This document shows, in pieces, positions 1-64,000 of a stretch of DNA of 64,000 bases. Both the position numbers and the translations under genes were made by a program. How positions within the stretch are numbered: position 1 is the stretch's first letter; every line of letters starts with the position of its first letter. This DNA is from an uncultured Clostridia bacterium (lineage in GTDB: Bacteria; Bacillota; Clostridia; Christensenellales; Aristaeellaceae): the NCBI GenBank assembly GCA_947166705.1, contig CAMVFE010000006.1, forward strand, positions 1 through 64,000, read 5' to 3'. The notes beneath the pieces are model-generated. The model had not been told where the DNA came from. It saw only the letters and a list, made by a program, of their open reading frames with translations, and ran no database searches.

Positions 1-522
1 TCGTTGCACCGGATGCGATGGAGTCCCGCCCCGCACGGGGCGGGTGGATTGAAATATCCGTGATCATGACATAGGCAGAGGTAACATCCGGTCCCGCCCC
101 GCACGGGGCGGGTGGATTGAAATATGACAATAAGGAGGGGGAAACATAAACCACTAGTCCCGCCCCGCACGGGGCGGGTGGATTGAAATGCGATGGCTTT
201 GATCTCTTCGTTCTCCTCGCCCGTCCCGCCCCGCACGGGGCGGGTGGATTGAAATGCGATCTGACGGCCGTTGGCAGCAATTTCCGCGGTCCCGCCCCGC
301 ACGGGGCGGGTGGATTGAAATACCTCCACTTTGTCAATGGCTTTGATGCACTCCTGTCCCGCCCCGCACGGGGCGGGTGGATTGAAATCAGCGAGGGCGA
401 GAAATCGGGTTCAAAGAAGCCGCGTCCCGCCCCGCACGGGGCGGGTGGATTGAAATAATCTGACGATAGCCGCCAACACCGCTGAAGAGGTCCCGCCCCG
501 CACGGGGCGGGAAGATTGATAT
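1..522 (+). CRISPR. CRISPR array, type I-C-like repeats (8 repeats visible, left end cut)
   Basis: Eight 33-bp repeats start at 23, 91, 157, 223, 289, 356, 424 and 490. The spacers are 33-35 bp. Each repeat has a perfect 9-bp hairpin (CCCGCCCCG, loop CA, CGGGGCGGG) and ends in GTGGATTGAAAT, the form typical of type I-C arrays. The first seven repeats are identical. The last one (490-522) is degenerate in its 3' third (GGGAAGATTGATAT), which marks the trailer end. Leader and cas genes should therefore lie to the left, outside the window. Bases 1-22 are probably a partial spacer. No cas gene is in the window. Confidence 0.97.
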
Positions 523-571
523 AGGCAAATTTTTATGCAGGAAGATGAGTGCTGTCCGTCAAATTAAATGA

Positions 572-847
572 TGGCGTATTGTCATAAGTAATGTCCGTCA
601 GCCGGACGAGTATAACGCCGGGCATATTCCTGACGCTGTTTTGATTCCCAATGAGAGCATCGGCACAGAGAAGCCGGAGCTTCTACCGGATTCGGATCAG
701 ATTATCTTAATCTATTGCCGCAGCGGCAATCGTCCCAGGAAAGCTGCGCAGAAGCTGTCCGCCATGGGCTACGCCTGGGTATATGAATTCGGCGGTATCA
801 ACGCCTGGAGCGGCGATATTGTCTTTGGCGGACAATCCGCCCGATAA
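572..847 (+). pseudogene. rhodanese-like domain remnant
   Basis: Translation of 581-847 gives the second half of a single-domain rhodanese: an NVRQPDEYNAGHIPDAVLIP stretch, the active-site loop YCRSGNRPRKAA with catalytic Cys, and GGINAW near the end. The frame is closed by TGA at 569-571. No ATG or GTG lies between that stop and the conserved core; the first usual start codon is TTG at 641, inside the domain. An ATG at 545 in the same frame gives only eight codons before the TGA. The 5' part has been lost next to the CRISPR trailer. The 9-mer TGTCCGTCA occurs at 552 and 592, which may reflect the deletion or duplication that damaged it. Sulfur transfer by this product is unlikely. Confidence 0.75.
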
Positions 848-879
848 AAACTTCATCGGAAACCGGAGGAGAAGGAAAG

Positions 880-1449
880 ATGCTGACGCTGGAAAGAGCA
901 CGGGAACTGAACGACACGATGGTGACGGAGCACCACCTGATTCTGCACGCCCTGAACGTCTGCTACGCCATGGGCGCGATGGCCGCGCATTTCGGGGAGG
1001 ACCCGGAACACTGGCAGGCCGTCGGCATGCTGCACGACTACGATTACGAAAAATACCCCGACGAGCACCTGCGGCATACGGAAGCGCCGCTGCTGGCCGC
1101 CGGGGTCAGCCCCGAGGATGTCCGCGCGATCCTCAGCCACGGCTACGGCGGCTGCACGGACGTCCGGCCGGAGACGAATCTGGAGAAAAGCCTGTACACG
1201 GTGGACGAGCTGACCGGGATCATCCAGGCCTGCGCCAGGATGCGGCCGCGGGGAATCCGGGACCTGGAAGTCAAAAGCTTCATGAAAAAATACAAGGACC
1301 GAAAGTTCGCCGCCAAATGCGACCGGGAGCTGATTCAGAAGGGCTGCGAAATGCTGGGGATGGACGTCAGGGATGTCGCCGCCATCTGCATCGAAGGGAT
1401 GCGGCCCCACGCGGATGAGCTGGAGCTTGCGGGCACGGGGGCGGAATGA
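880..1449 (+). CDS. HD-domain phosphohydrolase
   Basis: A 189-residue cytoplasmic protein of the HD superfamily of metal-dependent phosphohydrolases. The N-terminal helix carries EHHLILHALNV, and the hallmark HD pair is in GMLHDYDYEKYPDEH at about residues 50-65, followed by a further His in ILSHGYGG. These residues are the expected metal ligands. The length fits the small stand-alone HDIG-type proteins, whose substrates are often nucleotides and are not predictable here. The ATG at 880 follows GGAGGAGAAGGAAAG. It converges with the AraC gene to its right, with a 43-bp gap, so it is probably monocistronic. Confidence 0.85.
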   Translation: MLTLERARELNDTMVTEHHLILHALNVCYAMGAMAAHFGEDPEHWQAVGMLHDYDYEKYPDEHLRHTEAPLLAAGVSPEDVRAILSHGYGGCTDVRPETNLEKSLYTVDELTGIIQACARMRPRGIRDLEVKSFMKKYKDRKFAAKCDRELIQKGCEMLGMDVRDVAAICIEGMRPHADELELAGTGAE

Positions 1450-1492
1450 TGCCGATGGCGCCGGAGTCTGCGGCGGAAGGCCTGAGGCAGAA

Positions 1493-2320
1493 TCAGGCGC
1501 GCTTCCGGTAATCCCGCGGGGACAGGCCGACGGCCTTGCGGAAGGCATCCCCGAAATAGTTGGAATCGTGAAAGCCGCAGAGGGCGGAAATCTCCGTGAC
1601 GGTTTTCGTGGTGTTCAGCAGATAGTCCATCGCCTTCTGGATCCTCAGGTTCACCAGGTATTCCCGCAGGGGGATGCCGGTGGCGGCGTGAAAGGTCCGG
1701 GACAGATGGGACGGGCTCAGGGCGAAAGTATCCGCCAGCGAGGTCAGGGTCAGGTCCTCCGCGAGATGTTCGCTGATGTATTCCGCGACCGCGCGGATCC
1801 TTTCGTCCTCCGGGGAAACAACGCCGTCGTTCTCCTCCTCGCCGACACGGTAGCGGATCAGGGAAATCAGCAGCTCCGTCAGGCACGCCTTGCAGAAGCT
1901 GTGGGCGTGGAACGGCCGGCTTTCGTATTCGTACAGCATCCGGTTCAGCACCAGGGCGACAGCCTCCTGCCGCTGCACCGGGGTGCGGATCCTGCCGGGC
2001 TTCAGGATGAGCGGCGTCAGATCCTCCCCGAGGAACCGGTCGATCTCCCGGGCGGTGTGTTTGGAAAAGGAGATCACGATCTTGGTGTTCTGGCCGGCGC
2101 TGAGGTAATCCGTCCGGTGAACCGTGCCGGCCGGGATGATCGCGAAATCCCCCTTCTTCAGGCGGTGCACCCGCTGAGCGATAAACACGGAGCAGGAGCC
2201 CTCCGCCACGTAGAACATCTCATGGAACGGGTGAAAGCGCTCGGTTTCCTCCTCCTGCGCGCCGGTCCGGATCTTTTTCAGCACCCGCAGATCCTGCGCC
2301 TCCGTACGGGATTCTTCCAT
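1493..2320 (-). CDS. AraC-family transcriptional regulator
   Basis: A 275-residue regulator. The N-terminal part (about residues 20-90) is a cupin-like sensor (FHPFHEMFYVAEG, GDFAIIPAGTVHRTDY), typical of sugar-sensing AraC proteins. The C-terminal 100 residues hold two helix-turn-helix units: LTSLADTFALSPSHLSRTFHA and VTEISALCGFHDSNYFGDAFRK, followed by the family signature GLSPRDYRKR. The ATG is preceded by GGAGGATGTC on the minus strand. It is transcribed away from the 52-residue ORF. No glycosidase lies next to it, so its target is not evident. Confidence 0.93.
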   Translation of the reverse strand: MEESRTEAQDLRVLKKIRTGAQEEETERFHPFHEMFYVAEGSCSVFIAQRVHRLKKGDFAIIPAGTVHRTDYLSAGQNTKIVISFSKHTAREIDRFLGEDLTPLILKPGRIRTPVQRQEAVALVLNRMLYEYESRPFHAHSFCKACLTELLISLIRYRVGEEENDGVVSPEDERIRAVAEYISEHLAEDLTLTSLADTFALSPSHLSRTFHAATGIPLREYLVNLRIQKAMDYLLNTTKTVTEISALCGFHDSNYFGDAFRKAVGLSPRDYRKRA

Positions 2321-2600
2321 CTGACATCCTCCTTTTCCCGGGAAGTCTCTCGGATTGCCATTGAGCTTTTCCTAGGAAGTATAGCGTCAAAAACGGCAGA
2401 GCGCAACAAAAAATCTGTATTTTTACTGAAATATGCCGGAAAAACGGTATCTTTCTCTGTTTTTTTGGTGTAGGATATGGATGCTTTCAGGGGGAAGCCC
2501 CGGAAGCGCCCGGTTTGGGTCAACAGGGAACCGCAGCAGAGGCCGGAGGCTGGGGAATCCCAGGAAGCGCCCGGTTTTGATGAATGAGGAGGTTATAAAC
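2321..2600. other. intergenic leader with a 15-bp direct repeat
   Basis: This 280-bp gap separates the divergent AraC gene and the 52-residue ORF. It has an AT-rich stretch around 2400-2465, likely holding the promoters. It also contains two copies of GGAAGCGCCCGGTTT at 2502-2516 and 2563-2577, 61 bp apart. I found no strong -35/-10 pair. Confidence 0.4.
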
Positions 2601-2759
2601 ATGAAGATAAATCAGAAGAACAATACAGCCCGGAGGAATCCGGAACGGCGCGGCAGCCGGGAGGCGCTCCGCCGCAGCGGCTGGACGGAATTCTATACCC
2701 ATAACGCGGTGCCCGCCATCTGCGCGCTGCAGGAATGCTTCAAGCAGGAACAGCGCTGA
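2601..2759 (+). CDS. small basic hypothetical protein, 52 aa
   Basis: A 52-codon ORF starting at an ATG with a strong Shine-Dalgarno (GAGGAGGT, 2586-2593). The first half is very basic and polar (NPERRGSREALRRSG). The second half is more ordinary and has two Cys separated by CALQEC-type spacing near the C terminus. An excellent rho-independent terminator begins 11 bp after the stop. Good RBS plus terminator support real expression. I do not recognise the family and see no signal peptide or membrane segment. Confidence 0.6.
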   Translation: MKINQKNNTARRNPERRGSREALRRSGWTEFYTHNAVPAICALQECFKQEQR

Positions 2760-2770
2760 GCGGCATGTCG

Positions 2771-2810
2771 AAAGCCCGGGAGCTCGAAAAGGCTCCCGGG
2801 CTTTTTTCTT
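2771..2810 (+). terminator. rho-independent terminator
   Basis: Perfect 13-bp stem AAAGCCCGGGAGC / GCTCCCGGGCTTT (2771-2783 and 2792-2804) with an 8-nt loop, running into a T-rich tract. It ends the 52-aa gene and, being symmetrical, may also serve the convergent ybjQ-like gene. Confidence 0.92.
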
Positions 2811-2818
2811 GACCCGGA

Positions 2819-3130
2819 TTACCTGAATTTGACAGCCGTGCCGTAAGCCATGATTTCAGCTGCGCTCTGCATGATGGATGAAGTGGAATAGCGGAAGCAG
2901 ACAACAGCGTCCGCCCCCATCTGCTCTGCTTCGGCAATCATCCGGTCTGTGGCGATCTTCCGCGCCTTATCCATCATCTCATTGTACTTTGTCAGTTCAC
3001 CGCCGATCAGCGTTTTCAGCCCCGCGCCGATATCCTTAAAGGCATTCACGGTCTGAATGGTGCTGCCCTTCACAAGGCCAAGCATTTCTGTTTCCTTTCC
3101 GGAAATAAAATCAGTCGTGACAATCAGCAT
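2819..3130 (-). CDS. YbjQ/UPF0145 family protein
   Basis: A 103-residue protein with the recognisable YbjQ layout: MLIVTT start, GKETEMLGLVKGSTI, a KARKIATDRMIAEAEQMGADAVV helix and the ending VCFRYSTSSIMQSAAEIMAYGTAVKF. Members are small pentameric cytoplasmic proteins annotated as heavy-metal-binding-like; their role is unknown. The ATG has the RBS AAAGGAGGAA. It stands alone between the shared terminator and the toxin-antitoxin pair. Confidence 0.9.
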   Translation of the reverse strand: MLIVTTDFISGKETEMLGLVKGSTIQTVNAFKDIGAGLKTLIGGELTKYNEMMDKARKIATDRMIAEAEQMGADAVVCFRYSTSSIMQSAAEIMAYGTAVKFR

Positions 3131-3243
3131 TTTCAGTTCCTCCTTTGTTCATGAAATACAGCCTTTCTGCCGGCTTTGTCATCAGGAATTATAGCATGCT
3201 GTCCGGCGCTGCGCAAGCTGCGGCTTGCGTGTCGTCTCAGGAA

Positions 3244-3576
3244 TTACTCAAAAGAAAACCCCTGTCTCAATACAGCTGCCCAATTCTGTCTGCTGTGAAG
3301 AAAGCGAACAATATAGACGCGTTTTTCGTCTTCTGAAACAACGTAGAAGGCCAGATAATCCCTGACCATTGTCAGGCGGACCCCCCATGCATTCAACACC
3401 GGGTCTTCCACCAGTGAGTACCTTTCGGGAAAGGCGGAGAGATCGTTTATCTGTTTTTCCGCTTCATCCAGAAGGTCATCGGCAGCCTGAGGATTCAGCA
3501 GTATGTGATCGATATAATCTGCGGCTTTATTCAGATCCGCATCCGCTGCTGCAGTGATATAAATATCGTAATTCAT
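3244..3576 (-). CDS. RelE/ParE-superfamily toxin
   Basis: A 110-residue protein with the ParE/RelE fold pattern: an N-terminal DIYITAAADADLNKAADYI helix, FPERYSLVEDP, then the C-terminal strands VRDYLAFYVVSEDEKRVYIV and RFLHSRQNW. The last part carries the Arg/His residues expected for ribosome-dependent RelE-like RNases or gyrase-directed ParE toxins. The start overlaps the stop of the upstream antitoxin gene by 4 bp, which gives translational coupling. It is the second gene of a two-gene operon. RNase versus gyrase poisoning cannot be decided from sequence. Confidence 0.88.
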   Translation of the reverse strand: MNYDIYITAAADADLNKAADYIDHILLNPQAADDLLDEAEKQINDLSAFPERYSLVEDPVLNAWGVRLTMVRDYLAFYVVSEDEKRVYIVRFLHSRQNWAAVLRQGFSFE

Positions 3577-3836
3577 CTTTTTCTCCTGGCTTTAATATCA
3601 GCCATTGCAGCAGAAAACGGACGGGTGCTGCCGGACTGGATATCATCCAGTCCTTTTTGAACCAGGCCGTACAATTCAAAACGGCCAAGCAGCTGCTCAT
3701 ATGCTTCTATACTCATGACAGCCAGATCGCCTTTTCCGTTTTTAGTGATAAAGACCGGCTCTCCATACTGATGGCAGAATGTGGAGATTTCATTATAGCT
3801 ATTACGCAAATCCGCGCTGGAACGGATGGCAGGCAT
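3573..3836 (-). CDS. Phd/YefM-family antitoxin
   Basis: An 87-residue antitoxin with the Phd/YefM DNA-binding N terminus (MPAIRSSADLRNSYNEIS, EPVFITKNGKGDLAVMSIEAYEQL) and a charged, flexible C-terminal tail (DIQSGSTRPFSAAMADIKARRKR) that would wrap the toxin. It is first in the operon and overlaps relE by 4 bp. A perfect 12-bp inverted repeat lies just upstream and should be its operator, giving the usual autorepression by the toxin-antitoxin complex. Confidence 0.9.
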   Translation of the reverse strand: MPAIRSSADLRNSYNEISTFCHQYGEPVFITKNGKGDLAVMSIEAYEQLLGRFELYGLVQKGLDDIQSGSTRPFSAAMADIKARRKR

Positions 3837-3856
3837 GTGTTCAGCCTCCTTTCTTG

Positions 3857-3885
3857 ATAAAGAAATTATACCTTAATTTCTTTAT
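3857..3885. promoter_or_regulatory. palindromic operator of the toxin-antitoxin operon
   Basis: ATAAAGAAATTA (3857-3868), 5-bp spacer TACCT, then the exact reverse complement TAATTTCTTTAT (3874-3885). It sits 21 bp upstream of the antitoxin start, where the minus-strand promoter must be. Phd/YefM proteins bind palindromes of this kind; that assignment is inferred. Confidence 0.8.
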
Positions 3886-4012
3886 ATCGTCAACGCAGCC
3901 TTCTGCTTTTCAGTATTTGGAAGCAACTGGTAACTGAGAGACGCGGGGACGCGGGGGGACAAAAGACAAAAGAACCGTCCACTTGTCTGCCCGTGTCTGA
4001 TTCCCGGCGCGC

Positions 4013-4792
4013 TCAGTCCGCCTCCCGGCCGTAGACCTCCCACTGGGTCAGCGCGGGGAAGGCGGAAGGATCGTCGCTTTTGATCAGCCGCTCCAGGCGG
4101 AGCCGGCTGATTTTTTTATTTCCCAGGTCGACCCACTGGCGGTCGGCGGTTTTCCGCAGGGTGAAGGCGACGTCGGTTCCGTCGGACAGCACGGCGTGGC
4201 CGGCCGTCCAGTAAGCGTCGTGCGGGAAATCCGCGCGCAGGGTCAGGGCCATCCTTTCGGCCAGCACCTCGCGGCCGAAGTCCAGCTCGCACCAGGCATC
4301 CTCCCGGGCGCCGATTCCCCAGCTCTGGAACGGCCACTCTCCGTGAAAGGTGTTCAGGCGAATTCCGTCGATGACGTTCCGGGCGCAGAAGCAGGCTTCG
4401 TTCCGGGTTTCCACGTTCGCGGTGCAGTGGGGAAAGAAATCCGTCTCCCCCCGCAGGTCGGCCGGGTTCAGCGCAAGGTTCCGGGTCCGCGCAGCCTCGC
4501 CCTCCTCCATCGCCCGGGCGAAAATGATGTGGCGCGGCGCCTCGAAGGCCGCCGGCGGGTAGGCCAGGCGGTGCTCCCCGGCGGGAACGCGCCAGTGCAT
4601 GCGGCCGGAGGGCAGGTAAACCTCCCCGGCGGGAAGGGCCTGATCCATCCGGACGACGAGGTGCGCGGGGCCGGAAATCACGATCGCGTCCCCGGGCTCG
4701 TAGGCCCGGTCCACGCTCAGCCAGGCCTCCCGGGGATGCTCCGCGAAGGCCAGGACACCGCCCCCGGCGGACAGGACAGCAATGGAAATCAT
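4013..4792 (-). CDS. galactose-binding/discoidin-like protein of unknown function
   Basis: A 259-residue protein without a convincing signal peptide. The N-terminal ~85 residues are beta-rich (AWLSVDRAYEPGDAIVISGP, VYLPSGRMHWRVPAGEHRLAYP). The second half looks like an F5/8 type C or carbohydrate-binding jelly roll: NVIDGIRLNTFHGEWPFQSWG, AWCELDFGREVLAERMALTLRADFPHDAYWTAG, then a WVDLG...RLRLERLI ending. Related proteins occur in polysaccharide loci. It lies 80 bp downstream of the LacI gene on the same strand and may be co-transcribed with it, linking it to the uronide locus. Its function is not known to me. Confidence 0.6.
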   Translation of the reverse strand: MISIAVLSAGGGVLAFAEHPREAWLSVDRAYEPGDAIVISGPAHLVVRMDQALPAGEVYLPSGRMHWRVPAGEHRLAYPPAAFEAPRHIIFARAMEEGEAARTRNLALNPADLRGETDFFPHCTANVETRNEACFCARNVIDGIRLNTFHGEWPFQSWGIGAREDAWCELDFGREVLAERMALTLRADFPHDAYWTAGHAVLSDGTDVAFTLRKTADRQWVDLGNKKISRLRLERLIKSDDPSAFPALTQWEVYGREAD

Positions 4793-4872
4793 CAGCGGAA
4801 CCTCCTCATATGATATAGCGCAGCAGTTTACAGGGCCCCGTATAATATAGCACGGTCGTTTTCAGGGCTCCT

Positions 4873-5919
4873 TTACAGCTTCCTGAATCCGAGCTGCGCG
4901 CCGCAGCTCTCGCGGACGACGAGGGTGGCCTCCCGGACCATCGCGAAGGACCGCGCGGAGGACTCCCGGGCCAGCAGCAGCTCCCGGACGGCGCTCTGGG
5001 CCATTTCCTCCGGATGCAGGTCGACGGACGTGAGGGAGGGATCCGTATACGCGCAGAAAAACTGGTTGTCGCATCCGATGATCGCCATATCCCGCGGCAG
5101 GGACAGCCCCATTTTTTTCAGCTGCTTCATGACGCCGAGGGCGACCAGGTCGTTGAAGGTGACGATGGCCGTCGGCCAGCGGGACGCGTCCAGCCCGGAC
5201 AGCATCCGGAGGATGGCCCGCTCCCCGCTTTCCATATCATATCCCGCGTCCACATGGTAGGCCGGGTCGTCCGGCAGGTCCATCAGGCGCAGCTGCTCGA
5301 GGAAGCCGGCGCCGCGGCGGGAGGTGTCCTTGCTGTGCATGGAGCCGCCGAGGAAGGCGATGCGCCGGTGCCCCAGGGTGTGCAGGTGCCGCACGGGCAG
5401 GCGCGAGCAGTTGACCAGGTCGCTCTGGATGCAGATGCATTCCAGGGAGACGTCCGGCGGGCAGATCGTCGCGACGGGCATGTATTTCCCGAGCCTGGAA
5501 AGCGCGGAATTCAGGTCCTCGCGGTCGGCGGACCAGATGCTCCCGGCGAACAGCACCCCGTCCATGCGGCAGCGGATCAGCTCGTTGACCAGCTCCGGGG
5601 AGATCGCCTGGTTTTCCATCGTCTGGAACAGGCGGATGCTGCAGCCGTTCCTTTCCGCCTCCCAGTAGGCCGCGTCCAGGATCCGGTTGAAATAAAGGTT
5701 GGAGATGACCGGGAGCACCACGGCCAGCATCCGGCTGCGCCCGCCCTCGAGATTCTGGGCGGACAGGCTGGGCGTGTAGGCGTGCGCGTCGATCACCTGC
5801 TGCACCTTCAGGCGCGTGGCCTCCCGGACGTGCGGATCCCTGCGGACCACCCGCGTCACGGTGGCGGTGGAAACCCCCGCCTCCCGGGCGATATCATAAA
5901 TGGTAGCTTTTCTGTCCAT
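4873..5919 (-). CDS. LacI-family regulator of the uronide locus
   Basis: A 348-residue LacI/GalR repressor. Residues 1-55 are the HTH and hinge (ATIYDIAREAGVSTATVTRVVR ... VQQVIDAHAYTPS, with the family's LxxxRxRxLAV-type junction SRMLAVVLP). The remainder is a periplasmic-binding-protein-like sensor (GVLFAGS, GHRRIAFLGGSM, TAIVTFNDLVALGVMKQL, AIIGCDNQFFCAYTDPSLTSVD). I chose the ATG at 5919 because GGAGGG lies 8 bases before it and the protein then begins as other LacI members do; the open frame runs on by chance far into the next gene. It is divergent from the ABC importer, and the shared region has two ACCGATAACA sites. Confidence 0.93.
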   Translation of the reverse strand: MDRKATIYDIAREAGVSTATVTRVVRRDPHVREATRLKVQQVIDAHAYTPSLSAQNLEGGRSRMLAVVLPVISNLYFNRILDAAYWEAERNGCSIRLFQTMENQAISPELVNELIRCRMDGVLFAGSIWSADREDLNSALSRLGKYMPVATICPPDVSLECICIQSDLVNCSRLPVRHLHTLGHRRIAFLGGSMHSKDTSRRGAGFLEQLRLMDLPDDPAYHVDAGYDMESGERAILRMLSGLDASRWPTAIVTFNDLVALGVMKQLKKMGLSLPRDMAIIGCDNQFFCAYTDPSLTSVDLHPEEMAQSAVRELLLARESSARSFAMVREATLVVRESCGAQLGFRKL

Positions 5920-5973
5920 CTGCGTTCCCTCCGCGGCCATCGTACCATGATCCGGGCGGAAATGCAAGAAAAA

Positions 5974-6140
5974 TGTTACCGATAACACGAAAAATCCCGC
6001 GGTTTTTGGAAAAATCTGCAAAAAAGCGCTTGACATTTCGGCCGCAAGGACATAGTATTTAGACAAATAAAGGGAAAAGAAGCGGCTGAACGACCCGGGA
6101 ACCCCGGATACGATTCCCTTGATTCGTGAAACCGATAACA
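5974..6140. promoter_or_regulatory. two candidate LacI operators sharing ACCGATAACA
   Basis: TGTTACCGATAACA at 5974-5987 is a near-palindrome (TGTTA/TAACA arms). The same 10-mer ACCGATAACA recurs at 6131-6140 in the leader of the substrate-binding gene. One copy is upstream of the promoter and one downstream of the start of transcription, the classic arrangement for looping or roadblock repression by the divergent LacI protein. Confidence 0.65.
6030..6058 (+). promoter_or_regulatory. sigma-A promoter of the uronide ABC operon
   Basis: TTGACA (6030-6035), 17-bp spacer, TAGTAT (6053-6058). This gives a leader of about 105 bases before the substrate-binding gene and places the second LacI site within the transcript. 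Confidence 0.8.
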
Positions 6141-6171
6141 TTCCCAAACAACGCTGAAGGAGGAACCCGAA

Positions 6172-7416
6172 ATGAAGAAAATGCTGTCTGTGCTGCTGGC
6201 GGCGCTGATGATGGTTTCGCTGCTGGCCGTGCCCGCCCTGGCTGAGGATCAGGTGCTGACCGTGGTGACCTGGGACGCCACCACCACCCCCTACCTGACG
6301 GCCCAGAAGGAAGCGTTCGAAGCTTCCCACCCCGGCGTCAAAATCGAGTACATCGACGTGGACGCCGCGGACTGGCCCACGAAGGCCCCCAGCATCCTGG
6401 CCCAGCCGAACGACAAGTCCGACGTGTTCATGATCAAGGAAATTGACCAGCTGATCAACTGGCAGGCCCAGGGCTACGCCGCCCCCCTGACCGACTACAT
6501 CGACGGCTATGACATGTCCGGCTTCCTGGGCACCGAAGCGAACTACGCGGTGGACGGCGTGCAGTACGCCATCCCCTTCCGCAGCGATTTCTGGGTGCTG
6601 TTCTACAACAAGGATCTGTTCGACGCGGCCGGCGTGGCCTATCCCACGAACGACCTGACCTGGGATCAGTACGCCGAGCTGGCGAAGAAGCTGACGGACA
6701 AGGACAAGGGCGTCTACGGCACTCACTACCACACCTGGCTCTCCACCGTGGTGAACTGGGCGGTCTGCGGCACGGACTACACCCTGGCCGACGGGAAGTA
6801 CGACAACCTGCTCTACTTCTACAAGCTGTATCAGGATCTTGAGGACAGCGGCGCCTGCATGGCCTACGACGAGCTGAAGGCTTCCGGCCTGAAGTACGCG
6901 GCGGCCTTCGAGAACGGAAACGTCGCCATGCTGCCCATGGGCTACTGGCTGGTGTCCACCGTGATCGGGGACATCAAGGCCGGCAACGCCAGCCTGAACT
7001 GGGGCATCGCCGCCGTTCCGCACGCGGATGGCGTCGCGGCCGGCTCCTCCTTCGGCAACCTGACCGGCGCGATGATCAGCGCGAAGTCCGAGCAGAAGGA
7101 TCTGGCGTGGGAGTACATCTCCTGGCTGGGCGGCCCGGAAGGCGCCAAGGCGACGGCTTCCGTCGGCGCGCGTCCTGCCTGGGTCTCCGCGGAAGTCGCG
7201 GATGTGATGGCCTCCGTGGACGGCTTCCCGGCTGACGAAAACAGCAAGGGCGCCCTGCTGCCCGCGAGCGTGGCCATGGAGTGGCCGGTGGCGGACAAGG
7301 TCGCCGATATCAAGACCATCGTCAACGACGAGCACAGCCTGATCATGGCCCGCGAAATCACCCCCGAGGAGGGCATCGAAGAGATGAACGAGCGCGTGGC
7401 CGAGCTGTTCAACTGA
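6172..7416 (+). CDS. ABC importer substrate-binding protein (family 1, sugar)
   Basis: A 414-residue extracellular solute-binding protein. Residues 1-24 are a signal peptide (MKKMLSVLLAALMMVSLLAV, cleavage near ALA-ED); there is no lipobox Cys. The body has the family-1 pattern: VVTWDATTTPYLTAQKEAFEASHPGVKIEYI, YAIPFRSDFWVLFYNKDLFDAAGV, LTWDQYAELAKKLT, GNVAMLPMGYWLVS and the C-terminal KDLAWEYISWLGGPEGAK. It starts at an ATG after AAGGAGGAA. It is the first gene of an operon with two permeases and catabolic enzymes for uronides, so the ligand is probably a glucuronate-containing oligosaccharide. The operon encodes no ATPase; a shared MsmK-type ATPase elsewhere is likely. Confidence 0.93.
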   Translation: MKKMLSVLLAALMMVSLLAVPALAEDQVLTVVTWDATTTPYLTAQKEAFEASHPGVKIEYIDVDAADWPTKAPSILAQPNDKSDVFMIKEIDQLINWQAQGYAAPLTDYIDGYDMSGFLGTEANYAVDGVQYAIPFRSDFWVLFYNKDLFDAAGVAYPTNDLTWDQYAELAKKLTDKDKGVYGTHYHTWLSTVVNWAVCGTDYTLADGKYDNLLYFYKLYQDLEDSGACMAYDELKASGLKYAAAFENGNVAMLPMGYWLVSTVIGDIKAGNASLNWGIAAVPHADGVAAGSSFGNLTGAMISAKSEQKDLAWEYISWLGGPEGAKATASVGARPAWVSAEVADVMASVDGFPADENSKGALLPASVAMEWPVADKVADIKTIVNDEHSLIMAREITPEEGIEEMNERVAELFN

Positions 7417-7446
7417 CCTCGTTCAACCGGACGTAAACGTATTCCC

Positions 7447-7480
7447 GGCAGGGAGGGCGCTTGCCTTCCCTGCCCTTTTC
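7447..7480 (+). terminator. intercistronic hairpin after the binding-protein gene
   Basis: GGCAGGGAGGGC (7447-7458), loop GCTT, GCCTTCCCTGCC (7463-7474), then CTTTTC. The 12-bp stem has one G-T pair and a short T run. It lies between the binding-protein and permease genes, where it would attenuate transcription or protect the upstream mRNA so that more binding protein than permease is made. Confidence 0.7.
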
Positions 7481-7503
7481 AAACACGAAAGGAAGAAGGA
7501 CCC

Positions 7504-8460
7504 ATGAGTCAGGCCAAAGTGAAAAAAGCCCGGTACAGAATGGGCAGGATGGAGCGGAAAAACACGCTGATCGCGTATTCCTTCCTCGCCCCGAACTTTA
7601 TCGGCTTCGCCGTCTTCACCCTGGTGCCGGTGATCTGCGCCATCGCCCTGTCGCTGTTCGAGTGGAACGGCGGGGACATCTCCAAGCTGAGGTTTGTCGG
7701 CCTGGAGAACTACGGGACGATCTTTGCCGTGAAAAAGGTGGCGGAGAAGGGCCTGGGGTACTTCTTCAACCGGAGCGACCTGGGAATCTCCCTGCGGAAT
7801 ACCGTGGTCTACACGGCCGTGACGGTGCCGCTGACGATCGTCTGCGCCCTGGCGCTGGCGATCCTGCTGAACAAAATCAGGGGCGCGATGGCCTTCCGGA
7901 CCATCTTTTTCTTCCCCTATGTATCCTCCATGGTGGCGATCTGCGTCTGCTGGTCCTTCATGATGATGCGCGACGGCCCGATCAACCAGGTCATCATGTT
8001 TCTGGGGATCAACTTCAACAAGAGCTGGACCGCGGACAGCACCATGGCCATGTGGGCGATCATCCTGGTCAGCGTCTGGCGGAACATGGGGTATTACATG
8101 GTCCTGTACCTGGCGGCGCTTCAGGGCATCCCGCGGGAGCTGATGGAAGCGGCGACGGTGGACGGCGCCAACAAATGGCAGCAGTTCCGGAACGTGACGC
8201 TGCCGCAGCTGAAGCCGACGACCTTCTTCGTCTCCGTGATGATGGTGATCTCCTGCTTCAAGATCTTCGACGTGGTCGCGATCATGACGGACGGCGGGCC
8301 GGGTCGGTCGACGAAGATGCTGGTGACCTACATCTACGACGAGGCGTTCACCAAGATCCGCTACGGCTCCGCCAGCGCCATCGCCATGGTGCTGCTGGTG
8401 ATCGTGCTCGGGGTGACGGTCATCCAGTTCAGCTCCGAGAAGAAATTCTCAAACGACTGA
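7504..8460 (+). CDS. sugar ABC transporter permease (MalF/UgpA type)
   Basis: A 318-residue inner membrane protein with six predicted hydrophobic segments (LIAYSFLAPNFIGFAVFTLVPVI; VVYTAVTVPLTIVCALALAIL; TIFFFPYVSSMVAICVCW and others). It carries the permease EAA loop, ELMEAATVDGANKWQQFRNVTLPQLKP, which docks on the ATPase. The N-terminal RRMERKN-like charged stretch precedes the first span. It is the second gene of the importer operon, with RBS GAAAGGAAGAAGG. Confidence 0.94.
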   Translation: MSQAKVKKARYRMGRMERKNTLIAYSFLAPNFIGFAVFTLVPVICAIALSLFEWNGGDISKLRFVGLENYGTIFAVKKVAEKGLGYFFNRSDLGISLRNTVVYTAVTVPLTIVCALALAILLNKIRGAMAFRTIFFFPYVSSMVAICVCWSFMMMRDGPINQVIMFLGINFNKSWTADSTMAMWAIILVSVWRNMGYYMVLYLAALQGIPRELMEAATVDGANKWQQFRNVTLPQLKPTTFFVSVMMVISCFKIFDVVAIMTDGGPGRSTKMLVTYIYDEAFTKIRYGSASAIAMVLLVIVLGVTVIQFSSEKKFSND

Positions 8461-8478
8461 GGAAGGAGGCGCGGAAAT

Positions 8479-9345
8479 ATGGAAAGCGTCGTTCATACCC
8501 GGGAAATCCGGAAGGACAATCCGGTCCTGCGCGCCGTCCTGCGCGCGGTGATCTGGATCATGCTGATCGCCCTGGCGGCCGTTACGCTGATCCCCTTCGC
8601 GTGGATGATCTCCTCCTCGCTGAAGCTGGACCGGGAGGTGTTCGCCTTCCCGATGCGGTGGATTCCGGAGACGTTCCACTGGGAAAACTATGCCCAGATC
8701 TGGGAGCGGGTGCCGCTGCTCACCTATTTCAAGAACACCGCGTTCATCGCAGTCGTGGTGACCATCCTGCAGACGCTCACCTCCTCCTTCGCGGCCTACG
8801 CCTTCGCGAAGCTGAACTTCCGGGGGCGGGACTTCCTGTTCCTGTGCTATATCGGGACCATCGCGGTGCCGTGGCAGGCGTATATGCTGCCCCAGTTCAT
8901 CATGATGGGGTACATCGGCCTGTACGACACGCCCTGGGCCATGGTCGCCCTGCAGGCGTTCTCCGCCTTCGGCGTGTTCCTGATCCGCCAGTTCTACCGC
9001 TCCATTCCCACGGAGCTGTGCGAGGCGGCGCGGCTGGACGGCCTGAGTGAGTACGGCATCTGGGCGCGGATCATGCTGCCGTTGTCCAAGGCGGCGATTG
9101 CCACGCTGGTGATCTTCACCTTCGTCAACACCTGGAACGACTTCATGGGCCCGATGATCTACCTGACCCGGGACGAAAACAAGACGATCCAGGTCGGCCT
9201 GCGGCGGTTTATCCAGCAGTACTCCAGCGATTACCACCTGATCATGGCGGCGTCCCTGTGCTCGCTGCTGCCGGTATCGGTCGTGTTCCTTTTCCTGCAG
9301 CGGTATTTCATCGAGGGCATCGCCACCTCGGGACTGAAGGGCTGA
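8479..9345 (+). CDS. sugar ABC transporter permease (MalG/UgpE type)
   Basis: A 288-residue inner membrane permease, partner of the preceding gene. It shows the MalG-type start (VIWIMLIALAAVTLIPFAWMISSSLK), a central FAAYAFAKLNFRG segment, the EAA loop ELCEAARLDGLSEYGIWARIMLPL, and the C-terminal QRYFIEGIATSGLKG, highly typical of this family. The start follows GAAGGAGGCG, 18 bp after the upstream stop. Confidence 0.94.
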   Translation: MESVVHTREIRKDNPVLRAVLRAVIWIMLIALAAVTLIPFAWMISSSLKLDREVFAFPMRWIPETFHWENYAQIWERVPLLTYFKNTAFIAVVVTILQTLTSSFAAYAFAKLNFRGRDFLFLCYIGTIAVPWQAYMLPQFIMMGYIGLYDTPWAMVALQAFSAFGVFLIRQFYRSIPTELCEAARLDGLSEYGIWARIMLPLSKAAIATLVIFTFVNTWNDFMGPMIYLTRDENKTIQVGLRRFIQQYSSDYHLIMAASLCSLLPVSVVFLFLQRYFIEGIATSGLKG

Positions 9346-9352
9346 CCGAGAA

Positions 9353-11179
9353 ATGTTCACGGAATTTTTGCGGGATCACCCGATGGAAGGGCTGCTGCGC
9401 GGCGGCAGCCGGCAGCTGTACCCGCCGGCGAGGGACCGCCGGGCCTGGGACGGCATCACGGAGGAGGCCCGCCGGCAGATCCGGGAGGCGGCGGACGCCT
9501 TCGGAAAAATCCCTTATCCGCCGCGCACGGCCACGGGCTTCCTCGCCTTTGCGCGGACCGGGGACCGGCAGGCGGACGAGCGGCCCTATTTCGCGCGCCG
9601 CCGGAAGCTCTGCGCCGCGGTTCTGGCCGCCTGCGCGGATCCGGACGCCGGGACGGACGACGTCGTGGACGGCGTCTGGGCCCTGTGCGAGGAAAGCGCG
9701 TGGGTCATCAGCGCCCACAACGTCAACCCGATTCCGGGCGCCCCGCGGCCGCAGGAATATCCGCTGCCGGATATCCGCCGGCCCTATATCGACCTGTTCA
9801 GCGCCCAGACCGGCATGATCCTGTCCCTGACGGCGTCCCTGCTCGGGGATCGGCTGGACGCGGTCTCCCCGATCCTCCGCACCCGGATCCGCTCGGAGAT
9901 CCGCCGGCGGATCCTGCGCCCGTTCATGGCGACGGACGATTTCTGGTGGATGGGCTTCCGGCGGAAGGACCTGAACAACTGGACCCCGTGGATCCTGTCC
10001 AACGTCATGGTCTGCGCAGCGCTGGACGCGATGCCCGCCCGGAAGCTGGCGGCGCTGCTGACCCGCGCCTGCGGGATGCTGGACCGGTACCTGGACGTAC
10101 TGCCGGAGGACGGCGGCTGCGACGAGGGCGCCGGCTACTGGAACATGGCCGGCGGGGCGCTGCTGGACTGCCTGGAGATCCTGGAGAAGGTCACGGGCGG
10201 CCGGATGGCCTTCCGGCAGGAGGAAAAGATCCGGAATATCCTGCGCTTCCCCCTGCGGGTTGAGATGGGAAACGGGTGGTTCGCCAACTTCGCGGACTGC
10301 GACGCCCGCCCCTTCATCAGCGGGGAGCGGCTGGAAACCGCCGGGCGGCGGATCGGCGATCCGGCGCTGACGGCGCTGGGAACGCGCATGCGCGGGACGG
10401 TCGCGGACCAGCTGAGCGACGTGCCCCACCTGACCCGGGCGCTGGACCTCGCGCTGCATCCGCCGGCGGAGCTGCCTTCCCGGCCGGAGCCGCCCGGGGA
10501 CACGTGGCTTCCGGATCTCCAGGTCCGGCTGGTGCGCCGCGGGGGCTGGACCCTGGCCTGCAAGGGCGGGCACAACGGGGAAAACCACAACCACAACGAC
10601 GTCGGATCCTTCATCCTGTTCCTGGACGGGGAACCGCTGGCCGTGGACGCCGGCAACATGGTCTATACCGCGAAAACCTTCTCGGACGAGCGGTATACGC
10701 TCTGGAACGTCCGGGCGGACTGGCACAGCGTGCCGGTGATCGGCGGCTGCCTGCAGCAGGCGGGGGCGGAGCATGCCGCGTCGCGGGTGCGCTGCACCCC
10801 CGACGGCATGGAGATGAACCTGGAGGGCGCCTACGGCGCCGAGGCGGGGCTGGAAAGCCTGCGGCGCAGCTTCACCCTGACCGGGGACGGGCTGCTGCTG
10901 GAGGACGAGGGCGCGCTGCGCGCCCCGCGGGAGGTCACGTGGGTCTTCCTGCTGCGGCACAGGCCCGAATGGCGGGACGGCCGGATCACGGCCGGAAACC
11001 TTTCCGTCCGCTGTCCGGACGGGCTCTCGTTCCGGGCGGAGGAAAAGCCGGTGGAGGATGCCCGCATGGCGCGGAACTGGCCGGGAAGCCTCTGGCGGGT
11101 GACGCTGACGGGCGGAAAGGCGGAGGCGTTCCGGGCGCGTTTCGTGTTTACGGCAAAGGATCGGGAGGAAAAGAAATGA
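9353..11179 (+). CDS. heparinase II/III-like polysaccharide lyase
   Basis: A 608-residue protein with no signal peptide, hence cytoplasmic. The N-terminal ~380 residues are helical (alpha/alpha toroid) with FWWMGFRRKDLNNWTPWI and EGAGYWNMAGGALLD. The C-terminal half is a beta-sandwich with the heparinase II/III motif GENHNHNDVGSFILF at about residues 409-423, then DGEPLAVDAGNMVYTAKTFSDERY. These His, Asn and Tyr residues are the usual metal and catalytic ligands of PL12/15/17/21-type uronate lyases. It would cleave an imported uronic-acid oligosaccharide by beta-elimination. The ATG is 7 bp after the permease stop with a weak RBS, and the gene ends overlapping the next by 4 bp (ATGA). Confidence 0.82.
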   Translation: MFTEFLRDHPMEGLLRGGSRQLYPPARDRRAWDGITEEARRQIREAADAFGKIPYPPRTATGFLAFARTGDRQADERPYFARRRKLCAAVLAACADPDAGTDDVVDGVWALCEESAWVISAHNVNPIPGAPRPQEYPLPDIRRPYIDLFSAQTGMILSLTASLLGDRLDAVSPILRTRIRSEIRRRILRPFMATDDFWWMGFRRKDLNNWTPWILSNVMVCAALDAMPARKLAALLTRACGMLDRYLDVLPEDGGCDEGAGYWNMAGGALLDCLEILEKVTGGRMAFRQEEKIRNILRFPLRVEMGNGWFANFADCDARPFISGERLETAGRRIGDPALTALGTRMRGTVADQLSDVPHLTRALDLALHPPAELPSRPEPPGDTWLPDLQVRLVRRGGWTLACKGGHNGENHNHNDVGSFILFLDGEPLAVDAGNMVYTAKTFSDERYTLWNVRADWHSVPVIGGCLQQAGAEHAASRVRCTPDGMEMNLEGAYGAEAGLESLRRSFTLTGDGLLLEDEGALRAPREVTWVFLLRHRPEWRDGRITAGNLSVRCPDGLSFRAEEKPVEDARMARNWPGSLWRVTLTGGKAEAFRARFVFTAKDREEKK

Positions 11180-12978
11180 ACGGAACGGCCAATCCCCTGC
11201 GCACGCGGCAGGACCTGGTCCGGGCGGCCGCGGAAATCCTGCGCCCGCTGCCGGGCTGCATGTCGGAGGGCAGGGCCCGGATCTTCGTGGGAAACGGCTC
11301 CGCGCACTACAGCGAGGACGTCGCCGGCATGGAGGGCTGGAGCCGGCCCCTGTGGGCGCTGGTTCCGATGCTGATGGGCGGATGCCCGGAGGCGGAGGCC
11401 CTCTGGCCGCTGTGGCGGGAGGGGCTGATCCGCGGCACGGATCCGGAGGACGCGGAATACTGGGGAGAAATCGGCAGCTTCGACCAGCGCATGGTGGAGA
11501 TGGCCGTCATCGGGTGCGGGCTGAGCTTCGTCCCGGGCGCCTTCTGGCTGCCGCTGGACGGAAAGCAGCGGGACAACCTGTACCGCTGGCTGAACCAGAT
11601 CAACCTCCACGACATGCCGAAAAACAACTGGCGGTTCTTCCGGATCCTGGTGAATATCGGCTTCCTGAAGAACGGGCTTCCGGCGCACCGGGAGCGGCTC
11701 CGGGAGGATATGGACCTGATGGAGAGCCACTATACGGCGGACGGCTGGTACTTCGATTACCCGACGAAGCGCGATTACTACACGCTCTGGGGCTTCCATT
11801 TCTACAGCCTGCTGTACGCGGCGCTGATGGAGCGCGAGGATCCGGAGCGCTGCGCCCGGATCCGGGAGCGCGCGGCGATGATCGCGCCCCGCTTCGCCTG
11901 CTGGTTTGACCGGGAGGGCCGCGGCCTGCCCTACGGGCGCAGCCTGACCTACCGCTTCTGCCAGAGCTCTTTCTGGGCGGCAATGTGCTTCGCGGGCGTG
12001 CGGTGCCCCGGCCTGAGCGCCGGTCAGATGAAGCGCCTGCTGCTGAACAACCTCCGTTTCTGGCTGGGCATGCCGATCTTCGACCGCGGCGGCGCGCTGA
12101 CGGTCGGCTACGGATATCCCAACCTGTGCGCGGCGGAGGGCTACAACGCCCAGGGCTCGCCCTACTGGGCGCTGAAGAGCTTCTGGATCCTGGCCCTGCC
12201 GGAGGATCATCCCTTCTGGCGAATCGAGGAGGAGGACTTCATGCCCCCGGAGCGCTTCTGCGACCGGCAGGTGCGCCTGCTCCTGACCCGGGATCCGGAA
12301 AACCGCCAGGTGGTGGCCTATACGGCGGGAAACCACGCCTGGGAGCACATGCACGAGGACGAGAAATATGAAAAATTCGCCTACTCGACCCAGTTCGCCT
12401 TCTCCGTCGCCAAGGAGGATTCGGCCCTGAACCGCGGCGCCTACGACAGCATGCTGGCGGTCCGGGCGGAGGGCCGGGACCTGTGGCATGTGCGCAGCGG
12501 CTGCGAGCGCTTCGCGCTGGAGGAGGACCGGGTGTCCTTCGCCTGGTCGCCGGTGAACGGCGTGCGCATCGAAACCGTCATCGCCCCGCTGGGCATGTGG
12601 CACGTCCGGAAGCACACGGTGCGGACGGAGATCCCGCTGGAGGCGGCGGAAGGCGCGTTCTCCGTGGCGCTGGACCGGGCGGGAAAGCGCCCCTGCGACC
12701 GGATCCTCACGAAGACGGAGGCGGACGAAAGGCACGCCGCGGCCTTCGGGGACCGGGGAACCAGCGTCATTTTTGCCCTGAAGGGCTACGGCGGCGCGGA
12801 GGTGATCCGCACGGAGCCCAACACGAACCTGATGGAACCCCGGTGCGTGCTGCCGACGCTGCACGCCCGGCTGCTGCCTGGGGAAAGCGTCCTGCTCTGC
12901 GCCGTCTTCACGGACGCGGGGGAACGGCTGCCCGGAAAAATCCCGGAGGAGGTGCTGAAGCTTGCCGAATCGCTATGA
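11176..12978 (+). CDS. DUF2264-domain protein, candidate GH154-type glucuronidase
   Basis: A 600-residue cytoplasmic protein matching the DUF2264 pattern: MSEGRARIFVGNGSAHYSEDVAGMEGWSRPLWALVPML near the N terminus, NNWRFFRILVNIGFLKNG, DGWYFDYPTKRDYYTLWGFHFYSLLYA, GRSLTYRFCQSSFWAAM, and QGSPYWALKSFWILALPEDHPFW. An (alpha/alpha) barrel is followed by a beta-rich C-terminal part. From memory this domain is close to CAZy family GH154, which has beta-glucuronidase members; I could not check that. The position between a heparinase-like lyase and a GH88 hydrolase fits an enzyme acting on a glucuronide. Start and stop are coupled to both neighbours: ATGA overlap upstream, 17-bp overlap downstream. 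Confidence 0.78.
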   Translation: MNGTANPLRTRQDLVRAAAEILRPLPGCMSEGRARIFVGNGSAHYSEDVAGMEGWSRPLWALVPMLMGGCPEAEALWPLWREGLIRGTDPEDAEYWGEIGSFDQRMVEMAVIGCGLSFVPGAFWLPLDGKQRDNLYRWLNQINLHDMPKNNWRFFRILVNIGFLKNGLPAHRERLREDMDLMESHYTADGWYFDYPTKRDYYTLWGFHFYSLLYAALMEREDPERCARIRERAAMIAPRFACWFDREGRGLPYGRSLTYRFCQSSFWAAMCFAGVRCPGLSAGQMKRLLLNNLRFWLGMPIFDRGGALTVGYGYPNLCAAEGYNAQGSPYWALKSFWILALPEDHPFWRIEEEDFMPPERFCDRQVRLLLTRDPENRQVVAYTAGNHAWEHMHEDEKYEKFAYSTQFAFSVAKEDSALNRGAYDSMLAVRAEGRDLWHVRSGCERFALEEDRVSFAWSPVNGVRIETVIAPLGMWHVRKHTVRTEIPLEAAEGAFSVALDRAGKRPCDRILTKTEADERHAAAFGDRGTSVIFALKGYGGAEVIRTEPNTNLMEPRCVLPTLHARLLPGESVLLCAVFTDAGERLPGKIPEEVLKLAESL

Positions 12979-14071
12979 GGCCGCGCTGAACAGAATCGCG
13001 GAGAAGTTCCGCCGGACGGCCGCCGCCGCGGCGGAGGCCGGCATCATCCCCTACCGGAGCGCGGAGGGAAAATGGTTCGCCAGCCCCTATGACGGAAACA
13101 GCTGGTGGACCGGCGGGTTCTGGCCCGGGCTGATGTGGCAGCTCTGGCGTCTGACCGGGGACGGCTTTTTCCGGGAGGAAGCCCGCCGGGTGGAAGGGCT
13201 GCTGACGGAGGAGTTCCGCTCCTTCCGCCTGCTGAACCACGACGTCGGGTTCATGTACCTGCTGTCCTGCGGGGCGGACGCGAAGCTGACCGGGGACGCG
13301 CAGGCGGAGACCGACCTGCTGCACGCCGCGTCGCTGCTGATGGGGCGGTTCAACCCGGCGGGGTTTATCCGCGCCTGGAACGAGCCGGAGCGGACCGGCT
13401 ACGCGATCATCGACTGCATGATGAACCTGGCGCTGCTGTACCGCGCCAGCCGGGATTCGGGGGATCCGCGGTTCCGGCTCGCCGCGAAGGTGCACGCGGA
13501 CACCACCCTGCGGGAATTCCAGCGGGCGGACGGCTCCTTCAGCCATATCATCGAGTTTGACCCGGAGAGCGGAAGGCGGGTGCGGGAGCACCCGGGCCAG
13601 GGCTATGCCCTGGGAAGCCAGTGGAGCCGGGGCCAGGCCTGGGGCCTGTACGGCTTCGCGCTGGCCGCCCGGAACCTCGGGGAGGAAAAATACCTGGAGG
13701 CGGCGCTTCGGGGCGCCCGGAACTTTACGGCGCATATCCGGCCCGACGGGCTGACGGACTGCGATTTCTGCCAGCCGGCCGATGAGGAGCGGATCGACAA
13801 TATCGCCGGCGCCATCGCGGCCTGCGGCCTGCAGGTCCTGAGCGGCCTGACGGGGGACGGGGCCTGGCGCGACGCCGCCGCGCGCCTCGTGGACGGCCTG
13901 CTGGAGCATTGCGCGGACTGGGGGGAGGACCGCTGCGGCATCCTGACCCGCTGCACGGCCAGCTATCACGACGACGGCGCCGGAAGGCACACCAACATCC
14001 TCTACGGCGATTATTTCCTGACCGAGGCGCTGATGAAGCTCTGCGGCCGGGATCCGGACCTGTGGAACTGA
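12962..14071 (+). CDS. GH88 unsaturated glucuronyl hydrolase
   Basis: A 369-residue (alpha/alpha)6-barrel enzyme that releases the 4,5-unsaturated uronate left by a lyase. Motifs: GNSWWTGGFWPGLMWQLWRLTGD, NHDVGFMYLLS with Asp about 94, YAIIDCMMNLALLYRAS with Asp about 151, GYALGSQWSRGQAWGLYGFALA, and the C-terminal GRHTNILYGDYFLTEALMKL. The two Asp match the catalytic pair of GH88 enzymes in context and approximate spacing. There is no signal peptide. The start is TTG at 12962, chosen because GGAGGAGGT ends 8 bases before it and no ATG fits; it overlaps the DUF2264 gene by 17 bp. Its presence strongly implies that a lyase, probably the heparinase-like one, works in the same pathway. Confidence 0.92.
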   Translation: MPNRYEAALNRIAEKFRRTAAAAAEAGIIPYRSAEGKWFASPYDGNSWWTGGFWPGLMWQLWRLTGDGFFREEARRVEGLLTEEFRSFRLLNHDVGFMYLLSCGADAKLTGDAQAETDLLHAASLLMGRFNPAGFIRAWNEPERTGYAIIDCMMNLALLYRASRDSGDPRFRLAAKVHADTTLREFQRADGSFSHIIEFDPESGRRVREHPGQGYALGSQWSRGQAWGLYGFALAARNLGEEKYLEAALRGARNFTAHIRPDGLTDCDFCQPADEERIDNIAGAIAACGLQVLSGLTGDGAWRDAAARLVDGLLEHCADWGEDRCGILTRCTASYHDDGAGRHTNILYGDYFLTEALMKLCGRDPDLWN

Positions 14072-14092
14072 CGAAGAGAGGGGTAAACGATC

Positions 14093-15847
14093 ATGAGCAC
14101 GCTGTACCCGCAGAACAACGCGGCCCGGACGGCGCTGGACCTGGGCGGCATCTGGGATTTCCGCTTTCAGGGGGACGAGGGCTGGCAGCCGGTCGCGGTG
14201 CCCGCGTCCTACAACGACCAGAGCCCGGACCCGAGGTTCCGGAACTATGCGGGCGTCGCGGAATACCGCCGGAAGATCACGGTTCCCTCCGCCTGGAAGG
14301 GCCTGCGCTTCTTCCTGCGGTTCGACGCGGTGGCACATGACGCGCGGATCCTGCTGAACGGGCGGGAGATCGCGTCCCACCGGGGCGGCTTCCTGCCCTT
14401 CGAGGTGGAGCTGAATGGGCTCATGGAGCCGGGAGAAACGGCGGAGCTGGTCGTCGAGGCGGATAACCGGATCCATCACGGCACGCTGCCGATCGGCGCC
14501 GAGGGCGGCACGGCCTTCTTCGGGTCGGACAACCCGGGCATCCGCTCCGTGGAAGCGGGCAAGGAATACCAGCGGGAGCACGGCATCAACCTCCCCGCCT
14601 TCGACTTTTTCAATTACACGGGCATCCAGCGGCCGGTGCGCCTGCTGGCCACGCCGGCGCGTTATATCCGGGACATCACGCTGGTGCCGCACCTGAACGG
14701 GGACGTGGATTTCGCCGTGGACACCTCGGACGCGGAAGGCCGGGTGGTGGTCGAAGCGCTGGACGCGGACGGCCGGGCGGTCGCCCGCTGCGAAGGCCGG
14801 CAGGGCACGCTGAAGATCGCGGAGCCCCGGCTGTGGGAGCCGCGGCCGGGCACCCCCTACCTCTACACCGCCCGCATCGCCTTTGAGCAGGACCTGTACG
14901 AGCTGCCCTTCGGCATCCGGGAGGTCCGGGTGGAGGGAACCCGCTTCCTGATCAACGGGAAGCCCTTCCGGTTCCACGGCCCCTGCAAGCATGAGGACAG
15001 CCCCTTCCGGGGCCGGGGCGCGGATCCCTGCCTGATGGTGACGGATATCAACCTGTACCACTGGCTGCACGCGAACTGCTTCCGGACCAGCCATTATCCC
15101 TACGCGGAGGAAATGTACCGGCTCTGCGACCGGGAAGGCATCGTGGTCATGGACGAAACCCCGGCGGTGGGCATGTGGGCGGATGAAAACTACGGCTGGG
15201 GCCTGGGAGAATATCACGCCCAGGTGCTGCGGGAGATGATCGCCCGCGACAAGAACCACCCCTGCGTGGTGATGTGGAGCCTCGGCAACGAGCCGGATAC
15301 GGATACCTATCCGGAAAAGGCGTATGATTACTGGCATCCCCTGTACGAAGACGCGCACCGGCTGGATCCGCAGAACCGGCCGGTGACGGTGGTCGGCTGC
15401 CAGAACCGCTACGACCGGGAGCTGGTGATCCGCTCCATGGACGTCGTTCTGATCAACCGCTATTATGGCTGGTATAACCTGTCCGGAGACCTGGACGCCG
15501 CCCGCTACGCGTTCCGGATCGAGCTGGACTGGTGGGCGCAGCAGCAGAAGCCGCTGATCCTCTCCGAGTACGGCGCGGACACGGTCGCGGGGCTGCACGG
15601 CGCCGTGGCGGAAATGTTCACCGAGGAATACCAGGTAGCCTTTTACGAAGCGATGAATGAATGCCTGGACGAGCGGGATTTCGTAGTGGGCGAAATGCCC
15701 TGGAATTTCGCGGATTTCGGCACCTGTCAGGGGCCGATGCGCGTGGGCGGAAACAGGAAAGGCCTGTTCACGCGGGACCGCCGGCCGAAAATGGCGGCGC
15801 ACTATTTCCGCCGCAGATGGGAAAAGATGGATTCCGTCACGCCATGA
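14093..15847 (+). CDS. uidA: GH2 beta-glucuronidase
   Basis: A 584-residue cytoplasmic GH2 enzyme. It has the sugar-binding jelly roll (residues 1-170, LDLGGIWDFRF, FDAVAHDARILLNGREIASHRGGFLPFEVEL), an Ig-like middle domain and a TIM barrel. Catalytic residues are the acid/base Glu near 400 in MWSLGNEPDT and the nucleophile Glu near 492 in ILSEYGADT. The NRKG tetrad (554-557), the carboxylate-binding signature of gut beta-glucuronidases, is intact. Length and motifs match E. coli UidA-type enzymes without a long loop 1. The start follows AAGAGAGGGG. It is the last plus-strand gene of the uronide operon and overlaps the convergent rhaM-like gene by 11 bp. Confidence 0.93.
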   Translation: MSTLYPQNNAARTALDLGGIWDFRFQGDEGWQPVAVPASYNDQSPDPRFRNYAGVAEYRRKITVPSAWKGLRFFLRFDAVAHDARILLNGREIASHRGGFLPFEVELNGLMEPGETAELVVEADNRIHHGTLPIGAEGGTAFFGSDNPGIRSVEAGKEYQREHGINLPAFDFFNYTGIQRPVRLLATPARYIRDITLVPHLNGDVDFAVDTSDAEGRVVVEALDADGRAVARCEGRQGTLKIAEPRLWEPRPGTPYLYTARIAFEQDLYELPFGIREVRVEGTRFLINGKPFRFHGPCKHEDSPFRGRGADPCLMVTDINLYHWLHANCFRTSHYPYAEEMYRLCDREGIVVMDETPAVGMWADENYGWGLGEYHAQVLREMIARDKNHPCVVMWSLGNEPDTDTYPEKAYDYWHPLYEDAHRLDPQNRPVTVVGCQNRYDRELVIRSMDVVLINRYYGWYNLSGDLDAARYAFRIELDWWAQQQKPLILSEYGADTVAGLHGAVAEMFTEEYQVAFYEAMNECLDERDFVVGEMPWNFADFGTCQGPMRVGGNRKGLFTRDRRPKMAAHYFRRRWEKMDSVTP

Positions 15848-16154
15848 AGAACATCATCCGCAGCCTGGGCTGGGCGCCGGTTTCGGGGTCCATCTCCAGG
15901 TCGAGCACGTCCGCCATGTATTCGTTCCATCGGTCCACGACGGGGCTGCCCGCCTGGACCTTCTCGGCGTGCGCGATTCCCTTTTCGCACTCGTAGTATC
16001 CGAAGACATCGCTGCCGTCGCTCCAGATGGTGTAGTTCCGGATGCCGGCCTCCTTCAGCACCGCCAGCATCTCCGGCCAGATCTCGTCATGGCGGCGCTT
16101 GTATTCCTCCTGCATCCCGGGACGGATGCGTCCCTTCCATGCGTATCGTTCCAT
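15837..16154 (-). CDS. rhaM: L-rhamnose mutarotase family protein
   Basis: A 105-residue protein with the rhamnose mutarotase (DUF718) layout: MERYAWKGRIRPGMQEEYKRRH, IWPEMLAVLKEAGIRNYTIWSDG, DVFGYYECE and PVVDRWNEYMADVLD. Family members interconvert alpha and beta L-rhamnose through conserved His, Tyr and Trp residues. The ATG at 16154 follows AAAGGAGGAAAA; an upstream extension of the frame lacks an RBS. It is convergent with the glucuronidase gene (11-bp overlap). No rhamnose isomerase or kinase is nearby, so the natural substrate may be rhamnose released from the uronide or another sugar. Confidence 0.87.
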   Translation of the reverse strand: MERYAWKGRIRPGMQEEYKRRHDEIWPEMLAVLKEAGIRNYTIWSDGSDVFGYYECEKGIAHAEKVQAGSPVVDRWNEYMADVLDLEMDPETGAQPRLRMMFFMA

Positions 16155-16266
16155 GCCCTTTTCCTCCTTTTTCTGATCTGATCCACTGCCATTAACGCAT
16201 ATTCCGCGGCTTTTTTCAAGCGCTTTCCGGCCGGGTTTTCCAGAACTGGGATCCGCCTCAAAGTGC

Positions 16267-16295
16267 TTGCGGCAAAGACGGGAATCTATTATAAT
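16267..16295 (+). promoter_or_regulatory. sigma-A promoter of the 5'-nucleotidase gene
   Basis: TTGCGG (16267-16272), 17-bp spacer, perfect TATAAT (16290-16295). The coding start is 84 bp downstream of the -10 box. Confidence 0.8.
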
Positions 16296-16378
16296 ACCTT
16301 CATAGTTTCCATACACTCATCGACGACGTTCCGGGGCTTTGCCGTCCCTGACCGGGACCCCGGAGAAAGGATGGAAAA

Positions 16379-18052
16379 ATGAAAAAACTGTTATCGCTCA
16401 TGCTGTCTCTGACGATGCTTCTTGCGGGCGTGTCCTTCGCGGAGGAAACCGCTGGCCCGGCACTGCAGAAGGATCTGGTCGTCCTCTTTACCAGCGATGT
16501 TCACTGCGGCATTGATCAAAACTGGGGGGCCGCCGGGCTTTACGCGGTCCGGCAGGCGCTGGAAGCCGCCGGCAACTATACCCTGCTGGTGGACGACGGG
16601 GACTTCATCCAGGGCGAACCTGTCGGAACCATGACGAAAGGGGAGACGATGATCGACGTGATGAACGCCGTCGGCTATGACATCGCCATTCCCGGAAACC
16701 ATGAATTCGATTATGGCATGGATCGCTTCCTGGAGCTGAAGGAAAAAGCCCATTTCCCTTATGTCAGCGCCAATTTTGAAAAGGATGGGCAGCTGGTTCT
16801 GGATCCTTATGTCGTCAAGGAATTCGACGGCGTGAAGGTTGCGTTTGTGGGGGCGACAACTCCCAAAACGCTGGTCACTTCGACCCCTCGCTATTTCCAG
16901 GATGAAAACGGCAGCTGGATCTATGGCTTTATGCAGGATGAAACCGGCGCGAAGTTTTACGCCGGCATACAGAAAGCGGTTGACGACGCCCGCGCGGAAG
17001 GCGCGGATTACGTGATTCTGCTGGCCCATCTGGGAGACGAAGACGAATCCCGCCCTTATCGCTATGACGAGCTGATTCAGAACACCAACGGGATCGATGT
17101 CCTGCTGGACGGACACTCCCACGACTACAACTACGCGGAGGTTCTGAACAAGGACGGCAATCCCGTGCTTCGGCAGGCCTGCGGAACGAAGCTGAAGTCC
17201 ATCGGCATGCTGCGGATCGCGACGGACGGAAAGCTTTCCCTCAAACTGTACAACTGGGATTTCGGCGACTTCACCGCCGCGGATCTGGGCGTCAGCAATC
17301 CCGTTTCCGAAGCGGTTTCCGCCGCTACTGAGGAACTAAACAAGCAGCTTTCCACAGTTGTCGCCCATACCGATTTCGATCTGCTCATCAATGATCCCGA
17401 AGCGGTTGACGAGAACGGAAAGGCCATCCGGATCGTGCGCCGCGCCGAAACCAACCTGGGAGACCTTTGCGCAGACGCCTATCTGAATCAGTCCGGCGCG
17501 GATATTGCCTGGGTGAACGGCGGCGGCATCCGTGTGGACATCAAGGCCGGCGACATCACCATGAATGACATCCTGAAGGTCCATCCGTTCGGAAACGCCA
17601 TGTGCGTAATTGAAGTGACCGGGCAGCAGATCCTGGACGCGCTGGAGTGGAATGCCCGCGTCGTTCCCGGGGAAGCCGGCGGCTTCCTGCAGGTTGCCGG
17701 ACTGACCTATGAAATCCACACCTATATTCCTTCTTCCGTGACCCAGGATGACGACTCCATGTTTACCGGCGTCGCCGGAGAATACCGCGTGAAGAACGTG
17801 AAGGTGGGCGGGGAGGATCTGGATCCGGAGAAGGTTTATACGCTGGCGTCCCATGACTATATGCTTCTCAGCCACGGCGACGGCAATACGATGTTCGATG
17901 GCGCGAAGCTGCTGGTGGAAAGAAGCATGCTGGATAACCAGGTGCTGCTGAACTATATCACCGACACGCTGGGCGGCGTCATTCCTCCGGAATACGAGAA
18001 TCCCTACGGACAGGGACGTATCGTCGCGGTGGCGGAAGCTCCCGCGGAATAA
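16379..18052 (+). CDS. secreted 5'-nucleotidase / 2',3'-cyclic phosphodiesterase
   Basis: A 557-residue exported metallophosphoesterase. Residues 1-21 are a signal peptide (MKKLLSLMLSLTMLLAGVSF, cut near SFA-EE). The N-terminal calcineurin-like domain has VVLFTSDVHCGID, LLVDDGDFIQGEP, AIPGNHEFDYG, LAHLGDEDESRPY and VLLDGHSHDYN, together supplying all five metal-binding motifs. The C-terminal 5'-nucleotidase domain (from about 330) has ETNLGDLCADAYLNQSGADIAWVNGGGIRVDIKAGDIT and NPYGQGRIV. It probably scavenges phosphate and nucleosides from extracellular nucleotides. There is no cell-wall sorting signal or C-terminal membrane span. It is monocistronic with its own promoter and a hairpin downstream. 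Confidence 0.93.
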   Translation: MKKLLSLMLSLTMLLAGVSFAEETAGPALQKDLVVLFTSDVHCGIDQNWGAAGLYAVRQALEAAGNYTLLVDDGDFIQGEPVGTMTKGETMIDVMNAVGYDIAIPGNHEFDYGMDRFLELKEKAHFPYVSANFEKDGQLVLDPYVVKEFDGVKVAFVGATTPKTLVTSTPRYFQDENGSWIYGFMQDETGAKFYAGIQKAVDDARAEGADYVILLAHLGDEDESRPYRYDELIQNTNGIDVLLDGHSHDYNYAEVLNKDGNPVLRQACGTKLKSIGMLRIATDGKLSLKLYNWDFGDFTAADLGVSNPVSEAVSAATEELNKQLSTVVAHTDFDLLINDPEAVDENGKAIRIVRRAETNLGDLCADAYLNQSGADIAWVNGGGIRVDIKAGDITMNDILKVHPFGNAMCVIEVTGQQILDALEWNARVVPGEAGGFLQVAGLTYEIHTYIPSSVTQDDDSMFTGVAGEYRVKNVKVGGEDLDPEKVYTLASHDYMLLSHGDGNTMFDGAKLLVERSMLDNQVLLNYITDTLGGVIPPEYENPYGQGRIVAVAEAPAE

Positions 18053-18103
18053 AGAACGATCTGAAAAGCATGAACCGCCGATGAAACCGGCGGAGCAGAT
18101 CCG

Positions 18104-18135
18104 GCCCGGCCTCCGGAAGGAGGCCGGGCGATTTG
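18104..18135 (+). terminator. GC-rich hairpin after the nucleotidase gene
   Basis: GCCCGGCCTCC (18104-18114), GGAA tetraloop, GGAGGCCGGGC (18119-18129). The 11-bp stem is perfect, but only GATTT follows, so it may be a weak terminator or need help. Confidence 0.55.
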
Positions 18136-18199
18136 CCTGCAGGCTTCGCGGAGCCGTAACAGACGGCGGCGCCGGACGGGGGGAATCAGGCTTTTTTTG

Positions 18200-18228
18200 T
18201 TGCCTGTCCGGGCGGGATATGATATCCT
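18200..18228 (+). promoter_or_regulatory. sigma-A promoter of the secreted 272-aa protein gene
   Basis: TTGCCT (18200-18205), 17-bp spacer, TATCCT (18223-18228), 89 bp before the start codon. Confidence 0.6.
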
Positions 18229-18317
18229 TAGGCAGGAAAGAACCATTCGACATTTTTTTGAAATATGGGATTCCGCGCCCCTGCCCGCATCAGGCGGCGG
18301 GAAGAAAGGACAGACCT

Positions 18318-19136
18318 ATGAAGAAACTGATTCCGCTGCTCCTCCTGGCTTTGCTTCTGACGGCCGCCGCCTGCGCTGAAGAGACGCTGCCGGTCCTGCT
18401 TCTGTCCTGCGACGGCGTCACGGAGACGCCCGCCTCGGCGGATTATTCCTGGACCGACGCCTCCGGGGAAGGCTCCGAACCTACGAGCATTGAAGCCCGG
18501 GGGCTGCAGCCGACGGACCCCGCCGTGCCGGGCATGCTCGATCCCGTGCTGCTGGAGGAGGACCGGACCTACGACGTGATCTGGGTCGGCGATCCGGCGG
18601 ATGAACTGTCCGTGTCCTCCTGGAACAGCGAGGTCTTCTCCGATCCGGAAAACACGGCGGCGTATCAGGGCAACACGGAAATCATCCCCGCGGGCACGAA
18701 GGGGCAGATTACGCTGAGGCCCGGCCGGATCTACGACTTCCAGGCGAAATGGACCGACGAAAGCGAAGGGCACGGCGTGGTCCACTATTATCTCGTCACC
18801 GAAAAGCTGATCATGGAAGACGGCCCCGGCTCCGTGATGCCCGCCGGCTGGGAGCCCGTCGTCACCGAAGCCCGGCCCCTGCCGGACGACGCGCAGGCGG
18901 CCTTTGACCGGGCCATGGGCGCCCTGCTCGGCGCGGAATACACCCCCGTCGCCCTGCTGAGCACGCAGCCCGGCGCCGTCACCGGCTACTGCATCCTCTG
19001 CCAGGTCCGCTACGTCGTTCCGGATCCCGTCCCGTTCTGGGCGCTGGTTTACATTCAGGCCGGCCCGGAAGGAGACGCCCGGCTTACGAACGTTTACGAG
19101 CTGTATATCGAGCGCCACGCCGAGCCGGAAGAATAA
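18318..19136 (+). CDS. secreted protein of unknown function, 272 aa
   Basis: The ATG at 18318 (RBS AAGAAAGGA) opens a clear signal peptide (MKKLIPLLLLALLLTAAACA-EE), with no lipobox. The mature protein is acidic and beta-rich: SYSW-like repeats early, YDVIWVGDPADELSVSSWNSEVFSDPENTAAYQGN, KGQITLRPGRIYDFQAKW, and near the end VTGYCILCQVRYVVPDPVPFWALVYIQAG. A longer in-frame extension upstream lacks a start signal. I do not recognise a family. The following Nudix gene is 50 bp away and may share its transcript. Confidence 0.7.
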   Translation: MKKLIPLLLLALLLTAAACAEETLPVLLLSCDGVTETPASADYSWTDASGEGSEPTSIEARGLQPTDPAVPGMLDPVLLEEDRTYDVIWVGDPADELSVSSWNSEVFSDPENTAAYQGNTEIIPAGTKGQITLRPGRIYDFQAKWTDESEGHGVVHYYLVTEKLIMEDGPGSVMPAGWEPVVTEARPLPDDAQAAFDRAMGALLGAEYTPVALLSTQPGAVTGYCILCQVRYVVPDPVPFWALVYIQAGPEGDARLTNVYELYIERHAEPEE

Positions 19137-19186
19137 CGCGGCTCGGCTCCGCGATCATCCTTCAATTCTGAAAGGAGCGCGTCGGA

Positions 19187-19636
19187 ATGGACAAGCCCGA
19201 GAGAGTCGTACTCACCAATATGTGTATGATCTGGAACGGAACCAAGGTCCTGGTGGAAGACAAGAAAAGCAAGTGGGCCTGCGGAATTGTCTTTCCCGGC
19301 GGCCATGTGGAAGAGCATGAGCCGATCCTGGATTCCGTGATCCGCGAAATGAAGGAAGAAACGGGGCTGACGATCGAAAACCCGCAGATGTGCGGGATTA
19401 AGGAATGGATCAACGAGGACGGCTCCCGGTACATCGTCTTTCTGTTCAAGACGAACACCTTTTCGGGCGAGCTGACGTCCTCTGACGAAGGCCGGGTCTT
19501 CTGGGCGGAAAAGGACGAAGTCCTGAAGATGAACTGGATCTGGAATATGGACGGCATCCTGCGGATCATGGACGAAAATGACCGCGCGGAGCTGTTCCTG
19601 GATACGGCGGACGACTGGAAGCCCATTCTGAAATAG
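19187..19636 (+). CDS. Nudix hydrolase (MutT/8-oxo-dGTP diphosphatase type)
   Basis: A 149-residue protein with a complete Nudix box (GX5EX7REUXEEXGU) at residues 39-61: Gly39, Glu45, Arg53-Glu54 and the EET cluster. The N-terminal VVLTNMCMIWNGTKVLVEDKK and W-rich C terminus resemble YtkD/MutT1-like 8-oxo-dGTP diphosphatases. These hydrolyse nucleoside diphosphate-X substrates with Mg2+. The RBS is AAAGGAGCG. The 3' end of the gene is duplicated in tandem just past the stop (see repeat at 19609). Confidence 0.92.
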   Translation: MDKPERVVLTNMCMIWNGTKVLVEDKKSKWACGIVFPGGHVEEHEPILDSVIREMKEETGLTIENPQMCGIKEWINEDGSRYIVFLFKTNTFSGELTSSDEGRVFWAEKDEVLKMNWIWNMDGILRIMDENDRAELFLDTADDWKPILK

Positions 19637-19682
19637 TTCGTTCGCGGACGACCGGAAACCGATCCTGAAACAGTTCGTTCAC
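19609..19682. repeat. 37-bp tandem duplication at the 3' end of the Nudix gene
   Basis: Copy 1 (19609-19645) contains the last codons and the TAG stop; copy 2 (19646-19682) is 31/37 identical. In copy 2 the stop has become CAG. The unit is not a multiple of three. The divergence points to an old event. Confidence 0.8.
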
Positions 19683-19714
19683 GGAATGGCTGCAGGCTGC
19701 TCCGTACGCCGCAT

Positions 19715-20515
19715 TTATCCGCAGAATTCCTTTACGCGCCGGAGAAAATCCGGCGCTTCCTCGTACAGCCCGTGCCCCAGGCCGTCATACATGTACAGGC
19801 TGCAGCCGGGTATCCGGTCCGCGATCTCTTCCGACGCTTTTCCGGTGACGATTTTATCCTCTTTCCCCCCGATCACCAGGGTCGGGCATTGAATCCGGTC
19901 CAACTGATCGTACGCATTGTGCGTCTCGCAGGAATCCGCCTGAATGACGAACCGGTCAAAGGATTTCGGTCCGCCCGCGCTGCCGAGAAGCCTGTAGGCG
20001 AGCCTGGTTTTTTTCAGCCTCTTTTCCGAATACGAACGTTCCGCGGTATCCAGCATGATCCCGCGGTAGTCTCCCCTTTCGGCCATCCCTTTCCACCGGG
20101 CAATCACATCCGTGATCGTCGCATTGGGGCGGCTCAGGGTCACAACAAGCACCAGCTTTTCCACCCGGTCCGGATGATCAATCGCCAGCCATTGCGAAAT
20201 CATCCCGCCCTGGGATACCCCGACCAGGCAGACCGACGTAAGGCCGAGGCTGTCCAGCGCGCTGTTCAGATCCGCGGCCATCTCCCGGGTTGTCATGCCG
20301 GGCTGCAGATTCCGGCGCCTGCTGAATGTATACACCGTGAAATCCCTGGCCAGGGAACGGTAAAGAAGCGCAAAGGGCAGGGCCGTTCCCCTGACCGTCT
20401 TCAATCCGTCGCCGACTCCCGGGATCATCACCAGCGTTTTCGGCCCTGTACCGAAGCGGATATAATCCATGGCGCCGGACGGCAGATCCAGACAGCCGTT
20501 TTTTGCGTTCAGCAT
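19715..20515 (-). CDS. alpha/beta hydrolase
   Basis: A 266-residue cytoplasmic alpha/beta-hydrolase. The nucleophile elbow GVSQGG puts the Ser at about 101. The acid is likely Asp in GGKEDKIV and the base His in YDGLGHGLYEE. The oxyanion region is MIPGVGDGLKT. The general pattern matches the 3-oxoadipate enol-lactonase/BioH-like group, but the substrate is unknown. The stop and the Nudix gene's duplicated end face each other. An upstream gap of 200 bp separates it from the divergent S66 peptidase gene. Confidence 0.88.
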   Translation of the reverse strand: MLNAKNGCLDLPSGAMDYIRFGTGPKTLVMIPGVGDGLKTVRGTALPFALLYRSLARDFTVYTFSRRRNLQPGMTTREMAADLNSALDSLGLTSVCLVGVSQGGMISQWLAIDHPDRVEKLVLVVTLSRPNATITDVIARWKGMAERGDYRGIMLDTAERSYSEKRLKKTRLAYRLLGSAGGPKSFDRFVIQADSCETHNAYDQLDRIQCPTLVIGGKEDKIVTGKASEEIADRIPGCSLYMYDGLGHGLYEEAPDFLRRVKEFCG

Positions 20516-20638
20516 CGTGATACCTCCGGAAAGAAATCATTTTTCGCCGCGCGGCGCGAATTTCTTTGTTTATATACGGCGGCAGGCCGGAATTCCCCTG
20601 CCTTTGCCTATAATATCAGGCAGCCTGATTACGCCGTC

Positions 20639-20667
20639 TTTTCATCGAAAAGAAGGGATGGTATAAT
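20639..20667 (+). promoter_or_regulatory. sigma-A promoter of the S66 peptidase gene
   Basis: TTTTCA (20639-20644), 17-bp spacer, perfect TATAAT (20662-20667), 50 bp before the start codon. Confidence 0.7.
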
Positions 20668-20717
20668 GCCTCTGTACTTTATTCGTTACGGAGAATGAAA
20701 AAGGAGCCTGATCTTTC

Positions 20718-21782
20718 ATGAGGAATGCTGTCAGAAATATCGCTGTCGTCAGCCTTTCCAGCGGAATTGCGGGGGAAGACTTTGTCCGCTTTGAGGTCGA
20801 CATCGGCCTCCGCCGCATGAAGGAGTACGGGCTGAACGTCAGGTTTATGCCGCACGCCCTCAAGGGACTGGATTATGTGAGCGCGCATCCGGAGAAGCGG
20901 GCGGAAGACCTTCTGGCTGCCCTCCGCGATCCGGAAACGGATATGATCTTCTGCGCCATCGGCGGGGACGATACCTACCGGCTGCTTCCGTATCTGTTCG
21001 ACCATGACGAGCTGGCGGAAGCGGCGGCGGATAAAATATTTCTGGGCTTCTCGGATACGACCGTCAATCATCTGATGCTCCACAAGGTCGGGATGACCAC
21101 GTTCTACGGGCAGGCTTTTCTGCCGGATCTGTGTGAGCTGGGACCGGAAATGCATCCGTATACCCGGAAATACTTCGAGGAGCTGATCGCCACCGGAAGC
21201 ATCCGGGAAATCACGCCCAGCGATGTCTGGTATCCGGAACGAGAACTGTTCTCTCCGGATCAGGTCGGAAAGGCGCTCTCCCCCCGCCCGAATCAGGGAT
21301 TCGAGCTGCTTCGGGGACCCGCACGTTTTTCGGGGAAAATCCTGGGCGGATGCATCGACACCCTGTATGATATGTTCTGCGGGGACCGTTACGCCGATAT
21401 GCCGGAAATGTGCCGGAAATATCACCTGTTCCCGGATGCAAAGGACTGGGAAGGCAGGATCCTCCTGCTGGAATCCAGCGAAGAGAAACCGAGTCCGGAA
21501 AAATACCGGGAAGCGCTTGAGTATCTGAAGGGCACCGGCGTCTTTGACGCGGTGAGCGGCGTCCTCGCGGGGAAACCCATGGACGAAGCCTACGCGGAAG
21601 AATATAAAGAGCTGCTGCTGGAAGTGATTGACCGGCCGGATCTTCCGATCCTGTTCAATCTGAACATCGGGCATGCCATGCCCCGCTGCATCATGCCGTT
21701 CGGAATTGAGGCGCATGTGGACGCGGACAGGCAGCTGATTCGGTTTGATGAGAAGACAACCCCGCTGAACCGGCCCGACTGA
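20718..21782 (+). CDS. S66-family serine peptidase (LD-carboxypeptidase/MccF-like)
   Basis: A 354-residue cytoplasmic protein of the S66 family. The nucleophile is Ser112 in FLGFSDTT (canonical GxSD). The rest of the triad is the Glu in LLLESSEEKPSPEKY and His319 in LNIGHAMPRCIMPFG. MIFCAIGGDDTYRLLPYLFDHD is the typical GGxD segment. LD-carboxypeptidases trim recycled murein tetrapeptides; MccF-like members cleave peptide-nucleotide antibiotics. The N terminus and overall size favour the MccF-like branch, though this is not certain. The stop is followed within 20 bp by a small ORF. Confidence 0.88.
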   Translation: MRNAVRNIAVVSLSSGIAGEDFVRFEVDIGLRRMKEYGLNVRFMPHALKGLDYVSAHPEKRAEDLLAALRDPETDMIFCAIGGDDTYRLLPYLFDHDELAEAAADKIFLGFSDTTVNHLMLHKVGMTTFYGQAFLPDLCELGPEMHPYTRKYFEELIATGSIREITPSDVWYPERELFSPDQVGKALSPRPNQGFELLRGPARFSGKILGGCIDTLYDMFCGDRYADMPEMCRKYHLFPDAKDWEGRILLLESSEEKPSPEKYREALEYLKGTGVFDAVSGVLAGKPMDEAYAEEYKELLLEVIDRPDLPILFNLNIGHAMPRCIMPFGIEAHVDADRQLIRFDEKTTPLNRPD

Positions 21783-21799
21783 TTTCACCGGAGGATACC

Positions 21800-21883
21800 A
21801 TGGACGAGCAGAAGGCCAGAATAAAGGCTTTGAGGAAAACCGCGTACGCGCCGTATGAGCGGATCAAATATCGTATGCTCTAA
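21800..21883 (+). CDS. 27-codon ORF, possible truncated gene
   Basis: ATG at 21800 with GGAGG 7 bases upstream, encoding 27 residues (MDEQKARIKALRKTAYAPYE..., ending KYRML) before TAA at 21881. The charged amphipathic start looks like the N terminus of a larger protein that was cut off. The next gene follows in 40 bp. It could be a real micro-protein or a remnant; I do not recognise it. Confidence 0.4.
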   Translation: MDEQKARIKALRKTAYAPYERIKYRML

Positions 21884-21923
21884 AGTTGTTTATCTGGAAC
21901 AGCCGGAGAAGGGAGCGTCCCGC

Positions 21924-22385
21924 ATGGAAGCAGGAAACTACACGGTTAAGCAGGTCACGATTGATGATTATGACTCTCTCCTCGAGCTGTGGAACAGTAC
22001 GGAGCAGAGCCGGAGAGCCCTGAATCCTGTGGATGACAGCCGGGAAGGAATCGCGCGCTATCTGAAAAGAAATCCGAGTACGTGCTTCGCGGCCGTTCAG
22101 GGCGGCAGGATCATCGGCGTCATTCTGACCGGACACGACGGACGGCGCGGAATCATCCATCACATGTGCGTTCATCCGGAATTCCGTCGCATGGGCGTCG
22201 CGGCGCGCCTGGTTTCCCTGGCAGAAGGCGCGCTGAAAAAAGAAGGCATCCAGAAGGTGTTCGGGCTTGTTTTCAAAGATAACGAGGCAGGCAACCTGTT
22301 CTGGGAAAAGCAGGGTTATTCGCTGCGAACGAATCTGAATTATCGGAATAAGAGCCTGAATGAAAAGATTCCGGCCGGGGAATAA
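21924..22385 (+). CDS. GNAT-family N-acetyltransferase
   Basis: A 153-residue GNAT enzyme from the ATG at 21924; the extended frame to 21855 overlaps the small ORF and lacks similarity. The acetyl-CoA motif A is IHHMCVHPEFRRMGVAARLVSLAEGALKKEG (R/QxxGxG/A pattern: RRMGVA). Motif B follows in GLVFKDNEAGNLFWEKQGYSLR. The acceptor substrate is unknown. The ending LNYRNKSL is typical of RimI-like proteins. Confidence 0.9.
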   Translation: MEAGNYTVKQVTIDDYDSLLELWNSTEQSRRALNPVDDSREGIARYLKRNPSTCFAAVQGGRIIGVILTGHDGRRGIIHHMCVHPEFRRMGVAARLVSLAEGALKKEGIQKVFGLVFKDNEAGNLFWEKQGYSLRTNLNYRNKSLNEKIPAGE

Positions 22386-22449
22386 AAAGATATGGAATCG
22401 AGGGAACGACAGGGATTGTCCCTGCCGTTCCGGAAAGAAGGAACTGTTT

Positions 22450-22995
22450 ATGAAGCTTTTCAACGGGCGTCCGGAGAATGCGGAGGGGCGCCTTCCCCGG
22501 GAAATCCGGACTTACGATTACCTGGACGCCCTGGGGATCGGCTACCTGAGAACGGACCACGAACGGGCCGACAACATGGAGGCCTGCAACGAGATCGACG
22601 CCGTGCTGGGCGTGATCATCTGCAAGAACCTGTTTCTGTGCAACCGGCAGAAAACGGCCTTCTACCTCCTGATGATGCCCGGGGACAAGAAATTCAAAAC
22701 GAAGGAGCTGTCCCGGCAGATCGATTCCGCCCGGCTGTCCTTCGCGGATCCGTCGGATATGCTGAAGTATCTGGATATTGAGCCCGGGGCGGTCAGCATC
22801 ATGGGGCTGATGAACGACCGGGAGCGCGCGGTTCAGCTGCTGATCGACGAGGATGTGCTGCAGGATGAGTACATCGGGTGCCATCCCTGCGTCTGCACCT
22901 CCAGCCTGAAGATCCGCACGGAGGACATTCTGAAGAAATTTCTTCCCGCCACGGGGCACAGCCCCCGGACGGTTCACCTGACCGGGGAGGACTGA
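22450..22995 (+). CDS. YbaK/ProX-type aminoacyl-tRNA deacylase (PrdX-like)
   Basis: A 181-residue protein of the prolyl-tRNA-editing superfamily. It has LDALGIGYLRTDHERADNMEACNEIDAVLGVIICKNLFLCNRQKTAFYLLMMPGDKKFKTKELSRQI, with the conserved CKNLFL and Lys of the INS-like fold, and SIMGLMNDRERAVQLLIDEDVL, a typical PrdX ending region. It hydrolyses mischarged tRNA in trans, probably Ala-tRNAPro. The start follows AAGAAGGAA; earlier in-frame codons overlap the GNAT stop. It lies in an apparent run of small housekeeping genes. Confidence 0.9.
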   Translation: MKLFNGRPENAEGRLPREIRTYDYLDALGIGYLRTDHERADNMEACNEIDAVLGVIICKNLFLCNRQKTAFYLLMMPGDKKFKTKELSRQIDSARLSFADPSDMLKYLDIEPGAVSIMGLMNDRERAVQLLIDEDVLQDEYIGCHPCVCTSSLKIRTEDILKKFLPATGHSPRTVHLTGED

Positions 22996-23098
22996 CCGGC
23001 GCGAAGGGCATTATCCGGCACATTCCGTCCGGGCCGGGGAAACGGGAACCGAAGAAGCCCCGCAGGAGAAGCCGGGATCACGAAAACAGGAGGAAAAG

Positions 23099-24208
23099 AT
23101 GAGAGAAGGAACCAATCAGTTTTCCCGCGTGGGAATCAGCGCGGAACAGGTCCGGGAACGCGTGCAGGCATGCTTCCGGACCATCTTTGAGGATCCGGAG
23201 GAGCGGTTCTTCCACGAGGTGGACGCGGACAGCGCCTGCATGGTGGATACGGGGAACGTGGACGCACGGACCGAGGGCATGAGCTACGGGATGATGATGT
23301 GCGTCCAGATGGACCGGCAGGACCTGTTCGACCGGCTGTGGCAGTTTTCGGTGCGCTACATGCTGCTGGATCATGGAAAGCACGCGGGGTATTTCGCCTG
23401 GTCCGTGAACCTGGAGGGGAAGCATAACGCGGAAGGCCCGGCTCCGGACAGAGAGGAATATTTCGCGATGGCGCTGTTCCTCGCCTCGGAACGGTGGGGA
23501 GACGGATCCGGCATCTTTGATTACGGCGCCCAGGCCCGGGAGATCCTCCGCCACTGCGTGCATCAGGCGGAGCTGGTCCCGGGCGGGCGGGCCATGTGGG
23601 ACGAAAACAACCGCCTGATCCGGTTCGTCCCGGAGGTCGATTTTTCCGATCCCAGCTACCACCTGCCGCATTTTTATGAGGTGTTCGCGGAGCGCGCGAA
23701 CCCGGAGGACCGGCAGTTCTGGCGGGAGGCGGCCGAAGCCAGCCGGAAATACCTGGCGCTCAGCGCCCACCCGGCGACGGGCATGAGCCCGGAATATGCC
23801 GAATACGACGGAACGCCGCGGTTCATGTTCGGGAAGAATTTCGGATACTATTCCGATGCCTACCGGGTCGCCATGAACATCGCGCTGGATACCCTGTGGT
23901 TCGGCCGCAGGGAGGAATACGCACAGATCGCGAACCGCCTGCAGGCGTTCTTCCACGGGATTCCGGAGGCGGAATACCGGGCGTACCAGATTGACGGAAC
24001 GCCGACGGACGAGCCCGCCATGCATCCGGTGGCCATCACCGCGGTCCTGGCCGCCGCGTCCATCGCCGGCGGCGGCGTATGGGCAGACGAATACCTGCGC
24101 AGATTCTGGGAAACCCCGATGCGGAAAGGGAAACGGCGGTATTACGACAACTGCCTGTACTTCTTCAGCCTGCTGATGCTGGCCGGGATGTACCGGAAGG
24201 ATTTCTGA
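23099..24208 (+). CDS. GH8 reducing-end xylose-releasing exo-oligoxylanase
   Basis: A 369-residue (alpha/alpha)6-barrel GH8 enzyme without a signal peptide. The general-acid Glu is about residue 59 in ARTEGMSYGMMMCVQMD. YFAWSVNLEGKHNAEGPAPDREEYFAMALFLA and VPEVDFSDPSYHLPHFYEVFAERANP are diagnostic of the Rex8A subgroup (EC 3.2.1.156). GKNFGYYSDAYRVAMNIALD follows. It removes reducing-end xylose from imported xylo-oligosaccharides in the cytoplasm. It is convergent with the LacI gene, which is followed by an importer and a GH127 enzyme, so the two belong to one arabinoxylan-oligosaccharide pathway. Confidence 0.9.
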   Translation: MREGTNQFSRVGISAEQVRERVQACFRTIFEDPEERFFHEVDADSACMVDTGNVDARTEGMSYGMMMCVQMDRQDLFDRLWQFSVRYMLLDHGKHAGYFAWSVNLEGKHNAEGPAPDREEYFAMALFLASERWGDGSGIFDYGAQAREILRHCVHQAELVPGGRAMWDENNRLIRFVPEVDFSDPSYHLPHFYEVFAERANPEDRQFWREAAEASRKYLALSAHPATGMSPEYAEYDGTPRFMFGKNFGYYSDAYRVAMNIALDTLWFGRREEYAQIANRLQAFFHGIPEAEYRAYQIDGTPTDEPAMHPVAITAVLAAASIAGGGVWADEYLRRFWETPMRKGKRRYYDNCLYFFSLLMLAGMYRKDF

Positions 24209-24306
24209 CCGCGGCGCGCGGCGCCGGGCGATGCGGTTTTTCCCCGGGAAAGCGCGGAGAAAAGCAGCCGTACCCGCGGCAGAGAAGGAATCCTGACAAC
24301 CGCAAA

Positions 24307-24337
24307 GCCGGCCGGAGCGGATCCGGCCGGCCTTTTA
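24307..24337. terminator. bidirectional terminator between the GH8 and LacI genes
   Basis: GCCGGCCGGA (24307-24316), loop GCGGA, TCCGGCCGGC (24322-24331), then CTTTTAT. On the minus strand AAA precedes the stem to give a short T run. Convergent genes flank it. Confidence 0.75.
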
Positions 24338-25357
24338 TACAGATTTCCTCTCCACAATCGAGCAGGGAATGATTTTTCTGACCGGATGGGGGCTTGGATT
24401 GCTGATCATGTCGATCATCCGCAGCGCGGCTTCCGTGCCGATCTCCGTGGTCGGCAGGGCAACGGTCGTCAGGGAAGGCTGAAGGTAAGCGGCAATTTCC
24501 CGATTATCGAAGCCTGCCACAGCGATATCCCCGGGAATGCGAAGTCCGGCGCCCATCAGCTCCGCCATACAGCCCGCGGCCATCAGGTCATTCATCGCAA
24601 AAACTGCGTCCGGCAGCGGATTCAGCTTCAGCAGTTCCTTCGTCTGTTCCGCTCCCGATTCGTATTCCCAGTCTCCATAGCGAATATACTCCTGGGGAAG
24701 CGCCAGCCCCGCCTGCTGCAGGGCCATCTGAATCCCGAGCAGGCGCTGCGCCGTGGGATAGGAATGCGGATGGCCGGCAATGACCGCGATGCGCCTGCGT
24801 CCCCGGCCCAGCAGATACCGGACCATGTCAGCCGCGGAATCCCTGTTTGAATAAGTCACATAGGTATCTGATTCCGTTCCATGGGAATAGGCAAACACGA
24901 GCGGCGTATCCATGGGATCGAAGAGGTAGTCCAGGTGGCGGTCGTGCATGGCCACGTAAATAATGCCGTCCACGTCCGAGGCCTGAAGGAGATTCAGTCC
25001 GTCATTGATCCGCCGGCGATAGGTACCGATCTTTTCGTATTGATTGTACAGTTTCTCCAGCAGGTGGAGATCATAAAGGATGGTTTTGTATCCGCCTTTG
25101 GAAAGCGCTTCGCTGATACCGCTGACGATCGCGGATACGGGCAGCCCCCGGATGTCCTCCACAAGGACGCCGATGGTGTGCGTCTGTCCGAGGCGGAGGG
25201 ATTTGGCCAGCGTGTTCGGTTTGTAGTTGATCCGGGAAATGGCCTGGAGAACCCGTTCCGTCGTCTCCGGCGAAAGCTTCTTGGATCCGTTGATCACATG
25301 GGAGACAGTGGCTGTCGATACCCCGGCCAGAACCGCGACATCCCGCATCGTTGCCAT
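24335..25357 (-). CDS. LacI-family regulator of the arabinoxylan-oligosaccharide locus
   Basis: A 340-residue LacI repressor: HTH ATMRDVAVLAGVSTATVSHVING at the N terminus, hinge YKPNTLAKSLRLGQTHTIGVLVEDI, then the sensor domain (GIIYVAMHDR, GRRRIAVIAGHPHSYPTAQRLLG, DAVFAMNDLMAAGCMAELMG, AVAGFDNREIAAYLQPSLTTV). The ATG at 25357 is preceded by TGGAGGCGG at good spacing; an extension to 25435 lacks an RBS. It is divergent from the importer operon, with two GGTTAA palindromes between them. Confidence 0.93.
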   Translation of the reverse strand: MATMRDVAVLAGVSTATVSHVINGSKKLSPETTERVLQAISRINYKPNTLAKSLRLGQTHTIGVLVEDIRGLPVSAIVSGISEALSKGGYKTILYDLHLLEKLYNQYEKIGTYRRRINDGLNLLQASDVDGIIYVAMHDRHLDYLFDPMDTPLVFAYSHGTESDTYVTYSNRDSAADMVRYLLGRGRRRIAVIAGHPHSYPTAQRLLGIQMALQQAGLALPQEYIRYGDWEYESGAEQTKELLKLNPLPDAVFAMNDLMAAGCMAELMGAGLRIPGDIAVAGFDNREIAAYLQPSLTTVALPTTEIGTEAALRMIDMISNPSPHPVRKIIPCSIVERKSV

Positions 25358-25426
25358 AGAAACACCGCCTCCAGGTAAAACGTTTAAACAGATTATATCC
25401 GCGGCCCCGAAATCTGTCAAGGCGAA

Positions 25427-25524
25427 GGTTAACAAATTAACCGATATAAAACAACGGAAAAGGGCTTGACGGGACTCTTTTTTGATGCTATCGTATGGGC
25501 AGCGAGATGGTTAATCGTGTAACC
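25427..25524. promoter_or_regulatory. two LacI-type operators (GGTTAA palindromes)
   Basis: Site 1 is GGTTAA-CAAA-TTAACC (25427-25442), a perfect palindrome. Site 2 is GGTTA-ATCGTG-TAACC (25509-25524). They bracket the importer promoter, with site 2 just past the expected transcription start. Confidence 0.78.
25466..25494 (+). promoter_or_regulatory. sigma-A promoter of the second ABC operon
   Basis: TTGACG (25466-25471), 17-bp spacer, TATCGT (25489-25494). It is flanked by the two palindromic operators. Confidence 0.7.
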
Positions 25525-25560
25525 ACCATCAAAAAAACAATTTTCAGAGGAGGAAGAACC

Positions 25561-26880
25561 ATGAAGAAACTGTTGGCAATCGTGCTTTGCCTGGCGCTGG
25601 CGCTGCCGGCGCTCGCGCTGGCGGAAGGCGACGGGCGGGTCCATATCACCTACTCCTTCTGGGGTGATCAGACCGAATTTGAGAGCGTGCAGAAGGTTCT
25701 GGATGAATACAACCAGATGCAGGACAAGGTTTTTGTCGAACCCATGCAGATCGCCAACGAACAGTACACGGAAACGCTGGTCAACTACGCGATCGCGGAT
25801 CAGCTGCCGGACTGCGGCATGGTGAACGAAAACTCCGTGCTGTACTTTGCCCGGAACGGCGTCATGGCCGACGTGTCCGACATGTATGCCGGCGAGGAGC
25901 TCCAGCCCATGGACTGCATCACCTTCAAGGATGACGGGACTCCGGTCGGCTACTCCAGCTGCAACGAAATCCTCATCATGTACTACAACAAGGATATGTT
26001 TGACGCGGCCGGCGAGCCTTATCCCTCCGCGGACAAGCCCTACACCTGGGACGAGTTCGTGGAAGTCGCAAAGCGGCTCACCTTCGACGAAGCCGGAAAG
26101 CATCCCGGCGAGGAAGGCTTCAACCCCGAAAAGATCGTGCAGTACGGCGCCTTTGTGAACAACTGGACCTGGCAGATGGAAGTCTGGGCCCTGTCCAACG
26201 GCGGCGCGTGGTTCTCCGACGACGGCAAGCAGTGCCTGATCAACAGCCCCGAGGTCATCGAGTCCATCCAGAAGGTGGCCGACCTGGCCCTGGTGGAGCA
26301 CGTCGCTCCGCTCAACGTGATTCCCGAGGACAACGGGGTGGGCGTTGGCATCGGCAGCAAGACCGTCGCCATGACCACGGACGGCACCTGGCGCCTGGGA
26401 ACCGATTTCCCGAACCTGGACATCAACTACGGCATCGCGCCGCTGCCCGTGATGAAGGAAGAGGTCACCCTGTGCACGTCCGGCCTGACCGGCGTGTTCA
26501 AGGGCAAGCACCAGCAGGAAGCCTATGACTTTGTCAAATGGTACACCCGTGAGGAAAGCAACTGGGATTCCCTTGTGCTGACAGGCATCTGGCTGCCCAA
26601 GAGCGAATACTTCTACAAGACCGAGGAAGGCATCAGCAAGTGGCTGGGCAACGAAAAGTATCCCTACAACAAGGACATGGAAACCGGCCGGAAGGTGCTG
26701 GTGGATTACACCATGAACAACGCGAAGCCCGCCTGCTGGTACTACACCCCCAACACCCAGATCACCACCAACGAGATCCTGTTCACCGCGCTGCAGAGCG
26801 TGTGGAGCGGCGAACGCACGGCCGAGGATGTCATCAACGAGATCTATCCCGATCTGTGCGAAGCGATTCAGATCGACTGA
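25561..26880 (+). CDS. ABC importer substrate-binding protein (arabinoxylan-oligosaccharide locus)
   Basis: A 439-residue family-1 solute-binding protein. The signal peptide MKKLLAIVLCLALALPALA ends near ALAEG, and no lipobox is present. Body motifs: ITYSFWGDQTEFESVQKVLDEYNQ, GTPVGYSSCNEILIMYYNKDMFDAAGEPYP, TWDEFVEVAKRLT, MTTDGTWRLGTDFP and YDFVKWYTREES. The RBS is AGGAGGAAG; an in-frame ATG 66 bp upstream falls before the operator and is not a sensible start. The neighbours (GH8, GH127, two permeases) point to arabino- or xylo-oligosaccharides as ligand. The operon has no ATPase gene. Confidence 0.93.
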   Translation: MKKLLAIVLCLALALPALALAEGDGRVHITYSFWGDQTEFESVQKVLDEYNQMQDKVFVEPMQIANEQYTETLVNYAIADQLPDCGMVNENSVLYFARNGVMADVSDMYAGEELQPMDCITFKDDGTPVGYSSCNEILIMYYNKDMFDAAGEPYPSADKPYTWDEFVEVAKRLTFDEAGKHPGEEGFNPEKIVQYGAFVNNWTWQMEVWALSNGGAWFSDDGKQCLINSPEVIESIQKVADLALVEHVAPLNVIPEDNGVGVGIGSKTVAMTTDGTWRLGTDFPNLDINYGIAPLPVMKEEVTLCTSGLTGVFKGKHQQEAYDFVKWYTREESNWDSLVLTGIWLPKSEYFYKTEEGISKWLGNEKYPYNKDMETGRKVLVDYTMNNAKPACWYYTPNTQITTNEILFTALQSVWSGERTAEDVINEIYPDLCEAIQID

Positions 26881-26896
26881 GGCTACGGTACTTTCC

Positions 26897-26930
26897 GATG
26901 GGGGAACGCGTCCGCGTTCCCCCATCTTCA
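26897..26930 (+). terminator. intercistronic hairpin after the second binding-protein gene
   Basis: GATGGGGGAACGC / GCGTTCCCCCATC with a 4-base loop, about 26897-26926, then TTC. It occupies the same position as the hairpin at 7447 in the first importer operon. The T tract is poor, so mRNA stabilisation of the upstream cistron is at least as likely as termination. Confidence 0.65.
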
Positions 26931-26959
26931 GGCAGGACGAGAGTCTGGAGGGATGATGC

Positions 26960-27877
26960 ATGACGGCGCTGCCAAAGAGACATACGGTTCGGTATAACCG
27001 GGCGGAGACCCGGGCGGCATGGATCTGCCTGCTGCCGTCGGTGATCGGCCTGATCTGTATCACCTATATCCCGATGATCGCTTCCTTTACCCTGAGCCTG
27101 TTCAGCTGGAACGGCCTCGGGGAGATGAAATACCTCGGCCTGGACAACTATATCCGCCTGTTTACCCGGGACACGAAATTCTACGGGTCCCTGCTGACGA
27201 CGCTGGAATACGCAAGCCTCTCCGTCGTCGGCAGTATTATCTACTCCATGATCATCGCCATGCTGCTGAACAGGAAGGTGCCCGCGCGCGGTTTTTTCCG
27301 CGCGGTCTTCTACCTTCCCTACGTGCTGCCGGTGCTGGCTGTTTATCTCGGCTGGAAATGGCTCTTTGATTATAATCACGGACTGTTCAACTACCTGATT
27401 AAGCTGGGCGGCGGCATATCGGTGAAATTCCTGGACTCGAGCGCCATGGTCACGCCTTCCCTGGCGCTGATCGCCGTATGGCTCAGCGGAAACCTGATCG
27501 TCATCTTTCTGGCCGGACTGCAGAACGTTCCCCGGACCTACCACGAGGCGGCGGAGATCGACGGGGCGAACGCCTGGCAGCGCTTCTGGAGGATCACCAT
27601 TCCCTGCATGACCCCGATCATTTTTTACAACCTGCTGATGAGCCTTGTCACCAACCTGCAGGTGATCACCCCGGCGCTTTCGCTGACCCAGGGCGGCCCC
27701 GGCACCGGAAGCTATTATATGTGCTATATGCTCTACTCCCAGGCCTTCAAGTCCCATAAATACGGATACGGCAGCGCGGTCGCCGTGCTCCTGTTCCTGA
27801 TCATCGCCGTGTTCACCGGTATTCTGTTCGCCACCAGCAAGGGCTGGATTTTCTACGAGGGGGATGAGAAGGAATGA
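26960..27877 (+). CDS. sugar ABC transporter permease (MalF/UgpA type)
   Basis: A 305-residue inner membrane permease. Spans include AAWICLLPSVIGLICITYIPMIASFTLSLF, VVGSIIYSMIIAMLLN, AVFYLPYVLPVLAVYLGWKWLF and AVAVLLFLIIAVFTGILF. The EAA loop is TYHEAAEIDGANAWQRFWRITIPCMTP. It follows the binding-protein gene after a hairpin and overlaps the next permease by 4 bp. Confidence 0.93.
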   Translation: MTALPKRHTVRYNRAETRAAWICLLPSVIGLICITYIPMIASFTLSLFSWNGLGEMKYLGLDNYIRLFTRDTKFYGSLLTTLEYASLSVVGSIIYSMIIAMLLNRKVPARGFFRAVFYLPYVLPVLAVYLGWKWLFDYNHGLFNYLIKLGGGISVKFLDSSAMVTPSLALIAVWLSGNLIVIFLAGLQNVPRTYHEAAEIDGANAWQRFWRITIPCMTPIIFYNLLMSLVTNLQVITPALSLTQGGPGTGSYYMCYMLYSQAFKSHKYGYGSAVAVLLFLIIAVFTGILFATSKGWIFYEGDEKE

Positions 27878-28755
27878 GCGTGCATACCGCGATTCAAAAA
27901 CGCCGGGGACGCATGCTGTCCAAATCGCGGCGCGAAAAAACGGTCGGCATCCTGTGCCTGATCCTGCTGATCGCGCTCGCCCTGATGGTGATGTTCCCGA
28001 TCTACTGGATTTTCCGTTCCTCCCTCATGTCGAACGGGGAGCTGTATGCTTATCCGCCTGCCTTCACGCCGCCCGCCTGGCGGTTCGAAAACTATCCGGA
28101 AACACTGAAATCCTTCGAATATCTGAAATTCCTGGGGAATACGATGACCATCCTGATCCCCGCGGTCGCGGGAGCGGTGGTCACGGCCACGATGGGCGGC
28201 TACGCCTTTGCGAGGCTCCGCTTCCGCGGCCAAAAATTCCTCTTTACATTGTGCGTGGGCTCCATGCTGCTTCCGAGCATGGTCACGCTGATCCCCATTT
28301 TCCTGGCCTGGTCCAGGCTGGGCCTGGTCAATACCTACTGGCCGCTGATCCTGCCGCATTTCTGCGGGGGCGGCGCGTTCAACATTTTCCTGATCCGGCA
28401 GTTCGTCAAAACGGTGCCCCGCGAACTGGACGAAGCGGCGACGATCGACGGCTGCGGATATTTCAGGATCCTGGTTTTTATCATTGTTCCGGCGATCAAG
28501 TCAGCCATGATTGTGGTGGGCCTTCTGAAATTTATCGAGCTGTGGAACGACCTGCTTCAGCAGGTCACCTATATCACCCGCAGGGACCGGTATACCCTGG
28601 CGCTGGGGCTCAATATTTTCCGGGGATCGTTTAACGACGACTGGTCCAGCATCATGTGCGCGACCTGCCTTTCCTTTATTCCCGGCATTGTGTTTTACCT
28701 GATCGGACAGAAATATTTTGTGGAAGGCATTGTGATGACCGGGATGAAGAACTGA
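27874..28755 (+). CDS. sugar ABC transporter permease (MalG/UgpE type)
   Basis: A 293-residue inner membrane permease. It has a basic N terminus (IQKRRGRMLSKSRREK), spans LCLILLIALALMVMFPIYWIFRSSLM and others, MGGYAFARLRFRGQKFLF, the EAA loop ELDEAATIDGCGYFRILVFIIVPAI, and the usual ending GQKYFVEGIVMTGMKN. It overlaps the upstream permease at ATGA, and the GH127 gene starts 17 bp downstream. Confidence 0.94.
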   Translation: MSVHTAIQKRRGRMLSKSRREKTVGILCLILLIALALMVMFPIYWIFRSSLMSNGELYAYPPAFTPPAWRFENYPETLKSFEYLKFLGNTMTILIPAVAGAVVTATMGGYAFARLRFRGQKFLFTLCVGSMLLPSMVTLIPIFLAWSRLGLVNTYWPLILPHFCGGGAFNIFLIRQFVKTVPRELDEAATIDGCGYFRILVFIIVPAIKSAMIVVGLLKFIELWNDLLQQVTYITRRDRYTLALGLNIFRGSFNDDWSSIMCATCLSFIPGIVFYLIGQKYFVEGIVMTGMKN

Positions 28756-28772
28756 CGGGAGGAGGAAAATCC

Positions 28773-30677
28773 ATGCCGATCCGGGAAGTGTCCGTGCGGA
28801 ATGTCAGGATCTCCGACGATTTCTGGTCGCCCCGCCAGGCGCTTGTTACCGACGTGACCGTTCCGTATATGGAAAAAATACTGCGGGACGAAGTGCCCGA
28901 AGCCAGAAAATCCCACGCCGTCAGCAATTTCCGCATGGCCGCGGGCGAGGAGTCCGGAACGTTCTACGGAATGGTTTTTCAGGACAGCGACGCGGCCAAA
29001 TGGCTGGAGGCGGCCGCCTATTCCCTGCTTCTGAAGCCGGACCGCGAACTGGCGGAGCGGGTGGATGAGCTGGTGGCGCTCATCGGCCGCTGCCAGCAGG
29101 AAGACGGATATCTGAATACCTATTTTACAGTCAGGGAGCCCGGGAAACGCTGGACCAACCTGCTGGAATGCCATGAGCTCTACTGTGCCGGGCACATGCT
29201 GGAAGCCGGCGCCGCGCTGCACGAAGCCGCCGGAAAGGATGAGCTGCTCCGGATCTGCATCCGTCTGGCCGATCACATCTGCGACCGGTTTGAGAAGGAA
29301 GAGGGCATTCCCGGGCATCAGGAGATTGAAATCGGGCTGCTCCGCCTGTTCCGCGCGACCGGAAGGACGCGCTACCGGGATATGGCGCTGCGTTTCCTGG
29401 ACATGCGGGGGCAGGATCCGGAATGGTTTGTCCGGCACACGCCGCCCCATCCGGGGATTCATTACGGCGGATATGATATCGACCCCGCGGATACGGCGTA
29501 CAACCAGTCGGATGTCCCGGTGCGGGAGCAGACGACGGCCCGCGGGCACGCCGTGCGGCAGCTGTATCTGCTCACAGCCATGGCGGACGCCGCCGCGGAA
29601 ACCGGGGACCGGGCTTTGCTGGATGCCTGCCGGCGCCTGTTCGACAATATTACGCAAAGGCAGATGTACGTGACCGGCGCGGTCGGTTCATCCGCGCATC
29701 ATGAGGCCTTTACCGTGGATTATGACCTGCCGCCGGACAGGTGCTACGGGGAAACCTGCGCTTCCGTCGCCATGGTGTTCTTTGCCCGCAGCCTGCTCCG
29801 GAACCGTCCGGACGGACAGTATGCCGACCTGATGGAGCTGGAGCTGTTCAACGCAGCCCTGGCGGGCATGCAGCTGGACGGGAAACGCTTCTTTTACGTC
29901 AATCCCCTGGAAGTGGATACGCGGGTCTCCGGCCGGGTTCCGGGCTATAAGCACGTGCTGCCCAGGCGCCCGCCCTGGCACGACTGCGCCTGCTGCCCGC
30001 CCAATCTGGCCAGGCTGATCACATCCCTGGGCGGATATCTCTGGAGCGAGGACGAAGGCGCCGTATACAGCCATCTGTTCGTCGGGAGCGAGGCCTCGAC
30101 GCGCTTCGGCCGCATTCGCTTGGAAACCGGATATCCATGGCGGGGAAATGTTGATTACACGGTCGTGGACGGAGGAGATTTCACGCTGGCGGTCCACATT
30201 CCGGGGCACGTGACGGATTATACCCTGACGGTCAACCGCCGGACGGAAGATTATCCGGTCCGGGACGGATACGTTTATATCCGGCGCGCCTGGCAGGCCG
30301 GAGATACCGTGGCGCTGGCCTTTGAAATGCCGGTTCGGAGGCTCCGCGCCGACATCCGGGTGCGCAGCTGCGCCGGTAAAACGGCGCTGGCCAGGGGGCC
30401 GCTCATTTACTGCTTCGAGGAAACGGATCAGGAGGAACCGTTATTCTCTGTCTTTATCTCTCCCGAAGGAAAGATCGATCCCGCGCCCTCGCTGCCCGGG
30501 CTGCCAGAGGAAATCGTCTGCCTGTCCATGGAAGGATACGCGGATGTCTCACCCGGCACGCAGTACGGCCCGGGCCCGCTCGGGAGGAAACCGTGCCGGC
30601 TGAAGGCCGTCCCCTATTTTGCCTGGGCCAACCGCGCTCCCGGCAGCATGGCTGTGTGGATTCGGGAGCAGCGCTGA
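28773..30677 (+). CDS. GH127 beta-L-arabinofuranosidase (DUF1680)
   Basis: A 634-residue cytoplasmic protein of the DUF1680/GH127 family. The metal- and nucleophile-bearing residues can be read: Glu327 and Cys329 in CYGETCASVAM, then Cys405, Cys407 and Cys408 in HDCACCPPNLARLI. This matches the ExC ... CxCC set of the Bifidobacterium enzyme HypBA1, in which the middle Cys of the last cluster is the nucleophile. The barrel core includes DGYLNTYFTV and LLECHELYCAGHMLEAGAALHEA. The ATG at 28773 has RBS GGGAGGAGG; the longer frame overlaps the permease. It would remove L-arabinofuranose from imported oligosaccharides and closes the operon. Confidence 0.92.
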   Translation: MPIREVSVRNVRISDDFWSPRQALVTDVTVPYMEKILRDEVPEARKSHAVSNFRMAAGEESGTFYGMVFQDSDAAKWLEAAAYSLLLKPDRELAERVDELVALIGRCQQEDGYLNTYFTVREPGKRWTNLLECHELYCAGHMLEAGAALHEAAGKDELLRICIRLADHICDRFEKEEGIPGHQEIEIGLLRLFRATGRTRYRDMALRFLDMRGQDPEWFVRHTPPHPGIHYGGYDIDPADTAYNQSDVPVREQTTARGHAVRQLYLLTAMADAAAETGDRALLDACRRLFDNITQRQMYVTGAVGSSAHHEAFTVDYDLPPDRCYGETCASVAMVFFARSLLRNRPDGQYADLMELELFNAALAGMQLDGKRFFYVNPLEVDTRVSGRVPGYKHVLPRRPPWHDCACCPPNLARLITSLGGYLWSEDEGAVYSHLFVGSEASTRFGRIRLETGYPWRGNVDYTVVDGGDFTLAVHIPGHVTDYTLTVNRRTEDYPVRDGYVYIRRAWQAGDTVALAFEMPVRRLRADIRVRSCAGKTALARGPLIYCFEETDQEEPLFSVFISPEGKIDPAPSLPGLPEEIVCLSMEGYADVSPGTQYGPGPLGRKPCRLKAVPYFAWANRAPGSMAVWIREQR

Positions 30678-30705
30678 AAGCCGGCAGGCCCGAGCGGCCC
30701 CGCCC

Positions 30706-30742
30706 GCCGGGGAAGCTTCATTCCCCGGCGCAGCGCTTCTTT
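30706..30742 (+). terminator. terminator after the GH127 gene
   Basis: GCCGGGGAA (30706-30714), loop GCTTCA, TTCCCCGGC (30721-30729), with a T5 tract at 30738. A second overlapping hairpin GCGCTTC...GAAGCGC follows immediately. Confidence 0.65.
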
Positions 30743-30808
30743 TTCCGGAGGAAGCGCTTCATGCCTCTTCACAGCACTTCATTTTCCGACAAAAACTGAA
30801 AAACAGGC

Positions 30809-30837
30809 TTGATTCTGATCAAAGTGTTCAGTAAAAT
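30809..30837 (+). promoter_or_regulatory. sigma-A promoter upstream of the AlkZ-related gene
   Basis: TTGATT (30809-30814), 17-bp spacer, TAAAAT (30832-30837), 65 bp before the start codon. Confidence 0.7.
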
Positions 30838-30902
30838 CATTCTGCTATCCTGCGATAAAGGCATCTTCACCGGGAGCAGGCAGGAGACCGGAAGGAAAAA
30901 CG

Positions 30903-31619
30903 ATGGACGGAGACTGGAACTTAAGCGGCTGCGGAAGGAACGACCCGAACCGCCTGAAATCACCGGAGGAAGCGGCGGATCTGGTTCGGAAGATCGGCTT
31001 CCTTCCGCTTTTTTCTGTCGGAATACCGGGCTTTTCCGTGGAGGAGCGCGTGCTTCCCTTCGACTGGTGGACGGAAGATCCGGAGCGGGATCCGTGGATC
31101 TGGCGGATGACGCTGGCGGAGTACGGCGATATCGCTTACGGCAAATTCTTTGACCGGAAGGCGGGCTTCGTTTCAAAGGAATGGTTTCCGGACTTTGCCA
31201 ACTACCGGAGGGACGGATACGACGCCGAGGGCCTGTACGAGGACGGAAAGATGAAGGGCGGCGCAAAGAAGATCCTGGACGCCCTGGAGCTGGATGAAAA
31301 CGCGGTCAGCCTGGAGCTCATGTCCGGGCAGCTTCGGAAGCGCGCCGGCGTGGAGAAGGGCTTCGACGGGCTGCTGATTGACCTTCAGATGCAGTCCTTC
31401 CTGCTCATCAGCGGATTCCGGCAGAAGCGGAACAAAAAAGGGGTTCCCTACGGCTGGCATCTGCCGTCCTTCACGACCCCGGAAACCAGGTGGGGATACG
31501 ATTTCGTGAACAGCGCGGAGACCCTGCCGGATGAATCGTACCGGCGGATCGCGGCGCAGGTCGGGCGGTATTTTCCGGACGCGGATGAAAAAGCGCTCAG
31601 AAAAGCGCTGAAAAGATAA
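30903..31619 (+). CDS. AlkZ-related protein, function unknown
   Basis: A 238-residue cytoplasmic protein. Motifs: [73 protein letters not shown], and [28 protein letters not shown] ... [16 protein letters not shown] recall this pattern in a Bacillota family labelled AlkZ-related, distant relatives of winged-helix DNA glycosylases that act on interstrand crosslinks. The catalytic QxQ/QxD motif of true AlkZ is not obvious, so glycosylase activity is doubtful. It has its own promoter; the RBS is GGAAGGAAAAACG-like and modest. Confidence 0.65.
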
Positions 31620-31761
31620 AAGCACAGGGGCTGAAAGCGCCGGCCGGCGGCGGGCGTTCCGGGGGAGGGAGAGATCCATGGTCCCGCGCCGGTCCGGCAG
31701 GAAAACCCCGGATGGAAGCAGAATAAAAGGAAAGACCCACGCAAAAGGAGGATACACCGCC

Positions 31762-32829
31762 ATGACCGTATCAGAAGCGGACAGAAACAGCTGCAGCGTC
31801 CATCTTTCCGAAGACGGGCGCAGCGTGGTTATTCTTGATCAGACGAAGCTGCCCAACCGGCAGGAATGGCTTTCCCTTTACCGGATCGATGAGCTGTGCG
31901 CCGCGATCAAATCCCTGGCCGTGCGGGGGGCGCCGGCGATCGGCATCTTTGCCGGCTACGCCGTGTACGTGCTGGCCGTACGGAAGGAAACGGAGGATCC
32001 GGACGCCCTGCGCGCGTACCTGGAGGCGGAGGGGGAAACCCTGAGCCGGGCCCGGCCCACGGCCGTGAACCTGTCCTGGGCGGTCAGCCGGATGCTCCGG
32101 GCGCTCCGGGACAACCCCGGGGCGGATGTTTCCCGGATCCGGTCCCTGCTGCGGGAGGAGGCGCTGGCCATCCACGACGAGGATATCCGGATGTGCACCC
32201 GGATTTCCGAATACGGACTGTCCCTGGTAAAGCCCGGGGACGGAATTCTGACCCACTGCAACGCGGGTCCCCTCGCCACCTCCAAATACGGCACCGCCAT
32301 CGGCCCGGTGCTGCTGGGCAAAGAGCGGGGCATCGACCTAAAGGTCTTTTCCGATGAGACCCGCCCGCTGCTGCAGGGCGCGCGGCTCACCTCCTACGAG
32401 CTGCAGCGGGCCGGCGTGGACGTGACGCTGATCTGCGACAACATGGCCAGCATCGTCATGAAGAACGGCTGGGTGCAGGCGTGCTTCGTGGGATGCGACC
32501 GGATCGCCGCCAACGGGGATTTCGCCAACAAGATCGGCACCTCCGGCGTGGCGATCCTGGCCCGGCATTACGGCATTCCCTTCTACACCCTCGGCCCGAC
32601 CTCCACGATCGACATGAACTGCCCGACCGGGGACGATATCCGCATCGAGCAGCGGGATCCGGAGGAGATCAAAACCATGTGGTACCGGGAGCCCATGGCC
32701 CTGCCGGAGGTAAAGTGCTACAATCCCGCCTTCGACGTGACGGATCACGAGCTGGTGACCGCGATCGTCACGGACCGGGGAATCGTCTATCCGCCCTTTG
32801 ACGTGAATCTTCAAAAACTATTTGCCTGA
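31762..32829 (+). CDS. mtnA: S-methyl-5-thioribose-1-phosphate isomerase family
   Basis: A 355-residue member of the MtnA/eIF2B-alpha family. [41 protein letters not shown] with the catalytic Cys, [32 protein letters not shown] with the catalytic Asp, [32 protein letters not shown], and [22 protein letters not shown] are all family hallmarks. The ATG at 31762 follows AAAGGAGG; the frame extends upstream without an RBS. It is followed after 14 bp by a purine nucleoside phosphorylase, suggesting salvage of methylthioadenosine or 5'-deoxyadenosine: phosphorolysis, then aldose-ketose isomerisation. No further mtn genes are nearby. Confidence 0.93.
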
Positions 32830-32843
32830 AGGAGGTTGTTTCC

Positions 32844-33575
32844 ATGATGACTGCTTCTCCGTCCGCCTGCATTGAACTGAAGGAAGGCACCCACGTAGCC
32901 AAAGTGGTGCTGATGCCGGGGGATCCGCTCCGGGCGAAATTTGTGGCGGAGCACTATCTTGAGAACTGCGTGCTGTTCAACGACGTACGGAACATGCTGG
33001 GCTACACCGGCACCTACGAGGGGAAGGAAGTATCGGTGATGGGCTCCGGGATGGGCATTCCCTCCTTCACCCTTTACGCCCAGGAGCTGTTCCGCTTCTT
33101 CGGGGTGGAGGCCATCATCCGGATCGGCTCCGCGGGCGGCATCAGCGACGACATCCGCGTGCGGGACCTGGTGATCGCCATGTCCTCCTCCACCAATTCC
33201 ACCATGGCCACCTCCTACGACCTGCCGGGCATCGTCGCGCCGACGGCCAGCTACGACCTGCTGCGGGAGGCGGTGAAGGCGGCAGAGGAAATCGGCGTCC
33301 GTCCCCGGGTGGGCACGGTATACAGCTCCGACTTCTTCTATCATCCGGACCGGGAGGTCAATCAGAAGGCAAAAGCCCTCGGCCACCTGGCGGTGGAGAT
33401 GGAATCCGCCGGGCTGTATCTGACCGCCATGGCGGAGCGGAAGAAGGCCCTCGCCCTGTTCCAGATCTCCGACCACGTGTTCACCGGGGAAGCGCTGAGC
33501 GCGGCGGAGCGGCAGGACGGCTTCCGCGAGATGATGGAGGTCGCCCTGAAAACCGCGGTCCGCATTGACATCTGA
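32844..33575 (+). CDS. deoD: purine-nucleoside phosphorylase
   Basis: A 243-residue hexameric-type (DeoD) phosphorylase. It shows VVLMPGDPLRAKFVAEHYLEN with the phosphate-binding GDPxRA, VMGSGMGIPSFTLYAQEL, IIRIGSAGGIS, GTVYSSDFFYHPD, AVEMESAGLYLTA, the nucleoside-binding Glu, and ISDHVFTGEALSAAERQ with the catalytic Asp. It cleaves purine (deoxy)nucleosides with phosphate. The RBS is GAAGGAGGT. It is co-transcribed with mtnA, and the stop is 8 bp from the start of a truncated gene. Confidence 0.95.
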   Translation: MMTASPSACIELKEGTHVAKVVLMPGDPLRAKFVAEHYLENCVLFNDVRNMLGYTGTYEGKEVSVMGSGMGIPSFTLYAQELFRFFGVEAIIRIGSAGGISDDIRVRDLVIAMSSSTNSTMATSYDLPGIVAPTASYDLLREAVKAAEEIGVRPRVGTVYSSDFFYHPDREVNQKAKALGHLAVEMESAGLYLTAMAERKKALALFQISDHVFTGEALSAAERQDGFREMMEVALKTAVRIDI

Positions 33576-33582
33576 GGAGGGC

Positions 33583-33960
33583 ATGGCTAATTTAATCGAT
33601 ACAGGTATGCGCGCAATCGTTCACCGGGTGCTGAAAAGACAGGGCTCAGGCCTCCTGAAGCGCTTTGACTTTTCGACGATCCGGGCGGTCTCCATCAACA
33701 AGGGGCTTCTGGAAAGGCTGCTGCGGGACAACCAGGATACGGAATACGGCCGGAAATACCATTTTTCCGAAATCAAATCCATCGACGATTACCGGAAGAA
33801 TGTACCCATGACGACGTACGCGGATTACGAGGGGTACATTAACCGGATGACGGAGGACGGGGAAAGGAACCTGCTGTCCAGCTATCCCGTCGTCTATTAC
33901 GCCAGCACCTCCGGCACATCCGGAAGCCCGAAAAAGATTCCGGTGACGGACAGGGGCTGA
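33583..33960 (+). pseudogene. GH3-family (auxin-responsive-like) acyl-adenylase, N-terminal fragment
   Basis: The first 125 residues of a GH3-family protein, normally about 530-560 residues. It has VLKRQGSGLLKRFDF, NQDTEYGRKYHFSEIKSIDDYRKNVPMTTYADYEGYINRM, and the ATP-binding loop VVYYASTSGTSGSPKKIPVT. Translation then stops at TGA 33958 and no further GH3 sequence follows. The start has a good RBS (TGAGGAGGGC) and is 8 bp from deoD. The rest of the adenylase was lost by deletion, so it is probably non-functional. Confidence 0.82.
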
Positions 33961-34271
33961 GCGGGAAATCCGCCGCCCCGGTTTTCTTCCGCGGCTCCAC
34001 CGCGGTCCCGCCGCCCCCGGCGGCCCTGTTCAGCCATTCACGCAGTGAATGGCTGAATTGCTTTTGTGCCGTCCGCATGATAGAATATCCTCAAATCCGA
34101 TATATACGGCATAATGGCCTTTGATATCAGGAAACTGAATGGGCACCGGATCCGGCGCGCGCGCGCGGGGCAGATCGGCATGCCCGCTTTCGGACGCGCG
34201 CCGGGGGCGGCGGCCGCGGGATCCCCGCGTTCGGAAGCCGGCCCGGAACAAGCGGGAAGGAGATGATCGCT
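33961..34271. other. gap before sbcD with terminator-like hairpin
   Basis: About 310 bp. The first 65 bp are very GC-rich. A perfect 13-bp inverted repeat TTCAGCCATTCAC-GCA-GTGAATGGCTGAA lies at 34029-34057, followed by TTGCTTTT, so it can act as a terminator. The sbcD promoter follows directly. From 34090 to 34260 nothing else is recognised apart from a CG-rich simple stretch. Confidence 0.6.
34058..34086 (+). promoter_or_regulatory. sigma-A promoter of sbcDC
   Basis: TTGCTT (34058-34063), 17-bp spacer, TAGAAT (34081-34086). The -35 box abuts the 13-bp inverted repeat at 34029-34057, which might therefore also be an operator. Confidence 0.65.
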
Positions 34272-35408
34272 TTGAAGCTGATCCATCTGTCGGATCTGCA
34301 TCTCGGCAAGAGAGTGAACGAGTTTTCCATGATTGAGGACCAGAAATATATCCTGCTGCAGATCCTGCAGATCATCGGGCGGGAAAGGCCGGATGGGGTC
34401 ATCATCGCCGGGGACGTGTACGACCGGACCCTGCCCTCCGCGGAAGCCGTCGCGCTGCTGGATGAGTTCCTCTTCAGGCTGGCGGCCATGGGGCTCCAGG
34501 TCTACATGATCAGCGGAAACCACGATTCGCCGGAGCGGATCGCGTTCGGAGGCCGGCTGATGGAAACCGGCGGCGTCCATCTGTCGCCGGTGTTCAGCGG
34601 GCAGATTGAGCCCTGTTCGCTGGCGGATCAGGACGGGGAGATTAAAATCTGGATGCTTCCGTTCGTGAAGCCCGTCGACGTGCGGCACGCGTATCCGGAC
34701 GAGGAGATCGGCAGCTACACGGACGCGGTCCGCGCCGTGATCGGCCATATGGCCCCGGATCCCTCGGAAAGGAATGTGCTTGTCGCCCACCAGTTTGTGA
34801 CGGGCGCAGCCAGGTCCGATTCGGAGGACGTGTCCGTGGGCGGGATGGATAACGTGGACGCTTCCGTGTTCGACGGCTTTGACTACGTCGCCCTGGGGCA
34901 TATTCACGGCCCGCAGCACATCGGCCGGGAAACCGTCCGCTACTGCGGGACGCCGCTGAAATACTCCTTCTCCGAAAAGGACCATCAGAAGTCCGTGACG
35001 GTGGTGACCCTCGGGAAAAAGGGAGAAACGGAAGTCCGGACGGTTCCGCTCACGCCCCTGCACGACCTGCGGGAAATCAGGGGAACCTACGATCAGCTGA
35101 CCTTACTGGAAACCTATCGGGGAACCGCGGTGGACGATTATCTGCACGTGGTTCTGACGGACGAGGAGGATGTGCCGGACGCGCTGGCCCGGCTTCGCGT
35201 CATTTACCCGAACATCATGAAGCTGGATTATGACAACCGGCGGACCCGGACCGCGGCGGACATTGAAGATGCCGGAGAGCCTGAAAGAAAGAGCGCGATC
35301 GGGCTGTTCGGCGAGTTTTACGAAAAGCAGAACGGGCAGCCGATGAGCGGGGAACAGCGGGCTTTCGCGGAAGAGCTGCTGGAGAAGCTGAAGGAGGAGA
35401 TGGCATGA
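34272..35408 (+). CDS. sbcD: SbcD exonuclease subunit
   Basis: A 378-residue Mre11-type nuclease. The metallophosphoesterase motifs are LIHLSDLHLGKRV, GVIIAGDVYDR, MISGNHDSPERI, LVAHQF and YVALGHIHGPQ, giving the full metal-binding set. The C-terminal part forms the capping domain. I place the start at TTG 34272: AAGGAG lies 9 bases before it and the protein then begins MKLIHLSDLHLGK, as SbcD normally does. The ATG at 34263 directly abuts the Shine-Dalgarno. It overlaps sbcC by 4 bp. With SbcC it opens DNA hairpins and processes double-strand ends. Confidence 0.94.
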   Translation: MKLIHLSDLHLGKRVNEFSMIEDQKYILLQILQIIGRERPDGVIIAGDVYDRTLPSAEAVALLDEFLFRLAAMGLQVYMISGNHDSPERIAFGGRLMETGGVHLSPVFSGQIEPCSLADQDGEIKIWMLPFVKPVDVRHAYPDEEIGSYTDAVRAVIGHMAPDPSERNVLVAHQFVTGAARSDSEDVSVGGMDNVDASVFDGFDYVALGHIHGPQHIGRETVRYCGTPLKYSFSEKDHQKSVTVVTLGKKGETEVRTVPLTPLHDLREIRGTYDQLTLLETYRGTAVDDYLHVVLTDEEDVPDALARLRVIYPNIMKLDYDNRRTRTAADIEDAGEPERKSAIGLFGEFYEKQNGQPMSGEQRAFAEELLEKLKEEMA

Positions 35409-38173
35409 GACCGCTGAAACTGACCATGCGCGCGTTCGGGCCCTATGCCGGAGAGGAAACGGTGGACTTCAGCCTTCTGGGGACAAACGGATTGTACCTG
35501 ATCACCGGCGATACGGGCGCCGGCAAAACAACGATCTTTGACGCGATTACCTATGCGCTGTACGGGCAGCCCAGCGGGTCCAACCGGGAAACGTCCATGC
35601 TCCGCTCGAAATACGCGGACGAGTTCGCGGCGCCGGGCGTCACGCTGACCTTTGCCTACAACGGAAAGGAGTATACCGTCCGGAGAACCATGGAGCACCT
35701 GCGGAAAAAGATGCGGGGCGACGGAACGACGCCCGCGCCCGCGGAAGCGGAGCTGGAGCTGCCGGACGGAAGAATCGAGAAAAAGGAAAAGGAAGTCACC
35801 CGGAAGATCACGGAGATCCTGGGCGTGAACAGGGATCAGTTCTGCCAGATCGCCATGATCGCCCAGGGCGATTTCCTGAAAATCCTGCTCGAGGAGACCC
35901 GGGACCGGAGGATCCATTTCCGGGAGATTTTCAGGACCCACATCTATAACTCCTTTCAGGATCGGCTGAAGGACGGGATGCGGCAGGTGGAGCAGGAGCG
36001 CAGCCTGCAGAAGGGCAGCCTGCAGGTCCATATGAAGCGCATCGCCTGCCCTGAAAATGATCCGCTGGAGATCGAGGCGGAAAAGGCCCGAAACGGGGAA
36101 CTGCTGACGGACCGGGCGTGCGAGCTGGTCCGCGGGCTTCTGGAGAAGGATTTTGAGGACAGAAAGGCCATCGCCGCCGGGGAAAAGGAACTGGACGACA
36201 GAATCGGCGGCCTGAACCGGCTGATTGGGAAAGCCGAAAGCCAGCAGAAGGCGAAACAGGACCGGGAGAACGCGCTGAAGGAGCTGGCGGCCGCAAACGA
36301 GCAGATGAAGCCGCTGGGTGAAAAACTGCGGGCCGAAAAGGAGCAGGCTCCGGAAACGGACAAAAGGAAGGCGGAAAAAGCGCAGATCCTTGGTGAGCTT
36401 CCCGAATACGAAAGGCTGGACAAAAAGCTCAGCGAAGTATCCGAAGCGGAAAAAAGCCAGGGCCTGAAGGAAAAGGAAATCGCGGAGCTGGTCCGCGCCG
36501 GAACAGCCCTGCGCGCGGAAGTCAATCAGCTCAGCAGGGAATTAACGGCCGTCCGGGAGGCTGGCGACCACACAGCCGGCCTGAGCGTCGAGCGGGAGCG
36601 CACGGAGAACAGGAAAAAAGCCCTGGAAGATCTGAACGCGGAGCTGAAAGCCCTTCCCGAAAAGCAGGAGGCCCTGAAAAGGGCGCAGGATGAATACCTG
36701 GCGGCAAAGAAATACGCGGAGGCGCGCCGGCAGGAAGCCGAAAGGGCGCGGGCGGCCTTCAACGATGAGCAGGCGGGGATCCTGGCCGAAAAGCTGGAGG
36801 AAGGCATGCCCTGCCCGGTCTGCGGCTCCACGCATCACCCGATGAAGGCGCATAAATCATCCCCCGCCCCGGACGAAGCCGCCGTCAAGCGCCTGGAGGA
36901 GGCGGCCCGGGCGGCGCAGAAGAAGGAATCCGAGGCCAGCGGCAGGGCCGGCGCGGAGCTCAGCAAGGCGGAGCTTGCGATAAACGGCATCCGCGGGAAA
37001 GCGGAGGATCTGCTCGGCGGATATGATGAAGAAGCAATTCGTAATCAGGTGGACGATCAGCTGGCGGAAGCCGCGGGAAGGCTGCGGGAAATCTCCGAAA
37101 GGCTGAAGGCGGAGCAAGCCCGGAAGGCGCGCAGGGAGGAGCTTGAGAGGATCATTCCCCGGAAGAACGAACAGCTGAACGGGATGCTGGAGAGGCATGG
37201 CGGGCTGAGCGCTGCGTACAGCCAGGAAAAGAGCAGGATCGAAACGGAGCGGAAAGGGATCGCGGAGCAAAAGGCCAGGCTGAGGTTCAGCGATAAAAAA
37301 GCCGCGGAGAAGGCGGCGGCGGATCTGGCGAAGGAGATCGCGGCCCGGGAAGCCGCCCTGGCGCAGGCGCAGCAGGCCTATGACAGCTGTCTGAACCGGA
37401 TCCGGACGCTGGAAGGGCAGATCGCGCAGGCCGAAAAGCTGCTGAGCGAGGACGAGGTGAAGGATCCGGAGGAAAAGAAGGCGGAGAAGGCGGCCTGCGA
37501 AGGGCAGAAGGCGCAGCTGAACCTGAAGCGCATCGAAGTGGAGCAGAGGATCCGGACCAATGAGGACGTGCTGAAAAATATCAGGAACGCTTCGGACGAG
37601 CTGTCCGCGCTGGACCGGAAGTGGCAGTGGATGACGGCGCTCTCGGACACGGCGAACGGTACCCTGAAAGGCAAGCGGCATGTGATGTTTGAAACCTGGA
37701 TCCAGATGACGTTTTTCGACCGGATCCTGAGGCGGGCGAACGTGCACCTGATGAAGATGAGCGGGGGAAGGTACGACCTGAAGCGCCGGGAAATATCGGA
37801 TGACAACCGCGGCCAGAGCGGGCTGGACCTGGACGTGATCGACCACACCAACGGAAGCGTCCGCAGCGTCAAGTCCCTGTCCGGCGGGGAATCCTTCATC
37901 GCGTCGCTCAGCCTGGCCCTGGGGCTGTCTGAGGAAATCCAGATGAGCGCCGGCGGAATACGCCTGGATACCATGTTCGTGGACGAAGGCTTCGGGTCCC
38001 TGGATGAGGAAACGCTGCAGCAGGCCATGCGGGCCCTCAAGAGCCTGTCGGAGTCGAACCGCCTGATCGGGATCATCTCCCACGTCTCGGAGCTTCGGCG
38101 GGAGATCGATAAGCAGGTGGTGGTTGAAAAGCTCAGGTCCGGAGGCAGCCGGATCCGGCCGATCGAAGGATGA
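35405..38173 (+). CDS. sbcC: SbcC ATPase subunit
   Basis: A 922-residue SMC-like ATPase. Walker A is TGDTGAGKTTIFD near residues 34-45. Long coiled-coil arms (about 190-465 and 490-760) flank the zinc hook CPVCGS at 470-475. The signature VKSLSGGESFIASLSLALGLSEEIQ and Walker B LDTMFVDEGFGSLDEETL are near the C terminus, then the H-loop ISHVSEL. The start MRPLKLTMRAFGPYAG is typical. It is translationally coupled to sbcD (ATGA). No third gene is in the operon. Confidence 0.95.
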   Translation: MRPLKLTMRAFGPYAGEETVDFSLLGTNGLYLITGDTGAGKTTIFDAITYALYGQPSGSNRETSMLRSKYADEFAAPGVTLTFAYNGKEYTVRRTMEHLRKKMRGDGTTPAPAEAELELPDGRIEKKEKEVTRKITEILGVNRDQFCQIAMIAQGDFLKILLEETRDRRIHFREIFRTHIYNSFQDRLKDGMRQVEQERSLQKGSLQVHMKRIACPENDPLEIEAEKARNGELLTDRACELVRGLLEKDFEDRKAIAAGEKELDDRIGGLNRLIGKAESQQKAKQDRENALKELAAANEQMKPLGEKLRAEKEQAPETDKRKAEKAQILGELPEYERLDKKLSEVSEAEKSQGLKEKEIAELVRAGTALRAEVNQLSRELTAVREAGDHTAGLSVERERTENRKKALEDLNAELKALPEKQEALKRAQDEYLAAKKYAEARRQEAERARAAFNDEQAGILAEKLEEGMPCPVCGSTHHPMKAHKSSPAPDEAAVKRLEEAARAAQKKESEASGRAGAELSKAELAINGIRGKAEDLLGGYDEEAIRNQVDDQLAEAAGRLREISERLKAEQARKARREELERIIPRKNEQLNGMLERHGGLSAAYSQEKSRIETERKGIAEQKARLRFSDKKAAEKAAADLAKEIAAREAALAQAQQAYDSCLNRIRTLEGQIAQAEKLLSEDEVKDPEEKKAEKAACEGQKAQLNLKRIEVEQRIRTNEDVLKNIRNASDELSALDRKWQWMTALSDTANGTLKGKRHVMFETWIQMTFFDRILRRANVHLMKMSGGRYDLKRREISDDNRGQSGLDLDVIDHTNGSVRSVKSLSGGESFIASLSLALGLSEEIQMSAGGIRLDTMFVDEGFGSLDEETLQQAMRALKSLSESNRLIGIISHVSELRREIDKQVVVEKLRSGGSRIRPIEG

Positions 38174-38264
38174 GGCCGCGTACGCGCCGGTCAGAACCCT
38201 TTTGAAGAGGCTTTTCCCCGAGCTGCTCTGAAAATGTCTTTTCCGCAGAACAGCTCTGAAAACC

Positions 38265-38293
38265 TTTACTAAACTGTCGAAACAAAGTACAAT
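38265..38293 (+). promoter_or_regulatory. sigma-A promoter of the secreted 271-aa protein gene
   Basis: TTTACT (38265-38270), 17-bp spacer, TACAAT (38288-38293). Immediately downstream are two copies of TTCCGGAGGTGC at 38303-38314 and 38320-38331 in the leader. Confidence 0.62.
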
Positions 38294-38428
38294 AGGCAAA
38301 AGTTCCGGAGGTGCTGAGCTTCCGGAGGTGCGAAGGTTCCCGGTAGAGGAAAAGAACTGCTTTCGCAGGAAGGACGATACCCGCCGCGGCGGATTCCTTG
38401 ATGAACATCATGACGGGAGGAATGAACG

Positions 38429-39244
38429 ATGTTGAAGAAAATGACGGCGGTTCTGCTGGCGATGGCGCTTGCGCTGAGCTGCGCCCTCGCGGCGGCGGAA
38501 GATGCGGAAGAGACGACCTATGCCCAGGAGCATCCCGGGGTGGTGAACTATGACGGATACTGGATTTCTGAGGACGCGGGCACGCTGATCGAAATCGGGG
38601 TGCGCCTCGACGGGGTGGAGATGCTGATTTTCAGGACGCCGGGGCATCAGGAGTTTACCTCCTGGGAATACCTGCTGACCTACGACGACGCCACCGGCGC
38701 CCTTCAGTCCGACAATGGGATGAAGAGCACGAACACCGTGCAGGAGGACGGGAGCCTGGGCAGCGATAGCGTCTATGAATACGACGACGGTCAGGCCGTT
38801 TTCTCCATCAATGAGGAAGGCCGGCTGGTCTGGGAGGATCAGAAGGAAGACGCCGGCGCCGGCCAGACCTACATTCCGATCGGCGGCTTCCTGGGCGACT
38901 ATGTCTGCGGCACGACGACTGTTTCCTTCCGCTGGACCGAGGGACACTACGCAGTGGATATCAAACAGCCGGACAGCGCGGCGGTCGTCGGCGTCTGGCA
39001 GTATGTGGGCGAATATGATCCCGCGGCCCGGACCGTGACCGCGAAGGGCCTGTACCAGAAGCTGACGTACAGGGAAGACGGAACGGTGGATACGGAGGCG
39101 GACCCTGAGGAAAAAGAGGTCAGTGCGGTGTTCTCCTTCGACGGGGACTACAAACTGATCTGGACATCCCCCGACGGCGAGGGCGACGGCATGGCTTTCG
39201 AGAACCTGTATACCGCGGCCTACCTCTTTGAAACGGATAACTGA
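38429..39244 (+). CDS. secreted protein of unknown function, 271 aa
   Basis: Signal peptide MLKKMTAVLLAMALALSCALAAA with cleavage near AAAED; the Cys is not in a clean lipobox. The mature protein is acidic with aromatic beta-strand pattern: YDGYWISEDAGTLIEIGVRLDGVEMLIF, WEYLLTYDDATGALQSDNG, VYEYDDGQAVFSINEEGRLVWEDQ, and a second half YVCGTTTVSFRWTEGHYAVDIKQ...VGVWQYVGEYD. The two halves look alike, perhaps two copies of one beta-rich domain. RBS GGGAGGAATG. I do not recognise a family. Confidence 0.7.
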   Translation: MLKKMTAVLLAMALALSCALAAAEDAEETTYAQEHPGVVNYDGYWISEDAGTLIEIGVRLDGVEMLIFRTPGHQEFTSWEYLLTYDDATGALQSDNGMKSTNTVQEDGSLGSDSVYEYDDGQAVFSINEEGRLVWEDQKEDAGAGQTYIPIGGFLGDYVCGTTTVSFRWTEGHYAVDIKQPDSAAVVGVWQYVGEYDPAARTVTAKGLYQKLTYREDGTVDTEADPEEKEVSAVFSFDGDYKLIWTSPDGEGDGMAFENLYTAAYLFETDN

Positions 39245-39382
39245 GCGGCTCAGCCGCGGGGAACGCGCCGCCCGCGGGCGGCGCGCTGAACCCGCAAAGC
39301 ATGAAGGAAAACCTCAGCAGGATGAGGAATACCCTCAGGGCATAAGATGACGGCCGGGGCTTCGGGCCCCCGGAAAGGACGG

Positions 39383-40006
39383 ATGGAAATGGATCAGCTT
39401 CTGTACGGATTTGATACCGCGGCCTACACGTTTATCTGGCAGCTTCAGAACTCCGTGACGATCGGAATCGCCGATGTATGCCAGCGCATGGGGGATAGGA
39501 CAGCCTACATCGTCTGTTTTGTGATTTCGCTGATCCTCTGTATTCCGAAGAAGACCAGAAAATACGGCGTGGCGATGGTGACGGCCTTCCTGATGGCTTT
39601 CCTGCTGGTGAACGTCCTGATCAAGCCGGGCGTGGGAAGGCCGAGGCCCTACGAAACCCTGCGGAGCACGCCGTTCTGGGAAACCTATCAGGCTCACTGG
39701 GCCAACGCCGGCTCGCACCTGGAGGATGACCTGTCCTTCCCTTCCGGCCATACGTCCCTGAATTTCGCGGCGTTCACGGCGCTGGCCGCCGTCCTGCTCC
39801 GGGATAAGAAAAAGTGGGCCTGGGCGCTCATGATCATCCCGGTCATCGTGGGAATCACCAGAATCATCCGCTGCGTTCATTATCCGAGCGACGTGCTGGG
39901 CGGGATGATTATCGGTATTCTGGTCGGACTGATCGGCTGCGCGGCGGCGACAAAGTGGTTCCCCGCGCTGCTGCGCAAATTCGGGAAAAACACGGTCCGC
40001 GCGTGA
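39383..40006 (+). CDS. PAP2-family membrane phosphatase
   Basis: A 207-residue membrane protein with the three phosphatase motifs of the PAP2/undecaprenyl-pyrophosphatase superfamily: KPGVGRPRP, FPSGHTSLNFAAF and TRIIRCVHYPSDVLGG. Hydrophobic spans include AYIVCFVISLILCIP, VAMVTAFLMAFLLVNVLI, WALMIIPVIVGIT and MIIGILVGLIGCAAA. The substrate is probably a lipid phosphate such as undecaprenyl pyrophosphate or phosphatidic acid. The start at 39383 follows GGAAAGGA; the ATG two codons on is an alternative. It is about 130 bp from the amylase gene. Confidence 0.9.
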   Translation: MEMDQLLYGFDTAAYTFIWQLQNSVTIGIADVCQRMGDRTAYIVCFVISLILCIPKKTRKYGVAMVTAFLMAFLLVNVLIKPGVGRPRPYETLRSTPFWETYQAHWANAGSHLEDDLSFPSGHTSLNFAAFTALAAVLLRDKKKWAWALMIIPVIVGITRIIRCVHYPSDVLGGMIIGILVGLIGCAAATKWFPALLRKFGKNTVRA

Positions 40007-40134
40007 TTCCGGTTTCGTGGCACAAACGGAAAAGTCTTTTTCTTCGCACCGGAAGCAGGCGTGCCGCTCTGCTTCCGGGTTTTCTTATCGGCAGGAACCG
40101 GCGAACACAGATGTCTCATTTTCAGGAGAAAAAG

Positions 40135-41640
40135 ATGAACGGAACGATGCTACAGGGTTTTGAATGGGATCTGCCCGCGAACGGAAGGCACTGGCGGAAG
40201 CTGGCGTTCCTGGCCCGCTGGCTGGCCTTCTGCGGCTTTACGGCGATCTGGCTGCCCCCGGCGGCCAAGGGGAACGCGGGAATAAACGATGTTGGCTATG
40301 GCGTCTATGACCTGTACGACCTGGGGGAATTCAACCAGAAGGGAACGGTGCGGACAAAATACGGAACCGCGGCGGAATATGCCGGCTGCGTTCAGGCCCT
40401 GAAACGGATGGGCATTCAGCCGCTGGCGGATATTGTGCTGAACCATCGGATGGGCGGAGATGAAAAGGAAAGCTTCCGGGCAAGATCCTGCGACCCGGAT
40501 AACCGGCTGCGGGCGGCGGACGCGGAAGAGGATATCGTCTGCTATACCCGCTTCACCTTCCCGGGAAGAAACGGCCGCTATTCCGGCTTTATCTGGGATC
40601 ACGGCTGCTTTACCGGAAGCGACTGGAATGAGCTGGATCCGGATCACCGTCTGTTCCTTTTCGAGGGGAAAAGCTGGGCGCCGGACGTGGATGAGGAGAA
40701 GGGCAACTATGATTACCTGATGGGCTGCGATGTGGATGTGCGGAATCCGTCGGTGCGGGAGGAACTGGAACGCTGGGGAATGTGGTTCCTGGAAAAAACC
40801 GGCGTGGAGGGATTCCGGCTGGACGCGGTCAAGCATATTTCCGCCGCTTTTTACCGGGACTGGCTGCAGGCCCTGCGGAACCGGACCGGGATGGAGCTTT
40901 ACGCGGTCGGAGAATACTGGAACAGCGATCTGGGGGCACTGACCCGCTACCTGGACCGGACGGAGGGGCGGATACAGCTTTTTGACGTGCCCCTGCATTA
41001 TCATCTGGCCGAGGCTTCCCGCAGCAACGGGGCATTCGATATGCGGAACATCCTCGCCGGAACGCTGGTGGACACCAGAGCGCAGCACGCCGTGACCTTC
41101 GTGGACAATCATGACACACAGCCCGGCCAGTCCCTGGAAAGCTGGGTGGACGGATGGTTCAAGGCTTCCGCATACGGACTGATTCTGCTGCGGAAGGAAG
41201 GCTATCCCTGCGTTTTCTGGGGCGATCTGGAGGGCATACCCGCCAGGGGCATCGGATCCGTCTCCGAGCTGAGAAAGCTGCTCCGCCTGCGGCTGTACTG
41301 TGCCTATGGAACGGAGCGGGACTGGTTCGACGATCCGGATCTGATCGGCCTGACGCGGGACGGGAGCCCTGAAATCCCCGGCAGCGGGCTGGCCTTCCTC
41401 TGCACGAATGCTAGGGGCGGGACGAAACGCATGGAAATGGGCAGGCGGTTTGCTGGCCGTACCTTTATCTGCGCGATCGGGGATCAGAGCCCGGTCACCA
41501 TCGGCAGGGACGGCTGGGGCGAGTTCGCGGTGCGGGACGGAGGCTGCAGCGTATATGTCCCCGCCGCCGGCCCCCTGGTAAAAGCCTGGAGGCTGGCGCA
41601 GGATGTGAAGCGAATCCTGGGGAAAAAGCGCATGCCCTGA
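40135..41640 (+). CDS. cytoplasmic alpha-amylase (GH13)
   Basis: A 501-residue GH13 enzyme. MLQGFEWDLPANGRHWRKL is the start typical of the AmyA cytoplasmic / liquefying subfamily (GH13_5). Conserved regions: DIVLNHRMGGDE, GVEGFRLDAVKHI (nucleophile Asp230), LYAVGEYW (acid/base Glu260), TFVDNHDTQPGQSLESWV (Asp327) and YPCVFWGDLEG. There is no signal peptide. The start is ATG 40135 with RBS AGGAGA; ATG 40111 is possible but has no RBS. It would degrade intracellular glycogen or imported maltodextrin. Confidence 0.93.
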   Translation: MNGTMLQGFEWDLPANGRHWRKLAFLARWLAFCGFTAIWLPPAAKGNAGINDVGYGVYDLYDLGEFNQKGTVRTKYGTAAEYAGCVQALKRMGIQPLADIVLNHRMGGDEKESFRARSCDPDNRLRAADAEEDIVCYTRFTFPGRNGRYSGFIWDHGCFTGSDWNELDPDHRLFLFEGKSWAPDVDEEKGNYDYLMGCDVDVRNPSVREELERWGMWFLEKTGVEGFRLDAVKHISAAFYRDWLQALRNRTGMELYAVGEYWNSDLGALTRYLDRTEGRIQLFDVPLHYHLAEASRSNGAFDMRNILAGTLVDTRAQHAVTFVDNHDTQPGQSLESWVDGWFKASAYGLILLRKEGYPCVFWGDLEGIPARGIGSVSELRKLLRLRLYCAYGTERDWFDDPDLIGLTRDGSPEIPGSGLAFLCTNARGGTKRMEMGRRFAGRTFICAIGDQSPVTIGRDGWGEFAVRDGGCSVYVPAAGPLVKAWRLAQDVKRILGKKRMP

Positions 41641-41671
41641 TGCCGGGAATGAAGCAGGAAGGAGTATCGCC

Positions 41672-41794
41672 ATGACAGTAAAAAAGGCTGCTTTGTCCGG
41701 CAAACGTCCCGCCCTGTCCGGAAACGCATTGAAGATCATCGCCATCATCGCCATGACCATCGATCATATCGCGTGGATGAGGCATCGGTTGTGA
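41672..41794 (+). pseudogene. TraX-family membrane protein, N-terminal fragment
   Basis: A 40-codon ORF with a strong RBS (GAAGGAG). After a basic N terminus it reads ALSGNALKIIAIIAMTIDHIAW, the signature first helix of TraX-family (acyltransferase-like) proteins, which are normally over 200 residues. It then stops abruptly at TGA 41792. Nothing further of TraX follows before the MFS gene, so the 3' part has been deleted. Confidence 0.78.
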
Positions 41795-41886
41795 TGAATA
41801 CCACTCTTTCCCAAACATGGAGAAATTGATACAATGTCATAAAACTTTGAAATCCTCAAACGGAACAAGACAGTCTTTCCGGGAAA

Positions 41887-43182
41887 CTATGCCATGGAAT
41901 GGTCCCGCAGTAAAACTGAATCCCGGTACGGTCCGCCGTACGCTTCACGCTCCGCGCCGCTTTCCAGGTTCCGGATCCTGCGGGAAAACAGGGAAAGCAT
42001 GGAAACCAGCACCAGCAGTCCGCCAGAGATCCCGATCACCAGCGCGGATCCCCGCCCGACGGTGGTCCGCATCATCACGGCCGCCCGGTCCGCCAGCAGT
42101 CCGGCAAACGCAAAGGCCGGTACATAGCCCAGCTGGGACAGGAAGCCAATGAACCCCCACGCCCGTCCCTGCAGCTCATCCGGGATATTGCTCCGGGCCA
42201 GGTAGTCCAGGCTCGAATTGGCCAGGGGCAGCATTGCGAAGAACAGGAAGCCGGATATGCAGATGAGTACAATATTCTCCTGCAGCGCGAATACAATCAT
42301 GAACAAGCCGGCCAGGGCCAGGGAGATGCCCAGCACCGCCGAGTGCCTTTTCCGGATCCCGACAATGCCGGTTACCAGCGCCGTCGCCAGCATTCCCAGT
42401 GCGCAAACCGTCTCGGCGATCCCCAGGGTTTTCGAATCCGCAAAGGAAAGCACCAGCGGTTCAGACAGCACCTGGATCACCCCGATGAACATGGACATGA
42501 CCGAAGAGACCAGGATCAGCCGGAATACCCCCTTTCGGGCATGCACTGCCTTCCAGCCCTCCCGCAGGCTTCCGGCAAAGCTTTCCCGATCCCCGTTCCT
42601 CCGGTTCCCGAGGCCCCGGCGGACCGCTGCCGCCGCGGCAGCCGTCACAAAGAAGGTGCTGATATCGATGATCAGCAGCAGCCGTATATCGTACGCCGCC
42701 AGCAGCAGGCCGGCGATCACCGGGGATACCAGGTACCGGGCGCTGCCGGCCAGGGAGGTCAGGCCGCTCGCCTTTGTGTATTCCTTTTTGGTCAGCAGGT
42801 CCGTAATCGTCGCCTTGAAGGCCGGCTCCGGCAGGGCGGAAAAGCAGGCGCTCACAAACACGCCGGCGCAGATCTGCCACAGGGCTGCACCTCCGCTGTT
42901 CATGCAGAGCAGGATGTAAAATATTCCGATGGCGGAACATCCGTCGCCGATCATCATCAGCAGCCGTCGGTCGAACAGGTCCGCCAGCACGCCTGCCGGA
43001 ACGGACAGCAGCAGCGTCGGAAGGAAACCCAGCAGCGTGACCAGTGCCATCTGGGCCGCGCTCCCCGTCCGGTTAAAAATGTAGACGCCCAGGCCGAAGC
43101 TAGTCAGGCCCCCGCCGACCTGGGAGATCATACTCCCCGCCCACAGGAGCAGGAACCGGGAATAATTTGTTTTCTTTTTCAC
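41887..43182 (-). CDS. MFS efflux transporter
   Basis: A 431-residue major facilitator with 12 predicted spans, of the MFS_3/enterobactin exporter-like group. FLLLWAGSMISQVGGGLTSFGLGVYIF is the first span; the loop 2-3 motif is GVLADLFDRRLLMMIGD. The second half starts with MSMFIGVIQVLSEPLVLSFADS, and NIPDELQGRAWGFIGFLSQLG is characteristic of macrolide-efflux-like members. It is the last gene of the tetR operon and overlaps the CPBP gene by 4 bp. The context suggests drug or peptide export. Confidence 0.9.
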   Translation of the reverse strand: MKKKTNYSRFLLLWAGSMISQVGGGLTSFGLGVYIFNRTGSAAQMALVTLLGFLPTLLLSVPAGVLADLFDRRLLMMIGDGCSAIGIFYILLCMNSGGAALWQICAGVFVSACFSALPEPAFKATITDLLTKKEYTKASGLTSLAGSARYLVSPVIAGLLLAAYDIRLLLIIDISTFFVTAAAAAAVRRGLGNRRNGDRESFAGSLREGWKAVHARKGVFRLILVSSVMSMFIGVIQVLSEPLVLSFADSKTLGIAETVCALGMLATALVTGIVGIRKRHSAVLGISLALAGLFMIVFALQENIVLICISGFLFFAMLPLANSSLDYLARSNIPDELQGRAWGFIGFLSQLGYVPAFAFAGLLADRAAVMMRTTVGRGSALVIGISGGLLVLVSMLSLFSRRIRNLESGAEREAYGGPYRDSVLLRDHSMA

Positions 43183-44042
43183 GCTTCCTTCCCTCCCCCT
43201 CCGCTCACGTCATCCAGAAGCCTTCCGACATGCCGGGTCTCAAAGAACATTTCCCGGTTCCGCGCCACGATGATCACCGTCGCGGCCGTCACCACCAGGG
43301 TCTCCACGCACTTGGTTTCCGGCGTCATCGCGATCTTCTCCTGCAGGAAATTGACGAACAGGTGGAAAACCATGCACGCCAGGATGGACCGGTCGCTAGC
43401 CAGGTAGACCCACGTGATGATGAAGCCCAGGGGAATTCCGCTGATAAAGAAATTGATCACATACAGCGGATTGACCGTCAGCCCCGCCTGGTACGTCCCC
43501 TTGATGAAAATCAGCGGGAAATGCCAGAAGGACCAGATCATGCCGAATAACATGGATTCCCAGAACCAGTTCATATAATTGCCGATGGAATCCTCGCAGT
43601 AGCCTTTCCAGCCGACTTCCTCGATGACCGACGCCAGCAGGATGGTCGCCAGGGCGCCGCCGATTCCCACGCCGGTGAAGGAGAAGTCCTCCGTAAAGGC
43701 GAACTGGTCCGCTTTCTGCCCGAACGCCAGCGACAGCAGGATGGAGCAGGCCACGATCACCGCGAAGACGCCCGCGGCCAGGAACACATTCGCCCATTTC
43801 ACCTTGTAAAACCCGACCAGCTTGTTCTTCAGGTCCTGTTTCAGCGCCTTCGAGCCGGATCGCAGCACAAACACCGTGGACACCGCTGCCGGGGCGATCA
43901 GTCCCAGCACCATCAAGGCAGCGCCGGCTTCTTCCGGAACAAAGGCCGCCGGGATCCAGAAGATCCAGGTAAACAGGTAGGTCAGGACAAAGAACAGGAC
44001 CGGGCGGTACCTGTATTTTCCGGTTTCGGTTGACTTCTTCAT
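43179..44042 (-). CDS. CPBP-family intramembrane metalloprotease
   Basis: A 287-residue membrane protein with about eight spans. The CPBP (Abi) motif 1 is SVIEEVGWKGYCED (EExxxK here, where EExxxR is usual). Motif 2 is MIWSFWHFPLIF, and motif 3 is the His/Asn in ILACMVFHLFVNFL. Family members act as CAAX-type proteases, often linked to bacteriocin immunity. The start is ATG 44042 with RBS GGAGGAAAA; the frame runs on past the operator without an RBS. It sits between tetR and the MFS gene and overlaps the latter. Confidence 0.88.
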   Translation of the reverse strand: MKKSTETGKYRYRPVLFFVLTYLFTWIFWIPAAFVPEEAGAALMVLGLIAPAAVSTVFVLRSGSKALKQDLKNKLVGFYKVKWANVFLAAGVFAVIVACSILLSLAFGQKADQFAFTEDFSFTGVGIGGALATILLASVIEEVGWKGYCEDSIGNYMNWFWESMLFGMIWSFWHFPLIFIKGTYQAGLTVNPLYVINFFISGIPLGFIITWVYLASDRSILACMVFHLFVNFLQEKIAMTPETKCVETLVVTAATVIIVARNREMFFETRHVGRLLDDVSGGGGKEA

Positions 44043-44080
44043 GGGTTTTCCTCCGTTTCTTCTCTTGCTGAGCGTCTTTT

Positions 44081-44105
44081 TTACCGACTGACTGCCTGTC
44101 GGTAA
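44081..44105. promoter_or_regulatory. TetR-type operator between tetR and the CPBP gene
   Basis: TTACCGAC-N9-GTCGGTAA, 25 bp with 8-bp arms. The ACCGAC/GTCGGT core is the same as in the site upstream of tetR (44810-44826). Confidence 0.78.
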
Positions 44106-44149
44106 AGGTCGAAAATAAAAAGGGAAAAGCTCCCTCTTTATCCGGATCC

Positions 44150-44791
44150 TCATTTCACCTGCGGAAACAGCCGGGCCATGGGCGCTTCCAGGCTGCCGCT
44201 TTCCGCCCCGAGCAGGAGCTCGGTATTATGGATAAACGCCTTCACCCTGCGCGCCTCCTGCTCCGGTTCCCCGCCCAAGCGGCTGTCGAAGGCGGCGCCG
44301 GAATACAGCACCAGCATTTCCGTAGTCTCCCGCGGATACCCGGTATGGAAAATGCCCTGCGCGTTTCCCTCCTCCACCAGCCGGGTGATCACCGGGACCA
44401 CCCCGTCCAGCAGTCCCTGCTGCATCTTCTGGTGCATCAGAGCGTTCTGCGGCTTGTGCACCTGCTCCATCACCTCATGCCCGACGGGGAATCCTCCTGT
44501 CTCCGGGTTCATGCACAGGATGGTGCGGATGATCCGTTCCACCACGGGAACGTCCCTGTCCCCCGCCGCCTTCTCTGCCCGGGCAATCATGGTCCGGTTA
44601 AGCCGTCCGATCAGGGCGTCCAGGATCTCCTCCTTGGACCGGAAGTGGTAATACAGCGTTCCCCGGGCGATCCCCACACGGTCCAGGATATCGCCGGTGC
44701 TGGTTTCCTCGTATCCCCTGGCGGCAAACAGTTCCTCCGCCGCATCCAGGATCTCGTTCTTCCGTTCGGCCGCTTCCTTGACAATCCGCAT
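44150..44791 (-). CDS. TetR-family transcriptional regulator
   Basis: A 213-residue TetR repressor. The N-terminal HTH is KNEILDAAEELFAARGYEETSTGDILDRVGIARGTLYYHFRSKEEILDALI, an excellent match. The ligand-binding C-terminal domain has VVERIIRTILCMNPETGGFPVGHEVMEQVHK. It is first in a minus-strand operon with the CPBP protease and MFS exporter, so it probably controls a drug or peptide response. The RBS is AGAAAGGAAG. Two ACCGAC palindromes, before and after the gene, are its likely binding sites. Confidence 0.93.
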   Translation of the reverse strand: MRIVKEAAERKNEILDAAEELFAARGYEETSTGDILDRVGIARGTLYYHFRSKEEILDALIGRLNRTMIARAEKAAGDRDVPVVERIIRTILCMNPETGGFPVGHEVMEQVHKPQNALMHQKMQQGLLDGVVPVITRLVEEGNAQGIFHTGYPRETTEMLVLYSGAAFDSRLGGEPEQEARRVKAFIHNTELLLGAESGSLEAPMARLFPQVK

Positions 44792-44809
44792 CGGTGTCTT
44801 CCTTTCTCA

Positions 44810-44826
44810 ACCGACAGGTTGTCGGT
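44810..44826. promoter_or_regulatory. TetR-type operator upstream of tetR
   Basis: ACCGAC-AGGTT-GTCGGT, 17 bp, 19 bp before the tetR start. It shares its half-site with the palindrome at 44081-44105, supporting autoregulation. Confidence 0.8.
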
Positions 44827-44927
44827 CGATACGCATTCTACCGGAATTTCTCCCGCCTGTCAATCCCCTTTTTCCCGCCCCGCCGTCAAGCTGTCAGCAT
44901 CGGCTGATTTGCTGGCAAAGGTTGAAC

Positions 44928-44973
44928 AAATATGGGAAACCGGCATATTCAAATATGGGAAACCGGCATATTC
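44928..44973. repeat. two perfect tandem copies of a 23-bp unit
   Basis: AAATATGGGAAACCGGCATATTC occurs at 44928-44950 and again at 44951-44973. It lies about 100 bp upstream of the truncated permease gene and could be part of that gene's former control region. Confidence 0.9.
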
Positions 44974-45076
44974 AGGGAAAGACAATTGCAGTTTTTTGTG
45001 ATAAAATCCATATGATCCTTCTGTCGGATCCCCTCGCGGCGGCTCCGCCAATCTGTACAGAATCAGGAAACGAAAG

Positions 45077-45745
45077 ATGAAAGAAGCCGGACAGAAAGCA
45101 GCGCGTCCCGACCGGCGCCGCAGCAGGCGCCTGCGCTTCTCCCGGGATGACCGGGAGCTGGCTTTCCTGTGCTTTCCCGCAGCCGTGTGGTTTATCGCGT
45201 TCTGCTACGTCCCGCTCTTCGGCATCGTGTTTGCCTTCAAGAATTACAAGGTCAGCGCCAGCAAGGGCTTTCTCTACAGCCTCTTTGTCCATTCCAAATG
45301 GGTCGGTCTGCGGAATTTTAAATTCCTTTTCCGCTCGCCGGACCTGGCGGTCATTCTCCGCAATACCGTCGGATATAATCTTGTGTTTCTTCTGATCGGC
45401 GTCACGCTTCCGGTCGCGCTGGCGATCATGCTGACGCAGCTGCACTCCCGGCGTCTGGCAAAGATCTGCCAGACGGCGGTCTTCCTGCCGCATTTCCTGA
45501 GCTGGGTCGTCATCAGCTGCTTCGTCTTTGCCTTCCTGTCCACCGATAAGGGCCTGGTCAATTCCCTGATCCGGGCGCTGGGCGGATCGGGCGTCCTCTG
45601 GTATCAGGACTGTAAATTCCAGAAAAACGGTGCGCTCAGTCCGTTTGAAACGGTGCGCTTTTTCTTCCTGCGGAGTTTGGTGTCGGGAAGAAGGGGGTGT
45701 GCCCCCCGCGGCATAGGGGGAAGGGAGGAAAGCCCTTCCCCCTAG
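45077..45745 (+). pseudogene. LplB-type ABC permease, truncated after about 180 residues
   Basis: Residues 1-180 are a polygalacturonan/lipo-oligosaccharide LplB-type permease: FLCFPAAVWFIAFCYVPLFGIVFAFKNYKVSASKGF, FKFLFRSPDLAVILRNTVGYNLVFLLIGVTLPVALAIMLTQL, QTAVFLPHFLSWVVISCFVFAFLSTDKGLVN. Real homology ends near VLWYQD, about base 45610. The frame then runs through unrelated DNA to a stop at 45743. The EAA loop and the last two spans are missing; full-length relatives have about 300 residues. The break coincides with the end of an IS21-family remnant. No partner permease or binding protein follows. Confidence 0.85.
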
Positions 45746-45960
45746 AGAGCGGCCTAACGGTGCCCGACAAGCTGGGAGATGAAATCACCCCCGCATGCTA
45801 CGGCCGTTCATCTCCAGTCGGTAAGCGTGTTTCTTGTCGGTGATCCGGGAAAGACACGCTTCAGCATAGGTTGCGTTGGAAAACATGTCATACCATTTCT
45901 CCACCGGGAACTGCGAGACAATAATGGTGGATCGGCGTCCCTCCCTCCCATCCGGGAGAA
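45625..45960 (-). mobile_element. istB: IS21-family remnant: 3' end of istB plus element end
   Basis: On the minus strand 45785 to about 45945 encodes the C terminus of an IstB transposition helper: STIIVSQFPVEKWYDMF, TYAEACLSRITD and HAYRLEMNGRSMR, then stop. Everything upstream of this in istB, and istA, is absent. Beyond the stop, 45625-45784 carries repeats: AAACGGTGCGCT at 45625 and 45648, an inverted TGTCGGG/CCCGACA pair (45681 and 45763), and an 11-bp hairpin AGGGGGAAGGG/CCCTTCCCCCT (45715-45743). This is plausibly the element's right end. The exact IS boundary is inferred. Confidence 0.8.
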
Positions 45961-46393
45961 TCTGCGGCTGGTCAGGCCGGACATGACCGAGGAGGAGATG
46001 CGCTCCGCCTGCCGCGCGGCCTGCATCGATCAGGATATTGAGATGCTGCCGGACGGCTATGATACCCGGATCGACGAAAACGGCGTCAACCTTTCCGGCG
46101 GCCAGCGGCAGCGGCTGGCCATCGCCCGGGCCCTGCTGAAGGACGCCCGCGTGCTGATGCTGGATAAGGCGACCAGCGCGCTGGACAATATCACCCAGGC
46201 GAGGATCCAGCAGGCGATCGCCAACATCCGCGGGGAAAGGACGGTCATCACCATCGCTCACCGGCTGTCCACCGTCGTGCACGCGGACCGGATTTTCGTG
46301 ATCTGGGAAGGCCGCGTGCTGGATCAGGGGACGCATCAGGAGCTGATGGCCCGCTGCGCCGCCTACCGCGGGCTGTATGAGGCCGACGCATGA
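45947..46393 (+). pseudogene. ABC exporter (MsbA/MDR type), C-terminal half of the ATPase domain only
   Basis: From about 45947 the frame reads IRENLRLVRPDMTEEEMRSACRAACIDQDI, then the signature NGVNLSGGQRQRLAIARALL, Walker B VLMLDKATSALDN (Asp-Lys where Asp-Glu is normal) and the H-loop TIAHRLSTVVHADRIFVI, ending at TGA 46391. The membrane domain and Walker A are gone. The fragment starts directly at the IstB remnant. It is the 3' end of an exporter of roughly 580 residues. The altered Walker B Glu supports decay. Confidence 0.85.
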
Positions 46394-46731
46394 GAGATCA
46401 TACTTCGCCCACAGGAGCAGGGACCGGTCGCCTGCCGGGCAGACCCACGTGAATCAGATCATTCCGGAATACCGTTATTACTGTTTTTGACTGCCGCGGC
46501 CTGCGAAAACCCACGGCATCCGTTTGGATTGCCGGCTTCCGGAATTTGCCTGTGGAAAGCCAAAAAAGTACGGCTGCTTGAAATGGATATTGCTATGTGA
46601 TAAATTAACGGCAATAGAAGCGATATATGAGGACGTGCTGATTTCAGAAACAATCCGCTTTCAGGCGCTTTCCGCAGGAACCGGAGCAGAAAACGCCTGA
46701 TCGGCAAATCCGACAGAAGGAGATACGGAAA
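46394..46731. other. gap with a chimeric CPBP/MFS remnant and a promoter
   Basis: 46393-46425 closely matches the start of the MFS gene at 43132-43158. From the shared GGACCGG onward, 46420-46451 matches the CPBP gene at 43387-43416. This is a leftover of a second such locus with an internal deletion. A promoter-like TTGAAA (46578-46583), 17-bp spacer, TAAATT (46601-46606) precedes the next gene. Nothing else is recognised. Confidence 0.65.
46578..46606 (+). promoter_or_regulatory. sigma-A promoter of the secreted 553-aa protein gene
   Basis: TTGAAA (46578-46583), 17-bp spacer, TAAATT (46601-46606), 125 bp before the start codon. Confidence 0.55.
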
Positions 46732-48393
46732 ATGAAGAAGGGACTGATTTGCCTGGTACTGGCCTCCTTGCTGCTTCTGCCTGCCTTTGGCCTGGGGGAA
46801 GAGCTCCGGGTACCATCATCGAGCCGCAGCATTCACACGGAATGGGTCATATGGAACGACGGAGTTCCCGTTACAATTCGGGACGGGGGTCCCTATAAGC
46901 TGGGCAAGGGGAAAACCGGAGGCAGCGTGATCATCTCCGGCCTCTTATCCGTAGGGGGCAAGTGCAAAGGAGAGGTATATCTGTATGAGCCGAAGACACG
47001 GCAGTTTAAAAAGCGCGGCGGGAAAGCGGAGCCGGACAAGGATTCGATCCGGCTGGTGTATGAGGACCTCACGAATGAGGATCCCATGATGTTTTCTCTC
47101 CCGCGGTCCAGGAAAGACGTCCTGTTTCCGACCGTATGGGTATGCGTTGACTCATTCATCAAAGGAAATCCTGTGAACCGGGTTTATCTGAATGTAGTTA
47201 TTTCGGAAACGGAGAGCATCCGGATTTGGTCCGACCACTATGAAACGGTGAGCACAGCCGGCGGGAATGCGGAGCTTCTGGCCCGGTACACTCCGGAAGG
47301 GAAGCTGATGGACGCGAAGTATACGCTCCAAGCCGGCAGCGACTGGTATCATTATTATTACAGGCGGAAAGCCGTGGGCTACGGCCGCTATGAAATTGAG
47401 ATGGATGAAATCGAGACCTCAGGAGAAGACAAACAGTCTTTGAGATGGAAGGACGGCGTGTGGAAACTGCGGTGGGGCAGCGGCGAGCCTGAGGAAAGCA
47501 GCATTCCCAAGGGGATCGATTATGATCCCTGCAAAATCGTGGGAGATCCCGTTACCTTGGAATTCAGCTCCGATACGGAGGACTCCTCCTGGATGGCTCC
47601 GGTTGATTTTTCAAAAGGAATCCCGGCATGTATTCCGGACATCGTAAACACGCCGCTGCTCCCCTATGTTCACTATGAAAAAAAGGAGGACGGGTCTTCC
47701 CGGATGATGATGGAGGGCCTGAATTACTGGGGCGTGCAGGAAGACGAATTGTGTGAATGGACCTTATTTGGTACGTTCGATCCGGAAAATCTTTCGGATG
47801 AAGAGCTGGAGTTCATGCTGGAGGAGAGCGGCAATAAAGCCTGGGAATGGCGTATCACCGGAGAAAGCAGCGCGGAGCATCTGCTGACGGCGGTAATCCC
47901 GGCTGCAAAACTTAATCCCGACTGGTTTGGCCTGACCCTGCACCGAAAAAACGGGACAGTGCTTGACGTGTACTATGAACCGGAATACAGGCTTGATTTG
48001 TCCGCGGCGGTCGGGAATGTGGAGTATTCCTGGTTTTCCTCTGACGAGGGCGAAAGCGAACTGAAGTATATAACGGAGGATCGCAGATGCGTAAACGCTG
48101 ACTATGATCAGACCGACGGCCGGCTGATCCGATACGAAGTATCCGTGGATCTCCCGGATGGGGGAAGCGTCTGGTATACCCATGAACGGAACGACGATGT
48201 GAGTGAGCTGGAATACCGGCTGGAAAAAGTTTCCCACTGGAAGGACGGCCAATGTACACACTATATCTACAGAGGCGAAAACGAGTGGTACTTCTATAGC
48301 GATTCCGGAGACAAAGGTGAAACCGAGTCACTTCCGGAGGAACTGGCGGAGGCCTGCACCCCGATAACGGTGATCCTTCCGGAAGCGGAGTGA
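46732..48393 (+). CDS. large secreted protein of unknown function, 553 aa
   Basis: Signal peptide MKKGLICLVLASLLLLPAFGLG, cleaved near GLGEE. The mature protein is acidic, rich in Trp and Tyr and beta-strand-like throughout (IHTEWVIWNDGVPVTIRDGG, GGSVIISGLLSVGGKCKGEVYLYEP, DWYHYYYRRKAVGYGRYEIEMDEIE). Toward the C terminus strands such as SVDLPDGGSVWYTHERNDDVSELEYRLEKVSHWKDGQCTHYIY resemble MORN/YD-like repeats of toxin-associated or wall-binding proteins. No catalytic motif, sorting signal or transmembrane tail is visible. The RBS is AGAAGGAG. I cannot name a family. Confidence 0.7.
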   Translation: MKKGLICLVLASLLLLPAFGLGEELRVPSSSRSIHTEWVIWNDGVPVTIRDGGPYKLGKGKTGGSVIISGLLSVGGKCKGEVYLYEPKTRQFKKRGGKAEPDKDSIRLVYEDLTNEDPMMFSLPRSRKDVLFPTVWVCVDSFIKGNPVNRVYLNVVISETESIRIWSDHYETVSTAGGNAELLARYTPEGKLMDAKYTLQAGSDWYHYYYRRKAVGYGRYEIEMDEIETSGEDKQSLRWKDGVWKLRWGSGEPEESSIPKGIDYDPCKIVGDPVTLEFSSDTEDSSWMAPVDFSKGIPACIPDIVNTPLLPYVHYEKKEDGSSRMMMEGLNYWGVQEDELCEWTLFGTFDPENLSDEELEFMLEESGNKAWEWRITGESSAEHLLTAVIPAAKLNPDWFGLTLHRKNGTVLDVYYEPEYRLDLSAAVGNVEYSWFSSDEGESELKYITEDRRCVNADYDQTDGRLIRYEVSVDLPDGGSVWYTHERNDDVSELEYRLEKVSHWKDGQCTHYIYRGENEWYFYSDSGDKGETESLPEELAEACTPITVILPEAE

Positions 48394-48932
48394 AGCCCGG
48401 CGGAGAACCGGAGCATGGCAGCGGAATAAAGAACCGAACGGAAAACAGGAAGATAAAGATACAACGTACAATTTACAAGGATCCGGTGCCGAACAGTGAT
48501 CAGGTTTTTATTTATCTGACACGGCAACAGTGACTAAACGTACGGCATAATGCGCCCGGACGCGCCCGGAGGGCGGCAAAATGTGGCAGTCAAATAGCAA
48601 ATTACTACCGTTTTACTACTTTTGGTGAAATTATAGCGAGCAGATTGATATCTGTTCATTGCTGCTCCGTAACTTCATTCATTTTATAGTTACGGAGAAA
48701 TAATCAATTGATTTTTGACAAATTTGTGAACAATTATCCTGTCAGCGTTGATCTTGGGTCAATGGTTGATCAGATGGATGAATTAAAGAAATTTCCTGAA
48801 ATCCATATATCTTAAATATCTGCTTTAAAAAAATGCTGACTTTTGAAAAATCTGAAAGTAAAATAACAGCATGCGATCACCCCGTTTATAGATGCAGTGG
48901 CGGTTTTGCGATTTTTATTCGGAGATGAGCCT
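48394..48932. other. AT-rich gap with the left copy of a repeat module
   Basis: About 540 bp. It contains the left copy of the ~114-bp module (48506-48619). From about 48620 the composition becomes AT-rich (runs such as TAAATATCTGCTTTAAAAAAATG). No gene is recognised between 48640 and 48930. Confidence 0.6.
48506..48619. repeat. ~114-bp repeat module, left copy
   Basis: It starts with TTTTATTTATCTGACACGGC and ends with ACTACCGTTTTACTAC (48604-48619). The same two boxes, 98 versus 97 bp apart and joined by GCGGCA-rich sequence, recur at 51930-52042. The first box is 24/26 identical and the last 16/16. Confidence 0.75.
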
Positions 48933-49300
48933 ATGATTTTCAGAGAACGCTGCATGGAACAGATCAGGCCTTTCTACGAGAGCGATTTGATCAAAATCAT
49001 AACAGGAATCAAAAGATGCGGTAAATCTGTGATCCTCAGGCAGATTATGAGCGAAATTGAAAAAGGCGGAAAGCGCTGCCTGTTTCTTGATTCTGATCTC
49101 AGGCCTGTAGCCGCCAGGATACCGGATGCCGACGCACTGATTGCCTGTGTGAATGAATACCTGGGCAATGACAAGCTTTACGTTTTCCCTGGATGAGATA
49201 CAAAATGTGGATGGCTGGAATGACGCGGTAAGGACTCTTCGCCTGTACAATACGTCCGTTTTTATCACGGGCAGCTATTCAGAAACGCACCAGGGCCTTT
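48933..49300 (+). pseudogene. DUF4143/AAA-type ATPase, frameshifted and truncated
   Basis: From ATG 48933: FRERCMEQIRPFYESDLIKIITGIKRCGKSVILRQIMSEI, with Walker A GIKRCGKS. It then loses frame after NDKLYVF. The sequence TACGTTTTCCCTGGATGAG needs one C removed to continue as FLDEIQNVDGW, and in that second frame homology resumes (VDGWNDAVRTLRLYNTSVFITGS). It ends soon after at the sensor-1 region. The missing C-terminal ~250 residues include the nuclease-like DUF4143 part. An intact paralogue follows at 49411. Confidence 0.82.
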
Positions 49301-49314
49301 TAATCATGGCATGC

Positions 49315-49368
49315 ATTTGTCCTGCAAGAAGGACAAATATAACGCATTACTGTCCTGCACACTGGACA
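49315..49368. promoter_or_regulatory. tandem palindromes upstream of the ATPase gene
   Basis: Site 1 is ATTTGTCC-TGCAAGAA-GGACAAAT (49315-49338), a perfect 8-bp inverted repeat. Site 2 is TGTCC-TGCACACT-GGACA (49351-49368). The centres are 33 bp apart and both have an 8-bp spacer beginning TGCA. They lie 45-95 bp before the next coding start and look like a repressor's binding sites. Confidence 0.65.
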
Positions 49369-49410
49369 AATGAAACGTGATATTGTATTATATGCATGGA
49401 GGTGATCGCG

Positions 49411-50685
49411 GTGAATCACAGCTTGCTGAAAAGGGTTATAACGGATCAGCATAAAGTCATCCAGGAGAGCAGGATATGCCGGCGGCCTTACACATTTGAA
49501 AAGAATGGCAATTATGTTCTTACCGGGATCAGAAGAGCCGGAAAATCCATGCTGCTGTATGGAATCGTTCAGGATCTGATTGCAGATGGGATTAGCTGGG
49601 ATCAGATTATTTATATCAATTTTGAAGATGAACGACTGTCTGAGTTTTCTCTGGAAGATTTTAACGATATTGTCGCTGTGCAGAGCGAAATGAGCAGCCA
49701 AAGGGGATATTATTTTTTTGATGAAATCCAGAACATCCAGGGGTGGGAGAAATTTGCCAGGAGAATGGCAGATAGTAAAGAACGTGTCTATATTACCGGA
49801 AGTAACGCAAAAATGCTCAGCAGAGAAATCGAAACAACGCTTGGAGGACGATTCCTTGAAAAATATGTTACTCCGTATAGCTTCGGAGAATATCTGACTG
49901 CACTGCAGATTCCTCATCAGTTATCCGATATGACCGGTACAAAAACAAGAGGCAGGATCGATTCAGCGCTCCAGCATTATATGGAGGAAGGAGGCCTTCC
50001 GGAGTCTTTGATGTATATCTCGAAAAGGGAATATCTCAGTACAGTTCTGCAGAAAATAGTTTTGGGCGATATTGTTTCCCGTAACAATTTAAAAAATGAT
50101 TATACGCTGAAAGTACTGATTAAAAAGGTTGCCGAGACAATATGCAATGAAGTTTCTTATTCTAAATTGCATGGCGCGCTGAAGAGAATTGGTCTCAGCA
50201 CAGGAAAAGATACAGTAATTGACTATATCTCTTATGCAAAAGAAGCCTTTTTACTGTTTACCATACAAAATGGCTTCTCGGCGTTTAGCGATCGCGAAAG
50301 CACACCAAAGTATTATTTCGAGGACAATGGCCTGTTGAATCTGTTTTTGTTCGAAAAATTGGGTATCTTGCTTGAAAACCTTGTAGCATCAGCGCTGCAC
50401 CGCAGATATGGGGATCAGGTATTCTTTATGAAGTCCCCCAAAACAGGAATTGATGTGGACTTTTACATACCGGAACAGGCAACTGCAATTCAGGTATGCG
50501 TAGAGGTGAATGATTCATCCTTTACTCGTGAAACAGAAAACCTGGTAAAGCTGCAGAAGAATCTGCCGGGTGTCCGTAAGCTGATCATTGTGAACCTGGA
50601 GAGCAATACTGCTCTGGAAACAGCAGGGACTACGATTCGTGTTATTCCCGCCACAGAGTTCTTATTATCAGATCTTTGCACATGA
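49411..50685 (+). CDS. AAA ATPase with DUF4143-type C-terminal domain
   Basis: A 424-residue ATPase of the archaeal/bacterial ATP-binding (AAA_14-DUF4143) family. Walker A GIRRAGKSM is near 39-47; IIYINFEDERLSEF follows; Walker B is YYFFDEIQNIQGWEKFARRM; sensor 1 is VYITGSNAKMLSREIETTLGGRF. The C-terminal DUF4143 domain (PKYYFEDNGLLNLFLF, LENLVASALHRRYGDQVFFMKSPKTGIDVDFYI) has the D-x-D/E-x-K-like pattern of PD-(D/E)XK nucleases (GIDVDFYI). The start is GTG 49411 because GGAGGTGAT lies 4-12 bases before it. These genes are common in accessory regions; their role is unknown. It is AT-rich compared with the left half of the window. Confidence 0.9.
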   Translation: MNHSLLKRVITDQHKVIQESRICRRPYTFEKNGNYVLTGIRRAGKSMLLYGIVQDLIADGISWDQIIYINFEDERLSEFSLEDFNDIVAVQSEMSSQRGYYFFDEIQNIQGWEKFARRMADSKERVYITGSNAKMLSREIETTLGGRFLEKYVTPYSFGEYLTALQIPHQLSDMTGTKTRGRIDSALQHYMEEGGLPESLMYISKREYLSTVLQKIVLGDIVSRNNLKNDYTLKVLIKKVAETICNEVSYSKLHGALKRIGLSTGKDTVIDYISYAKEAFLLFTIQNGFSAFSDRESTPKYYFEDNGLLNLFLFEKLGILLENLVASALHRRYGDQVFFMKSPKTGIDVDFYIPEQATAIQVCVEVNDSSFTRETENLVKLQKNLPGVRKLIIVNLESNTALETAGTTIRVIPATEFLLSDLCT

Positions 50686-50691
50686 AGGATT

Positions 50692-51669
50692 TTGATTTCA
50701 GTACGGCTTATGCTGGTTTTCAAATGGAGAAATCAATGCGGATGGGGCACAGCGTATCGTGGGGGAATGATACTTGCCTGGATGAGCAGGACGCGTTTAC
50801 CATCTGATTTCAGGTGTTGTAATTATCACGGAATAGTATCTTATGTAACAAAGGGAAGGGAGACAGTAGCTTTATCACAAGAACAGTACAGCCCGAGCAT
50901 AACCTGGATTGGAGATGAGACTGTGCATCGGATAACAGAACTTCCGGCATGGGAAAGATTGTTTAAGCGGATTGTCTGGGCTCAGATTGGTGACCTCAAA
51001 GGGCTTTCCATTCTTGACTTTGGAAGCGGGGAGGGCATCACTGCTGATCATTATGCAGAAAACAATTCTGTGACAGCCGTTGAACCTTCAGAAGAAATGC
51101 TTTCTTCTGCATGGAAAGATCATGAGTACAAACAGATTATCGGTGACGTTTCTGTGCTCAGCGAGTATGATGATCATACATTCGACTTCATTATCTGCCA
51201 CAATGTATTGGAATACATTGATGATAAACAGCGTACAGTAAACGAACTGGCGCGGGTGCTGAAGCAAGGCGGCAGACTTTCAATTGTCAAGCATAATCGC
51301 GCGGGGCGTGTGATGCAGATGGCGGTACTGCTTGACGATTTTGAAAAGGCGAATGCTCTGCTTGACGGAAAAAACAGTACTGCTTCAAAGTTTGGATCAA
51401 TTCGATATTACGAAGATCAGGACATTTCAGAATGGGATAGAAGGCTTAAACTGGTCGATTCCTATGGGATCCGTACATTCTGGGATCTACAACAGAAGCA
51501 GGAGAAGCATGATCAGGAGGAATGGCAGGAGCGCATGATACAGCTTGAGATGCGCGTATCTCAGATGGACGATTATCGAAGGATTGCTTTCTTTCATCAC
51601 CTGATATTCACAAAAGAGGAAGTGCGGATGCGAAACCGCGGGAATTACATGGACGTTGAAACCGCATAA
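50692..51669 (+). CDS. class I SAM-dependent methyltransferase (5' end uncertain)
   Basis: The recognisable protein begins about 50875: ITELPAWERLFKRIVW, motif I LSILDFGSGEGITADHYA, acidic loop VTAVEPSEEML, TFDFIICHNVLEYIDDKQRTVNELARVLKQGGRLSIVKHN (motifs IV-VI). It resembles CmoM/Smt-type methyltransferases. Upstream of about residue 50 the translation (WRNQCGWGTAYRGGM...) is not protein-like, and no ATG/GTG fits the core. The frame is open from 50692, so either the N terminus is damaged or a rare start is used. It lies 7 bp after the ATPase gene and ends before the right-hand repeat copy. Confidence 0.75.
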   Translation: MISVRLMLVFKWRNQCGWGTAYRGGMILAWMSRTRLPSDFRCCNYHGIVSYVTKGRETVALSQEQYSPSITWIGDETVHRITELPAWERLFKRIVWAQIGDLKGLSILDFGSGEGITADHYAENNSVTAVEPSEEMLSSAWKDHEYKQIIGDVSVLSEYDDHTFDFIICHNVLEYIDDKQRTVNELARVLKQGGRLSIVKHNRAGRVMQMAVLLDDFEKANALLDGKNSTASKFGSIRYYEDQDISEWDRRLKLVDSYGIRTFWDLQQKQEKHDQEEWQERMIQLEMRVSQMDDYRRIAFFHHLIFTKEEVRMRNRGNYMDVETA

Positions 51670-52444
51670 GCCCTCGGCTATAATGATGTCTGGAGACCAA
51701 GAAAGGAAGCGTAAAGGGTGGAAGATGTATTCGAACTTTCAAAGTTTGATTTCGAGCGGTTTTACTACGATTTTACTACTTTTCATGGCCCCGATAAGTC
51801 ACAAAAAGCAACGAAAAGCAAGGTATGAATTTTGACCATCGCGAAAATGACCAGATACGACATGCCCCGGGAGTGGCCTAAACGTTGCTTTTCGTAGCCG
51901 GAAGGAGCTTCTTGTAACATTGACTAAGATTTTATTTATCTGCCACGGGAACAGTCCCTACTCCATCGCAGAACGCGGCGTTGTCGGGCAAAACGCGGCA
52001 AATCGCGGCAGTTGATCGAGAAGCTGACTACCGTTTTACTACCATTGGACAGAGTAACGACGGAGAATGTATGGAACAGGAAAAATGTACTACCATTTTA
52101 CTACCATGGATGCTTCTAAGCCTTATGTACCAACGGGTTCGGAACTTCTATTGTACGAGTTTTTGCGATAGAAAGAGCACTCAGTTACGCTGGATGCCCA
52201 CAGTTGCGGCTGTGAGGGCCTGTAAGGCGGCTTCCGGGAGTGTGGCGGGGGCTTACTCTACCAGAGAACCAGAGGCAGAACGCGGGGGCGTTGTGGGGCA
52301 AGGAGGCAGAGGCAAAGAAAAGCGTAATGAAAGCATTGTCAGGAGGCTTGTTTTTTTGGTAGAATTTTGTCTGTGCTGGTACGTGCTTTTCTGTTGAAGT
52401 AAGTATGGTCAGTCTTCAATTGATGTAATCACCAGGAGGTCAGC
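51670..52444. other. 775-bp gap with repeats, no convincing gene
   Basis: It contains GCGGTTTTACTACGATTTTACTAC (51756-51779), an inverted pair AACGAAAAGCAA near 51811 and TTGCTTTTCGT at 51886-51896, the right copy of the ~114-bp module (51930-52042), and another ACTACCATTTTACTACC near 52090. The 138-codon ORF at 51981-52397 runs through these repeats and has no RBS or family resemblance. Nothing is seen from 52120 to 52430. Confidence 0.6.
51930..52042. repeat. ~114-bp repeat module, right copy
   Basis: TTTTATTTATCTGCCACGGG at the left and ACTACCGTTTTACTAC (52027-52042) at the right, in the same orientation as 48506-48619. Together they bracket the 3.3-kb segment carrying two ATPase genes and a methyltransferase. 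Confidence 0.75.
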
Positions 52445-53554
52445 ATGGACGAACAAAAGAAGCCTGAGATTACGGAGATCGCCATTGTGGATGAACGCTC
52501 TATCCGGGACAAGATTTATGTTGTCCGGGGCGTGAAGGTTATGCTCGATTTTGAGCTGGCGGAGATATATGGATATACCACATCTCGCTTTAACGAACAG
52601 GTCTCTAATAATATTGAGAAATTCGAAGGCGATGATTTCTGCTTCTACCTGACACAGGAGGAATTTAAGGAATTGAAAAACTTGATATCGAAAAAATCGA
52701 CATCAAGTTGGGGCGGACGTCGAAAACCGCCAAGAGCATTCACGGAATCTGGTCTTTATATGCTAATGACTGTGCTTCGCGGTGACCTGGCAACGCAGCA
52801 GAGCCGAGCGTTAATTCGGGTCTTTCGTGCAATGAAGGATTTTATAGTTGAAACGCAGGGCCTGGTAACCCAGCGTGATCTACTGCGCCTTTCTATTCAA
52901 ACAGCAGAAAATACTGATGCAATAAAGAACATGAGCTTGATGCTGGCGGATCAACAGAAGATGATCACCAATCAGCAACAATTATTGCTTGAACATGACG
53001 ATAAACTTGTTGATGCGTTTGAGCGCATTAATGAAACGGTAAAACAGTCAGATTTATCTCCTGTAATGATGAAATTCGATCTTACTGAGGAAACGAACAG
53101 AGAATTCCTGCTTCGAGACGGGCATCCAGCCAAGGCGGATGCAACATATATCGATATTTACAGCAAGGCGACAAAAACAGTCTACATCATTGACAACTAC
53201 ATCAATATCAAGACGCTACGTCTGCTTCAGGACGTGAAACCTGGCGTTGCCGTGACGGTATTTAGTGACAATCTCCGCAACAACCTTCATCAAAGCGATA
53301 AAGCGGATTTTCAGGTAGAGTTTCCCAATATACCAATTGACTTCATTACCACAGGCGGTATCATGCACGACCGGTTTATTGTGCTGGACTATAATACAGC
53401 AGAAGAGCGCTTCTATCATTGCGGTGCATCTTCCAAGGACGCGGCGATTAAACTGACCACAGCGATCATGGAGATTACCTCTCAGGATATGAAAGCTCAG
53501 ATGCATGTTCTGATTGACCAGATGAAGGGAAATCCTCAGTTGCTCCTGAAATGA
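52445..53554 (+). CDS. ORF6N-domain protein with PLD-like C terminus
   Basis: A 369-residue protein. Residues 10-150 are an ORF6N (KilA-N-related) DNA-binding domain: IRDKIYVVRGVKVMLDFELAEIYGYTTSRFNEQVSNN, DDFCFYLTQEEFKEL, PPRAFTESGLYMLMTVLRGDLATQQSRALIRVFRAMKDF. A coiled coil spans about 160-205 (MLADQQKMITNQQQLLLEHDD). Residues 235-350 resemble a phospholipase D-like half site: ATYIDIYSKATKTVYIIDNYI, VTVFSDN, then MHDRFIVLDYNTAEERFYHCGASSKDA, with HxR where HxK is canonical. ORF6N proteins are often phage or mobile-element regulators; the tail suggests nucleic-acid cleavage or a decoy. The RBS is CAGGAGGT. Confidence 0.85.
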   Translation: MDEQKKPEITEIAIVDERSIRDKIYVVRGVKVMLDFELAEIYGYTTSRFNEQVSNNIEKFEGDDFCFYLTQEEFKELKNLISKKSTSSWGGRRKPPRAFTESGLYMLMTVLRGDLATQQSRALIRVFRAMKDFIVETQGLVTQRDLLRLSIQTAENTDAIKNMSLMLADQQKMITNQQQLLLEHDDKLVDAFERINETVKQSDLSPVMMKFDLTEETNREFLLRDGHPAKADATYIDIYSKATKTVYIIDNYINIKTLRLLQDVKPGVAVTVFSDNLRNNLHQSDKADFQVEFPNIPIDFITTGGIMHDRFIVLDYNTAEERFYHCGASSKDAAIKLTTAIMEITSQDMKAQMHVLIDQMKGNPQLLLK

Positions 53555-53669
53555 CAGGAACCTGATAGATGAAAATATTCCCGTGGGGTTGTGAACTCCA
53601 TGGGTTTTCTTGTGCAAATGGGGGGTGTAAAAAATTATTTTAGCCGTGTGCTGATTTCTCTTTCCCATC

Positions 53670-53683
53670 CGTCTAATAGGTGT
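53670..53683 (+). promoter_or_regulatory. candidate ECF-sigma -10 element (CGTCTAATAG), first cassette
   Basis: CGTCTAATAGGTGT at 53670-53683, 29 bp before the first sigma gene. The same CGTCTAATAG with GATGT occurs at 56866 and CGTCTGATAG at 57166. CGTC-type -10 boxes are typical of ECF sigma factors. No convincing shared -35 was seen. Confidence 0.6.
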
Positions 53684-53711
53684 AACGTTACGAAACAGGA
53701 GGCAGAACACC

Positions 53712-54170
53712 GTGGACAGGGCATTCTTCATCGCAGAGATCGAAACCTGCTCGGACATGATGTACCGGGTAGCTTGGTCGATCCTGCGGAACGAAGCCGA
53801 TGTGCAGGACGCACTACAAGATGCTGTCCTCAAGGCCTGGGAAAAGCGGGACAAACTGTGTGAAGAGAAGTACTTCCGCACCTGGATAACCCGCATACTG
53901 ATCAATGTGTGTTATGACATACAACGAATGCATCGGAAAATCGTTCCATTGGACAAGATCCCTGTACAAAGCTTTTCTGTCCCAGACCCTGATCTGGCGA
54001 TGGCATTGGAAGCTCTTCCGGAGAAGCTTCGATTGCCCCTTGTCCTCTGCTATTCAGAGGGAATGACCTATGAGGAAGCAGCAGACGTGTTGCGAATCCC
54101 GATGACGACTCTTCGAGGACGACTTCGCCGGGGGAAAAAAGAACTGAGAAAGGAGCTGGATGCGGAATGA
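53712..54170 (+). CDS. ECF-type RNA polymerase sigma factor
   Basis: A 152-residue sigma-70 family factor. Region 2 is CSDMMYRVAWSILRNEADVQDALQDAVLKAWEKRDKLCEEKYFRTWITRILINVCYDI. Region 4 is ALEALPEKLRLPLVLCYSEGMTYEEAADVLRIPMTTLRGRLRRGKKELRKEL. The start is GTG 53712, preceded by AACAGGAGGCAGAA. It overlaps the anti-sigma gene by 4 bp (ATGA), the usual coupling of such pairs. A CGTCTAATAG motif upstream suggests autoregulation. Confidence 0.93.
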   Translation: MDRAFFIAEIETCSDMMYRVAWSILRNEADVQDALQDAVLKAWEKRDKLCEEKYFRTWITRILINVCYDIQRMHRKIVPLDKIPVQSFSVPDPDLAMALEALPEKLRLPLVLCYSEGMTYEEAADVLRIPMTTLRGRLRRGKKELRKELDAE

Positions 54171-55297
54171 AGCGTGATATGGACAATCTGGATCTGCGGG
54201 ATGCTTTCAGTCCAATGCCGGAAGAGACCCGGAAAGCGCTGATGACTGCCGCTCGCTCCGTGAAGGAGGACGAACCCGTGAAAAAGGTAGCTTTTAGAAC
54301 CGTGTTGATTGCGGCTTGTGTTATTGTGGCGACCATGGCAGTGGCTGTGGCAGCCGGCAGTATTTTCGGATGGAATGATTTCTTCAAAAAGGACTATGGC
54401 ACTGATATCCCAAAAACCGCTCAGGAAATCATGGCAACGTGTGAACCTGTATCATGGCAGGAAGGTGATGTGGTTTTCACCATCCGGGAACGTTACAGTG
54501 ATTCCCGGCTGGCTATGATTTCTGTTGAAGCCCGGCTGGCGGACGGCGTGAAGGGGATTCTGGCAGCGGATGATTTCACCGAAGCCATCGGTGCCTACGG
54601 GGAAAACAGCGCCGCCGTTGCAAAACAGATCGGTGTCGATCCGTCCATGACCTGGGTGGAAGCTGCGAAAGAACTGAACCTGCCTCTGTACAGCGTCCGC
54701 GCCACGTTGGAGATTCCGTCTGAACTCTGGGGCAGCGAAGCATATGAGGATCCCATGTTCAATGATGATGGCAGCCTGACGTATTTCTCCCTGCAGCCCC
54801 TGAACGGGCAGATCAGCGGTGAGGAAATCAAAGCCCAGGTGTATCTGCGGACAAAGCTGGTGAACCTGGAAGACGCGGAGGATGATACCAACGTCACGAA
54901 GGAATACGTAGATCTACCCATCCATACCGAAAAGGCTATTGCTACGGCAGAATACATCATTCCTGAAGACACAAAGGTGCTGGATGCCTTCCGGATTGAC
55001 AGCATCCAAGCGGAACTGCTGCCCAGCGGTCTGCACTTCACGACCAACCTGACTGCTGTGGAAGGCGCGACACAGGGTATGGCCATCGACAAGCTGAGGG
55101 TGGACATCGTGCAGGAGAACGGAGAAGCTTATCCCACCGGTATTACCCTTTCCAGTGGCTTCTCCAATCTTGATACCTGGCCGCAGATTCCGTATACGCA
55201 GATGATTTCTGTGGATCAGATTCCGGAAACAATTCATCTGGTATTCCCCGATGCAAGCGGGAATGACACCATGCTGGTGCTGCAGCTGAAAAAGTAA
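54167..55297 (+). CDS. membrane anti-sigma factor, DUF4179 type
   Basis: A 376-residue protein: a short acidic/amphipathic cytosolic N terminus (residues 1-45, MPEETRKALMTAARSVKEDEPVKK), one membrane span (FRTVLIAACVIVATMAVAVAAGSIFG), and a large extracytoplasmic beta-rich region. The topology and the position right after a sigma gene match DUF4179 anti-sigma proteins; the N terminus would hold the sigma factor. The outside portion (EITMATCEPVSWQEG-like, VSVEARLADGVKG) is the presumed sensor. It is coupled to the sigma gene by overlap and is followed by a hairpin (55308-55343). Confidence 0.88.
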   Translation: MKRDMDNLDLRDAFSPMPEETRKALMTAARSVKEDEPVKKVAFRTVLIAACVIVATMAVAVAAGSIFGWNDFFKKDYGTDIPKTAQEIMATCEPVSWQEGDVVFTIRERYSDSRLAMISVEARLADGVKGILAADDFTEAIGAYGENSAAVAKQIGVDPSMTWVEAAKELNLPLYSVRATLEIPSELWGSEAYEDPMFNDDGSLTYFSLQPLNGQISGEEIKAQVYLRTKLVNLEDAEDDTNVTKEYVDLPIHTEKAIATAEYIIPEDTKVLDAFRIDSIQAELLPSGLHFTTNLTAVEGATQGMAIDKLRVDIVQENGEAYPTGITLSSGFSNLDTWPQIPYTQMISVDQIPETIHLVFPDASGNDTMLVLQLKK

Positions 55298-55307
55298 AGA
55301 TCCATTC

Positions 55308-55343
55308 GGAGCGCCGTCATCTTCAAACGGATGGCGGCGCTCC
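55308..55343 (+). other. intra-operon hairpin after the first anti-sigma gene
   Basis: GGAGCGCCGTCATC / GATGGCGGCGCTCC, 14 bp with one G-T pair and an 8-base loop. There is no T tract, so it more likely tunes mRNA stability than ends transcription. Confidence 0.6.
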
Positions 55344-55357
55344 CTTCGGGAGGAAAA

Positions 55358-55474
55358 ATGAAGAACCTGTTTTGTATCCTGCTGCTGGCAGTGATGCTCT
55401 TATTGGTCATTGCCCAATATGCCTGCGCTGATGAGGAAATGGCAGAAAGAACGGATGAGGAGTTTAAGCCATGA
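55358..55474 (+). CDS. 38-residue membrane or exported peptide
   Basis: ATG 55358 after GGGAGGAAAA. It encodes MKNLFCILLLAVMLLLVIAQ followed by YACADEE and a charged tail ending EEFKP. The first 22 residues form a signal peptide or single membrane span. Its TGA (55472-55474) overlaps the next gene's ATG at 55471, so the two are translationally coupled. The good RBS and the overlap argue that it is real. Its role is unknown; it could be a small membrane partner of the anti-sigma factor or of the downstream binding protein. Confidence 0.65.
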   Translation: MKNLFCILLLAVMLLLVIAQYACADEEMAERTDEEFKP

Positions 55475-56793
55475 ATAAGCCGATGAACAACGTCTCTCGC
55501 GTCCTGCAGGTGGCAGTGATGCTGCTCGCGATCATACTGCTTGCGATGACCGTCGCGCAGGCGACACTGGCAGAGGGACAGACCGTGCTTATTGTGTATG
55601 GTGATGAAGACGCGGGAAACACGGAGAATCTCCATGCCGATTGGGCATCCATGATTGGTTCCGCCGGTACGTTGGAGGAACTACAGTTTTCCGGATATCA
55701 AAAGACTATGGATGTTGTGGCAGGCAACAATCCTCTGGATTTCTTCATGATTGAGAACCGTGACTGTATTGCGGATTTTATCGAAAAAGGACTGGTTTCC
55801 GCCTTCGAACCAACCCGGATGATGCTGGATGACATTGCCGCCATGCCTGCGTTTGTCCAAAACGCGATCCGTGACAATCTGATGACGGAGGACGGACGGC
55901 TGTATGGTTTCCCGAATAATATAAACAGTCGTGAATCGCTCTATTATACGGATGCCTGGACGGATTCACCGTTTCGAGATATGTCGCCGCCGTCTTCCTT
56001 TGAGGAACTGCTTGATTTTGTTGAAATCTATCTGGAAACGCCGCATGACGGGTTCTGCTTTTACTATGATCGATTGGGTCATGCGAATGTGACCTGGTTC
56101 GTTCACATGCTGATGGAGTATCACACGCTGCAATGTAGGCATGCCGGATATGAGCCCGTTTTCAATGATCCTGATTTTATTAGCATGGCAGAGCGTACAC
56201 GCGATCTTTTCGGCAGGCTGTTCGCCATTGAGAAGGATACAAAGCACCAGAAAGGGCATCAGCTTTTTACGGATTGTTACGCAGGCATTGCTACCAACGG
56301 TCTGGATACCTTCACACAGGACAACCTGATTCCTTGGCGCATTAAGTCAGATCAGCCCCCATTGTTTCCCGTATCTATCCAGATCTACTGTGTCAGAAAT
56401 GGAAGCGAGTTTGTCGATCAGGCTCCCGCCTTCTTTGAATGTATTGTTACGCATCGGAAAGATCCATTATCTGATGGGAATATTAACTATGCGTCTTACA
56501 CCCTCGTCCATCCGGACTGGGTCGATATGAAAGCCTTCCGAACGGATAAGGCTAAAATGTTTGGGGAAAAGTGGGTGTTTACCTGTGCGACACAGGAATA
56601 TCTGGACAGCGTATGGCGGCTTGATCAACATGCCGTCCCTGCGCTGGAATACGAAATCTGCTGGGACTCCTCAATTAAGGGTGCTCACAACGAGGCATAT
56701 GCCGCTGTGGATGACTTTGTGAACGGAAAAGAAAGTGCGGAACAGTTTTCCATCCGCTTGGACAGGTTGGTCAGCGAGATGCCAGGTTCATGA
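55471..56793 (+). CDS. extracellular solute-binding-like protein in a sigma cassette
   Basis: A 440-residue secreted protein: signal peptide to about residue 35 (VAVMLLAIILLAMTVAQATLA-EG), then a binding-protein-like fold: TVLIVYGDEDAGNTENLH, NNPLDFFMIENRDCIADFIEKGLVSAFEPTRMMLDDIAAMPAFVQNAI, TEDGRLYGFPNNINSRESLYYTDAW, SFEELLDFVEIYLETPHDG. These resemble family-1 solute-binding proteins. No permease or ATPase gene is near. It is instead coupled to a 38-residue peptide downstream of a sigma/anti-sigma pair, so it may be a sensor subunit rather than a transporter part. A UUCG-loop terminator follows. Confidence 0.78.
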   Translation: MNKPMNNVSRVLQVAVMLLAIILLAMTVAQATLAEGQTVLIVYGDEDAGNTENLHADWASMIGSAGTLEELQFSGYQKTMDVVAGNNPLDFFMIENRDCIADFIEKGLVSAFEPTRMMLDDIAAMPAFVQNAIRDNLMTEDGRLYGFPNNINSRESLYYTDAWTDSPFRDMSPPSSFEELLDFVEIYLETPHDGFCFYYDRLGHANVTWFVHMLMEYHTLQCRHAGYEPVFNDPDFISMAERTRDLFGRLFAIEKDTKHQKGHQLFTDCYAGIATNGLDTFTQDNLIPWRIKSDQPPLFPVSIQIYCVRNGSEFVDQAPAFFECIVTHRKDPLSDGNINYASYTLVHPDWVDMKAFRTDKAKMFGEKWVFTCATQEYLDSVWRLDQHAVPALEYEICWDSSIKGAHNEAYAAVDDFVNGKESAEQFSIRLDRLVSEMPGS

Positions 56794-56812
56794 TGAAAAT
56801 GTCTGTTATTTG

Positions 56813-56840
56813 AAGCAGCTTCGGCTGCTTTTTTTGTTTA
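56813..56840 (+). terminator. rho-independent terminator with TTCG loop
   Basis: AAGCAGC (56813-56819), TTCG, GCTGCTT (56824-56830), then TTTTTTGTTT. It ends the first sigma cassette. Confidence 0.93.
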
Positions 56841-56865
56841 GAGCAATCAAAACATCAGGCCGAAC

Positions 56866-56879
56866 CGTCTAATAGATGT
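56866..56879 (+). promoter_or_regulatory. candidate ECF-sigma -10 element (CGTCTAATAG), small ORF
   Basis: CGTCTAATAGATGT at 56866-56879, identical over 10 bp to the motif before the first sigma gene and 14 bp before the RBS/start region of the 88-residue ORF. Confidence 0.55.
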
Positions 56880-56893
56880 GGAGGATGATGAAA

Positions 56894-57160
56894 ATGAGGA
56901 AACATCGGCTGTGTGTGATCAGAAGGCAGGGCGATCAGTATCGTTCGATTTCAATCCGACTTCATCGGGATAAGGTGACCGGAGATCGGTCTGTTTCGCT
57001 GTCTGGATTTGGCTGTATGCTGATGTTTTGTGTGGAGAAAATAATTCCTGAATTAATCAACCTCGTTAAGCCGAATGGACGGTTTCCCAGACAACTACCC
57101 TGTGATATACTTGCCGCAGCAGAAAAAGATTCTTTCGAAGGTAAAACCTTTCGGCGGTAG
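56894..57160 (+). CDS. small hypothetical protein, 88 aa
   Basis: ATG 56894 with GGAGG 9 bases upstream; three earlier in-frame ATGs overlap the RBS. The N-terminal part is very basic (MRKHRLCVIRRQGDQYRSISIRLHRDK). A mildly hydrophobic middle (LSGFGCMLMFCVEKIIPELINLV) and a polar tail follow. I do not recognise it. Its position behind a CGTCTAATAG motif, between two sigma cassettes, is the main reason to keep it; it may be a decayed gene. Confidence 0.4.
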   Translation: MRKHRLCVIRRQGDQYRSISIRLHRDKVTGDRSVSLSGFGCMLMFCVEKIIPELINLVKPNGRFPRQLPCDILAAAEKDSFEGKTFRR

Positions 57161-57165
57161 TTATT

Positions 57166-57177
57166 CGTCTGATAGAT
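57166..57177 (+). promoter_or_regulatory. candidate ECF-sigma -10 element (CGTCTGATAG), second cassette
   Basis: CGTCTGATAGAT at 57166-57177, one mismatch from the motif at 53670 and 56866, and 84 bp before the second sigma gene. Confidence 0.5.
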
Positions 57178-57260
57178 AGAACCAGCAAAAAGCGCTATGC
57201 TGGTGATCATCTCCGGAGAGCGGACGCGCTGGATCGGAGAACTCAAAGGGGAACGATGTC

Positions 57261-57743
57261 GTGGATGCTGAAATGTTTCAAGCGGAAGCCCGGCGGATTG
57301 AGAGGCTGCTATACCGCATCGCCCGATCGTACCTGAATGATGATCAGGAAGCGGAGGACGCGGTGCAGGATGCATTGATCAAGGCCTGGGAGAAGAGAAA
57401 AACTCTGAGGGATATCCATCAGTTTAAGCCGTGGATGACCCAGATCCTCTCCAACCGGTGCAAGGATATACTGCGTAAGCGCAAAAGATGGAGCTTTTTT
57501 CCGCTGGAGGAAGATACCGCCCAGGTGGAGATGCCGGAGACAGAAAACGCGGTGACAGAGGCTATGAAGAAGCTGAAACCGGAACTGCGGATCGTCATGA
57601 CGCTTCACTATGTGGATGGATATTCTATTCAGGAGATGGCAGAAGCCCTGGGAATCCCCACGGGTACCATCAAAACCAGAATGCGTAACGCACGGAAGCA
57701 GCTTGGCAGGACTCTCCTCATTGATTGGGAGGAAGAAGTATGA
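57261..57743 (+). CDS. second ECF-type RNA polymerase sigma factor
   Basis: A 160-residue sigma-70 family factor. Region 2 is ERLLYRIARSYLNDDQEAEDAVQDALIKAWEKRKTLRDIHQFKPWMTQILSNRCKDILRKRKR. Region 4 is AMKKLKPELRIVMTLHYVDGYSIQEMAEALGIPTGTIKTRMRNARKQL. The start is GTG 57261 behind AAAGGGGAA. It overlaps the DUF4179 gene by 4 bp. It is related in layout to the sigma factor at 53712 but clearly diverged, so this is not a fresh duplication. Confidence 0.93.
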   Translation: MDAEMFQAEARRIERLLYRIARSYLNDDQEAEDAVQDALIKAWEKRKTLRDIHQFKPWMTQILSNRCKDILRKRKRWSFFPLEEDTAQVEMPETENAVTEAMKKLKPELRIVMTLHYVDGYSIQEMAEALGIPTGTIKTRMRNARKQLGRTLLIDWEEEV

Positions 57744-58981
57744 AGAACAATGAATTCAAAGAGAAACTGACATCTGTGACCCCTGAGATCCCGGAGCATT
57801 TCCACAATCGAATGGAAATGACCCTGGAGAACATTGTTTCACAGGAGGCTCACATGAAAGAATCTACCAAGAAAGCGATCCGCACTGCGGGCCGCTACTC
57901 CACCCGTACGATCGTAATTGCTGCTGTGCTGGCTGTGATGCTCTGTGCTGTGGCCCTGGCCGCGACCCAATGGCATGTGTTTGACCGGCTGCCCTTCATG
58001 CTGGGAAAGGGAACTCCCCCCATGGCGGATGAACTGATGCAGAGCAATCTTTATCAGGATACCGTGAACAACGTGGAAATCACCGTTCGGGAAGCAGGCT
58101 ATGATGGCCGAACGCTGCTGGTAGAGTACAGCTACCGGATGCTGGATGTGGATAAGGTATTCGGTGTTACTGCGGCGGAGGAGTTCGGCGAAAATCTGCC
58201 GGATGGAATGGAGCCTGATACTATCTTGGAGCAGTTGAGTGACGAAGCGTTTGATGCGCTGGCTGCTCATCATGTTGGCTGGAACTTTGACCAGCTGTGG
58301 ATCAACGGCCAGGGTGTCAATATGCCGAACAACTCCGGTGCGGTCTACAGCGGCAGCAAGGTGCCTGGTGAGATTATCTACACGGAATACTGGCGGCTGG
58401 ACAACGAGGGCGTGTTCCTGCATGACGGCGTAAATCAGATTACGCTGCCCATCGGCGCGAGCGTTGATGCGGAAACTCGGAAGAGTCTGGCTGATCAGGA
58501 GACAAAGATGTACCGGATGCCGGAGAGCGGCGTAGTCACCTTCAATTATGAGGTGAAGGACATCTCTTCTCAGGTGAAGAGCTTCTCACTGAACGAGGAA
58601 AAGGTACTGCCGGACGTGACCGCAAAGGTGACGGATGCCACCTTCACGCCCCTGATGACTTACATCACCCTTGATCTGAAGGTGAATCCGGATTCCCTGG
58701 CAGCTTTCATTGCGGCAAACGGTGAAGGGCCTAAGAACGACGATGGCGAAGTGATGTGGCCCTACGGCGGTATGGATGTGTTTGGTGAATGGGTTGAAAG
58801 TCTGGAACTGGTGGATGTAAAGGGCCAGCAGGTCTTCCCAGGTCATTATGGCCAGAACGGTATTGGCAATGAATGGGCTGAGTTCCTGTATCCCCATCTG
58901 GACAATATTCCTGATGAGTTATTCCTTGCTCCGATCAAAAACGGTCAGGCAGATATGGCACAGGCCGTACGGGTCAAATAA
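57740..58981 (+). CDS. second membrane anti-sigma factor, DUF4179 type
   Basis: A 413-residue single-span protein. The cytosolic N terminus (residues 1-60) carries FKEKLTSVTPEIPEHFHNRMEMTLENIV. The span is STRTIVIAAVLAVMLCAVALAAT. The exterior is long and beta-rich with a DUF4179-like start (QWHVFDRLPFMLGKG) and a C-terminal domain (VTFNYEVKDISSQVKSFSLNEEK, PLMTYITLDLKVNP). ATG 57740 overlaps the sigma stop; an in-frame ATG 15 bp upstream is less well placed. It is expected to sequester the sigma factor at the membrane. A hairpin with a T run follows. Confidence 0.88.
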   Translation: MKNNEFKEKLTSVTPEIPEHFHNRMEMTLENIVSQEAHMKESTKKAIRTAGRYSTRTIVIAAVLAVMLCAVALAATQWHVFDRLPFMLGKGTPPMADELMQSNLYQDTVNNVEITVREAGYDGRTLLVEYSYRMLDVDKVFGVTAAEEFGENLPDGMEPDTILEQLSDEAFDALAAHHVGWNFDQLWINGQGVNMPNNSGAVYSGSKVPGEIIYTEYWRLDNEGVFLHDGVNQITLPIGASVDAETRKSLADQETKMYRMPESGVVTFNYEVKDISSQVKSFSLNEEKVLPDVTAKVTDATFTPLMTYITLDLKVNPDSLAAFIAANGEGPKNDDGEVMWPYGGMDVFGEWVESLELVDVKGQQVFPGHYGQNGIGNEWAEFLYPHLDNIPDELFLAPIKNGQADMAQAVRVK

Positions 58982-58997
58982 TTCAGGGCTTACCACT

Positions 58998-59028
58998 GGG
59001 GGCGAGAGCAAACCCTTGCCCCCTTTTC
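58998..59028 (+). terminator. hairpin with T run after the second anti-sigma gene
   Basis: GGGGGC (58998-59003) ... GCCCCC (59018-59023), followed by TTTTC. The stem can be extended by inner pairs. The next gene begins soon after, so it may be an attenuator. Confidence 0.6.
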
Positions 59029-59045
59029 AAACGGAGGTTTTGGCT

Positions 59046-60137
59046 ATGAGGAGGCAAGCAGTAATGAAACGTATCCTTGTATCTTTGTTACTGATCATTA
59101 CCCTGCTTATTGGCATTTCAGCAGAAGCAGAAGACAGATTCACGATTTCGGACATATACGAGCAATACAATGGCTGGCGCTGGCAGGCGGATTATGAAAC
59201 CGTCCGCAATGAGACCATCCATGTGGATGTGGAGATTTCCGTTCCGCAGGCGGATGCTATTCATGTGCTGTCAACCAGGTACATGCCCAAGGGCTATGAT
59301 GAAGCGAATGTGCAAGAGGGAGAGCAGATCGTGAATAGTCATGCAGGCTGGTTCAGCTGTACATGGCCCAATGACGCTTTCTGGAGAGAGGCAAAAAAGA
59401 AAGGGCTGCAGGAAGTCTATGCTGAGCCTGCTCCACTGGTGCTCCAATACGGACAGTTTGACATGAATACGGCCTATTCTGTCAATAATGCCCTGACAGT
59501 ACAGGACGCCTTAGATCAAACACAGGCAATTGTAGACCGCTTTTTCCCGGGACAAAGCATTCAATTGGTTCCCCATATTGTTCACGCAGATGTGAATCCC
59601 GGAGAGTACAAGCGTGGCAAAACAGGCGATTATGAATTGGTAAAGGAAGTCCCGGATTATAAAGGAGTGCTGTTCGTTATGTTTGATCAATGCATAGATG
59701 GCGTACCCGTGCTCGATCCTGATTGTAACGGAAGTTACAGTGCCTGGTGTATCATGAGAAGTATGGCAGATTATGGCTTGGATAGCTATCAGTATCACAT
59801 GGCTTATCAGTTTTTTTCCGATTTTCAGCCGAAGAAGAATGATGTGAAGATTTGCGCACCTTCTGAAATTATCAAAGCAGCTGAAACGATGATCCAGGAA
59901 GGTAAACTGCGCTCTGTCTATTCCCTGCGGCTTGGATATGCTGCTTTTTCCGAGGGAAAAGGAAAAGTGAAGTTGAAGCCTGTCTGGGTAATCGAGGGAG
60001 AACTGTTTGAAAAGGCGAAATCCGAGCCTGATAATATCAAGACAGTTCTTTCGATTGGCAGCCTTGAAGAAACGAAAATCATATTTGACGCGCAGACGGG
60101 TATATTGCTGGATACCCGCAGGATGTCTTATCAGTAA
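59046..60137 (+). CDS. secreted protein of unknown function in the second sigma cassette, ~363 aa
   Basis: Start ATG 59046 (RBS GGAGG at 59034) or ATG 59064 (RBS GAGGAGG at 59048); both give a signal peptide, RILVSLLLIITLLIGISAEAE. The mature part is a mixed alpha/beta protein: YNGWRWQADYETVRNETIHVDVEISVPQADAIHVLSTRYMP, ALTVQDALDQTQAIVDRFFPGQSIQLVPHIVHA, GVLFVMFDQCIDGVPVLDPDCNGSYSAWC, LRLGYAAFSEGKGKVKLKPVWVIEG, IIFDAQTGILLDTRRM. The last two resemble YcdA/YycI-like regulatory exterior domains (PepSY-like strands). It is third in a sigma / anti-sigma / secreted protein cassette. Confidence 0.72.
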   Translation: MRRQAVMKRILVSLLLIITLLIGISAEAEDRFTISDIYEQYNGWRWQADYETVRNETIHVDVEISVPQADAIHVLSTRYMPKGYDEANVQEGEQIVNSHAGWFSCTWPNDAFWREAKKKGLQEVYAEPAPLVLQYGQFDMNTAYSVNNALTVQDALDQTQAIVDRFFPGQSIQLVPHIVHADVNPGEYKRGKTGDYELVKEVPDYKGVLFVMFDQCIDGVPVLDPDCNGSYSAWCIMRSMADYGLDSYQYHMAYQFFSDFQPKKNDVKICAPSEIIKAAETMIQEGKLRSVYSLRLGYAAFSEGKGKVKLKPVWVIEGELFEKAKSEPDNIKTVLSIGSLEETKIIFDAQTGILLDTRRMSYQ

Positions 60138-60193
60138 CTGGGATTATGTATTACAACGGCGGCAGCTTTCGGGCTCCCGCCTATATTTTTTTC

Positions 60194-60222
60194 TTGCAAG
60201 CACTCACAATTGTGTGTATAAT
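60194..60222 (+). promoter_or_regulatory. strong sigma-A promoter of the XRE-ATPase operon
   Basis: TTGCAA (60194-60199), 17-bp spacer, perfect TATAAT (60217-60222). It is overlapped by a palindrome, see next entry. Confidence 0.88.
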
Positions 60223-60231
60223 AATCACACA
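60211..60231. promoter_or_regulatory. operator overlapping the -10 box
   Basis: TGTGTG-TATAATAAT-CACACA, 6-bp arms enclosing the -10 box. ACAATTGT lies just upstream (60207-60214). The placement fits autorepression by the XRE protein. Confidence 0.7.
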
Positions 60232-60257
60232 TCGGATAGTGAAGGGGCGATGCATGG

Positions 60258-60989
60258 GTGGATAAGCAACTTGAAAATCTGGAAGGATATAGAACGATTC
60301 ATCTGAAGGCAGGCGCAAAGGACGGGGCGTTGAGGGAAAAGCGCATCGCGCTTGAAATGACGCAACAGGAGGTTGCCGATAAAGCGAAGATTAGCCTGTC
60401 CAGCTATCAGAAGTTCGAGATTGGCGACAGGAATATCCGGACTGCCTCTTTTGAACTGGTCTGCCGCGTGCTCAAAGCACTGGAGATGGACCCCACTGCC
60501 TTTTATGAAGGGGAATATGTTTTCGGAGAGCCGACTATCTTTGATAAGGAAGGCCGTAAATACATCCGATCAGGACGGTTGATTGATGAGGAAATCAATG
60601 AACAGGAAGCGGCTAACGCGATGCGCATACATTTTATCGAAGGCGCGATGGTCATACCGCTAAAGGCGCTCCGGGCGCTTAATAGTCCAGAATACCTGGA
60701 ACTGCTGTATCAGGATAACCGTCTTGGGATTAGGGTGGTAAAGAAAAAAGATGAATATGCGCTGACAATTCCGAAGACAGTATACAGCGGCAGATGGCGC
60801 GGAGTCCGGATCTGCAGGCAGCCGTTCACGGAGATGGTCTATGAGCTCATGGGCGGAAAAAAAGGCAACTACTCCGGAGATCTGTCTTTCTTTGAAAAAG
60901 GCTGCGTAATGGCGCTGGATGAAGTCTTTCCGTCAGAGTACATGATTAACGAAGAGCAGTTTTTTCTGGTGGATAATCCCGAAGAATGA
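60258..60989 (+). CDS. XRE-family regulator with C-terminal extension
   Basis: A 243-residue protein. Residues 20-80 form an HTH_3 domain (GALREKRIALEMTQQEVADKAKISLSSYQKFEIGDRNI ... LVCRVLKALEMDPTAFYEGE). The remaining ~160 residues (KEGRKYIRSGRLIDEEINEQEAANAMRIHFIEGAMVIPLKALRAL, LGIRVVKKKDEYALTIPKT, EEQFFLVDNPEE) are not recognised and may sense a signal. The start is GTG 60258 after GAAGGGGCGA. It precedes the RepA-like ATPase gene by 12 bp and is probably an operon repressor acting on the palindrome in its own promoter. Confidence 0.85.
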   Translation: MDKQLENLEGYRTIHLKAGAKDGALREKRIALEMTQQEVADKAKISLSSYQKFEIGDRNIRTASFELVCRVLKALEMDPTAFYEGEYVFGEPTIFDKEGRKYIRSGRLIDEEINEQEAANAMRIHFIEGAMVIPLKALRALNSPEYLELLYQDNRLGIRVVKKKDEYALTIPKTVYSGRWRGVRICRQPFTEMVYELMGGKKGNYSGDLSFFEKGCVMALDEVFPSEYMINEEQFFLVDNPEE

Positions 60990-61001
60990 GAGGTATCGTC
61001 G

Positions 61002-61991
61002 ATGTATTGTCCCTACAAGCCGGAAGAGTTGGTTCCCAAAGATATCGAGTATTTCTGGCCCGGTGCGATTGCGTATGGTTTTCCCGCGTATATCAATGGA
61101 TCAACCGGCCTTGGGAAAACCAATGTGTTTCTGAAAGTGATGGCGGATGCAAGTAACGGAATTTTCCCACCTGGAATAGAAAGAGGCAGTCTTGCGGAGC
61201 CGATACATTCTGATCCAATCCGGAGCTTTTATGTATCAACGGAGAATCCTGTGTGCGAGATCGCTTATCCGGCGCTTCTGTACAATGGTGCGGATAAAAG
61301 GATGTTCAAGATTCAGAAGGAAGAAGAAGGCCATTTTGTATTATGCACAGAAGACCTGATGGCGGCTGTGGAGGACTTTGATCCCCGGCTTTTCATCATT
61401 GACGCTTTTCAGGAACATCTGCCGGACGGATGCAGTCTGTCTGATGGTGATCAGATGAGCGAATTGATGCAAGAACTCGAGCGCTTTGCATATAAGACCA
61501 AAGTAGCACTGGTTCTTATCGGAAATGACGCAAAGGGATCTGAAGGTAGATCGGACGCAAATAAACTGCTCGGCAGTGGTGTCATCGCCCGCCGAGCGAG
61601 ATCAATGATCACGGTCAAGGAATCAGGGAATGAACGATATCTTAAAGTGACAAAACGTCTGGGTTTCACACGGAAGGAAGATACGCTGATCGGATACAGA
61701 TTCAATGAAGATAACCATCTGGAATTCTATCTGTATGATGACGGGAACAGTGAACCTGCAGAAGCTGAAGATGACGTTGTCCAGTTCATCAGGAAAACTC
61801 TGTCGAATGGGCCGATTGATGGCCACGATCTCTTCGCCATCGGGAAGGATAACGGATTCACAAAGGATCCGATCTACAAGAATCTGCGAAAGGCCGGTGC
61901 GAAGAAAGCAAGGCATAACGGAAACAATACTTTATGGTATCTGCCGGAAGTGACGCCGGACATAGAAGAGCACACGAGGAATCTGAAATAG
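61002..61991 (+). CDS. RepA-like (AAA_25) ATPase
   Basis: A 329-residue RecA-fold ATPase of the hexameric replicative helicase RepA/AAA_25 type. Walker A is INGSTGLGKTNVFLKVMADASNG. The Walker B region is EDFDPRLFIIDAFQEHLP. Sensor-like strands are ALVLIGNDAKGSEG and GSGVIARRARSMITVKESGNERYLKVTKRLGF. The C-terminal 80 residues resemble a winged helix (DDVVQFIRKTLSNGPIDGHDLFAIGKDNGFTKDPIYKNLRKAGAKK). Such proteins accompany integrated plasmids, ICEs and phage-like elements. No integrase or relaxase is in the window. Confidence 0.87.
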   Translation: MYCPYKPEELVPKDIEYFWPGAIAYGFPAYINGSTGLGKTNVFLKVMADASNGIFPPGIERGSLAEPIHSDPIRSFYVSTENPVCEIAYPALLYNGADKRMFKIQKEEEGHFVLCTEDLMAAVEDFDPRLFIIDAFQEHLPDGCSLSDGDQMSELMQELERFAYKTKVALVLIGNDAKGSEGRSDANKLLGSGVIARRARSMITVKESGNERYLKVTKRLGFTRKEDTLIGYRFNEDNHLEFYLYDDGNSEPAEAEDDVVQFIRKTLSNGPIDGHDLFAIGKDNGFTKDPIYKNLRKAGAKKARHNGNNTLWYLPEVTPDIEEHTRNLK

Positions 61992-62224
61992 TAGTGGTGG
62001 CGGGGCGAAACGGCAAAACGGCAAAACGGGGCGTTGAGCCCAGTAGATATAAGGATAGTGGGTTCGCCGAATTGGCAAAACCACCACATCAAAGATAGGG
62101 ATAATTCTGGAGCAGTCCGATTGGTTGATCGTTGTAAGCTTTTTCTGTGCCGTGGGCCCTTCGTGCCTGCGGCATTTTTATTTGCGCATTTTCAAGTTTG
62201 CCCTTTGCTGACCAATCTCGCAGC
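61992..62224. other. gap with short repeats
   Basis: GTGGTGG at 61994-62000 and CCACCAC at 62081-62087 form an inverted pair around GGCAAAACGGCAAAACGG. No gene is recognised in this stretch. Confidence 0.5.
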
Positions 62225-62338
62225 TTACCGAAATTCTAATTCTTCCAACATAACCTCATAATCGACCTTTTCCATCGTATCTGAATCTTCGTCGGGCTTT
62301 TCCTCATCGAATCGTTTCAACCATGGAATCTCAGGCAT
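62225..62338 (-). CDS. acidic 37-residue ORF downstream of the AAA_13 ATPase
   Basis: On the minus strand ATG 62338 has a strong RBS (CCGGAGGCGAT) at good spacing. It encodes MPEIPWLKRFDEEKPDEDSD... ending MLEELEFR, 37 residues with about a third Asp/Glu. It lies 73 bp downstream of the stop of the AAA_13-like ATPase gene, same strand, so it is likely the second cistron. There is no similarity I can name. A small acidic partner next to a RloC-like protein could be a modulator or antitoxin; that is only an idea. Confidence 0.6.
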   Translation of the reverse strand: MPEIPWLKRFDEEKPDEDSDTMEKVDYEVMLEELEFR

Positions 62339-62411
62339 TGCTGTATCGCCTCCGGAAATGTTGATTGTATGGATGGGGGCTGCTTTAAGGATTTAAGATG
62401 GATGCCTGTCT

Positions 62412-64000
62412 TTAATTGCCCCGTTTTGTCATCATGTCGTAGTGTTGATTCTGCTTCATTACCGTGAATATCTTTTCGAAGACGGAACGAAGATGCTTCA
62501 CATCAGCGGCGGAGGAGTCGTAATAAAGTCCATCATTAAAACCCGTTGCCCCAACATTAATCATGGCAACCATCGCAGATGCAGCACGATAGTCCTCACT
62601 GTTTTTACCGCCCCAGAAATCATTTTCGTGCTTATCGAGCAGGTTTATTCTGAGGTTTTCGTTCTGATAGCCAATCATCTGAACAAAGTAGTATTCAAGA
62701 ATCTGGCGGATAACAACCATGAGGGTTTCCGGATCGTTAGTTGTGCAGTATTCATGCCAAAGCGTATCGTAAGTGTTACGGACGGGACTGGTATTGACTC
62801 GTATCTCACCGCCTGAAAGCTGGACATCTTCATACATTTCTTTGATGTGAGACTGATTATCGTTGTCTTTTGTTATTTCAAAAAAGGATGCACACTCGTA
62901 ATCCGCCAGTCTGTTATAGGTGATCTCACGGAAGAAGTACGGATTATGTGTCAGGCAAAAGAACTGGCGTATATGATCATCCCTGGTTTCTTCATCAAGA
63001 GAATAATTGTTGTAGCAAACAGCAATCAGATCACGTACAAGGGAAGCCACAATGAACAAGGTACCGCTGTCCATGGAAGAAACGGGGTCATCAATAACAA
63101 CAATCTTATCCTCGACTTTACCCTCATCGGACTGGCTTCCCATAACCATGTGATAGAAGTACAGGAATGCAATAAAGTGTCTTTCACCCTCGCTCAGATT
63201 TTTATCGACGACTTCCTTTTTGCCGTTGACATCACGGACGAGCTGATAGATATACTTTGCTCCGGGTTTTTCCTGCAATTCAAAACCTCTGAAACCGGCA
63301 TTACGAATCGATCGATTAATATCCTCCATGACTTTCGTAGTGTTGACGGTTTCACTGTTCAGCTTCGCAATCTCACTGACAAGTTCGGCTGATTTTGCAC
63401 GCAGTTTCTTTTCTTCTTCGTTTTTTTCAGTCCAAGCCTTTTTGTCTTCTCGAGTTCGCGTTAACCAGTCTCGAATCTCCGCCGAACAATCGATTGCCAT
63501 CATGCCCCAGACCATTTCGGTGCATTTTTGCTGCTGCCCAGGGATATCAGCGAGGACATCCATGTAGGCCTGGATCTCATCGTTGATAATGGAAGTGATG
63601 TTATTGAGCTCAACAGAGATGGGAGACAAATCTTCCAAAGTGATTTTATCTGATGGATTTTCTCTTTTCTTTTGTAGAAGATCACGGTTACGCTTGATGG
63701 CGGCAATAAGCAACTGAGCCTGTTGCTTATATGCTGCCAGGTTTTTCGTCGGAAAGTGATTCTGGAGATTTTTAGCTATAGTGTTTTCGGCCAGTTCCAT
63801 ATCTTTAAGGAATGAATCTATGAATTTCTCCAGGGCTTTGAGATCGGTCTTATACTGTTGATCATAGCAGGCGGCAAGTTCTTCCTCAAAATTATCAGGC
63901 AACTTTTGCTGGCAGAATGGGCACTTACCATCTGTGCTTCCATGATAGGCGTTGTGCCCGGCTGTTACCCAGTCCAGATTGCCTAGCGTACGGATGAACA
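62412..64000 (-). CDS. AAA_13/RloC-like SMC-type ATPase, C-terminal part (cut by window edge)
   Basis: The frame is open to base 64000, giving about 529 C-terminal residues. Near the window edge it has a CPFCQQKLPDN zinc-hook-like knuckle preceded by AGHNAYHGSTDGK. A coiled coil follows (TDLKALEKFIDSFLKDMELAEN, EKNEEEKKLRAKSAELVSEIAKLNSE). The ABC signature is KNLSEGERHFIAFLYFYHMVMG, Walker B is DKIVVIDDPVSSMDSGTLFIVASLVRDL, and the H-loop is FCLTHNPYFFREI. The C-terminal ~150 residues (SPVRNTYDTLWHEYCTTNDPETLMVVIRQILEYYFVQMIG) match the region that in PrrC/RloC proteins bears the anticodon nuclease, but I cannot confirm its catalytic residues. Walker A lies outside the window. Confidence 0.85.
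   Translation of the reverse strand, partial: FIRTLGNLDWVTAGHNAYHGSTDGKCPFCQQKLPDNFEEELAACYDQQYKTDLKALEKFIDSFLKDMELAENTIAKNLQNHFPTKNLAAYKQQAQLLIAAIKRNRDLLQKKRENPSDKITLEDLSPISVELNNITSIINDEIQAYMDVLADIPGQQQKCTEMVWGMMAIDCSAEIRDWLTRTREDKKAWTEKNEEEKKLRAKSAELVSEIAKLNSETVNTTKVMEDINRSIRNAGFRGFELQEKPGAKYIYQLVRDVNGKKEVVDKNLSEGERHFIAFLYFYHMVMGSQSDEGKVEDKIVVIDDPVSSMDSGTLFIVASLVRDLIAVCYNNYSLDEETRDDHIRQFFCLTHNPYFFREITYNRLADYECASFFEITKDNDNQSHIKEMYEDVQLSGGEIRVNTSPVRNTYDTLWHEYCTTNDPETLMVVIRQILEYYFVQMIGYQNENLRINLLDKHENDFWGGKNSEDYRAASAMVAMINVGATGFNDGLYYDSSAADVKHLRSVFEKIFTVMKQNQHYDMMTKRGN

What the first reader, a model, noticed from the sequence alone, without database searches (positions are those of the whole stretch)
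53670..60137. Two tandem sigma / DUF4179 anti-sigma / secreted-protein cassettes sharing CGTCTAATAG
Each cassette has a 4-bp overlap between sigma and anti-sigma genes and a secreted third product: in one a solute-binding-like protein plus a 38-residue peptide, in the other a PepSY-like protein. A CGTCT(A/G)ATAG motif stands before both sigma genes and before a small ORF between them. The secreted partner may be the sensed or sensing component, which would make these three-part surface signalling units. A binding protein without a transporter supports a sensory job.
Basis: partly seen in the sequence, partly recalled or inferred. Interest (0 to 1): 0.7.

Follow-up and report, generated by a model that had tools for sequence, protein, structure and literature searches.

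The report
Sigma-factor cassettes with swappable secreted partner
A gut bacterium carries two neighbouring gene sets, each made of a gene switch, its membrane-bound lock and a secreted third protein; related bacteria keep this order but exchange the third protein, which suggests surface sensors with an exchangeable antenna, although the antenna role is inferred, not shown.

Summary
Both sigma genes overlap an anti-sigma gene by 4 bp, and a secreted protein follows each. The CGTCT(A/G)ATAG motif is the -10 element of an ECF-type promoter: CGTCTAA lies within 120 bp upstream of 45 of 58 related sigma genes, against 0 of 58 control windows. The -35 elements differ (GTGAcGATT for cassette 1, AAAACC for cassette 2), so the cassettes probably have separate specificities. 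Anti-sigma 1 folds like the DUF4179 anti-sigma 3FBQ. The 'PepSY-like' protein folds like YycI, a regulator of a sensor kinase, and natural DUF4179-YycI fusions exist. The binding protein is exchanged between relatives: sigma 95%, anti-sigma 93%, binding protein 35% identical. The 38-residue peptide is a relic signal peptide, not a signal. Cassette 2 looks horizontally acquired. Best reading: three-part envelope-signalling units with an exchangeable secreted ligand-binding partner. Sensing itself is inferred; the third protein could instead be the output.

The parts
53648..53679 (+). Promoter of cassette 1: -35 GTGCTGATT, 13-nt spacer, -10 CGTCTAATAG
   Evidence: motif; consensus GTGAcGATT-N13-CGTCTAAT in relatives; only exact match in the own genome
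53712..54170 (+). ECF-type sigma factor 1 (152 aa, GTG start)
   Evidence: Sigma70_r2 E 2e-12, Sigma70_r4_2 E 9e-12
54167..55297 (+). Anti-sigma factor 1 (376 aa): short cytoplasmic N-terminus, one TM helix, conserved AxA after the TM, beta-rich ectodomain
   Evidence: model pLDDT 84; best PDB match 3FBQ; A62 in 16/16, A60 in 14/16
55298..55357 (+). Strong RNA hairpin (64-nt region MFE -32.9 kcal/mol) between anti-sigma 1 and the third gene; terminator-like in several relatives
   Evidence: 44 of 54 relatives have MFE < -18 in the 70 nt after the anti-sigma
55358..55474 (+). 38-aa ORF: relic signal peptide of an earlier solute-binding-protein gene, overlapping the start of the present one
   Evidence: repeat D1; (same sequence is the SBP N-terminus in L119 and L121)
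55471..56793 (+). Secreted orphan solute-binding-like protein (440 aa, sugar-type SBP), third gene of cassette 1
   Evidence: SBP_bac_8; profile matches sugar-binding proteins, best E 3e-9; position conserved; swapped
56866..56875 (+). CGTCTAATAG upstream of the small ORF; its -35 region is of neither cassette type
   Evidence: CGTCTAAT upstream of the homologous ORF in all five other loci inspected
56885..57160 (+). Small conserved protein-coding ORF (91 aa from this start), found elsewhere in the genomes of genus members
57143..57175 (+). Promoter of cassette 2: -35 AAAACC, 17-nt spacer, -10 CGTCTGATAG
   Evidence: conserved in L067, L068, L069; only match in the own genome
57261..57743 (+). 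ECF-type sigma factor 2 (160 aa, GTG start)
57740..58981 (+). Anti-sigma factor 2 (413 aa): one TM helix, conserved AxA, DUF5643-like C-terminal part
   Evidence: DUF5643 E 4e-4, DUF4179 E 0.034, both below cut-off; A72 in 17/17, A74 in 16/17
58985..59038 (+). GC-rich hairpin followed by TTTT between anti-sigma 2 and the third gene
59046..60137 (+). Secreted YycI-fold (PepSY-like, DUF6034-related) protein (363 aa), third gene of cassette 2
   Evidence: model pLDDT 87; 5COZ E 2.4e-8, YycI 2O3O E 5.6e-7; DUF6034 in 14 of 29 members

Best explanation
Each cassette is an autoregulated, three-part envelope-signalling unit. The ECF sigma factor transcribes its own operon from a promoter with -10 CGTCT(A/G)AT and a cassette-specific -35. 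The DUF4179-type anti-sigma holds it at the membrane; a signal-peptidase site (AxA) just outside the membrane is probably masked by amphipathic helices, as in RsiV. A secreted protein encoded next (a sugar-type solute-binding protein in cassette 1, a YycI-fold protein in cassette 2) most likely binds an extracellular ligand and controls whether the anti-sigma is cleaved, after which a site-2 protease frees the sigma. The SBP is exchanged between relatives while sigma and anti-sigma stay, as expected of an exchangeable input module. Shown: gene order and its conservation, promoter elements, predicted folds, fusions, swapping of the SBP. Inferred: autoregulation, secretion, contact with the anti-sigma, ligand binding, cleavage, direction of the effect.
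For: Conserved order sigma/anti-sigma/SBP across several genera; the six best SBP matches in the family all lie directly downstream of an anti-sigma gene. Sigma/anti-sigma/YycI-like order in 10 of 20 anti-sigma-2 loci. DUF4179 anti-sigma proteins with a C-terminal YycI-like domain in one chain: L132, L170, L172, L174, L175 and L069 (L069: Pfam DUF4179 0.002 plus YycI 3.8e-5), and the unfused version as a separate secreted third gene in L171. YycI fold; YycH/YycI are accessory membrane proteins of the WalK sensor kinase (PMC7355866). SBP swapped with position kept. AxA after the TM conserved and a site-2 protease family member present, matching RsiV activation by signal peptidase (PMC6066255). 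SBP genes also beside sigma-less relatives of the anti-sigma ectodomain.
Against: About half of the related anti-sigma loci lack the third gene or carry another one: NodB-type deacetylase (L133, L146, L189) or VanW (L122), so an anti-sigma of this kind can work without an SBP. No SBP-anti-sigma fusion was found. The strict promoters occur only at these cassettes in the 71%-complete assembly, so the third protein could itself be the output. The fused YycI-like domain matches the window's family only moderately (HHalign probability 67%, E 5e-5).
Confidence: 0.52

Rival explanations
1. The third protein is the output, not the sensor. The anti-sigma itself senses an envelope signal (as RsiV senses lysozyme), and the sigma factor makes a secreted protective or nutrient-binding protein whose identity varies between strains.
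For: Third genes in some relatives are a polysaccharide deacetylase or VanW-like protein; sigV and a pgdA-like gene share a promoter sequence in Enterococcus faecalis (PMC2836378). Strict cassette promoters are found only here in the assembly. A terminator-like hairpin precedes the third gene, which would suit induced read-through.
Against: YycI-like domains are fused to anti-sigma proteins. SBPs also sit next to sigma-less homologues of the anti-sigma ectodomain. An SBP without a permease is an odd effector.
Confidence: 0.3
2. The third gene acts as a dispensable decoy or surface protein under diversifying selection (for example from phage or toxins), kept at the operon end for expression only.
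For: The SBP varies far more than sigma and anti-sigma (35% against 95% and 93%) and its tree disagrees with theirs.
Against: The exchanged genes stay within one fold family at the same place in many lineages; the cassette-2 third gene is not hypervariable against G100 (92%).
Confidence: 0.08
3. Chance neighbours: no functional link between the third genes and the sigma units.
For: Two cassettes in tandem were seen only in this genome; the closest cassette-1 relatives show no cassette 2 beside cassette 1.
Against: Recurrence of each order in many genera, with swaps that keep the position, and fusions.
Confidence: 0.05
4. Both cassettes form one regulon controlled through the shared CGTCTAATAG motif.
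For: The -10 core is shared and also precedes the small ORF.
Against: The -35 elements differ between the two families and are conserved within each; cassette 2 appears to have come from another genus.
Confidence: 0.05

Closest known systems
SigV-RsiV (ECF30, DUF4179 anti-sigma), Bacillus subtilis
   Same: ECF sigma with a membrane anti-sigma; DUF4179-like helices and a signal-peptidase-type AxA after the TM; RIP-type activation is plausible
   Different: RsiV itself binds lysozyme; no SBP or YycI-like third gene is known to be needed. The anti-sigmas here score below the DUF4179 cut-off by sequence
BAS1627 of Bacillus anthracis (3FBQ)
   Same: Best PDB fold match of anti-sigma 1 (E 1.9e-7, TM 0.45/0.56)
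   Different: 9% identity; uncharacterised function; its gene neighbourhood was not examined
YycI/YycH accessory proteins of WalK
   Same: Fold of the cassette-2 third protein (2O3O); act outside the cytoplasm on a membrane sensor
   Different: Partner is a histidine kinase, not an anti-sigma; YycI is membrane-anchored (general knowledge); 12% identity
RpoE-RseA-RseB (rpoE operon)
   Same: Sigma, anti-sigma and extracytoplasmic modulator encoded in that order (RseB role from general knowledge)
   Different: RseB is of another fold family; Gram-negative periplasm
SBP-dependent sensor kinases (for example ChvE-VirA, LuxP-LuxQ; from general knowledge)
   Same: A solute-binding protein used as a sensor partner
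   Different: Kinase output, not ECF sigma/anti-sigma; no such pairing with an anti-sigma was found in the papers searched

Membership tests
ECF sigma factors | Sigma-70 regions 2 and 4 only, about 150-190 aa | tested here: met
DUF4179 anti-sigma factors (ECF30-associated, RsiV/BAS1627 kind) | DUF4179 profile match above the curated cut-off | tested here: not met
   E 0.095 and 0.034, 13.6 and 15 bits against 30.1; a homologue in L132 does pass, 30.3 bits
DUF4179 anti-sigma factors (ECF30-associated, RsiV/BAS1627 kind) | Ectodomain fold of the solved member 3FBQ | tested here: met
   for anti-sigma 1; anti-sigma 2 was not modelled
DUF4179 anti-sigma factors (ECF30-associated, RsiV/BAS1627 kind) | Signal-peptidase cleavage site with amphipathic helices | tested here: inconclusive
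   AxA conserved, helices 69-77 and 83-90 in the model; cleavage not testable here
ECF30 sigma group | Match to the group's own profile | not testable with these tools
   no ECF-group profile library at hand
Extracellular solute-binding proteins | SBP family profile and N-terminal signal sequence | tested here: met
   SBP_bac_8 in 5 of 9 members, best E 3e-9; the window protein itself scores E 3e-5, 24.2 bits against a cut-off of 27; hydrophobic N-terminus
ABC importer components | Permease and ATPase genes alongside | tested here: not met
   none within the cassette or its conserved neighbourhood
YycI/YycH family (PF09648) | Fold of 2O3O | tested here: met
   E 5.6e-7, probability 1.00, TM 0.37/0.52
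YycI/YycH family (PF09648) | Profile match above cut-off | tested here: not met
   no Pfam hit for the window protein; weak YycI hits in 2 of 29 relatives

The most novel reading that the evidence does not exclude
A family of ECF sigma/anti-sigma units in gut Clostridia (Christensenellales-type) that use an exchangeable orphan sugar-binding protein, or a YycI-fold protein, as a plug-in ligand sensor: the transduction core stays nearly constant while the binding protein is replaced between close relatives, giving each strain a different input.
Probability: 0.38. Interest if true: 0.8.

Novelty: new variant of a known kind. Interest (0 to 1): 0.6.

Why it matters
Many ECF sigma/anti-sigma pairs in Firmicutes have no known signal. 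A genetically encoded, exchangeable third component would say where the ligand specificity lies and give a direct way to find the signals (ask what the binding protein binds). It would also extend two known sensor-partner folds, SBP and YycI, from histidine kinases to anti-sigma factors, with natural fusions as evidence.

Tried and rejected
DUF4179 search of the own genome at E 0.01 found nothing, because these members are divergent. Rfam search of the region: no RNA family. Motif count in the window alone is not significant; conservation in relatives was used instead. The 38-aa ORF as a signalling peptide: rejected. Shared regulon through the motif: disfavoured by different -35 elements. Phage origin: a viral-contig scan gave only remote sigma relatives, about 31% identity at best except one short stretch. 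SBP-anti-sigma fusion: none found. A solved-structure sequence search with the YycI-like profile gave nothing useful, so the fold search was needed. Literature on SBP plus anti-sigma, and on YycI plus anti-sigma: nothing on point. No ECF-group classification was possible. Some neighbourhood ORFs come from a greedy caller and may be false; conclusions use only profile-matched genes.

Full report
What is there. The region 53648-60137 holds two operons on the + strand. Each starts with an ECF-type sigma gene (Sigma70_r2 and r4), overlaps by ATGA with a single-TM anti-sigma gene, and is followed by a secreted protein: a sugar-type solute-binding protein (SBP_bac_8 E 3.3e-5; profile matches to XOS- and maltose-binding proteins) in cassette 1, and a protein without a Pfam match in cassette 2. 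Between them lies a small ORF.

Promoter. CGTCTAATAG is found exactly twice in the whole assembly, both times here. In relatives, CGTCTAA lies within 120 bp upstream of 45 of 58 sigma-1-type genes and in 0 of 58 control windows inside the neighbouring anti-sigma. The aligned consensus is cGTGAcGATT-N13-CGTCTAAtgggTGT. Cassette-2 sigma genes instead have AAAACC-N16/17-CGTCTGAT. The motif is thus the -10 of an ECF-type promoter at the head of the sigma operon, as expected of autoregulation, but the -35 elements differ between cassettes. Each strict promoter occurs once in the own genome (the assembly is 71% complete). The small ORF is a conserved gene that lies elsewhere in the genomes of genus members; all five other homologues inspected also have CGTCTAAT upstream, in most with a third kind of -35 region.

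Conserved gene order. In 150 genomes of the same family, the cassette-1 SBP gene is directly downstream of the anti-sigma-1 gene in seven genomes besides the window (G132, G066, G011, G033, G148, G088, G144). In public MAGs found with the sigma-1 profile, 18 loci show the SBP there and one more was seen; six of these appear to be the same genomes as above. The six best SBP matches in the family all lie directly downstream of an anti-sigma gene (G019 included). For cassette 2, the YycI-like gene follows the anti-sigma in 10 of 20 loci including the window, sometimes as two or three tandem copies. Roughly half of the loci of each type have no such third gene, or another one: a polysaccharide deacetylase (E 1.6e-24) or a VanW protein (E 5.8e-34).

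Folds. The model of anti-sigma 1 (pLDDT 84) has 3FBQ, the DUF4179 anti-sigma of B. anthracis, as its best PDB match, E 1.9e-7. DUF4179 holds the signal-peptidase site of RsiV, protected by amphipathic helices until lysozyme binds (PMC6066255). In both anti-sigmas an AxA follows the TM and is almost invariant, and the genome has an M50 protease. The model of the cassette-2 third protein (pLDDT 87) matches 5COZ and YycI (2O3O) with E 2.4e-8 and 5.6e-7. YycH and YycI are accessory membrane proteins of the sensor kinase WalK (PMC7355866).

Fusions. Six anti-sigma genes in relatives encode the DUF4179 part and a C-terminal YycI-like domain in one chain (L132, L170, L172, L174, L175, L069), while L171 has the same domain as a separate secreted third gene directly behind its anti-sigma. 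The fused domain aligns with the window's family over the C-terminal 92 columns (HHalign E 5.4e-5, probability 67%). Such fusions are the best available sign that this type of third protein works together with the anti-sigma.

Exchange of the SBP. Between the window and locus L118 the sigma is 95% and the anti-sigma 93% identical, but the SBP only 35%; L119 and L121 are similar. In the SBP tree the window groups with the first of two tandem SBPs of L123, whereas L118 groups with L121 and L126, against the order of sigma and anti-sigma. The 38-residue ORF in front of the SBP matches the SBP gene start (78% over 41 nt) and is the SBP's own N-terminus in L119 and L121. It is therefore a relic of an earlier SBP gene, probably from differential loss in a tandem array.

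Other anatomy. A strong hairpin stands between anti-sigma and third gene in both cassettes and in most relatives (44 of 54 with MFE below -18 kcal/mol in 70 nt); in some it has a T-run like an intrinsic terminator. With little room for another promoter, the third gene is probably made by read-through, at lower level. This is inference.

Horizontal transfer. Sigma 1 is 78-81% identical to genus members and 53-75% to the other relatives aligned, as expected of vertical descent. Sigma 2 is 95% and 86% identical to another genus (G100, G048) but only 64-65% to its own genus. DNA similarity with G100 begins at the small-ORF promoter (56866) and ends at the stop of the YycI-like gene (60137). The closest cassette-1 relatives show no match to cassette 2 beside cassette 1. 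Cassette 2 with the small ORF was thus probably acquired as a unit.

Interpretation. Sensing by the third protein is favoured (0.52) over output (0.30). For the YycI-like type the fusions carry the argument; for the SBP type it rests on conserved position, swapping, absence of a transporter, and SBPs next to sigma-less relatives of the anti-sigma ectodomain. No experiment bears on it.

Noticed in passing
window 6172-7416 and 25495-26880: SBPs that sit in ABC-importer operons here have SPase-I-type signal peptides (ALAED, ALAEG) and no lipobox cysteine, unusual for a monoderm Bacillota; worth asking whether this lineage has a periplasm-like compartment.
   Followed up: no
window 56885-57160; G091, G066, G132, G100, G125 (L220-L224): A small conserved protein family whose gene has CGTCTAAT upstream in every one of the six loci inspected, with a -35 region unlike either cassette in most: possibly the target of a third ECF sigma.
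   Followed up: partly
L198:8029-16762: Array of four SBP genes alternating with similar 126-aa secreted proteins, ending in a sigma-less homologue of the anti-sigma ectodomain (also L206, L208): SBP/ectodomain sets without a sigma gene.
   Followed up: partly
L128:6616-8739, L073:12017-14257, L077:7750-9954: 700-750-aa secreted proteins with an SBP-like part and a long extra part without Pfam match; in L073 and L077 they lie beside YycI-like genes.
   Followed up: no
window 57177-57260: Leader of sigma 2 (about 85-95 nt) with two predicted hairpins, nearly identical in G100 and similar in G116 and G048; no Rfam match. Possible RNA regulatory element.
   Followed up: partly
window 52445-53554 and 60258-61991: ORF6N-domain gene before the cassettes, XRE-type regulator and AAA_25 ATPase after them: mobile-element-like genes flanking the pair.
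   Followed up: no
L122:6984-8006; L133, L146, L189: VanW-like and NodB-type deacetylase genes in the third position of the cassette, which look like cell-wall outputs.
   Followed up: yes
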